41,378 bases of DNA from the NCBI GenBank assembly GCA_001897825.1, contig MKUM01000097.1:1-41378 (forward strand), given 5' to 3'. A program made the translations under genes and the position numbers. Of the stretch, positions 1-41,378 are shown one piece after another. Each line of letters begins with the position of its first letter. Position 1 is the stretch's first letter. The DNA comes from Candidatus Amoebophilus sp. 36-38. Its GTDB lineage: Bacteria; Bacteroidota; Bacteroidia; Cytophagales; Amoebophilaceae. The notes beneath the pieces are model-generated. The model was not told the origin of the DNA, searched no databases, and was given only the letters and a program-made list of their open reading frames with translations.

Positions 1-42
1 ACAATAAATATAAAAAATACATATAACCACTCCTGATTTCTC

Positions 43-192
43 ATGCTGAAGTATTTATTTCGGCCTTTTGTGCTGTTTGCTAAAGAGCTATGGAGGCTTT
101 TAGTAGCCTTACTACTGGTTTTTAGAAAACCTTTATTATTGCTGCTCTCTTTTTTTCTTGCCTCCTCTGTGTTAGCTATTCCTCTTAGATAA
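43..192 (+). CDS. Possible small hydrophobic protein (49 aa)
   Basis: An ATG-to-TAA frame of 49 codons encodes a very hydrophobic peptide rich in Leu, Phe and Val. It has two leucine runs separated by a short Arg/Lys/Pro stretch, so it could form one or two membrane segments. I do not recognise a family and see no ribosome binding site. It lies about 240 bases upstream of the Sel1 lipoprotein and may be a gene remnant or chance. The rest of 193-428 is AT-rich and shows no gene I can support. Confidence 0.25.
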   Translation: MLKYLFRPFVLFAKELWRLLVALLLVFRKPLLLLLSFFLASSVLAIPLR

Positions 193-428
193 ATGTAATT
201 AAGTTTCAACAGAATAATGGAAAGAATTCAAGACCGTACTTAATCACAAGAATGTTACTGATACCCCTATCTGAGCAATTTTGTTTGTGTTCTGTATTTC
301 TTTAAAAAATCCAACAACTTAGAAATTGTTAATAATTTCAAGAAGAAAAAAAACTTGCAAGCAAGCTAGTTATTAACTAATATGGATTCATCGTTTATTT
401 ATAGTTTACAATAAAAATTATAAAAAAT

Positions 429-2699
429 ATGATTATGAATAGAAGTTATAATTGTTTTTTAAGTCACAGACTGATAGTTTGTACTTTATTATTGGGTTTA
501 TGCTTACAAGGCTGTGGTAGCTTTTCGAATTCTCCTATTTCAAGAATAGAAGGAACTTCAAATGTTATTCAGCAATCCAGCGAACACTTTGATGTGAAGC
601 AGTTAATAGAACAAAAACTTACGGCAGAAGAATGGGAACTGGTTAGTTTTTATGGAGAGGGGGATGGATTAAAAGTAAAGGCAGTAGAGCATAATGGAAG
701 TTTTAGCAGAGCGCATGATTTGGTTGTGCGCGTAGCAAAAGATATAGATTTAAAAAAAGTCTCTCGCCTAAGCTCGGAGGAACAAAATAGATTTGTTCAT
801 ATGCCGGGAACAAAAAATGGTCAGCCAGGTTGTGTGATAGCTTCTGGGGGAGGAGGACTTCTAGGAGGAATGATGGAGGGAGATATGCAATCAAGCCAGC
901 CTAGTTATAAGAAGAATGATGTTCAAGAGAAGGAAAACAAAAGCATACTAACAGAAGCGCTAGGGAGTATAGAAGGATATCAAAAAGCAGCAGAGGAAGG
1001 CTCTGCGGAAGCACAATATAAGCTTGGGGTTATCTATGAGGAAGGAAAAGGAGTAGAGAAAGAAGCAAAGCAAGCATTTGGATGGTATTATAAGGCAGCT
1101 GATCAAGGATATGCAGAGGCTCAGTTTAAGCTTGGAGTATGTTATGAGAGTGGGGAGGGCGTACAAATAGATTATCGAAAAGCAATTGAATGTTATCAAA
1201 AAGCAACTGACCAAGGCAAAGTTATTGCCGAAGCTAGGCTAGCGTATATGTATTATAATGGTTATGGAATTGAGACGGATGAGGTAAAAGCCAATGAAAT
1301 GTTGCAAGGGATTAGTGAAAAAATACAAGTAGGAGCTGAATTAGGGGATGTAGACTGTCAATATATGTTAGGCTGGATGCATGATGTGGGGGTAGGGATG
1401 GGAAAGGATGATCAAAGGGCATTTGAATGGATTCAAAAAGCTGCAGAACAAGGGAATGCAGCTGCACAATATAAGGTGGGATCGATGTATTCACGTAAAT
1501 ATGGCCTATCAACATGTGTTGGAAAAGAGATACTTAAATGGTTTCGAAAAGCAGCAGAAGGAGGGAATACAAATGCTCAATGTGTACTAGGCCGAATATA
1601 TGAAATTGGAGATGGGGTAGAAAAGGATGAACGCAAGGCAGTAGAATGGTATCAAAAAGCAGCAGAAAGAGGGAATGAAAATGCACAAATTAATCTAGGA
1701 GAGATGTATGAAAATGGACGTGGAGTAGGACCAGATGGTCAAAAGGCAATAGAATGTTATATACAAGCATTTAAGCAAGGGGATGTACGACATTTTGCAG
1801 AAAATCGTTTAACTAGCGTGTGTCTCCGTAACCGGAAAATAGGAAAAGAGAAATTAAAGATCTTTCTAAAAGCAATTAAAGAAAATGATGCAGATGCACA
1901 AAATAAGGTGGGCTTGATGTATGAAAATGGAGATGGAGTAAAAAAGGATGAACGCAAGGCAGTAGAATGGTATCAAAAAGGTGCAGAACAAGGAAACGCG
2001 ACTGCACAATATAATCTAGGCTTGATGTATGAAGGTGGAAGGGGAGTAGAAAAGGATGAACGCAAGGCAGTAGAATGGTATCAAGTAGCAGCAGAGCAAG
2101 AATATGAAAATGCAGAAATTAATCTAGGCCGGATGTATGAAAAGGGAGATGGAGTAAAGGATAAAGAAAAGGCAGTAGAATTGTATCGCAAGGTAGCTAA
2201 GCGAGGAAGAGGAAGTGGAGAGGCACAATATAATCTAGGCCGGATGTATGAAAAGGGGGATGGAGTAAAAAAGGATAAAGAGGAGGCAGTTAAATGGTAT
2301 CAAGAAGGAGCAGAGCGAGGAGATGCAAATGCAGAAATTAATTTAGGCCGGATGTATGAAAAGGGAGATGGAGTAAAAAAGGATAAAGAAAAGGCAGTTA
2401 AATGGTATCGAAAAGGAGCAAAGCGAGGGGATGCAAATGCACAAATTAATCTAGGCCGGATGTATGAAAAGGGAGATGGAGTAGAAAAGAATAAAGAAAA
2501 GGCAGTTAAATGGTATCGAAAAGGAGCAAAGCGAGGGGATGCAAATGCACAATATAATTTAGGCCGGATGTATGAAAAGGGAGATGGAGTAGAAAAGAAT
2601 AAAGAAAAGGCAGTAGAATGGTATCAAAAAGGTGCAGAACAAGGAAATATAGATGCACAAAGAAAACTTAAAGCCTTAGGCGTTAAAAGAAAAAATTAG
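429..2699 (+). CDS. Sel1-repeat (SLR/TPR-like) lipoprotein
   Basis: The 756-residue product starts with a signal peptide ending in a lipobox (LQGC, Cys29), so it is probably a lipoprotein exported and anchored in an outer membrane. From about residue 179 to the end it consists of some 15 Sel1-like repeats of 36 residues, each a helix pair with the pattern LGxMYExGxGV...KAxxWYxKAAEQG. A unit around residues 460-480 is degenerate. Sel1/TPR solenoids are protein-binding scaffolds and are common in amoeba symbionts, where they are thought to bind host proteins; that role is inferred here. The last five units are almost identical in DNA (see the tandem repeat). The region before the repeats (residues 30-178) has no recognised domain and contains a Gly-rich stretch near residue 140. 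ATG 429 is chosen because it gives the signal peptide directly; an internal Met at residue 3 would also work. Confidence 0.85.
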   Translation: MIMNRSYNCFLSHRLIVCTLLLGLCLQGCGSFSNSPISRIEGTSNVIQQSSEHFDVKQLIEQKLTAEEWELVSFYGEGDGLKVKAVEHNGSFSRAHDLVVRVAKDIDLKKVSRLSSEEQNRFVHMPGTKNGQPGCVIASGGGGLLGGMMEGDMQSSQPSYKKNDVQEKENKSILTEALGSIEGYQKAAEEGSAEAQYKLGVIYEEGKGVEKEAKQAFGWYYKAADQGYAEAQFKLGVCYESGEGVQIDYRKAIECYQKATDQGKVIAEARLAYMYYNGYGIETDEVKANEMLQGISEKIQVGAELGDVDCQYMLGWMHDVGVGMGKDDQRAFEWIQKAAEQGNAAAQYKVGSMYSRKYGLSTCVGKEILKWFRKAAEGGNTNAQCVLGRIYEIGDGVEKDERKAVEWYQKAAERGNENAQINLGEMYENGRGVGPDGQKAIECYIQAFKQGDVRHFAENRLTSVCLRNRKIGKEKLKIFLKAIKENDADAQNKVGLMYENGDGVKKDERKAVEWYQKGAEQGNATAQYNLGLMYEGGRGVEKDERKAVEWYQVAAEQEYENAEINLGRMYEKGDGVKDKEKAVELYRKVAKRGRGSGEAQYNLGRMYEKGDGVKKDKEEAVKWYQEGAERGDANAEINLGRMYEKGDGVKKDKEKAVKWYRKGAKRGDANAQINLGRMYEKGDGVEKNKEKAVKWYRKGAKRGDANAQYNLGRMYEKGDGVEKNKEKAVEWYQKGAEQGNIDAQRKLKALGVKRKN
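2118..2669 (+). repeat. Tandem 108-bp coding repeat (five Sel1 units)
   Basis: The block beginning GGCCGGATGTATGAAAAGGG recurs at 2127, 2238, 2346, 2454 and 2562, giving spacings of 111, 108, 108 and 108 bases. The last three units are nearly identical over their whole length. This is the DNA basis of the C-terminal Sel1 repeats. The high identity points to recent duplication or gene conversion, and copy number may vary between strains. Confidence 0.85.
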
Positions 2700-2736
2700 G
2701 AAGAGTTTCACCTAAATATATTTAACTCTCAAATTG

Positions 2737-2759
2737 GTGTCAGGGCTTCAGCCTGACAC
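2737..2759. repeat. Hairpin repeat, GTGTCAGG family
   Basis: A perfect 8-bp inverted repeat (GTGTCAGG / CCTGACAC) with a 7-nt loop lies 37 bases after the Sel1 stop codon. No T-run follows, so it is not a classical terminator. The same stem sequence recurs near 29714, 38336 and 38377. Confidence 0.6.
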
Positions 2760-2922
2760 TCTGTTTATTGAGGGCTGAAATCTTCTAGTAATTACTTTGC
2801 TGATGTACGTGCCTTTGTATGTGCCGCCTACCGTTAAAGTTCATACCACAAGCCAGGATACCTATGCTAGGGGTGCATCTAAAATAGTTTTATCATCGCT
2901 ACAACTTTACCTTATAAAATAT

Positions 2923-2930
2923 TATATTTG
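2923..2930 (+). promoter_or_regulatory. Possible Bacteroidota -7 promoter box
   Basis: TATATTTG matches the Bacteroidota -7 consensus TAnnTTTG exactly and would start a transcript about 25 bases before the ATG at 2962. No clear TTTG -33 box sits at the expected distance; a run of four T is nearby. It supports the downstream start for ppiD but is weak evidence alone. Confidence 0.3.
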
Positions 2931-2961
2931 GCAACTATATATAGATATATTCAAGAAATTA

Positions 2962-4758
2962 ATGGCATTAATCGGTAAAATAAGAGAAAGAACACAACTT
3001 TTAGTAGTTATTGTTTCATTAGGATTACTATTCTTTATAGCTCGAGAGCTGATCGGGTTTAATCCGCTCTCATCCAATAAGTCTCCTATAATAGGTAAAG
3101 TGGCTGGTCAAAAAATTACTTTGAGGGAATTTCAAGATCAGTTTAGTAATCTGCAACACAGTTACTTTTTAGATTATGAACAGGCTCCTTCTGAAGAAGA
3201 AAATGCTTTGTTAAGAAATCGGCTTTGGAAAAACATAATCCGAGATATTGTTTATGGAAAATTATGTAAGCAATTAGACTTAATAGTTACTGAAGATGAA
3301 CTTGTAGATATGGTTCAAGGGGATCATATTCACCCTGATTTACAGGCTAGTTTTATTAATCCAGAAACCAAGGAGTTTGATAAAAAAACCTTGTTAACCT
3401 ATTTGCAAAATTTATCTCAGTCAGGTCAGTCTTACCAAATTTATTGGTACAATCTAGAGAGGAATTTAGCTAAGTCAAGATGTCAGACTAAGTTTGATCA
3501 ATTGATATCGCAGAGTGTATTTGTAAATAGCCTGGAAGCACAGCATCAATTTGTTGTCAATGGTACTTCTGTAGATCTTCAGTATCTATATATACCTTAT
3601 CATACTATTAAGGATGAAGAAGTTAGCATGAAAGAGGAGATGTTGAAGACCTATTTGCAAAAGCATGCAGATGAGCATCAAGTAAAGGAATCTAAAGAGA
3701 TACATTATGTTACCTTTCCTATACGAGCCTCTGAAAATGATCAAGTAGATTTTAATAAAGAGCTAGAGATACTTAAGCAAGATTTTTATAAGACTCAAGA
3801 AGATAGTTTGTTTGCTAGTGTACATACAGATTCAAATCCTGCACTTGTTTACTTAAAATGTACCGAACAGGATTTACCAACATCCTTAAATAAGCAAAAA
3901 AGCACGTTGCAGCAGAGGATGGTGATAGGCCCTCTAGCTGAAGGAGCTGATGGCTATAAGCTGTATAAGATAACTAAGCTAGTTGCAGGAAATCCCAAGA
4001 AATATGAGATAACGGTTATTGAGAAAACGTTAACCCCAAGTGATGAGACCAAAGAAAGTGTATTTAAAAAAGCAGATGATTTTGTACATCGAGTAGCTAA
4101 TAAAACACAATTTGAGTCTCAAGCTGCTGCAGACAGTTTACGTATTTACAGTGCAAAGGTGGGAAAAGAAGATACCCAAATAAATCATTTAACTCATGTC
4201 AGAGAATGGGTCCGTTGGGTGTATAATGAGGCACAAGTAGGGAGGGTATCACCTATGTTCGAATTATCAGAAAATTATGTAGTGGCTGTGGTTACGGGGC
4301 ATACGAAAGCTGGGCTAGTTGCCTTAGATCAAGTTCGAGACGACATAAAACAAAAGGTATTAGACGAAGAAAAGGCAAAAATTATTACAAGAAAACTTGA
4401 GTCTATATCAAATGATCCATTTGATTCGATCGTAACTCAATATGGAAATGATGTAAAATTATTTACTGCTCAAGGAATCAAATTTAATACTACTAGACTA
4501 GATGGGATAGGCCTAGCTAAAAAAACAATCAGCCAAGCTTTTGCTTTGGAGCCGAGCCAAAGATCCAAAATCATTGCTGAGCTATCCGGTATTGTACTAA
4601 TGGAAGTCAAACAACGATATCTACCAACTTTACCTGTCTCTTGGAAGGATAAACAAGAGGAACAAGCTAAAATAGAAGCATCTAGACAGTCTTACCAAGT
4701 AATTAAGGCGCTAGAACAGTTAGCAAATGTGCAAGATTATAGATATAAATACTATTAA
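2962..4758 (+). CDS. ppiD: PpiD/SurA-like peptidyl-prolyl isomerase (periplasmic chaperone)
   Basis: The 598-residue protein has one N-terminal membrane anchor (about residues 11-34) followed by a SurA-N/PpiD chaperone domain (about 40-210). Two divergent parvulin-like segments follow (about 235-350 and 365-480), then a helical C-terminus. PpiD-family proteins sit in the inner membrane facing the periplasm and help outer-membrane and secreted proteins fold. The usual parvulin signature (GGDLG and conserved His) is not visible, so isomerase activity may be weak or lost while the chaperone role remains. The frame is open upstream to 2797, but those 55 extra residues look unlike a signal and would displace the membrane anchor from the N-terminus. 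The ATG at 2962 is therefore preferred. It stands alone between the Sel1 gene and the symporter fusion. Confidence 0.75.
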   Translation: MALIGKIRERTQLLVVIVSLGLLFFIARELIGFNPLSSNKSPIIGKVAGQKITLREFQDQFSNLQHSYFLDYEQAPSEEENALLRNRLWKNIIRDIVYGKLCKQLDLIVTEDELVDMVQGDHIHPDLQASFINPETKEFDKKTLLTYLQNLSQSGQSYQIYWYNLERNLAKSRCQTKFDQLISQSVFVNSLEAQHQFVVNGTSVDLQYLYIPYHTIKDEEVSMKEEMLKTYLQKHADEHQVKESKEIHYVTFPIRASENDQVDFNKELEILKQDFYKTQEDSLFASVHTDSNPALVYLKCTEQDLPTSLNKQKSTLQQRMVIGPLAEGADGYKLYKITKLVAGNPKKYEITVIEKTLTPSDETKESVFKKADDFVHRVANKTQFESQAAADSLRIYSAKVGKEDTQINHLTHVREWVRWVYNEAQVGRVSPMFELSENYVVAVVTGHTKAGLVALDQVRDDIKQKVLDEEKAKIITRKLESISNDPFDSIVTQYGNDVKLFTAQGIKFNTTRLDGIGLAKKTISQAFALEPSQRSKIIAELSGIVLMEVKQRYLPTLPVSWKDKQEEQAKIEASRQSYQVIKALEQLANVQDYRYKYY

Positions 4759-4905
4759 CTAGCTTCACAGCTCAGAGGATTGTTTTAGGTTGAAAATTTA
4801 GCTAATTTTTGCTCTCAGTAAAATTCAAGACACGCAGTAAATAATTATTAAAATTGATGAACTTGGCTTCTGGCCATTGCAAGAAGTATACTAAAGTCAC
4901 GACTT

Positions 4906-7900
4906 ATGTTCAATCTAGATATACTCATTTTTTTAATTTTCTTAGTTATTAATCTTATTGTAGGTATTAAGTCGCGGGGCAAGAAACAAACCTTTAAAGA
5001 ATATGCCATTGGCAACAAGAATTTCTCTACAGCCACACTTACTGCTACTATTGTAGCTACGTGGGCTTCAGGGAGCTTGTTTTTTAATGATTTAGAACAG
5101 ACTTATAGCAATGGGTTGTACTACGCAGCAACGATCGTAGGTAGTACGTTATCTTGGCTAATTATTGGATATGTTTTAGGGCCACGCATGGACACCTTTT
5201 TAAAGCATGTTTCGATGGCCGATGCCATGAGCAGCATTTATGGTAAAGGAGTCCAGTTTGTTGGTGCTGTAAGTACTGTACTGGCAAATGTAGGTTTTAT
5301 CGCTGTACAGTTTAAGGTAATTACAAAGATTCTATCCATCTTATTTAATTACCAAGGGCCTTGGGTTACCATCCTGGCTGCTACGATTGTTATTATTTAT
5401 TCAGCATTTGGGGGCATTAAATCGGTTACGTTTACAGATGTCATCCAGTTTATTACATTTGGTACTTTGTTACCTGCACTAGCTCTGATTATTTGGCAAC
5501 ATATCCCAAATCACGAACAGGTGGTACATACCCTCACGACCAATCCAAATTTTAATTTAAAACATGTAATAAAATGGAGTCCTAAGTTTAAAGGTGCTTT
5601 GGTTTTGATATGTTATTATATGGTGCCTAGTTTAGCCCCAGAAATATTTCAGCGAATGGCCATGGCAAAAGATATCGGCCAAATAAAACGTTCTATTGCT
5701 TATTCTGCAGGGTTGCTGCTTTTAATAGAGCTATTTATAATTTGGATAGCTATTTTGCTCTTGACAGATAATCCTAACCTCACCACAAGCCAAGTGGTTA
5801 GCTATATGATCGAGAAGTATACCTATACAGGTCTTAAAGGATTTTTAGGAGTAGGGATTATAGCTTTGGCTATGTCTAGTGCAGATTCTTCACTCAACTC
5901 TTGCGCTGTATTAGTTGCAAATGATATACTGCCTCCTTTACAAATTACCAAACAAGCTTTAGTTCGAATAGCTGCTCTCGCTACGTTTGTAATAGGCTTT
6001 TTTGCTGTATTACTCACTTTATCCATTCAGAACATCTTAGAAATCTTATTGTTTTCTGCCAACTTTTACATGCCTATCATTGTAATTCCTATGTTGCTAA
6101 CGATCTTTGGCTTCCGTACAAGCAAACGGGCCATTTTCATAGGCATGGGAGCTGGTTTTGCTGTGACCGCTTTTCTATTAACCTATTTTAAAGATATTGA
6201 CAGCTTTCTTCCTGGTATACTAGCTAACCTTGTCTTCCTACTAGGTAGTCACTACTTACTCAAAGAAAAAGGGGGATGGATCAAACAGGAAGCTGAAGCA
6301 GGGGTAGCAGCTATTACTTGGAAAGATCGATGGGTCCAGCTAAAATCTTTTAATCTACCAGCTTATCTCGAAAAAAACCTGCCTGATCAAGAATATTATT
6401 ATCCTTTGCTAGCCTTTTATCTACTTATTGCTACGTATGTCTCGCTATACCACTTACCACATGATACCGAGCAACAGTATCTAGCGCTTTATAGAACTAT
6501 CCAATATTCAGTACTGGTGATTACTACAAGCTTATTAGGCTTTCAAATTTGGCCAGCTCCACTAAAAAACAAGCGATTGCTAGCATGGGTATGGCCTTTG
6601 CTTATCTTCTATACGCTCTTTTTTGTAGGAGGAATGATTGTGATTATGAGTGGGTTTCAGCCAAACCAAGTTTTAATCTTTATGCTAAGCTTGGTAATGA
6701 TTGCCTTATTCACCTATTTGCCATTAGCGCTTACATTGGCTATAGCTGGGATGGTAGCTGCTGCATGGGTATTTAAATGGGTTACGGGCCACGACATCTC
6801 ATTTAATCAAGGAATGCCTATTTCTTTTCATTTTAGCTATGGATTGCTTCTATCAAGTAGTTTATTAATAGCGTTATTTAGGTTTAAGCAAGAAAGAAAA
6901 ATTTTGCAAAGTAAAAATAGGTATCTAAAGGATTTATATGAAGAAAAAAATGAGGAGCTCATGCAGATTTTAGCTTATAGAGAACAGGTATTAAAAGAGC
7001 TTAATGAAGAAGAGAAGGTATTATTTGATCATACTACGTCGGCATATTTTCAGCAAATCCTTTATCGGATGACAGATTATATCCGTTTAGACGTAACTAA
7101 AATTAATGTAGATCAGTTGTTATCGGAAGTGAAAGAAGCCATTAAAATTACAGAATTTACTACAAGTCCTCAGATTAACATTAGACACATTACAAAAGAA
7201 GTAACAATAAATGGTGATGCAGCAAAACTGAAGCAGCTATTAGTAAACGGTATTTCGTATGTACACAAATATAACCCAACGAATCAACCTATTCTTATTG
7301 CTGTAGAAGACACTAAGCTAGGCCATAAGGTAGACTATATAGAAGATTATACGAGGGAATTAGTAGCCTTAAAATTTACGGTTACTGTAGAAAAGCTTTC
7401 TTCTGAAAAGAAAGATATTTATATGCTCGACGAGCTACCATTGATAAGTCCACTTTCAAAAAAAGGTATCTTATTAGAAAACGCACGTATCATTCACGCT
7501 CACTATGGTTATGCAGAGCTAGATAATGAACATACGCAAATGTACGTGCTTCCATTGAATCTCCGAGAAGTACGAGGTAAGGTGATGGAACTTCTAAGAG
7601 AGCTTAATTCAGTTGATCCAGAAGAGCTAAATCATCCGATTGCTATACAGGTAGAAAAAGAGCTATTAGAGAAAATAAAAGGCCTGAGTATAGATGTTAA
7701 AGTTATTGGCAAGGCATTAGATACGATCAAGCGATACCATGCAAGGGTGAAAAGGAAATCGGGAGAACCATTTTTTACCCATCCCATACAAGTAGCTACC
7801 ATCTTATTAGGATACTGTCAGGATCAAGACGCCGTAGTGGCAGCTTTATTACATGATACCGTAGAGGATACGAATTTATCTTTAGTTCAAATAAAAATGA

Positions 7901-8214
7901 TATTTGGAGAACAAGTAGCTTTTATCGTAAGCAAAGTGACCAATCTAGAAGATAACCTACGAAGGGTAAGCTCGGAGGAACATGAAAATGTTTATCGGTT
8001 GTTAAAATATGAGGATAAACGGGCAGCTTATGTAAAATTAGCAGATAGGATGCATAATATGCGTACTATACAAGGGCACTCTTCTCTAACTAAACAAAAG
8101 TCAATAGCTAGCGAAACGTTGTATTTCTTTGTACCTTTGGCAAATAGCCTAGGTTTAGAAGACATAGCAAAGGAATTAAAAACACTAAGTTTGGAGGTAT
8201 TAGGTAAAAAATAA
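4906..8214 (+). CDS. Sodium:solute symporter fused to a kinase-like region and a SpoT-type HD hydrolase
   Basis: The single frame of 1102 residues joins four parts. Residues 1-455 are a sodium:solute symporter (SSF/SLC5) with about 13 membrane helices and the conserved small-residue motif LAMSSADSSLNS (321-332), near the Na2 site. Residues about 498-658 add roughly six more helices. Residues about 660-890 form a cytoplasmic region with a coiled coil and a histidine-kinase-like layout: a helix around His709, then an ATPase-like stretch near 770-885 in which the N-box is altered and the DxGxG motif is missing. Residues about 925-1090 are a RelA/SpoT-type HD domain with His959, His983-Asp984, the VEDT motif (986-989) and Asp1047 all present. 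No synthetase domain follows. The likely role is a membrane sensor that links solute or sodium state to (p)ppGpp hydrolysis. Domain identities are clear; the joint function is inference. Confidence 0.85.
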   Translation: MFNLDILIFLIFLVINLIVGIKSRGKKQTFKEYAIGNKNFSTATLTATIVATWASGSLFFNDLEQTYSNGLYYAATIVGSTLSWLIIGYVLGPRMDTFLKHVSMADAMSSIYGKGVQFVGAVSTVLANVGFIAVQFKVITKILSILFNYQGPWVTILAATIVIIYSAFGGIKSVTFTDVIQFITFGTLLPALALIIWQHIPNHEQVVHTLTTNPNFNLKHVIKWSPKFKGALVLICYYMVPSLAPEIFQRMAMAKDIGQIKRSIAYSAGLLLLIELFIIWIAILLLTDNPNLTTSQVVSYMIEKYTYTGLKGFLGVGIIALAMSSADSSLNSCAVLVANDILPPLQITKQALVRIAALATFVIGFFAVLLTLSIQNILEILLFSANFYMPIIVIPMLLTIFGFRTSKRAIFIGMGAGFAVTAFLLTYFKDIDSFLPGILANLVFLLGSHYLLKEKGGWIKQEAEAGVAAITWKDRWVQLKSFNLPAYLEKNLPDQEYYYPLLAFYLLIATYVSLYHLPHDTEQQYLALYRTIQYSVLVITTSLLGFQIWPAPLKNKRLLAWVWPLLIFYTLFFVGGMIVIMSGFQPNQVLIFMLSLVMIALFTYLPLALTLAIAGMVAAAWVFKWVTGHDISFNQGMPISFHFSYGLLLSSSLLIALFRFKQERKILQSKNRYLKDLYEEKNEELMQILAYREQVLKELNEEEKVLFDHTTSAYFQQILYRMTDYIRLDVTKINVDQLLSEVKEAIKITEFTTSPQINIRHITKEVTINGDAAKLKQLLVNGISYVHKYNPTNQPILIAVEDTKLGHKVDYIEDYTRELVALKFTVTVEKLSSEKKDIYMLDELPLISPLSKKGILLENARIIHAHYGYAELDNEHTQMYVLPLNLREVRGKVMELLRELNSVDPEELNHPIAIQVEKELLEKIKGLSIDVKVIGKALDTIKRYHARVKRKSGEPFFTHPIQVATILLGYCQDQDAVVAALLHDTVEDTNLSLVQIKMIFGEQVAFIVSKVTNLEDNLRRVSSEEHENVYRLLKYEDKRAAYVKLADRMHNMRTIQGHSSLTKQKSIASETLYFFVPLANSLGLEDIAKELKTLSLEVLGKK

Positions 8215-8219
8215 TTATT

Positions 8220-8245
8220 CTTGGTTTGTGAAGACACGAACCAAG
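8220..8245. repeat. Hairpin repeat after symporter fusion gene
   Basis: An 11-bp stem (CTTGGTTTGTG / CACGAACCAAG, one G-T pair) with loop AAGA starts six bases after the preceding stop codon. No T-run follows; it may end or protect the transcript. Confidence 0.55.
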
Positions 8246-8288
8246 GCTGACGGAACAAATAGAAGTAAAGATTTCCAACACCTGTGGT

Positions 8289-8312
8289 CTGTCAGAAGTA
8301 AGCTTCTGACGG
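8289..8312. repeat. Hairpin repeat upstream of uvrD
   Basis: A perfect 8-bp inverted repeat (GTCAGAAG / CTTCTGAC, loop TAAG) with a further C-G pair outside a T-G mismatch. It lies in the 182-bp gap before the helicase gene. Confidence 0.5.
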
Positions 8313-8396
8313 TGCATGAGTATATCAATGGAGCCTATTTTAGGGTAAAGCTGCGGTGGTTTCAAAGGAAATCTAGTTTAAAATTAGCCACAATCG

Positions 8397-10664
8397 ATGA
8401 TCTCTTCTTTGGATTCGCTTAATGAGCGGCAACGTGAGGCCACAGTTAATACGGAAGGGCCTTGTATGATTATTGCAGGTGCGGGTGCAGGTAAAACAAA
8501 GGTACTCACAGCTCGCATTGCTTATTTGATACAAGAAAAAAAAGTAGATCCATTTAAAATACTTGCACTTACCTTTACGAATAAGGCAGCGAATGAAATG
8601 AAAAATCGTATTGAACAAGTAGTAGGTTCAATAGCGAAAAATGTATGGTTAGGTACTTTTCATAGCTGTTTTGCAAGAATCTTAAGAATAGAAGCAGATA
8701 GGATTGGTTATCCATCTAACTTTAGCATCTATGATACGGCTGATAGTAAATCGTTACTCAAGTCTATCATCAAGGAGATGAACTTAGACGATAAAACGTA
8801 TACACCCAACGTAGTGTTGTCACGCATATCATCTGCTAAAAATCGTTTAATTACAGCACAAGAATATTTTAACAACCCCCTATATCGTGAAGATGATGAA
8901 AGTGCCATGAAACCAAGGCTCGGAGAAATCTTTGTAACCTATGCTAAACGCTGTTTCCAGGCTGGTGCAATGGACTTTGATGACATACTTTTAAATACTT
9001 ATTTACTATTTAACCAGCACTTAGATGTTTTATATAAATATCAAGAACGATTTCAATATATGCTTATTGATGAGTTTCAAGATACCAACCTAGCCCAATA
9101 TACCATTATAAAAGATCTAGCAGTTGTCCATAACAATATATGCGTAGTAGGAGATGATGCACAGAGTATTTATGCCTTTAGAGGAGCTAACATACGTAAC
9201 ATTCTAAATTTTGAAAAAGATTATCCGAATCTTGTAATTGTAAAGCTAGAGCAAAATTATCGTTCCACACAGAATATTGTAGAAGCTGCCAATGAAATTA
9301 TCGGTAAGAATCAGTTGCAACTAAAAAAAAATGTTTGGACTGCTAATGAAAGGGGCGAACTGATTGGGCTAATCCGAGCAACTACAGATGCAGAGGAAGG
9401 TAGATTGGTAGCAGCTTCTATTTTTGAAATAAAAGTACAAAATCAGCTTAGAAATGAAGATTTTGCTGTTCTTTATAGGACGAATAGCCAATCAAGAGCC
9501 ATTGAGGAGGCACTTCGCAAAGTAAATCTACCTTATCGCATGTTGGGTGGAATGTCTTTTTATCAAAGAAAAGAAGTTAAAGATTTATTAGCCTATCTAC
9601 GATTCATAGTCAATCATAATGACGAAGAAGCACTGAAACGTATTATCAATGAACCTAAACGAGGAATAGGTCCTAGCAACATTGAAAAAATGATTTTGGT
9701 AGCCAGTGATCATGGTATTTCTTTGTGGGAAGTGATGTGTAATGCTAAAAATTTTTTGAGTGGGCGTGCAGCCGAAGCGGTAGAAGAGTTTGCTGGTATG
9801 ATTCAGGTTATTGCTTTAGAAGTATCTAAAAAAGATGCGTATGAAATAGCTAGTGAAATTGCAAAAAGGTCCGGCTTGCTTAAGTCGCTCTATGAAGATA
9901 AGACAGTCGAAGGGTTAGCCCGCTACGAAAATGTGCAAGAACTTCTAAGTGGTATTAAGGCATTTACTTCGAATCCTGAACAAGCTGATCCTGGCCTAAC
10001 TAACTTTTTACAAGATATCGCTTTGGCTACTAATAGTGAAATAACTGATGAAGATGGCGGGGATAAGATATCTTTAATGACTATACATGCAGCCAAGGGG
10101 CTAGAATTTAAATATGTATACATTGTAGGGATCGAGGAAGACCTTTTCCCTTCTCCACTCATGCTAGGAAGTAAAGAAGATTTAGAAGAAGAAAGAAGAT
10201 TATTTTATGTCGCACTTACTCGCGCCAAAAAGAAAATTTTCTTATCTTATACTATAAGTAGGTATCGTTTTGGGAAATTAAAACAGTGCGAAGTAAGTCG
10301 ATTTATTGGAGAGATAGACCCCATGTACCTACATATGTCCCATGCTACTAATAGATATACTGAAAAATTGAATACGAACTATGCTAAACAGTTTATTAAT
10401 AGCATGCGGCCTATGGCATCCCCAAAACGTGCCAAATTACAACCTGATCCTTCAACCAACATCCAAGCTTTCCAAGCTAGTGATATCACTCAACTTAAAT
10501 CAGGTATGCAGGTAGAACATCCTACGTTTGGTATAGGTAATGTGATAACCATCGAATTAGCAGGGGCACATAAGAAAGCTCGGATTAATTTTTCAGGGTT
10601 AGGTGAAAAGACCTTGTTACTTAGCTTTGCTAAGCTAAAGATTTTAAGCAGTTCTAAGGAATAA
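8397..10664 (+). CDS. uvrD: UvrD/PcrA-type DNA helicase
   Basis: The 755-residue protein is a full-length superfamily 1A 3'-5' DNA helicase. Walker A is AGAGAGKT (27-34, Lys33). Further on come the TFTNKAA motif, GTFHS, the Walker B motif IDEFQDTN, GDDAQSIYAFRGA, QNYRST and, near the C-terminus, VALTRAKKKI. The final 70 residues resemble the PcrA/UvrD C-terminal segment that contacts RNA polymerase. It would unwind DNA in nucleotide-excision repair and remove replication blocks, and uvrC lies elsewhere in the window. The ATG at 8397 places the Q-motif (LNERQREA) at residues 8-15, as in the family. Confidence 0.93.
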   Translation: MISSLDSLNERQREATVNTEGPCMIIAGAGAGKTKVLTARIAYLIQEKKVDPFKILALTFTNKAANEMKNRIEQVVGSIAKNVWLGTFHSCFARILRIEADRIGYPSNFSIYDTADSKSLLKSIIKEMNLDDKTYTPNVVLSRISSAKNRLITAQEYFNNPLYREDDESAMKPRLGEIFVTYAKRCFQAGAMDFDDILLNTYLLFNQHLDVLYKYQERFQYMLIDEFQDTNLAQYTIIKDLAVVHNNICVVGDDAQSIYAFRGANIRNILNFEKDYPNLVIVKLEQNYRSTQNIVEAANEIIGKNQLQLKKNVWTANERGELIGLIRATTDAEEGRLVAASIFEIKVQNQLRNEDFAVLYRTNSQSRAIEEALRKVNLPYRMLGGMSFYQRKEVKDLLAYLRFIVNHNDEEALKRIINEPKRGIGPSNIEKMILVASDHGISLWEVMCNAKNFLSGRAAEAVEEFAGMIQVIALEVSKKDAYEIASEIAKRSGLLKSLYEDKTVEGLARYENVQELLSGIKAFTSNPEQADPGLTNFLQDIALATNSEITDEDGGDKISLMTIHAAKGLEFKYVYIVGIEEDLFPSPLMLGSKEDLEEERRLFYVALTRAKKKIFLSYTISRYRFGKLKQCEVSRFIGEIDPMYLHMSHATNRYTEKLNTNYAKQFINSMRPMASPKRAKLQPDPSTNIQAFQASDITQLKSGMQVEHPTFGIGNVITIELAGAHKKARINFSGLGEKTLLLSFAKLKILSSSKE

Positions 10665-10720
10665 TTTTACATCAGATATTTGTTGTTATAATCATAGATT
10701 GTAAACCATAAAATAAACGC

Positions 10721-11365
10721 ATGCATACGTATAATACGAATCAGGAACCGTTAAGGCTTAAAGAATATGGTAGAAATGTACAAAGATTAGTTACTCAACT
10801 CGAACGAGTGGAAAATAAAACGTTGCGAACTCAGTATGCAGAAGCTATTTTAAAAGTAATGGGAATACTTCATTCAAGTAACGCAAAGCCAACTATTGAG
10901 TATTTACAAAAACGTTGGGATGACCTATTTGTTATTTCTGATTATAAATTAGATATAAATAGTCCTTATCCAGTACCAACTAAAGAGTTAAGTATTAAAA
11001 AGCCTGAGCGTCTAACTTATTCAAAACAACCTATTAAGTATAGGCATTGTGGTCGCCACATAGAGCTCCTTGTTAAAAAGGCTGTAGAAGTTACAGATCC
11101 TACTAAACAAGCTGAGATGGTAATGGGTATAGCCAAGCTTATAAAAAGTTTTAGTGCTATTTGGAATAAAGATAATTTGGATATGAATGCGGTTATGAAT
11201 ATTATTCAGGACTTGGCAGAAGGTAAATTAATTATAGATTTAGAAAAGTTAAAATCAGAGAATAACTTGGCAACGCCAAGTTATAGTATACCTAAAGAAA
11301 AGAAAGAGCAGAGAAAAGCAACGCATAAGAAAAAGAAAGTTAGCTTTGCAACTAAAGCTAAATAA
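10721..11365 (+). CDS. DUF4290 family protein
   Basis: The 214-residue protein matches the Bacteroidota-specific DUF4290 family. The conserved signatures are LKEYGRNVQRLV near residue 12, the segment KRWDDLFVISDYKLDI near 64-79 followed by the Pro-rich SPYPVP, and a second half with YRHCGRHIELLVKKA. The C-terminus is a Lys-rich basic tail of about 25 residues, which suggests nucleic-acid or ribosome contact. The function of the family is unknown. It sits directly upstream of murA, with six bases between its stop and the ATG of murA. This arrangement is common in Bacteroidota and suggests co-transcription. Confidence 0.85.
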   Translation: MHTYNTNQEPLRLKEYGRNVQRLVTQLERVENKTLRTQYAEAILKVMGILHSSNAKPTIEYLQKRWDDLFVISDYKLDINSPYPVPTKELSIKKPERLTYSKQPIKYRHCGRHIELLVKKAVEVTDPTKQAEMVMGIAKLIKSFSAIWNKDNLDMNAVMNIIQDLAEGKLIIDLEKLKSENNLATPSYSIPKEKKEQRKATHKKKKVSFATKAK

Positions 11366-11370
11366 ATGTG

Positions 11371-12684
11371 ATGAGTAAGTTTAGAATACATGGTGGTAAG
11401 CCTCTAAGTGGAACAATTCAACCTCAAGGGTCTAAAAATGAGGCTTTTCAAGTGATGTGTGCTGCGCTGCTTACTACGGAGCCTGTGATAATTCGTAATG
11501 TACCCGACATATTAGATGTACAGGCATTACTCATCGTTTTTGAAATCCTTGGTGTAAATATTCAAAAAATAGACGATCATACGTATTGTTTGCAGGCAGC
11601 AAACATTTCTATAGATGAAATAGATATTTCAAAGTTGAAGGCCGATGCTAGTAAAATTAGAGGTTCTATTCTCATTTTAGGGCCTTTGCTAGCTCGTTTA
11701 CACAAGGCTATTATACCATTACCAGGAGGAGATAAAATTGGTAGAAGACGTCTAGATACTCACTTTTTAGGAATTAGTAAATTGGGGGCGCTCTTTCATT
11801 ATGATGGTCAAAATAATGTCTATGTGGTGAATGCCCAACAACTGCAGGGGGATTATATTTTATTAGATGAAAGCTCTGTAACGGGGACTGCCAATACGAT
11901 TATGGCAGCAGTCCTAGCTAACGGGAAAACTACTATTTATAATGCAGCATGTGAACCGCATGTACAGCAACTATGTAGGATGTTGGTACAGATGGGGGCT
12001 CGTATAGAAGGGATAGGATCTAATCTATTAACGATTGAGGGCGTAGAAACGTTGCACGGAACAGACCACACCATCTTACCAGATATGCTCGAAATTGGTA
12101 GTTTCATTGGACTAGCAGCGATGACGAATTCGGATATAACGATACAAAATGCTTATAGGCCAGACTTGTTAGATCCGGTTTTAGAAAGGTTTCGAAATTT
12201 AGGAGTAAAATTAGAGATTAACCAAACAGATATTACCATACGTCCACAAGCATGTTATGAAGTCCAATCAGGCATACATGCCCACCATATACCAACTTTA
12301 GCAGATGCTATTTGGCCTGGTTTACCTTCAGATTTATTAAGTATCATGTTGGTCACCGCCATCCAGGCAAAGGGTTCTGTACTCATTCATCAAAAGATGT
12401 ATGAGAGTCGCTTATTTTTTGTAGATAACCTGATTGAGATGGGAGCAAAGCTTGTACTTTGTGACCCACATCGCGTGCATGTGGTCGGTCTTAATAGATC
12501 TTGTATGCTTAGAGGTATACGCATGACTTCACCGGATATTCGGGCAGGTATAGCACTTTTGATTGCAGCCCTGTCGGCAGAAGGAGAGAGCGTCATCGAA
12601 CACATACAGCAAATCGATAGGGGATATGAAAAAATTGAGACTAGGCTACAAAAGCTAGGTGCTGATATAGAACGAATAGATTAG
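11371..12684 (+). CDS. murA: UDP-N-acetylglucosamine 1-carboxyvinyltransferase (MurA)
   Basis: MurA transfers enolpyruvate from phosphoenolpyruvate to UDP-GlcNAc, the first committed step of peptidoglycan synthesis in the cytoplasm. The 437-residue sequence has the GSKNEA motif with Lys22 and Asn23 and the LPGGDKIGRR loop. In that loop Asp121 replaces the cysteine (Cys115 in E. coli) that fosfomycin alkylates; Asp variants are active and fosfomycin-resistant in other bacteria. A GTG codon directly precedes the ATG at 11371; I chose the ATG. Co-transcription with the DUF4290 gene is likely. Retaining murA suggests some peptidoglycan or lipid II synthesis, but other mur genes are not in the window. 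Confidence 0.94.
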   Translation: MSKFRIHGGKPLSGTIQPQGSKNEAFQVMCAALLTTEPVIIRNVPDILDVQALLIVFEILGVNIQKIDDHTYCLQAANISIDEIDISKLKADASKIRGSILILGPLLARLHKAIIPLPGGDKIGRRRLDTHFLGISKLGALFHYDGQNNVYVVNAQQLQGDYILLDESSVTGTANTIMAAVLANGKTTIYNAACEPHVQQLCRMLVQMGARIEGIGSNLLTIEGVETLHGTDHTILPDMLEIGSFIGLAAMTNSDITIQNAYRPDLLDPVLERFRNLGVKLEINQTDITIRPQACYEVQSGIHAHHIPTLADAIWPGLPSDLLSIMLVTAIQAKGSVLIHQKMYESRLFFVDNLIEMGAKLVLCDPHRVHVVGLNRSCMLRGIRMTSPDIRAGIALLIAALSAEGESVIEHIQQIDRGYEKIETRLQKLGADIERID

Positions 12685-12724
12685 TGGAGGTTTCAGAATA
12701 AGTCTCTTAATGGATCTCCTCGCC

Positions 12725-12752
12725 ATCAGAGTCACTTGAAAAGGACTCTGAT
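12725..12752. repeat. Hairpin repeat, TCAGAGTC family
   Basis: A perfect 9-bp stem (ATCAGAGTC / GACTCTGAT) with a 10-nt loop, preceded by TCCTCGCC. It lies in the convergent gap between murA and hslV. Related copies are at 13468, 13515 and 18776. Confidence 0.65.
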
Positions 12753-12763
12753 AGGTGCTGACA

Positions 12764-12783
12764 CACAAGCCAGAAGGCTTGCG
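12764..12783. repeat. Hairpin repeat, GCGCAAG family
   Basis: An 8-position stem (CACAAGCC / GGCTTGCG, loop AGAA) with one A-C mismatch. Read on the - strand the stem is CGCAAGCC / GGCTTGTG, with a G-T pair at the same place as in the copies at 19170 and 36331. Confidence 0.5.
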
Positions 12784-12803
12784 CTAGAAACAAGGAAAGA
12801 GCC

Positions 12804-13346
12804 CTATTGACTTAATTTTTCAATAACCAAATTATGATTGGTATAGATACACACATCTGCAGCAATATGTAGACTAGCCTTAACTATCTCTTCTGCACTT
12901 AAATGGGGAGCATGTTTTTTAAGCGCGATGGCTGCTGACTGGGCATACATGCTACCAGAACCTATTGAAACAATTTTGTTATCTGGTTCAAGTACATCTC
13001 CTGTACCAGAAATAAGTAATAGCTCCTCTTTGTTGACTGCTACAAGCATGGCCTCCAATCTTCTCAAGTACCTATCTGTTCGCCAGTCTTTGGCAAGCTC
13101 TATGGCTGAGCGTTTCATATTGCCTGAATAACGTTGAAGCTTTTCGTCAAATAGGTCTAGTAGCGTGAAAGCATCTGCAGTGGAGCCGGCAAATCCTGTT
13201 AAAACTTTTCCATCTAGCAGTTTTCTTATTTTGTTTACGTTGCTTTTAGCTACTGTGTTGCCTATAGTTGCTTGCCCATCTGCCCCAATGGCTACTTCAT
13301 TGTTATGCATCACAGCAATAACGGTGGTTGATTTGATTTCGGTCAT
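12804..13346 (-). CDS. hslV: ATP-dependent protease peptidase subunit HslV
   Basis: HslV (ClpQ) is the proteasome-like peptidase of the HslUV complex, a cytosolic double ring that degrades misfolded proteins delivered by the ATPase HslU. The 180-residue product has a six-residue propeptide (MTEIKS) before the catalytic Thr7 of TTVIAV. It also has the family signatures GADGQATIGNTV, GFAGSTADAFTL and AKDWRTDR, and ends in CIYTNHNLVIEKL. Length is normal. hslU is not adjacent: the next gene on this strand is murA, convergent and across a hairpin-rich gap. Its partner must therefore be elsewhere or absent. Confidence 0.93.
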   Translation of the reverse strand: MTEIKSTTVIAVMHNNEVAIGADGQATIGNTVAKSNVNKIRKLLDGKVLTGFAGSTADAFTLLDLFDEKLQRYSGNMKRSAIELAKDWRTDRYLRRLEAMLVAVNKEELLLISGTGDVLEPDNKIVSIGSGSMYAQSAAIALKKHAPHLSAEEIVKASLHIAADVCIYTNHNLVIEKLSQ

Positions 13347-13467
13347 ATATTTAATCTTAAGTTTTTTAATAGTATCGTATCTAGGACATCTAAAGTTTGT
13401 ATGCTAAGCTAAAAAAGATCCTCAATTTATAATAGAGTTCCTTCGAAACCATCGCCTTTTTCCTCGT

Positions 13468-13488
13468 CCTCAGAGTCGGACTCTGAGG
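13468..13488. repeat. Palindrome, TCAGAGTC family
   Basis: CCTCAGAGTC and GACTCTGAGG form a perfect 10-bp palindrome around a single G. It is flanked by TCCTCGT and AAACCA, which also flank the next copy. Confidence 0.7.
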
Positions 13489-13514
13489 AAACCATGTTCC
13501 GAAGTTTTCCTCGC

Positions 13515-13545
13515 CCTCAGAGTCACCCGTTAGGGGACTCTGAGG
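13515..13545. repeat. Hairpin repeat, TCAGAGTC family
   Basis: The same 10-bp arms as at 13468, separated by an 11-nt loop and in the same flanking context (TCCTCGC before, AAACCA after). The two copies form a direct repeat in the gap between pdhC and hslV. Confidence 0.7.
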
Positions 13546-13574
13546 AAACCAACTACCACCCTACATGTTATTTA

Positions 13575-14837
13575 TTATACCAACAACCTCAACGGATCTT
13601 GCAATAATTCTTTTAGCGTCTTTAAAAATGCAGCTCCCACTGCGCCATCCACGACACGATGATCACATGTTAAAGTTGCTTTCATCATATGTCCAGACAC
13701 GATAGCACCTTCTTTTACAATGGGAACTTCTTTGATCTCGCCTACGGCCAGTATACAGGCAGCAGGTGGATTAATAATAGAAGTAAAAGATTCAACCCCA
13801 AGCATACCTAAATTGGATATGGTAAATGTGGCTCCTTCCCAGTCAGCAGGTTGTAGTTGCTTATTATCTGCTTTTTGAGTTAATAGCTTGACTTCGGTTG
13901 CTATCTGAGATAGTGATTTATGGTCTGCAAACCGTATGATAGGTACCAATAGGCCTTCATCTACGGACATAGCAACACCAATATGTATGTGCTTGTTATA
14001 TCGAATATTATCACCCAGCCAAGCTGTATTTATTTGTGGATGTTGTCTGATGGCTGTAGCAACAGCTTTAATAATAATATCGTTAAAGGTTATTTTAACA
14101 GTCGAATATTGATTTAGATTAGCTCGTGAAGCTACTATCTTATCCATGTTGACCGATATGGTCAGATAAAAATGAGGAGCTACAGATTTACTTTCTGTAA
14201 GTCGTTTCGCAATGGTCTTACGCATTTGCGAGACAGGAATTAGCTCATAAGCTTCCTGTAAAATAGGGAAAGCTGTTGTTGACAAACTACCACTGGTTGC
14301 TGGCTGCAGATTGGCCAAGTCTTCTATATCTTTTTTAATGATTCTGCCCCCTTCTCCTGTGCCTTGAATGGTAGTGAGATCATATCCTTGAGCTTTAGCC
14401 ATCTTTTTTGCTAAAGGAGAAGCTAGTACGCGCCCGCTGTTGGATGGAACCGGTGTATGTTGTATAGACTGTACGGTTGGCTCAATGAAGGAAGAATCAG
14501 CAGTAGAAGGGGATGGTTCAGGTGCCGTTATTTTATTAGTACTTATTTGGCTAGACGATTCTTGCTGTATTTGTTGCAAGAGCGTGCTAATATCTTCATT
14601 GGGCTTACCAATAATGGCAATGATACCATTAATCGGTACAGCTTGTTTTTCCTGTATGCTAATGTGGAGTAAGGTGCCTGATTGATAAGCTTCTAGCTCC
14701 ATCGTAGCTTTATCCGTTTCTACTTCTGCTAGCGTATCTCCGGACTTTACCGTATCTCCTACTTTTTTGAGCCAAGTGGCGATTACACCTTCTACCATGG
14801 TATCGCTCATTTTGGGCATCCTGATTACTTCTGCCAT
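13575..14837 (-). CDS. pdhC: Dihydrolipoyl acetyltransferase, E2 of pyruvate dehydrogenase
   Basis: This E2 core subunit moves acetyl groups from E1 through a swinging lipoyl arm to CoA. The 420-residue chain has one lipoyl domain (1-78, lipoylated Lys43 in ETDKATME), a Pro/Ser-rich linker, and an E3-binding domain (about 136-174, SPLAKKMA...GTGEGGRIIKKDI). The catalytic domain follows (about 195-420) with the active site DHRVVDG (392-398, His393, Asp397). The frame is open 34 residues upstream, which would overlap the preceding gene and add an AT-rich non-conserved leader. The ATG at 14837 gives the standard start MAEVIRMPKMSD. E1 and E3 genes are not in the window. Pyruvate is the likely substrate, judged by similarity to PdhC. 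Confidence 0.92.
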   Translation of the reverse strand: MAEVIRMPKMSDTMVEGVIATWLKKVGDTVKSGDTLAEVETDKATMELEAYQSGTLLHISIQEKQAVPINGIIAIIGKPNEDISTLLQQIQQESSSQISTNKITAPEPSPSTADSSFIEPTVQSIQHTPVPSNSGRVLASPLAKKMAKAQGYDLTTIQGTGEGGRIIKKDIEDLANLQPATSGSLSTTAFPILQEAYELIPVSQMRKTIAKRLTESKSVAPHFYLTISVNMDKIVASRANLNQYSTVKITFNDIIIKAVATAIRQHPQINTAWLGDNIRYNKHIHIGVAMSVDEGLLVPIIRFADHKSLSQIATEVKLLTQKADNKQLQPADWEGATFTISNLGMLGVESFTSIINPPAACILAVGEIKEVPIVKEGAIVSGHMMKATLTCDHRVVDGAVGAAFLKTLKELLQDPLRLLV

Positions 14838-14901
14838 ATTTCCTAAAGTTGGTAGTTGAAAATAATAATAAAAGTTAAAAATAAGCTTTTGCCTAGAAAT
14901 T

Positions 14902-17646
14902 TTATTCAAAAAATGGATTATAATCCATTTTTTTATCATTTATCTTATACAAAAGACTGAATCCCACCTTACCCCAAGGAATATCCATAATTAGATCTAT
15001 ACCTATTACATGTAAAGGCCACTTAACCACTGAGGTGTAAACTTGATCATAAAATATATTGGCTCTTAAACGCTGTAAAAAAGCAAGAGGGAAGTGTTCT
15101 AAATCAAGATATGCAATAGGGAAAGCATAATCTATACTTGTCTTGATTGGATACTTAACACGCTTGTCCTCGTGCTCACTAACTTCCATAGCATTATTAA
15201 ATGCAATGGGGCTTCTATATTTTTTATATAGACTACTTATTCCTACTCGTAGTGAATGATGACTAAATAACCCAGGGAAATATAGTTTAACCCTTGAACC
15301 ATATATTGATTTATATCGTAGATTTCTATGATTTGGATAGGGAGTATGTGTATAACTAACTAAAAGTTCTTGGCCCCAAGGGGTATATATATCCCTTGGA
15401 CTTGTTGGGAAACTTCTAGAGAAATGAGCTGTATAATTTTGGGTATACTTCCATGTATTTTGAGGATTAGCATCATCAAATTCACTCGTAGTACTTGCCA
15501 CCAAGGTGTAGGTATATTCTCCATAAGTCCATACAAAGGGACATGCTAAATTAATGATTAATTCTTTTGATAGATTACGCTTATATCCCTCTTGAGTTAA
15601 TTTGTTTCGTAAAAGGCTGCCCTGAATAGTTATAAGAGGTTTCCAGCGTTTGTAAGTGAAAGATGTAAATAATCTTTCTTGCTTCTTATTCGCTAAAATT
15701 CCTCCTATTCTCCATTCTGTCCTACTTAATATATCTTTTAGTATCAAACTTAATCCTAACTCCTTCTTTTTATGGTTCAAAACTATTCTGTCCAAATTCA
15801 AAATAAAATTAAGGTTTTCCCAAGGTTTATGATCTGTAACTTGGTATATGCTATCTGGAATATGTTTTAAAATATCAGAATTATTTTCCTGTGTTATTAA
15901 TGGTTCGTAGTAACGAATGGATCTATCTTCTACCTGTTCAATAGGTGTCCATTGTATGGAATCTAAGGGTATGCGCACAGGATCCATGCCACCTCTCCCA
16001 AAATCATTGTATAACAGCCATTTACCATCCGCTGAAATAGCCGGATTGTAGGCGCCATATTTACTAGATGTAACTTGTAATCGTTGCTTGGTTTTTAGGT
16101 TTATTGCATAGATATTATCGATTCCACTATAAGCACTGTTGTAGTAGATGAAATGATCATGGACTATAGGACAACCTATGAGTTCTTCGGTATGCGGCAT
16201 TATATCTTCATGGGCGCCTGTTTCTAGATGAATAAGGGTAATCGTAGCTTTGCTATGTGCATGTTTTACTGCTACGATGTGTTTCCCGTCAGATGACCAG
16301 GTAGGAGTGAGATAATAATAATTCTCAGGGTTAGGAAATACATGTAAAAGTTTTCCATTTTCTGCATCCAATAAAACAATCCGATGATGATAAGTTACAT
16401 CTGTTTCAAAAGCAACTAGTTGCCTAGCATCAGGGGATAAACTAACCGCACTATACCTGCTGTGGCTAACAAGCCTCTTAAATTGTTTGGTTTCAATATG
16501 ATAAGATTGAATGGCTGTATAAGCTTTCTTTTGCCAGCTTATTGCAGGCATATTTTCTATCCAGACTAGCTTGTTCTTGGCTACTGAAAATTTTGTATCT
16601 GAATTTAGAGAAGTTGGCGTACAGATTATATGCTCTTGTGCTTGGTCATCAATCTTTACAAATTGAGGTGGGGTACTTATGCCTGATTTAAGTACTATAA
16701 TACCTTCCTGATTTGATTGGGGGTAACGATAGTCTGTATAATCTTCGGAGGTTCGATGATGTATAGGTTGAGCGGATGTAATTTTTAGCCCTTTTAACTG
16801 GTTAGTCCATAGCTGTTTAAGCTCTACATTTGCATCTCGATAGATTTGTGCTGGAAATCTACCTGTCAATTTTTTACACCTGGTATATAAAGCAAATGGA
16901 TCGATAATTTCCATAAACATACCTCTCTGTAGTAATTTACTAATAATATCAGCCCCATATTTTCTCTTAAGATAGGTGGTCATAAAATATCCCAGTCGGT
17001 AATCGTCTGGAAGCTGATGTTTGTAGGAACCTACAAGTTGTTTATAATAACTAAGTCCGCCACGTTCTAGCAAGTTAATTTTATATAATATCTCAAAGTA
17101 AGGACTTCTTCCCCTACCCCCCTTAGACAATGCTGTTTCTGCTCCCACTGCGTCCCCTTCCAGAAGCGAATGCCAGTCAGGAATTAAAAAAGTTAGGCTA
17201 AAATTTTTCAGCATCATGATTATGTTATGCTGGGCTACATGCCTTAATTCATGTATAGCTAGTAGATTGAGCCAATCATTTGTAGGTAAGAAGTTATAAT
17301 CTTGGGGCGGAAAAGTATAAAATTCTACTCTAGAAGGTGATTCGAAGCTAGTAAATCCATTCGATATGGCTATTTGGTTTCTTAATATAATTGGAATACG
17401 TTTGGGGGAGACATGAAGCGTTTTGCTCACCGGTACGTACAATGCTTCTAAAGTATTTGCCATTCGTTGTGCTTCACGAACCATGTTAGGCAAAAATAGA
17501 ATGTCATAATGGGGGGTACGAATACATTGCCATCGCTCACTAGCCTTAGCATTTACTACCGAGCTAGGTAGCATACATAAGGTTGCAAGTGCTCCGATAA
17601 GTAGAAAAGGGAATTTTTTTCTTGTTAAACGAAAATTCAATAGCAT
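14902..17646 (-). CDS. Secreted peptidase-MA-like / TolB-type propeller / barrel protein
   Basis: The 914-residue product has a signal peptide (cleavage near residue 34, VNAKA). A metallopeptidase-like domain follows with HELRH (132-136) and Glu163 in an EGDAVGAE segment, as in gluzincin zinc sites of the peptidase MA group. Between about 280 and 590 there are repeated PD40/TolB-like blades (SPDARQLVAF, SSDGKHIVAV, SADGKWLLYN). From about 640 on, alternating hydrophobic and aromatic strands end close to a terminal Phe, consistent with an outer-membrane barrel. The protein is probably at or in the outer membrane. Similar three-part proteins occur in Bacteroidota without a known substrate. It starts 18 bases after the LptF/G permease gene, so the two are probably one operon. 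Whether the zinc site is active cannot be judged from the sequence. Confidence 0.7.
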   Translation of the reverse strand: MLLNFRLTRKKFPFLLIGALATLCMLPSSVVNAKASERWQCIRTPHYDILFLPNMVREAQRMANTLEALYVPVSKTLHVSPKRIPIILRNQIAISNGFTSFESPSRVEFYTFPPQDYNFLPTNDWLNLLAIHELRHVAQHNIIMMLKNFSLTFLIPDWHSLLEGDAVGAETALSKGGRGRSPYFEILYKINLLERGGLSYYKQLVGSYKHQLPDDYRLGYFMTTYLKRKYGADIISKLLQRGMFMEIIDPFALYTRCKKLTGRFPAQIYRDANVELKQLWTNQLKGLKITSAQPIHHRTSEDYTDYRYPQSNQEGIIVLKSGISTPPQFVKIDDQAQEHIICTPTSLNSDTKFSVAKNKLVWIENMPAISWQKKAYTAIQSYHIETKQFKRLVSHSRYSAVSLSPDARQLVAFETDVTYHHRIVLLDAENGKLLHVFPNPENYYYLTPTWSSDGKHIVAVKHAHSKATITLIHLETGAHEDIMPHTEELIGCPIVHDHFIYYNSAYSGIDNIYAINLKTKQRLQVTSSKYGAYNPAISADGKWLLYNDFGRGGMDPVRIPLDSIQWTPIEQVEDRSIRYYEPLITQENNSDILKHIPDSIYQVTDHKPWENLNFILNLDRIVLNHKKKELGLSLILKDILSRTEWRIGGILANKKQERLFTSFTYKRWKPLITIQGSLLRNKLTQEGYKRNLSKELIINLACPFVWTYGEYTYTLVASTTSEFDDANPQNTWKYTQNYTAHFSRSFPTSPRDIYTPWGQELLVSYTHTPYPNHRNLRYKSIYGSRVKLYFPGLFSHHSLRVGISSLYKKYRSPIAFNNAMEVSEHEDKRVKYPIKTSIDYAFPIAYLDLEHFPLAFLQRLRANIFYDQVYTSVVKWPLHVIGIDLIMDIPWGKVGFSLLYKINDKKMDYNPFFE

Positions 17647-17664
17647 GTGTAAAACTTTAAAAGA

Positions 17665-18738
17665 CTATTTGGGTGTAAGCCTATAAAGAACTAGGCTCAC
17701 CATAGAAAACACAATATTAGGCATCCATACGGTCAACAGCAAATTATTTCCTTTTACATTAGCGGCTCCACGTGCAAATAAGAAAAACGCTATATAGATG
17801 ATTGCTAAAATGAAGCCTAGTGCAATCTGTAGCCCCATCCCCCCTCTACTTTTACGTGCCGAAACGACTACCCCCATCAACGTAAGTATAATAACAGCAA
17901 AGGGGGACATGTAGCGTACGTATTTCTCAGTTAAAAAGAAGCTGAGATTATCCGTGCCTTTTGCCTTTAGCTTTTGAATATGTTGATCCAATTCTGTTAG
18001 GGTAAGCATTTCATGCAGTTTGGGATTGACGCTAAAATCATCCGGATGTAGGTTCAGTGTGGTGTCTAATACGGCTCCACTAGTAATATACTCATCCATG
18101 CCATCTATTTTTCGATGCATCCAATCTTTAATTTCCCATTTACCTGATTCTTCTTTCCACCTAATAGCTTTGGCAGAAAGCTTTTCTACCAGTTGATGGT
18201 CCTGAATGGTTTCTAAAGTTACATCGGTGCCTAGCCCATTGTAGCTGCGGTAATAGCCTACATATAAGTAGGTATCTGAGGAGAGTTTAACATGTAGGTT
18301 TTTACTACTGGTTCGATAAGGGCTATCTATGTATTCTATTTCAAAAGCTACCCTTTTTTTATTTGCATCGGCCAGCACCCAACCTGTTAAAATAAAGCTA
18401 AATATAGCAAGAATTGAAGCACCTAGTAGATAAGGCATCAAGAAGCGTAAAAAGCTGATCCCTCCGCTCAGTATGGCGATGATTTCAGTACGCTGAGAAA
18501 GCCTAGAAGTTACAAATACCGTGGTAATGAACACGGTGATCGGTGTGACCAGGTTGGTCATGAAGGGTAAGAAGCTATAATAGTATTCAGCGATTTCTTT
18601 AAAAGTTAGGTTATGTCGAATAAAATATTCATTTTTTTCAGTGATATCGATCAACATGATGATAACGATGATCAAGCATAGGATAAATAAGAAGCTTAAT
18701 AAAAATTTCTTTAATATGTAGCGATCTAACAATTTCAT
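17665..18738 (-). CDS. LptF/LptG-family LPS export permease
   Basis: The 357-residue protein belongs to the YjgP/YjgQ family. These permeases sit in the inner membrane, pair with the ATPase LptB and extract lipopolysaccharide for transport to the outer membrane. Three helices lie at the N-terminus (about 12-35, 55-78, 100-122), then a periplasmic beta-jellyroll-like region (about 125-265), then three C-terminal helices (about 270-350). The N-terminus MKLLDRYILKKFLLSF is typical. I cannot tell LptF from LptG; Bacteroidota often carry two such genes. In related genomes this gene commonly follows tgt directly, whereas here a repeat-filled gap of 587 bases separates them. Confidence 0.9.
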   Translation of the reverse strand: MKLLDRYILKKFLLSFLFILCLIIVIIMLIDITEKNEYFIRHNLTFKEIAEYYYSFLPFMTNLVTPITVFITTVFVTSRLSQRTEIIAILSGGISFLRFLMPYLLGASILAIFSFILTGWVLADANKKRVAFEIEYIDSPYRTSSKNLHVKLSSDTYLYVGYYRSYNGLGTDVTLETIQDHQLVEKLSAKAIRWKEESGKWEIKDWMHRKIDGMDEYITSGAVLDTTLNLHPDDFSVNPKLHEMLTLTELDQHIQKLKAKGTDNLSFFLTEKYVRYMSPFAVIILTLMGVVVSARKSRGGMGLQIALGFILAIIYIAFFLFARGAANVKGNNLLLTVWMPNIVFSMVSLVLYRLTPK

Positions 18739-18775
18739 ACTGATGTGACTAATTTAGACTTTCTTTCTCTATTTC

Positions 18776-18801
18776 TCAGAGTCCCTTTCAGGTGACTCTG
18801 A
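18776..18801. repeat. Hairpin repeat, TCAGAGTC family
   Basis: Perfect 8-bp arms TCAGAGTC / GACTCTGA around a 10-nt loop, just upstream of the LptF/G permease start. It is the fourth copy of this family in the window. Confidence 0.6.
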
Positions 18802-18840
18802 AGGCGTATAGATTTTCTAATTTAAATTTACTTGTTTAAA

Positions 18841-19127
18841 GCAAATTTCGCCTGCGGCGCGCCTTATTTTTTTTCTACCACAAAAAAAGTAAGCAAAAAA
18901 GTCACCGCTGTGCAGAAAAAGGCTAAAATTTACAACTGGACCCAATTAGCCTAAACTCTTTCTACTTCACTGCTTGTCCAGCGAACGAAAGAGATTTAGC
19001 GTCCAGGTCCTCGGAAACACTCGAGCGAGAGCATGTCACCCCTGCGAAAGCAGGGGCACTGTTCTCGGATCTGGCCGGCCACCCTGCAAATTTTTTAACG
19101 CCTTTTTCTGCAAGGCGGATTTTTAAC
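18841..19127 (+). repeat. 290-bp structured repeat, copy A
   Basis: This copy aligns over its whole length with 23313-23607 read on the opposite strand. It contains a 12-bp hairpin (18863-18874 with 18882-18893) closed by a 7-nt loop CTACCAC. A long-range 8-bp helix (19003-19010 with 19067-19074) encloses a 7-bp CCCCTGC stem with a GAAA tetraloop (19039-19056). A CGCCTT/AAGGCG hairpin followed by T5 lies at the right end (19099-19124). The block 19011-19062 is nearly identical in both copies. No coding frame is shared. It may be a structured RNA, a non-autonomous mobile element or both. Confidence 0.8.
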
Positions 19128-19169
19128 TTCAAACTTCTGTGTTCTGTGACACACAGACCACTTATTGCT

Positions 19170-19193
19170 GGCGCAAGCGTCCTCGCTTGTGCC
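19170..19193. repeat. Hairpin repeat, GCGCAAG family
   Basis: 10-bp arms GGCGCAAGCG / CGCTTGTGCC with one G-T pair and loop TCCT. The copy at 36331 differs by a compensated C-G to T-A pair. Confidence 0.6.
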
Positions 19194-19213
19194 TCAGTCC
19201 CTTCCTTAAAGCA

Positions 19214-19262
19214 GTCGCTCGGCTTTGCCGAGTGACAAATATTTCTGATCGGCTATGCCGAT
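19214..19262. repeat. Two adjacent hairpins
   Basis: The first hairpin has 10-bp arms (GTCGCTCGGC / GCCGAGTGAC, loop TTT, one G-T pair) at 19214-19236. The second has 6-bp arms (ATCGGC / GCCGAT, loop TAT) at 19248-19262. Both carry the core CGGC-T-GCCG and lie downstream of tgt. Confidence 0.55.
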
Positions 19263-19325
19263 TGCGTTTCGTGACCTTGTGACACACAGACTACGAAACT
19301 TTTCTTAAAATTAACACGAATCTAT

Positions 19326-20450
19326 TTATAATCGCTCCATAATTCTTTTAATGATGCTGTTTTTCCAAGGAACGAAGTTGTTTATTAAAATTTGTTTCCT
19401 AGCTTCCTTGACCAGCCACAAATAAAAAGTAAGGTTATGAATACTTGCAAGCTGAGCACCTAGTATCTCTTGTGACTTGAATAAATGATATAAGTATGCT
19501 TTGGTATAGTGGTTGCTCACGTAGCTGTTTAGTCCTGAATCGATGGGGCTAAAGTCTTGCTTCCATTGTTGATTCTTGATGTTAATAATCCCTTGGGTAG
19601 TAAATAGTCTGCCATTTCTTCCACTACGGGTAGGCATTACACAGTCAAACATGTCGATTCCTAGTGCGATACACTCTAACAAATCACGTGGGGTTCCTAC
19701 GCCCATCAAATAACGGGGTTTTTCGGCTGGCAATACACTACAAACCCAATCTGTAACTTCATACAACTGACCGGTAGGATGGCATACGCCTCCAATCGCA
19801 TTTCCGGGTTGATCCATAGCTGCGATCGTTTCAGCCGATTGCAGCCGGAGATCTTTATAAATACTCCCTTGTACAATGGGGAACAGAGTTTGGTAGTTGT
19901 TGGTTGCTGTAGTCGTTTTTTTAAATTGGTCAATACCTCTTTGCAGCCACCTATGAGTCATTTCCATCGATTGCCTAGCATACGTATAGGTACAAGGATG
20001 GGGCGTACATTCATCTAATACCATCATGATATCCGATCCGATGCTCCTTTGTGTATCTATTACATTTTCTGGGGTAAAGGTGTGTATGCTCCCATCTATA
20101 TGTGAATAAAAGGTGACGCCCTGTTCTGTGATCTTTCTGCGGTCTGTTAGTGAATAGACCTGATACCCGCCACTATCTGTCAGTATAGGTTTATTCCAAT
20201 TGATAAATCCATGAAGTCCTCCCGCTTGTTCTAATACGTGTGTGCCAGGGCGTAGATATAGATGATACGTATTTCCTAGTATGATTTCAGCCGCTACGTC
20301 TTGGTGTAAGTTACGTTGCTCTACTGCCTTCACAGTTCCTGCCGTACCTACCGGCATAAATATCGGGGTATGAATTTTTCCATGGCTGGTGGTAATAATG
20401 CCTGCACGGGCCTTGGAAGAAGTATCTACATGTTCTAATTCAAATTGCAT
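19326..20450 (-). CDS. tgt: Queuine/preQ1 tRNA-guanine transglycosylase
   Basis: Tgt swaps guanine 34 in GUN-anticodon tRNAs for preQ1, a step to queuosine. The 374-residue protein has the general acid/base Asp92 in TDSGGYQVYSL, the nucleophile Asp269 in DMFDCVMPTRSGRNG, and the GGVCHPTG and VGTPRDLLE loops. The usual CxCxxC zinc triad before the final His is not visible. The equivalent stretch (about 304-316, SGLNSYVSNHY) has no Cys, although the IHNL segment is kept. I believe Bacteroidota Tgt proteins often look like this, so I treat it as a lineage feature and not damage. Other queuosine genes are absent from the window. Confidence 0.92.
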   Translation of the reverse strand: MQFELEHVDTSSKARAGIITTSHGKIHTPIFMPVGTAGTVKAVEQRNLHQDVAAEIILGNTYHLYLRPGTHVLEQAGGLHGFINWNKPILTDSGGYQVYSLTDRRKITEQGVTFYSHIDGSIHTFTPENVIDTQRSIGSDIMMVLDECTPHPCTYTYARQSMEMTHRWLQRGIDQFKKTTTATNNYQTLFPIVQGSIYKDLRLQSAETIAAMDQPGNAIGGVCHPTGQLYEVTDWVCSVLPAEKPRYLMGVGTPRDLLECIALGIDMFDCVMPTRSGRNGRLFTTQGIINIKNQQWKQDFSPIDSGLNSYVSNHYTKAYLYHLFKSQEILGAQLASIHNLTFYLWLVKEARKQILINNFVPWKNSIIKRIMERL

Positions 20451-20650
20451 GCTTATGCGTGAAAAAATTATTCTGCAAAGATACGGGCTATTGTATCTTA
20501 AAGAAATAGAATTCTTCCAGAATGTGGGTTAAGCTAATATAAGATCAACTTGATATAAGCGAGGATGCTTGTGCCACCTCTTACTACACTGTTAATCATC
20601 AAGGGAAATCAAAAAAAGAGATTCTGGACAAATTCTTACTTTAAATGTTC

Positions 20651-20691
20651 CTCCACATCATGATCTGTGGCACACAGACCATGATGTGGAG
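20651..20691. repeat. Near-perfect 19-bp hairpin
   Basis: Arms CTCCACATCATGATCTGTG and CACAGACCATGATGTGGAG pair over 19 positions with one mismatch and a 3-nt loop (GCA). It begins three bases past the stop of the Zn-ribbon lipoprotein gene and could act as a transcript end, although no T-run follows. Its centre TGTGGCACACAGAC resembles TGTGACACACAGAC at 19146 and 19278. Confidence 0.7.
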
Positions 20692-20693
20692 CC

Positions 20694-21149
20694 TTAGCAA
20701 GAACGAATGAATATAGGACCGATCTCACTCCATTCACTCGCTCGGATTTCTTTTTTTGTTGCCAGACCTGCTGGATGTGCACCATTGTTACTAAAAAGGA
20801 CATGTATACTATCAACATTAAAATATTCTTCTAATGCATATCGATCAACTGCTCCGCGAGGGCCTATATTTTTAGGGCTTAACCAGTAAGTAGAACATTC
20901 TTCACAATACAATATGATAGCTCCATTAGTAAGCTTGTAAAGATAACGATCATCTCCTTCGCAAATAGGACACAGCGCTTCTTCCGATTGTGCATTAGAA
21001 TTTTCTTCATTCTTATTATAGGAATCTTTTCCATGAAATCCATTTTTACCCATCATATTCATGCTGTTCCCACAGCTATTTATATTTAGCAAGGTTAGTA
21101 CCATAAAGATATTTAGTATTTTTGGTGCCATTTTGAATTTATGTTCCAT
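20694..21149 (-). CDS. Small lipoprotein with a four-cysteine zinc-ribbon-like motif
   Basis: The 151-residue product has a hydrophobic signal segment ending in a lipobox-like NINSC, so it may be exported and lipid-anchored. After an Asn/Gly/Lys-rich spacer come CPIC and, 26 residues on, CEEC in an ILYCEECSTYW context, which looks like a zinc ribbon. I do not recognise the family. A shorter start at 21131 (MAPKILN) also gives a good signal peptide, while the longest open frame (21218) adds a Cys/His-containing leader that is unlikely. The gene lies between tgt and uvrC, inside the segment bounded by the two 290-bp repeats. A cysteine-rich ribbon on a lipoprotein is unusual because the periplasm is oxidising. 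Confidence 0.6.
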   Translation of the reverse strand: MEHKFKMAPKILNIFMVLTLLNINSCGNSMNMMGKNGFHGKDSYNKNEENSNAQSEEALCPICEGDDRYLYKLTNGAIILYCEECSTYWLSPKNIGPRGAVDRYALEEYFNVDSIHVLFSNNGAHPAGLATKKEIRASEWSEIGPIFIRSC

Positions 21150-21263
21150 AGTAATAAGGTTTATTGTATGACCATGATATAAACAAATTATTAGATTATT
21201 ACAAAACAGTTTATACAAAATTGATCGATAATGTTTTTTATACGTAAGTTGTAAATCAAGTTC

Positions 21264-23057
21264 CTATTTTAAGTGTTCCTTGACCTGGATTGCCTTTTTG
21301 TGACCTATTTGTTTAGCTAAGGTATCCAGATCGACTTCTTTGATGTTTTGTACAGACCCAAAATGTTGTAAAAGGGTAGTAATTGTTTTAGGTCCTATGC
21401 CTGGTATGATATCTAACTGACTTTTGAAGCTTGCCTTGCTTCGCTTGTCTCGATGAAACGTGATGGCAAACCGATGTGCTTCATTGCGTATTTGTTGTAA
21501 TAATTTTAAAGCGGGAGATTGTTTGCTTAAATGTAGGGGATAGCTATCTTCTGGGTAGTAGATTTCTTCTAGTCGCTTAGCAATGCCTATGATGGCTACT
21601 TGCCCATAAATTCCCAGCTCCTGTAAAGTTATTACTGCTGCGCTAAGTTGTCCTTTTCCTCCATCAATTACAATTAAATCGGGAAGTTTCTGATTTTCTT
21701 CTATCAACCTGGTATATCTCCTGCCAACTACTTCACGCATGGATGCAAAATCATCTGGGCCGACCACGGTTTTGATGTTAAAATGTCGATACTCTTTTTT
21801 AGCAGGTTTCCCATTTTTAAATACGACCATGGCGGCTACAGGATGTGCTCCTTGGATGTTAGAATTGTCAAAACATTCAATATGCAAGGGCAGCGATTTA
21901 AGCCGCAGCTCTTTTTGCAACAATTCAAGCGGCTTATACGTACGCTTCTGGTTATCCTCTTGTCGGGTTAAAGCTTCCTTTTTTAGAAAAAGTGCATTTT
22001 TTATGGCTAATTCTACCAATCTCCTTTTATCACCTATTTTAGGTACTGAAATGGTGAGTTTATCAAGAGATGTGTTAATGGGTAGGTTTACCAAAGCTTC
22101 CGAAGCAGTGCTTGCATATTTTTCTCTAAAATGTAAGATAATTAAAGGCAAGATCTCTTCATCCAGCTCGTCTAGCTGCTTTTTAATCTCTGTAGTTTGG
22201 GTAAATATAATAGCTCCTTCCTTGATTTGCAGATAGCTGATAAAAGCTGATTTGATATCTGAGAGTATAGCAAATACATCCATATCTCCTATTTGGGGAT
22301 TGGTAATTGTAGATTTTGCTTGGTAGTTGTCTAAAGCGGTTATTTTTTCCTTATAGGATTGAGCGTCCTTATAATCCATCATTTGGGCTGCCTGATACAT
22401 TTTTTCTTTAAAATTCTTCTTAATAGCTGACATATTGCCTTTCAGAAAGGTCTCAATTTCTGCGATTTCTTGATTATACGATTCTTCGGTTTGTCGCCCT
22501 TCGCACGGTCCTTTGCAATGTTTCATGTGGTATTCTAGACAAACTTTAAACTTATGTTTGCGTATGTTTTCTGGAGTTAGGTTATAGCTGCAAGTGCGGA
22601 TCGTATAGAGACTTCTAATGAGCTCTAGCATCCGATACAAATTTTTTATGTCCGTAAATGGCCCATAATAATGTCCTGAATCTGCACAAGGTTGTCTGGT
22701 AACAATAACACGTGGAAAAGGCTCTTTGGTAATGCATATATAAGGATACGTTTTATCATCCTTAAGTAAAATATTATAACGGGGCTGCGTAGTTTTGATG
22801 AGGTTATTTTCTAACAACAAGGCCTCGTATTCAGAGTTTACAATCGTGAAGCTAACAGAAGTGATTTCTTCTACCATTCTTTGAGTTTTGAGGCTAGTTA
22901 GATGTTTTTTGTTGAAATAGCTAGAAACTCTCTTTTTAAGATTTTTTGCTTTACCTACGTAGATAATGGCTTGTTCTTTATTGTAAAAAAAATAAACGCC
23001 AGGTTGATGGGGTACTACTTTTCTAATTTCTGTTACTGGATATTGTTTCGCTTCCAT
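21264..23057 (-). CDS. uvrC: UvrABC excinuclease subunit C
   Basis: UvrC makes the 3' and 5' incisions around DNA lesions marked by UvrAB. The 597-residue chain is full length. A GIY-YIG nuclease domain comes first (about 15-95; GVYFFYN...IIYVGKAKNLKKR), then the Cys-rich linker (about 145-180), a UVR motif (about 205-240), the RNase-H-like endonuclease domain (about 375-540; FDNSNIQG, VIDGGKGQLSAA) and a tandem helix-hairpin-helix at the end (IIPGIGPKTITTLLQHFGS). The stop codon is TAG. UvrD, which displaces UvrC after incision, is encoded at 8397. Confidence 0.95.
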   Translation of the reverse strand: MEAKQYPVTEIRKVVPHQPGVYFFYNKEQAIIYVGKAKNLKKRVSSYFNKKHLTSLKTQRMVEEITSVSFTIVNSEYEALLLENNLIKTTQPRYNILLKDDKTYPYICITKEPFPRVIVTRQPCADSGHYYGPFTDIKNLYRMLELIRSLYTIRTCSYNLTPENIRKHKFKVCLEYHMKHCKGPCEGRQTEESYNQEIAEIETFLKGNMSAIKKNFKEKMYQAAQMMDYKDAQSYKEKITALDNYQAKSTITNPQIGDMDVFAILSDIKSAFISYLQIKEGAIIFTQTTEIKKQLDELDEEILPLIILHFREKYASTASEALVNLPINTSLDKLTISVPKIGDKRRLVELAIKNALFLKKEALTRQEDNQKRTYKPLELLQKELRLKSLPLHIECFDNSNIQGAHPVAAMVVFKNGKPAKKEYRHFNIKTVVGPDDFASMREVVGRRYTRLIEENQKLPDLIVIDGGKGQLSAAVITLQELGIYGQVAIIGIAKRLEEIYYPEDSYPLHLSKQSPALKLLQQIRNEAHRFAITFHRDKRSKASFKSQLDIIPGIGPKTITTLLQHFGSVQNIKEVDLDTLAKQIGHKKAIQVKEHLK

Positions 23058-23312
23058 AGACTTCTATGCTTAACTACTCTAGGTTCTAAAATTCAGCTAA
23101 AAGATACTAAAAATAGTATAAAACTTGTTGTGGCCTTTGTATGAGTCTCCATTAAAATATGAGCAAAAGTTATAATTTAAGTGAGGGCTTTTAAAATCCT
23201 GTTTATAATCTCGTACAAAACTTATTTTTTAGTGGAATCTATGAGCGAAGCTTAGACAAAATGTAATCACCAATGCTCTTTTTGGATTCCGGGTAGGATG
23301 TAATAGTTTTGA
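23058..23312. other. AT-rich intergenic stretch
   Basis: The sequence between the start of uvrC and repeat copy B is AT-rich. I see no gene, RNA or clear repeat in it; it should contain the uvrC promoter, but no convincing TTTG/TAnnTTTG pair is visible. Confidence 0.4.
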
Positions 23313-23607
23313 GTTAAAAAAAAACGCCTTGCAGAAAAGTGCGTTAAAAAATTTGCAGGGTGGCCGGCCAGACATGAGGACAGTGCCCCTGCTTTCGCAG
23401 GGGTGACATGCTCTCGCTCGAGTGTTTCCGAATGTCTGGACGCTAAATCTCTTGTGTGTGTGTTGGAAAAGCAGTGCAGGGGAAAGAGTTTAGACTAATT
23501 GGGTCTAGTCATAAATTTTAGCATTTTTACGCACAGCGGTGACTTTTTCGCACACTTTTTGTGTGGCAGACAAAAAGTGTGGCCCGCTGCAGGCGAAGCA
23601 TAATTTC
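23313..23607 (-). repeat. 290-bp structured repeat, copy B
   Basis: This is the inverted counterpart of 18841-19127. Its equivalent helices are 23551-23562 with 23570-23581 (12 bp, 7-nt loop) and 23368-23375 with 23432-23439 (8 bp, perfect). Both differ in sequence from copy A yet still pair. The GAAA-loop stem and its surroundings are almost unchanged. The terminator-like stem at the outer end (near 23325) is disrupted here. It lies between uvrC and nuoM. Confidence 0.8.
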
Positions 23608-23639
23608 AAAATAAAGATTACCGAACTTAAACTTAGATT

Positions 23640-25394
23640 TCAAAGATTGTAAACAGTTTTTAAATTGGCTTTACCTATTTGATATATCTGATCTACAAAC
23701 AGCTTGATACTATCTTTTGACAGACTTAAGAGTAAATTAGGGAAAATGCCCAATATTACTACAGTTATAATAACTGCAATCAATAATATAGCCTCTTTTA
23801 TACGGATATCCCTGAGCAGGATCGTCCAATCCGGGAATCGTAAAGAAAATTTACCCCCAAACATACGCTGTATGGTCCATACATAATACGTAGTGTTTAA
23901 GAATATGCTGAGACCACCTAGTATACCTATCCCCATTTTCCAAACTGAATTATAAACAGAAGACTGAAAAGCACCGAGCAAGATGAGTAATTCCGCTATA
24001 AAAGTTGAAAACCCAGGTGTTCCCAATGCCGCTGCAAACGCTATCAAAGATATCACTGTATAGTAAGGCATCTGACTAGCTAGGCCACTATAATTTTGGA
24101 TGGTCCTATCCTGAGTTCTTGAATAAATGATAGCTACTACTAGAAAAAGTAAGCTGGCAATTAATCCGTGGCTTATCAATTGATATAAAGCACCTTGCAT
24201 CCCCTCAGCAGTTAATGAACCTATGCCAACTAAGAAGAATCCCATATGAGCTACCGATGAATAAGCGATCATTTTCTTTAGATCTTGCATGGCCAATGCA
24301 TTCAGTGCGGCATATATGCCAGATATGATGCCTATTACTCCTATCCAAAAACCAAAGTGAATGGCTCCTTCCGGAAATATACTATAAGCTGTCCGCAATA
24401 GACCATAAGCGCCTAGTTTGAGCAAAATGCCAGCTAGTACGATAGAAATAGGGGTGGGGGCTTGTACGTGTGCGTCTGGTAGCCAATTATGTAGTGGTGC
24501 AATGGCTAGTTTGATCATAAATCCAATTAATAAAATGAAGAATCCAAGGAGACGCATGGGATATCCTTGGAATGATTGGATACTGGTAATACTAAAAGTA
24601 GTATGAGGGATAAAATTTTGGGTGTTGGTCATTAAGGGTACTTCAAAGGTATGTACGATATCTTGGGCGGCTATTTGATTGTTTTGGATCATTTTTTGAA
24701 TGCATACAATCTGTTCAGGAGCAGTGTTTTCGAGTACGGAGCCCTTTAATATACCTGCTTGGATACCTGTAGCTATGGGATCATAGGTAGATAATCCTAA
24801 ACCAATGAGTACGACGAGTATTAAAATAGCACCAGCTAGTGTGTATAAAAAGAATTTCGTAGCGGCAGCAGGTCCGTTGGCCTCTCCCCATAAACCAATC
24901 AAAAAATAGATAGGTACTAGCGTTAGTTCAAAAAAGATATAAAACAACAAGAAATCTAAAGCTACCAGGCTACCTATAATTAAGGTGTTTAGTAATAAGT
25001 ATAAAATAAAATAAGCTTTTACATATTTTTTGATAGACCAAGAAGCAACAGCTCCTATACTTAAAACAAAGAGCGCTAAACCTAGCAGTCCTACATTCAG
25101 ACCATCTAATCCTAAAAAATAGTTGACAGATAGGATACCTAGATTTCCTAAAGAAAAACGCAACCAACTACATTTTTCTACAAAGTATAGGGAATTAAAG
25201 AGGGGCTGATTAGTCTGCCAGGCAGCAGCAGCATATAGCTGACTGAGAATCCAGACAAAACATATAACTTGTAAAGATAAGGTTAATAACACAATAGCCT
25301 TGTGTAAGTTTCTTCTATGTGCAGGAATGAGTAGATTGACACATGCACTACCTACAGGTAACCAAGTGATGAGGGACAAAATGGGTATTTGCAT
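23640..25394 (-). CDS. nuoM: NADH-quinone oxidoreductase subunit M (proton-pumping membrane subunit)
   Basis: NuoM is one of the antiporter-like proton-pumping subunits of respiratory complex I in the inner membrane. The 584-residue protein has many membrane helices, the conserved Glu156 in FYIFFELTLVPIYFLIG and Lys295 in GFMIKLAIAP, and the signature LHNWLPDAHVQAPTPIS. Residues about 201-280 form a hydrophilic insert that makes it longer than the usual size of about 500. The neighbours nuoL and nuoN are missing on both sides: uvrC lies downstream and ppx upstream. The gene is therefore either split from a nuo cluster elsewhere or a solitary remnant. An Mrp-antiporter MrpD origin is possible but less likely given the motifs. 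Confidence 0.85.
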   Translation of the reverse strand: MQIPILSLITWLPVGSACVNLLIPAHRRNLHKAIVLLTLSLQVICFVWILSQLYAAAAWQTNQPLFNSLYFVEKCSWLRFSLGNLGILSVNYFLGLDGLNVGLLGLALFVLSIGAVASWSIKKYVKAYFILYLLLNTLIIGSLVALDFLLFYIFFELTLVPIYFLIGLWGEANGPAAATKFFLYTLAGAILILVVLIGLGLSTYDPIATGIQAGILKGSVLENTAPEQIVCIQKMIQNNQIAAQDIVHTFEVPLMTNTQNFIPHTTFSITSIQSFQGYPMRLLGFFILLIGFMIKLAIAPLHNWLPDAHVQAPTPISIVLAGILLKLGAYGLLRTAYSIFPEGAIHFGFWIGVIGIISGIYAALNALAMQDLKKMIAYSSVAHMGFFLVGIGSLTAEGMQGALYQLISHGLIASLLFLVVAIIYSRTQDRTIQNYSGLASQMPYYTVISLIAFAAALGTPGFSTFIAELLILLGAFQSSVYNSVWKMGIGILGGLSIFLNTTYYVWTIQRMFGGKFSLRFPDWTILLRDIRIKEAILLIAVIITVVILGIFPNLLLSLSKDSIKLFVDQIYQIGKANLKTVYNL

Positions 25395-25496
25395 ATGTAT
25401 GGGATACTGTATTTGTTATTAAAGATTATATGCAAATAAATACCTAATTTATTTTTCTGAACAAGTTTTGATGGAATTATTATATGTAGTACGGTT

Positions 25497-25513
25497 GCTC
25501 AGTAAGACTGAGC
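25497..25513. repeat. Short hairpin in the ppx-nuoM gap
   Basis: Perfect 7-bp arms GCTCAGT / ACTGAGC with loop AAG. It sits in the 254-bp gap downstream of ppx. The GC-richer stretch 25530-25575 beside it has no recognised feature. Confidence 0.45.
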
Positions 25514-25648
25514 GATCAATAATTCTAACTCGGCGGGTTGGGCACACGCGAGGCACGTGCGCAAACATGGGAGTGGAGTGGATTACTTCTAGCTGGCCTG
25601 AAAAACCATACAAAGAGCTTGAGTAGACTTTGAGGAAAAGTATATAGC

Positions 25649-26620
25649 CTATTTCTTATCTCTCGCTTTAATCTTTTCTAGTACATGGAAAAACAACCCT
25701 ACTTTTAACGAGTACTTAGACGCCGTTATTTTACGAATGCTTGTTTTGTTCAAAATGAAGTAAATGAGTGCGAAGCTTACTACAACCATATCTACTCGTT
25801 GATTAGAAAGTCCAGGTATTTGTAAGCGCTCTTCATGGGTTGTATAGCGGATATCTTGATAAATTTCTTCAAACTCATCAAAAGGCAAATCATAGGATCT
25901 AGCTAGTGGATCTATTACTACTTTTTCTTTTTCGCTGTAGATCGATACAAGGGTACTAAATGCACCAGAACTTCCTATTAATCTAGTTGGATTGTATTTA
26001 GCTATTGCTTCAAAAAGAGGCTGTAAGTTTTCTTCTAAATACTGATCCATGCTTATTAAATCGTCCGGTGAAATGGGATCATGCTGATGAAAATGATCTA
26101 CCAATCTTTGGGCACCTATTTCAAAGCTTTGCTCCCATAAAGACCTATCTGTATTACAAATAATAAATTCTACGCTGCCACCGCCTATATCCATAATTAG
26201 TGCGGTTTCATTATTTATTTTTACAGCTTCCTTAACACCTCGATAAATCAGAGCAGCTTCTTCTGCGCCTGAAATTATTTTTACAGAAATATTCGTTTGT
26301 TTTTCAATAAGATCTATAAGTTGATTGCCATTGCGTGCATTACGCAAGGCACTAGTAGCAACGGCATACACTTCGCTTACCCCATGTGCATCCAGCATTT
26401 TCCGAAATTCCATCATCGCATCTACAGCTCGCTGTTGGGCTTCAGGTGTTATAAAAGAGGAAGCAAGGCTGCCTTGGCCAATACTTACATAGATCCGCTT
26501 TCTAGCTATTTCAATTTCCTCAAGGGGTGTGTTTGATAGTTCTTCGTAATTGTAGTTGGTTAATTCAACAATTACCATATGGAAGGTATTCGTGCCTAAA
26601 TCGATAACTGCAATTTTCAT
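25649..26620 (-). CDS. Ppx/GppA family phosphatase
   Basis: The 323-residue protein has the ASKHA fold of exopolyphosphatase and pppGpp phosphatase. The P-loop-like motif DLGTNTFHM is at 7-15, the catalytic Glu at 120-121 in SGAEEA, and DIGGGS at 144-149. Length fits the short one-domain form without the C-terminal HD domain. Members degrade polyphosphate or turn pppGpp into ppGpp, and the sequence alone does not decide between these. It may act on the same alarmone pool as the symporter-HD fusion at 4906. It follows the barrel gene by 56 bases in what looks like a prmC-barrel-ppx operon. Confidence 0.9.
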   Translation of the reverse strand: MKIAVIDLGTNTFHMVIVELTNYNYEELSNTPLEEIEIARKRIYVSIGQGSLASSFITPEAQQRAVDAMMEFRKMLDAHGVSEVYAVATSALRNARNGNQLIDLIEKQTNISVKIISGAEEAALIYRGVKEAVKINNETALIMDIGGGSVEFIICNTDRSLWEQSFEIGAQRLVDHFHQHDPISPDDLISMDQYLEENLQPLFEAIAKYNPTRLIGSSGAFSTLVSIYSEKEKVVIDPLARSYDLPFDEFEEIYQDIRYTTHEERLQIPGLSNQRVDMVVVSFALIYFILNKTSIRKITASKYSLKVGLFFHVLEKIKARDKK

Positions 26621-26676
26621 AAATCAAATGAGTTAGTAAAAGAGCCTGAAAATCAGGCTATAAAATTAAAACCTTG

Positions 26677-27633
26677 CTAATTAAGTTCAATCATCCTTTC
26701 TATAAAAGAAAATTTATATAGAATGTATAAATTTAGTACTGGTCTGAACTTATTTGCATTGATTCCGTAGCCCGGAATGACATAATTTCTAGCTGGGTTG
26801 AATGCTTCAAAGTTGTATAGATACCCAATACATAGTGTAAAGCCACCATAAAGATTTAATTTATCTAGTAAAAGAGATTCAGAACCTAATACCAATTCAA
26901 ACCAAGAAGCAGTCAGATCTTGGCTAATAGGCTTAGTGACTGGTTGGTCAGGTAGCGTATGATTAGTAAAAGAAGCCCTACTATAACGCAAGCCTGCATA
27001 TAAATTATCAGTTGCACTGTATCGGGTTAAATAGTCTAATCCGATGCTGCCATAAAAACCAGTTGATCTATATTTATTTCTATTGTCCTTCCTATGATCT
27101 GGATAAAGGTTTGCATACCCTCCTTCAATAGATAATTGTATGTTCTTCCTAAATAATATAGCTAAACTTCCTGCATATTCATAGGAACGGTTGGGATCAT
27201 TTTTTTTGATATTTTTTAATAAATTCCAACTGTCTTTCAATAAACTAATAGACTCTACACCTATTGAAATTTCTTGTACAAAAGGAACATAAGGCTGTAT
27301 ATGAATCAATTGTTTGGTCATCAACTGATCAAGAGGTGGAAGCGGATCAGGGCTCGCTAGCGGAATAGGCTGTAAAGCAAGGGGCTTTGTAAGCAAAGGT
27401 GCAGCTAAGCTATCGCTTGAGTTATCAGTTAGGGTAGTATCTTGATCGATAAGCTGGGTACTATCTGGAATATTTAATTGGGGTTTAGTGGATAACGAAG
27501 ATAGGTTCTTTTTTTTGGAGTCTGATTTTCTACTTGGACTTGGTTTAAAGCTTGACAGCATCGTACAACAACATGCGAGTAATAATACTGTTGCAAGCCT
27601 TTTAGACGATATTGGTACATATTGTATGTTCAT
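26677..27633 (-). CDS. Outer-membrane barrel-like protein, unknown
   Basis: The 318-residue product has a basic N-terminus and a hydrophobic segment ending in LLAC (Cys21), so it is exported and may be a lipoprotein. A Ser/Lys-rich and then Pro/Leu-rich low-complexity linker (about 28-115) follows. From about residue 120 to the end there are alternating strands with many Tyr, Gly and Ser (SIEGGYANLY, TGFYGSIGLDYL, LYAGLRYSRASF, GGFTLCIGYLYNF), typical of a small beta barrel. It resembles Bacteroidota proteins of DUF6048 type, but I am not certain of that. It lies between prmC and ppx with gaps of 57 and 56 bases, which suggests one transcript. Confidence 0.6.
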   Translation of the reverse strand: MNIQYVPISSKRLATVLLLACCCTMLSSFKPSPSRKSDSKKKNLSSLSTKPQLNIPDSTQLIDQDTTLTDNSSDSLAAPLLTKPLALQPIPLASPDPLPPLDQLMTKQLIHIQPYVPFVQEISIGVESISLLKDSWNLLKNIKKNDPNRSYEYAGSLAILFRKNIQLSIEGGYANLYPDHRKDNRNKYRSTGFYGSIGLDYLTRYSATDNLYAGLRYSRASFTNHTLPDQPVTKPISQDLTASWFELVLGSESLLLDKLNLYGGFTLCIGYLYNFEAFNPARNYVIPGYGINANKFRPVLNLYILYKFSFIERMIELN

Positions 27634-27690
27634 AACTGCAAAATTAACATAAATCTAGCTGGTCAACCTACGGAATCCCGCTTTATTTTG

Positions 27691-28539
27691 TTAGATAAAC
27701 GCTGTTACCCACCTATCTTTACCCTGTAAATCCTTGCCAATGCGGATATTCTTAAACTGGTGACTAGCTAGCAAATGAGTTAGTTCAAATCCAAACTTTT
27801 CATTTATTTCAAGATAAAGCTTTCCTGCTGGCTGTAAATGTGCTTTTGCTAGATAAATAATTCGTTCATAAAATAGGAGTGGGTTCTCATCTGACACAAA
27901 TATAGCCTCTGGGGGTTCATAGGCTAATACACGTTTGTGCATCCATCTTTGTTCTGAAGCGCATACATAAGGTGGATTACTTACAAAAATACCCCACTTT
28001 TTTTCAGGTAGTGGACCCTTCAAGATATCCAGATGGATCCAATTTATATTTGCCTGACATCGGATCGCATTATGTCGTGCTACTTCTAAAGCTGGTCCAC
28101 TGACATCTAAAGCATCTACTTGAGCATTTGATAATTCTTTGGCTAAGGTAATAGCGATACATCCACTTCCTGTACCTAGATCTAATACATGTAAATTGGA
28201 ATTAGTATTTTCTTTTAAGATAAGCGTCACTAGCTCTTCTGTTTCTGGTCGTGGTATGAGTACAGCAGGATTGACATGAAAGTTCCTGTTCATAAAGGGA
28301 GCTTCTTCTAAAATGTATTGAATAGGTTCTTGTTGATGGAGGCGCTCAATGGCATCTGTTAATATATCTACAGGCACGGGATTGACTAAAGGCTTATCTA
28401 GAGTAAGTGCTAAGTTATCACATTGAAAGAAGTATTCAAGCAGCCGCAGTGTTATAGCTCGGCATGCTGCTTCAGATTCTACGGCTGGTAAAATACGTTG
28501 GTATAAGTTATGGTATAAGGCTTTACTATTTTTAATCAT
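27691..28539 (-). CDS. prmC: Release factor glutamine methyltransferase (PrmC/HemK)
   Basis: PrmC methylates the Gln of the GGQ motif in RF1 and RF2 to speed peptide release. The 282-residue product has the N-terminal helical domain (1-75), the SAM-binding motif DLGTGSGC (120-127) and the catalytic NPPY (188-191) that holds the target glutamine. Downstream is the conserved EPPEAIF segment. The open frame extends 18 residues upstream to 28593, but the ATG at 28539 gives the usual length and start of the family. The gene appears to head a leftward operon with the barrel and ppx genes. A MITE-like element lies 92 bases upstream. Confidence 0.93.
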   Translation of the reverse strand: MIKNSKALYHNLYQRILPAVESEAACRAITLRLLEYFFQCDNLALTLDKPLVNPVPVDILTDAIERLHQQEPIQYILEEAPFMNRNFHVNPAVLIPRPETEELVTLILKENTNSNLHVLDLGTGSGCIAITLAKELSNAQVDALDVSGPALEVARHNAIRCQANINWIHLDILKGPLPEKKWGIFVSNPPYVCASEQRWMHKRVLAYEPPEAIFVSDENPLLFYERIIYLAKAHLQPAGKLYLEINEKFGFELTHLLASHQFKNIRIGKDLQGKDRWVTAFI

Positions 28540-28630
28540 GTATGAAGAATAGCGCTGAGAGTTCAGAAAAGCTATAAATTTTACGACTTTCAATCATATA
28601 TTGATTACTGGTTTTGTAAATCAAAGATAA

Positions 28631-28775
28631 TAGAGTTCTTGCATAACCTTCGCCTTAAGTCCTCTGGGTTCGTCAGTAATTTGTTCAAAATCCTCATTTA
28701 CCACAGTAAACTCCGGTTTCTCACAAATTACTTCCTGCCCAGGAAAACTCAATTCTTGGTTATGCAAGAACTCTA
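28631..28775. mobile_element. MITE-like element, copy 1 (145 bp)
   Basis: The element is bounded by perfect 18-bp terminal inverted repeats, TAGAGTTCTTGCATAACC on the left (28631-28648) and its complement on the right (28758-28775). The outermost TA on each side may be the duplicated target. It contains no transposase. A short open frame on the - strand runs through it and is probably a relic or chance. Its ends match those of 38285-38501. It fills most of the 307-bp gap between the divergent prmC and macro-domain genes, so it could influence both promoters. Confidence 0.8.
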
Positions 28776-28846
28776 ATATAAATACTAGCTTGTTAACTAT
28801 ATTTGTAGGCACCTATAGTACTAATTTCAACTTTAAAGCATAGAAT

Positions 28847-29659
28847 ATGGTAAAAAATATACTGCTACGATACAGTGTTTTAATTTCTATCCTGCTTGTG
28901 CAAGCGTGTGATTGTGGAGGAAATCCTGAAGTTCCTATTAAGAAACTTACTCCTAAACCTAATTCTGATCCTAAACCTGACCCGAATCCTGGCGATAAAC
29001 CTGGTCCTGAACAACCTATTGCTAACTGGGATTTGACAGGCAATATTTATAAGGCAGGAGCTAAGATTAATGCAACAGATAATTGGCTCCATCAGTTAGG
29101 CATTGATAAAACAAAAAAAGAAACGGTAGTCATTAATGCTTCTAACCCATCTATAAAATTTCCAGGAGGAGGAATAGATGGAGCTTTAGGTGATTGGGCG
29201 GGAGCAAATCATACAACTCCTTGGCGACATCCAGCTCCTATACTACCTGATGGTAGTTTTGCACCTGATCGACTAGAGGCTGGCAAATTTGGATTGTTTC
29301 CAGTTTCTTTCGGCTATATTTATTTAGCTGTGGGTCCCCAGGCCAGCCAAACAAAAACACTTGCAAAGACAAAAGAGTTAATTGCTAACTTATACTATCA
29401 TATCCTTTCACAAGCAAAAGAAGACAATATGAAATGTGTGGTACTATGTGCTATCTCTACGGCCATTTTTGCTAGTGATGGAAAAGAGGCTGATACAGGT
29501 AAAAAGTTTGTAAGAGATGAGTTTATTTCAAATATATATGAGGGCATGAAACAAGGTATAGGAAAATTTCAGCACGAGAATCCGAAGCATGCACTTAAAA
29601 TTATACTTAATAACTGGGATGACAAGGTAGTGAATCAGGCTAAGCAGCTAACTAAGTAG
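28847..29659 (+). CDS. Macro-domain lipoprotein
   Basis: The 270-residue protein has a signal peptide with lipobox VQAC (Cys21), a Pro/Lys/Asp linker (about 33-58) and a macro domain (about 90-260). Supporting motifs are VVINASNPSIKFPGGGIDGAL (94-114) in two parts, the NxxN ribose-binding stretch and the GGGIDGA loop, then YLAVGP (159-164), which corresponds to the HAVGP strand, and VVLCAISTAIF (198-208), which corresponds to the AISTGxF phosphate-binding loop. A helix LIANLYYHILSQAKED precedes that loop, as in the family. Macro domains bind ADP-ribose and often remove it from proteins or nucleic acids. An exported, lipid-anchored version is unusual and suggests action on host or envelope substrates; that is inference. 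The gene stands alone between a MITE and a terminator. Confidence 0.75.
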   Translation: MVKNILLRYSVLISILLVQACDCGGNPEVPIKKLTPKPNSDPKPDPNPGDKPGPEQPIANWDLTGNIYKAGAKINATDNWLHQLGIDKTKKETVVINASNPSIKFPGGGIDGALGDWAGANHTTPWRHPAPILPDGSFAPDRLEAGKFGLFPVSFGYIYLAVGPQASQTKTLAKTKELIANLYYHILSQAKEDNMKCVVLCAISTAIFASDGKEADTGKKFVRDEFISNIYEGMKQGIGKFQHENPKHALKIILNNWDDKVVNQAKQLTK

Positions 29660-29713
29660 CGTTTAGATACATGCCATCTGCTTATCCACTTATCCCTGCA
29701 CCGTACTTTTCCC

Positions 29714-29742
29714 GTGGTGTCAGGGGTCTCGCCTGGCACCAC
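29714..29742. repeat. Hairpin repeat, GTGTCAGG family
   Basis: 11-bp arms GTGGTGTCAGG / CCTGGCACCAC with one T-G pair and a 7-nt loop. It lies 54 bases after the macro-domain gene. Confidence 0.6.
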
Positions 29743-29793
29743 CATAGAAAACTTATAAGCATGTAGGTATCCAGTAAAAACGACAATTTTTCT

Positions 29794-29823
29794 GTGCTGT
29801 CGGGAGGAAACTCCCGACAGCAC
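29794..29823. repeat. Perfect 13-bp hairpin with GAAA loop
   Basis: Arms GTGCTGTCGGGAG / CTCCCGACAGCAC pair perfectly around a GAAA tetraloop. The copy at 38377 has TCAGGAG / CTCCTGA in place of TCGGGAG / CTCCCGA, a compensated base-pair change. Confidence 0.7.
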
Positions 29824-29831
29824 ACTGAAAA

Positions 29832-29859
29832 CGCCTTTTTCTGCAAGGCGGTTTTTTTT
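29832..29859 (+). terminator. Rho-independent terminator (shared with repeat A end)
   Basis: CGCCTT / AAGGCG arms with loop TTTCTGC are followed by G and T8 on the + strand, downstream of the macro-domain gene. On the - strand the stem is followed by T4, so it may work weakly for lspA too. Stem and loop are the same as at 19099-19117 in repeat copy A, so it may be a relic of that element. Confidence 0.65.
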
Positions 29860-29954
29860 AACTTTTTTCCCAAGTCTTGGTGGTAGTATAGTGCTTGAAT
29901 GCTTTCAATTACAAAGCTAATTAGTAATACAATCTCCTAGTTGCGTAAGATTAC

Positions 29955-30650
29955 TTATTGATTCTCTATATCCCCAGCATGATGATCCGTTATTTCTTCT
30001 GGAAGTTCTGTTAATCTTTTTAAAGGTTCTGCCTCCTTCAGTTCGTTTGCTTCATCCATCTCTTGAGGTTGTTGAAGATTATCTTTTTTTCCTAAAATAA
30101 TTAAAGCTACCCCTGCCAAAATAGCGACATCAGCCAGGTTAAAGACAGGTAAGCAAGTAACAAAGTTGCCTGAAAACCAAGGAACCCAATTAGGAAGTCT
30201 ACCAGTCCAAATATCAATATACAGCATGTCTATTACCTGACCGTAAAACCAAGACATCGGGGCCCCATACGGAGTATTTGCAAGAAGCTTGCCATAAAAA
30301 ATACTGTCAATTCCATTTCCAGCCGCACCACCCAACACAAGGGCCCATCCCCAGAGTAACCATTTGGCTCCCTTTTCGTGTTTAGACAGTTGCCAGATGT
30401 ACCTAATGATCATGGCGGTAGCAATGATGCGTATAACGGTAAGTAGTATTTTGTCGTATTTAAACCCAAATTGTATACCAAATGCCATTCCTGGATTTAA
30501 CGTATAGAATAGCTTAAACCAATTATCAAGCAACTTAATTTGACCTAGGACACCCATTTGCATGTTAAAATGGACCCAAAGTTTGAGAACTTGATCTAAC
30601 AAAACAGCCACTAAAGCTATGCCATAATATTTCCAAACCGATTTTTTCAT
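29955..30650 (-). CDS. lspA: Lipoprotein signal peptidase (signal peptidase II)
   Basis: LspA cleaves signal peptides of prolipoproteins in the inner membrane just before the lipid-modified Cys. The 231-residue protein has four membrane helices and the catalytic aspartates Asp115 (GGAAGNGIDSIFYG) and Asp174 (FNLADVAIL), plus the conserved NPGMAFG stretch near 52-58. A long periplasmic insert (about 120-165, Trp/Pro-rich) is typical of Bacteroidota, and the C-terminal 45 residues are an acidic tail. The frame is open upstream to 30725, but the ATG at 30650 gives the normal start. It would process the lipoproteins of this window, including the host-interaction candidates. It follows the cysteine desulfurase gene by 83 bases. 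Confidence 0.93.
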   Translation of the reverse strand: MKKSVWKYYGIALVAVLLDQVLKLWVHFNMQMGVLGQIKLLDNWFKLFYTLNPGMAFGIQFGFKYDKILLTVIRIIATAMIIRYIWQLSKHEKGAKWLLWGWALVLGGAAGNGIDSIFYGKLLANTPYGAPMSWFYGQVIDMLYIDIWTGRLPNWVPWFSGNFVTCLPVFNLADVAILAGVALIILGKKDNLQQPQEMDEANELKEAEPLKRLTELPEEITDHHAGDIENQ

Positions 30651-30733
30651 ATGTGTTGTACTGGGAATAGAATAAATATATAGTTTCTTGCTTAAAAATA
30701 GTTTATACCTGGGACATTTAATCAATACATGAG

Positions 30734-31870
30734 CTAAAATTGATGATAGATTTCAGTTAGATGAGCAATGACGTAGTCAATTTCTTCGATGGTGTTGTAT
30801 TTACTAAATGAAAAACGGATTGCTATAGACTTTTCTGTAGGATATAGCGCTTCCATTACATGCGATTTTTTTTGACTTCCACTAGTACATGCACTACCAG
30901 AGGACGCAGCAATATGATGGATATCTAGATTAAATAATAGCATATCTTGTGCTTCAAAATAGGGCAATTTCACACTCAAAAGCGTGTAAAGGCTTTGCCC
31001 TAGCTGTGCACTAGTTCCATAAAAACCTACGTTAGGAATGGAAGCTTGTAATCTTTGAATCATGTGTTTTTTGATGCGCTCTATATGCTTTCGATTAGCA
31101 TCCATATCTCGATGGGCGATGCATAGTGCTTGGCCCAGTCCTACGATGGCAGGTACATTTTCTGTGCCTGCTCGCATAGCTCGTTCTTGGGCACCTCCTA
31201 AAATTTGAGGAGGTATAGATAATCGGTTGTTTATATAAACAACCCCAATACCTTTGGGGCCATGAAATTTATGGGCTGATCCTACCAGAATATCTACCGG
31301 TAATTGTGATAAGTCTAGTTCATAATTTCCGAGTGTTTGAACCGCATCCGTATGGAAGATAGCCTGGTACTGTCGGCATAGTGTGCCAATTTTTAATAAA
31401 TCATTTAGATTCCCTAGCTCATTATTTCCATGCATCAAGCTTACCAAAGCAGGCTTGTGTTGCTGAAGGAGTTCTTCTAAATGATGATAATTGATTTGAC
31501 CCATGGAGTCTAGAGCTACATAGTGGACGTGGATATTTTGTGTCCTAGCCAAATCTTGTATGGGTTCTAATACTGCTAAATGCTCTATAGATGAAGTAAT
31601 GACATGAGCAATTCCTGATTTTTCTATGGTTCCTTTGATTGCTAGGTTGTTTCCTTCAGTACCGCCTGAAGTAAAAAATATTTCGCTGGGCGTAACATGG
31701 AGTAATTCAGCTACTATTTTGCGTGATTTTTCTACAGCTACTTTAGCTGTACGCCCATAAGTATGTAAAGAAGATGGGTTGCCATATAGCCCTTCCATAT
31801 AAGGCAGCATGGCTGCCCGCACTTCTGGATCTAACTGGGTAGTGGCAGCGTTGTCTAGATAAACATACAT
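30734..31870 (-). CDS. Cysteine desulfurase (IscS/NifS family)
   Basis: This PLP enzyme takes sulfur from cysteine for Fe-S clusters and tRNA thiolation. The 378-residue chain has His97, the PLP-binding Lys201 in SAHKFHGPKG, and the mobile catalytic loop SSGSACTSG with Cys328, as in group I (IscS/NifS) enzymes. The N-terminus VYLDNAATT and the GNPSSLH segment are typical. Fe-S scaffold genes are not adjacent. Only four bases separate it from the mutase gene upstream, so they are very likely co-transcribed. Confidence 0.93.
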   Translation of the reverse strand: MYVYLDNAATTQLDPEVRAAMLPYMEGLYGNPSSLHTYGRTAKVAVEKSRKIVAELLHVTPSEIFFTSGGTEGNNLAIKGTIEKSGIAHVITSSIEHLAVLEPIQDLARTQNIHVHYVALDSMGQINYHHLEELLQQHKPALVSLMHGNNELGNLNDLLKIGTLCRQYQAIFHTDAVQTLGNYELDLSQLPVDILVGSAHKFHGPKGIGVVYINNRLSIPPQILGGAQERAMRAGTENVPAIVGLGQALCIAHRDMDANRKHIERIKKHMIQRLQASIPNVGFYGTSAQLGQSLYTLLSVKLPYFEAQDMLLFNLDIHHIAASSGSACTSGSQKKSHVMEALYPTEKSIAIRFSFSKYNTIEEIDYVIAHLTEIYHQF

Positions 31871-31874
31871 AAAT

Positions 31875-33269
31875 TTATGAAACTTTAATAGAAGGAAAAA
31901 TGGCTTGGATAAGTTCTAATACTTCTTTTACTATACGATTAGCTGTTTCTTGATTCTTCCCTTCTACATGAATTCGAATAATCGGTTCGGTATTAGATTG
32001 TCTTACATGAAGCCATCCCTCTTGCATGGTTACTTTAATGCCCCCCTCGGTATTGATAGGGTGGGAACTGTATTGCCTTTTTATTGTTTCTAAGATAGCA
32101 GCAGGATTGATGTCGGGTGTAAGCTCAATTTTAGTTTTAACCATTACATAGCTGGGATAGGTGGCCCGCAAGCTAGAAGCCGTCTTACCGCTTCGTGCTA
32201 GATGTGATAATAGGAGGGCAATTCCCACAAGCGCATCTCTTCCATGATGCAGGGGAGGGTAGATAACTCCCCCATTACCTTCCCCACCAATAACTGCTTG
32301 AGTAGCTTTCATTTTATCTACTACGTACATTTCACCAACAGGACAGGTAGCATAAGTGCCACCATGTTGTTCGGTGATGACCTGTAGTGCGCTAGAAGAA
32401 GATAGGTTAGAAACGGTATTACCAGGGATACGACCTAGCACATAGTCAGCCGCTGCCACCAAGGTATAATCTTCTCCCCATGGCTCACCTGTTTCATCGA
32501 TGATGACTAATCGATCTACATCCGGATCCACAGCTATTCCTAAATCATACTTACCCTGTTTGAGGGTAGTTATCAACTCCCCTAAGTTTTGCGTAACGGG
32601 CTCTGGCTCGTGCGGGAAAAGCCCAGTTGGATTACAGTATAGCTTGGTGCAAGCTACACCTAGCGCTTGTAGTAATTTGGGTACTGCCAAGCCTCCTGTA
32701 GAGTTGACGGCATCTACGGCGACCTTAAATTTTCGTTGTTGAATAGCTGTTTTATCGACTAGTGGTAATGCTAAAATCTGTTCGATGTGTTGATCTATAT
32801 AGCCATCTTGATAATGATAGGTGCCTAGTTCTTGGGTTGTTACAAATTCGTGATCACCTGCTTCTGCGAGCTTAAATACGTTGGCAGCAGCAACTGCATC
32901 TATGTATTCTCCGAATTTATTAAATAACTTCAGCGCATTCCACTTAGCTGGATTGTGGCTAGCTGTAATAACAATACCACCACTGGCTTCTTCTTGCATA
33001 ACTGCCAATGCTACGGTAGGAGTGGTAGAAAGACCCAAATCAATTACATTGATACCTAAACTCTGTAATGTAGCTGATACAAGTTGTGTAAGGATGGTCC
33101 CAGAAGGGCGAGCATCTCTTCCTATAACTACCAATTGCCGCGAAGACGGTTTGATAACTTGTCTAGCAAAAGCAGCAGTAATATTCACAACGTCAATAGG
33201 TGTTAGGCTAGTGCCTACTTTTCCGCCGATAGTACCTCTGACGCCTGCTATAGATTTAATTAAAGCCAT
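31875..33269 (-). CDS. glmM: Phosphoglucosamine mutase-type enzyme (GlmM-like)
   Basis: The 464-residue protein is an alpha-D-phosphohexomutase. It has the phosphoserine loop TASHNP (Ser104), the Mg-binding DPDVDRL, the substrate loop GGEGNGGVIYP and the C-terminal phosphate-binding RQSNTEPIIRIH. GlmM interconverts glucosamine 6- and 1-phosphate for UDP-GlcNAc, which feeds MurA and lipid A. In Bacteroidota this subgroup is usually assigned to GlmM, but the GEGNGG loop differs from proteobacterial GlmM, so phosphomannomutase or phosphoglucomutase activity is not excluded. ATG 33269 is preferred over 33296 because MALIKSIAGVRG is the family start. It heads a glmM-desulfurase-lspA operon. Confidence 0.88.
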   Translation of the reverse strand: MALIKSIAGVRGTIGGKVGTSLTPIDVVNITAAFARQVIKPSSRQLVVIGRDARPSGTILTQLVSATLQSLGINVIDLGLSTTPTVALAVMQEEASGGIVITASHNPAKWNALKLFNKFGEYIDAVAAANVFKLAEAGDHEFVTTQELGTYHYQDGYIDQHIEQILALPLVDKTAIQQRKFKVAVDAVNSTGGLAVPKLLQALGVACTKLYCNPTGLFPHEPEPVTQNLGELITTLKQGKYDLGIAVDPDVDRLVIIDETGEPWGEDYTLVAAADYVLGRIPGNTVSNLSSSSALQVITEQHGGTYATCPVGEMYVVDKMKATQAVIGGEGNGGVIYPPLHHGRDALVGIALLLSHLARSGKTASSLRATYPSYVMVKTKIELTPDINPAAILETIKRQYSSHPINTEGGIKVTMQEGWLHVRQSNTEPIIRIHVEGKNQETANRIVKEVLELIQAIFPSIKVS

Positions 33270-33296
33270 ATTTATTATACTGAAAATAAGTTGCAA

Positions 33297-33754
33297 TATA
33301 GAATTTTGCTTGTAAAGTAGTGTATTTTAACATACAAGATATAAAAATTTACGAATCATCTAAGGTCACTTAAGCACATGCTATAAACTAATAACCATGT
33401 TCGAAATTTATTTTAAAAATGTACTGGTTGAATATCTAAAAATAACTCTTTATAGAACAACCAAAATCAAATAAAATTATATATATAAATTGAGTATTTG
33501 GATTTAAGATGCCTAAAAGCTATTATTAAATCCATCCTCTATAAAATACATTCCTTACAAAAGCAATTTTTTTAAACTTCGTTGTCTTAATCATATTGGT
33601 TATATATAAACAAACAATCATATATACATTGATTTTGTATCAAGTATTTTTTACAAAAAAGTTTCTATTTCTGATAAAGTTTTAAGAATTTCCGTACAAA
33701 ATTTTGTTATTGATTTCTAAAGAGTACGGTATCTATCCTTTGTAATATCTGTTT
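33297..33754. other. AT-rich intergenic region
   Basis: These 458 bases between the divergent glmM and F-box/LRR genes are strongly AT-rich, with several homopolymer runs. I see no gene, RNA, hairpin repeat or element in them. They must hold promoters for both flanking genes, but no clear TTTG/TAnnTTTG pair is visible. Confidence 0.5.

Positions 33755-41378: not shown

Follow-up and report, generated by a model that had tools for sequence, protein, structure and literature searches.

Can a nutrient transporter act directly on the bacterial growth brake? The question is raised by one gene in the stretch of DNA analysed here, a window of 41,378 nt from Candidatus Amoebophilus sp. 36-38, an Amoebophilus-like intracellular bacterium. 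In the known modes of stringent-response control, starvation is sensed via ribosomes, acyl carrier protein or small partner proteins. If an alarmone hydrolase is covalently linked to a transporter, nutrient import would act on the growth brake directly, without a two-component step, and the fusion would exemplify a sensor kinase stripped of its chemistry whose relay role was retained for a new output. Such coupling would also account for the expansions of SpoT hydrolases in the amoeba and arthropod symbionts Amoebophilus and Cardinium. We consider it reasonably probable that the protein encoded in the window is a transporter-coupled (p)ppGpp hydrolase, with a kinase-derived relay and a SpoT-type HD domain as its output. 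An entry reading 'spoT ... sodium glucose cotransporter' was listed in passing in 2018, with 18 homologs in Amoebophilus (PMC6232779), and our literature search on transporter-alarmone hydrolases or the stringent response of Amoebophilaceae found no analysis.

The gene runs from ATG to stop in one frame without interruption (Table 1). An earlier note, made from the DNA letters alone, had read in this frame a sodium:solute symporter (SSF), six further helices, a degenerate histidine-kinase-like segment and an HD hydrolase domain, and the whole of this layout is borne out by Pfam, structural models and profile comparisons. The note had also named a frame error joining two genes as a way in which its reading might fail. 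Such an artefact is ruled out by nine full-length copies of the same architecture in the window genome (G000) and 11 in a congeneric genome of 1.88 Mb (G001). A promoter and terminator scan yielded a site count not above that of shuffled sequences.

Table 1. Coordinates of the fusion gene, its parts and its neighbours in the window
Feature	Position	Strand	Length or basis
Complete fusion gene, SSF / six TM helices / pseudo-histidine-kinase / SpoT-type HD hydrolase	4906..8214	+	1102 aa
SSF (SLC5-type) transporter domain, aa 1-450	4906..6255	+	Pfam SSF, model, CHT1 alignment
Six further TM helices, aa 498-665, without named family	6397..6900	+	predicted model; no Pfam match
Coiled-coil/DHp-like helices, aa 666-724, phospho-acceptor His replaced	6901..7077	+	model (low pLDDT), alignment
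Pseudo-kinase CA-like domain, aa 725-887	7078..7566	+	hhalign, predicted fold, alignment
SpoT/Mesh1-type HD hydrolase domain (HD_4), aa 937-1084	7714..8157	+	Pfam; fold match
Arg950 and metal ligand His959 (RKSGEPFFTH)	7753..7782	+	residue check
Metal ligands His983-Asp984 and catalytic Glu987-Asp988 (HDTVED)	7852..7869	+	residue check
Metal ligand Asp1047 and Asn1051 (DRMHN)	8044..8058	+	residue check
SurA/PpiD-like peptidyl-prolyl isomerase, upstream neighbour, outside the system, marks its boundary	2797..4758	+	
UvrD/PcrA helicase, downstream neighbour, outside the system	8397..10664	+	

At the N-terminal end, Pfam SSF is matched at aa 33-417 with 53 bits (cut-off 22.8), and the predicted model resembles SiaT (5nv9, TM-score to target 0.82) and the human choline transporter CHT1 (0.74-0.79), so that the family score for SSF/SLC5 (TC 2.A.21) is accompanied by a LeuT-type fold in the model. 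The TM8 motif ALAMSSADSSL is nearly identical to that of CHT1 in alignment (MSSADSSL versus MSSADSSI), and its Ser/Thr residues are widely kept among 47 family members (S324 in 45, T/S325 in 46); we take this Ser/Thr motif to be associated with Na+ binding in the family. The SSF half is a putative Na+-coupled transporter, and the host metabolite that the earlier note proposed as its substrate is a guess. The extra helices, at about aa 498-515, 526-544, 556-581, 586-602, 605-627 and 640-665 in the predicted model, matched no Pfam family. All models were built from thin alignments (pLDDT 74-76), and the geometry of the relay helices at aa 684-722, where pLDDT lies under 50, is not interpreted.

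The kinase-like segment matches no Pfam kinase family, HATPase_c included. Its kinase ancestry is nevertheless real, as the earlier note had proposed: the segment profile aligns with that of an intact SSF-kinase (hhalign E 8e-5) and with ThkA, a kinase of solved structure (E 2e-4), and CA domains of kinases match its predicted fold with Z about 14. The H-box HETRTP of the Megaera kinase has become NEEEKV, with loss of the phospho-acceptor His, and His is absent from the six commonest residues at this column across the 47 family members. In the ATP-binding boxes the first G1 Gly and the G2 Gly are replaced, with N-box Asn781 and G1-box Asp802 retained. These losses of the H-box His and the G1/G2 glycines rule out an active SSF-histidine kinase.

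The loss of kinase motifs would also suit a rival reading, in which the protein is a constitutive, membrane-anchored hydrolase whose SSF and HD are joined only for co-expression and localisation, with the pseudo-kinase serving as an inert spacer. Apparent split versions, with SSF and 6TM-pseudo-kinase-HD in separate frames (C32 in the window genome, and another in G001), point the same way, as do some stand-alone HD fragments that nest among the fusion HDs in the tree. An inert spacer would however be expected to drift, and the dN/dS of the pseudo-kinase (about 0.09-0.17) indicates purifying selection, as do those of the HD (0.05-0.10) and SSF (0.10-0.28) domains. The family motif RIIxAHYGY (aa 861-869) has an invariant His866 and Gly868, the N-box Asn and G1 Asp persist in 34 and 38 of the 47 members, respectively, and the sensor-like order of TM segments, coiled coil, transducer and output is conserved over the family. 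We therefore regard a constitutive anchored hydrolase as unlikely and retain the reading of the pseudo-kinase as a relay.

The identity of the output rests on the HD domain, which scores 99.8 bits against Pfam HD_4 (cut-off 27.2). The metal ligands His959, His983, Asp984 and Asp1047 lie exactly where the earlier note had placed them and, together with Arg950, Glu987, Asp988 and Asn1051, make up a complete catalytic octet. Pfam detected no RelA_SpoT synthetase domain in the fusion, which rules out a hidden synthetase, and likewise no TGS or ACT domain. The best sequence match lies among SpoT/Rel hydrolase domains (TIGR00691, 149 bits), and the predicted model matches SpoT (7qpr, Z 24), Rel (Z 20-22) and human Mesh1 (Z 19), which makes (p)ppGpp the putative substrate. 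The HD domain might instead act on another nucleotide, such as (p)ppApp, or NADPH as has been reported for Mesh1, in which case the output would not be the stringent response, and its fold does also match a hydrolase of (p)ppApp (7smg, Z 14.9) and Mesh1 in complex with NADPH (5vxa, Z 19). The ranking of SpoT/Rel domains above these structures argues against this alternative, as does the presence in the same genomes of a Rel that retains its synthetase motifs and has no hydrolase of its own, and we deem it improbable.

The window genome contains exactly one synthetase, this Rel of 434 aa, whose hydrolase half is dead; the earlier note had pointed to the rest of the genome as the place to look for it. 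In all 16 fusion-bearing genomes the hydrolase site of Rel keeps between 0 and 4 of the 8 catalytic residues, with synthetase motifs retained. The site is complete (8/8) only in the intact bifunctional Rel of G007, a genome without the fusion, and four further genomes without it (G003, G005, G008, G009) hold at most a synthetase relic. In two Cardinium-like pairs the dN/dS of the Rel HD is about 0.46, against 0.08-0.19 for the remainder of the protein. The association of fusions with Rel decay may go back to a single ancient event instead of several. The ribosome-sensing C-terminus is also missing from the Rel synthetase in most genomes sampled. Alarmone breakdown appears to have moved largely onto transporters, although the window genome also encodes, besides the fusions, a standalone SpoT-type hydrolase with all catalytic residues (C55, 197 aa).

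With nine fusions and a single Rel with a decayed hydrolase half, nutrient uptake may exert direct control over the growth brake. In the mechanism that we propose, the ancestor would have been an SSF-6TM sensor kinase that lost its phosphotransfer chemistry, retained the kinase region as a mechanical or dimerising relay and acquired a SpoT-type HD hydrolase as the output of the former kinase. Occupancy or turnover of the SSF domain by substrate and Na+ would shift the relay of six TM helices, coiled coil and pseudo-kinase, toggling the cytoplasmic HD between active and inactive states. When the nutrient is present, the hydrolase would be on, (p)ppGpp low and growth permitted; when it is absent, the hydrolase would be off, and alarmone from the single Rel-type synthetase would build up. 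Nine copies with diverse transporters would feed several nutrients into one alarmone pool. The coupling of SSF to HD is one that we infer, and for its sign we rely on a guess from physiology. The wider proposal of an inside-out stringent response, in which the synthetase lacks a hydrolase and mostly its C-terminus, a bank of transporter-borne hydrolases sets removal and uptake of particular solutes gates (p)ppGpp, is one that we hold only tentatively.

The fusion is an amplified family across Amoebophilaceae, which rules out a lone, unique gene. The octet is complete in all full-length copies of the window genome (9/9) and of G001 (11/11), and in 66 of the 82 fusions sampled from 16 genomes, each of which has one or more complete copies; the other 16 fusions show partial loss. 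Since some fusions have lost octet residues and some family members (C103 copies) have no HD, the pseudo-kinase or the transporter may have other uses. The nine window-genome copies vary more in their transporter halves than in their pseudo-kinase/HD halves, as illustrated by the identities between the window protein and the C50 copy (SSF 48%, 6TM 39%, pseudo-kinase 69%, HD 79%). Searching a genome collection with RI[IV]xAHYGY returned 29 pattern matches, and all 16 confirmed relatives belong to Amoebophilaceae/Cytophagales MAGs or Cardinium. In 395 sampled Bacteroidota genomes, only weak matches, probably to ordinary kinases, were found outside the window genome, and a plasmid search found both halves together only in Cardinium. 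The central proposal of the earlier note, a transporter wired to an alarmone hydrolase, is well supported by domain anatomy and predicted fold, by the selection on the domains and by the degeneration of the hydrolase site of Rel in the same genomes; given the amplification and the earlier listing, the system is neither unique nor entirely undescribed.

Amplification could also signify relics, with copies carried as mobile-element cargo and no selected role as fusions. The RAGE elements of Orientia provide a parallel, their cargo including amplified SpoT hydrolases and kinases, many of them degraded (PMC10732058), and several copies of the present family are split or missing catalytic residues. 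Against this stand strong purifying selection in all four domains, intact octets in 20/20 full-length G000 and G001 copies and the ordinary SurA-like and UvrD genes flanking the window copy, which leave the relic explanation quite improbable. Least probable of all, and very much so, is that the pseudo-kinase remains a nucleotide sensor, gating the HD by binding ATP/GTP or an alarmone, and that the transporter does no more than modulate: the mostly retained N-box Asn and G1 Asp do contact Mg/adenine in kinases, but the G2 glycines are lost, and their loss normally abolishes tight ATP binding.

Several known systems share parts of the architecture that we interpret as a transporter-coupled hydrolase. 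The SSF (SLC5) sensor kinases CbrA and CrbS/MxtR likewise combine an N-terminal SSF and a cytoplasmic signalling output in one chain, and CbrA transports histidine and has been described as a transceptor (PMC7918813, PMC13022988). Between SSF and kinase region, CbrA and CrbS carry a soluble four-helix STAC domain, and they also have PAS and an active kinase (and REC in CrbS), whereas the window protein has six predicted TM helices, a kinase region that lacks the phospho-acceptor His and the G-box glycines, and the HD hydrolase as output. Small alarmone hydrolases (Mesh1, RelH, P. aeruginosa SAH) and rickSpo[H] share the fold and catalytic residues of the HD and likewise lack a synthetase, but those studied are soluble, single-domain proteins, whereas in the fusion a membrane transporter carries the hydrolase as its C-terminal output. 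The A. asiaticus hydrolases have been classed as a rickSpo[H] expansion, and the Amoebophilus expansion was catalogued in 2011 (PMC3153485). Bifunctional SpoT/Rel RSH enzymes have the closest HD likeness, but include the SYNTH, TGS and ACT domains that the fusion lacks. In the HATPase-SpoT gene fusions of Orientia a hydrolase is likewise fused with a portion of the ATPase domain of a kinase, but these occur in one to four copies in some genomes and no SSF is described for them (PMC10732058).

The closest SSF-6TM homologs found outside the family are Rickettsiales (Megaera) plasmid proteins, with 33-34% identity over about aa 2-769. They belong to the Rickettsiales SLC5+HK proteins, a group that also takes in the 'SLC5sbd+HK' proteins of Rickettsia and Orientia, and share the SSF-6TM layout but, unlike the fusion, have an intact kinase (HisKA and HATPase_c above cut-off) and no HD. 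Within the family, a relative in G005 likewise combines SSF-6TM with HATPase_c and lacks HD. Because the same layout occurs elsewhere with an intact ATP-binding domain and no HD, the kinase region of the window protein appears to be a decayed relay to which a new output has been attached. Lateral spread among Rickettsiales, Amoebophilus and Cardinium has been reported (PMC5615194). Two Megaera plasmids encode the hydrolase in a gene of its own, and in the tree, which includes two Megaera HDs only, the fusion HDs fall apart from both.

The window protein almost certainly unites an SSF transporter, six transmembrane helices (6TM), a kinase-like part and a SpoT-type HD domain with a hydrolase-type active site. 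Pfam detected no synthetase domain anywhere in its 1102 residues. NCBIfam spoT_relA matched the HD part (149 bits, model positions 1-166 of 687), and NCBIfam kinase similarity was weak and limited to aa 726-808. By sequence, the solved structures nearest to the HD part are Rel/SpoT enzymes, followed by Mesh1. The positions given in the earlier note for the metal ligands (His959, His983, Asp984 and Asp1047) were confirmed, and Arg950, Glu987, Asp988 and Asn1051 form the remainder of the hydrolase site.

Coordinates of the fusion gene, its domains and the Rel-type synthetase of the same genome (G000)
Feature	Position	Strand	Description or basis
Fusion gene	4906-8214	+	Single ATG-to-stop frame, 1102 codons
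SSF domain	aa 33-417 of window protein		Pfam, over curated cut-off
Six helices between SSF and kinase-like part	aa 498-665		Full-length AlphaFold2 model
HD_4 domain	aa 937-1084 of window protein		Pfam, over curated cut-off
Sole Rel-type synthetase of G000	L040:7368-8672 (G000:C6)	-	434 aa, without TGS/ACT part

AlphaFold2 models came from alignments (13-15 sequences) in which the window protein was combined with loci of the genome collection, the geometry of the linker (aa 684-722) being unreliable. In the model of aa 686-1102 (mean pLDDT 75.6), the HD domain matched full-length SpoT (7qpr) with Z 24 over 187 residues at 2.2 A, Rel enzymes with Z 20-22 and human Mesh1 with Z 19, while model residues 40-203 (protein aa 725-888) matched histidine-kinase CA domains (NtrB, Z 14.6; ThkA and HK853, about 14 each). 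The full-length model (pLDDT 74.1) matched the sialic acid symporter SiaT, with a TM-score to target of 0.82, and also the choline transporter CHT1.

A frame error joining two genes, which the earlier note had named as a possible refutation, is ruled out because full-length copies of the same architecture recur in G000 (1.76 Mb, 106 contigs; nine copies, each 1102-1169 aa), in a second Amoebophilus genome (G001; one contig, 1,884,364 bp; eleven copies) and in relatives, bearing out the uninterrupted frame. Matches to HD_4 and SSF in G000 number 15 and 16, respectively. HD-bearing frames of fusion length occur in 16 of 21 family genomes, Cardinium-like ones among them; all eight catalytic residues are present in 66 of the 82 fusion copies sampled over these genomes, each of which holds at least one such complete copy.

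Over about aa 2-769, plasmid proteins of Candidatus Megaera (Rickettsiales) are 33-34% identical to the window protein. After an equivalent SSF-6TM unit they carry an intact kinase, with HisKA and HATPase_c well over cut-off and the motifs HETRTP, DEGIGIP and GGRGIGLAL, and they lack an HD domain; in G005, from the window's own family, an SSF is likewise combined with a HATPase_c kinase, without a fused HD. The family's kinase-like profile aligned with the Megaera kinase (E 8e-5) and with the solved ThkA (E 2e-4). Activity as an ATP-dependent phosphotransferase is rejected: among 47 Amoebophilaceae proteins, whose alignment near the H-box is uncertain in detail, His is not conserved in the phospho-acceptor column (T, E, K, Y, A and P are commonest), and both the G2 glycine and the first glycine of G1 are substituted. 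Yet the N-box Asn is kept in 34 and the G1 Asp in 38, and His866 and Gly868 of 'AHYG' are invariant. The kinase-like part is thus a decayed kinase, retained by selection as a pseudo-kinase, and may bind nucleotide in altered form.

Nei-Gojobori dN/dS, computed for paralog pairs and for pairs between the two Amoebophilus genomes, came to about 0.05-0.10 for HD, 0.09-0.17 for the pseudo-kinase and 0.10-0.28 for SSF, values that are rough because many dS values are near saturation. Compared with the C50 copy, the window copy is 48% identical in SSF, 39% in 6TM, 69% in the pseudo-kinase and 79% in HD; for the C12 and C50 copies the figures are 45, 40, 83 and 86%. The input and output halves evolve differently, as would be expected if many inputs fed one output type, with gene conversion among copies helping. 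The window's 6TM stretch (6343-6960) is unusually close to its C36 paralog (dS 0.26, against 0.9-1.4 for the remaining domains), a sign of local gene conversion.

Searching the rest of the genome for synthetases, as previously suggested, returned one RelA_SpoT domain. In the HD of this Rel, LLYDILKD and KFAEYLHKM stand in place of LLHDxVEDT and KLADRLHNM, and its hydrolase half is, to all appearance, dead. Rel retains 0-4 of the eight hydrolase residues in every fusion-bearing genome, with synthetase motifs largely retained; two extra synthetase copies, in G013 and G020, are too short for any HD. The complete set occurs only in the Rel of G007 (749 aa, HD intact), a genome without an HD fusion. 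Fusions are also missing from G003, G005, G008 and G009, where the synthetase is absent or a weak relic. In two Cardinium-like pairs, Rel dN/dS is about 0.46 in HD vs 0.08-0.19 elsewhere. The association between Rel decay and fusions may reflect few independent events, and other enzymes may degrade the alarmone; contig C55 of G000 encodes a standalone hydrolase with all catalytic residues. Near the G000 Rel lies a small standalone HD protein (L040:4926-5600) with a broken motif (LLYDMV).

Most likely, SSF would serve as both transporter and sensor, signalling through a 6TM/coiled-coil/pseudo-kinase relay to HD, whose output would be (p)ppGpp hydrolysis; nutrient loading of the transporter would favour this hydrolysis. 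That (p)ppGpp is the physiological substrate is probable; regulation of the HD by the transporter is somewhat favoured, and the proposed sign is an even bet.

In the HD tree, fusion HDs group together beyond shuffled-label expectation. Some standalone hydrolases fall inside fusion clades, and are probably break-offs from fusions; others group with Megaera hydrolases. Two Megaera plasmids each carry SSF-kinase and hydrolases as separate genes, and the cargo of rickettsial RAGE elements includes kinases and SpoT hydrolases (PMC10732058, PMC4316617). Joining of such separate genes in an Amoebophilaceae ancestor is a plausible origin. Amoebophilus has been described as 'Rel[HS] + rickSpo[H] expansion' with 15 RSH proteins (Atkinson 2011, PMC3153485), and for 'spoT ... 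sodium glucose cotransporter' the Cardinium cPpe paper gives 18 homologs in Amoebophilus (PMC6232779). According to a 2017 paper on Rickettsia metabolism, Rickettsia has SLC5+HK proteins, which have spread laterally to Amoebophilus and Cardinium (PMC5615194); the SSF-kinases studied so far are CbrA and CrbS (PMC7918813, PMC13022988). The literature searched, mainly open-access papers, yielded no discussion of the pseudo-kinase, Rel decay or a transporter-hydrolase mechanism.

Variant copies were also found. Three adjacent SSF-6TM-pseudo-kinase copies on C103 of G000 (L049:3543-13655) end ahead of HD; since G001 holds two comparable copies (L080) that are conserved, with dN/dS of about 0.1, the HD-less version seems to have a role of its own. 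One copy per Amoebophilus genome (L043:2216-5647, minus strand; L078:1698-5028) is split into SSF and 6TM-pseudo-kinase-HD frames, and may represent a genuine two-gene version or parallel breakage. The fusion copy on Cardinium plasmid p_B (CP101108.1; L242:6061-9415) is annotated as two overlapping genes; that on sister plasmid p_A (CP101109.1) is unbroken. On C31 of G000, a full fusion adjoins an 899-aa SSF copy (L042:4365-7061) whose C-terminus looks unrelated and lacks a Pfam match. On C89 of G014 (L068:7008-12746), a fusion that has lost its HD catalytic residues adjoins standalone SSF genes arranged in tandem, each of about 470-480 aa. The window itself also encodes a Sel1-repeat protein with 12 repeats (429-2699) and a leucine-rich-repeat protein (33755-36025), kinds often tied to host interaction in amoeba symbionts.
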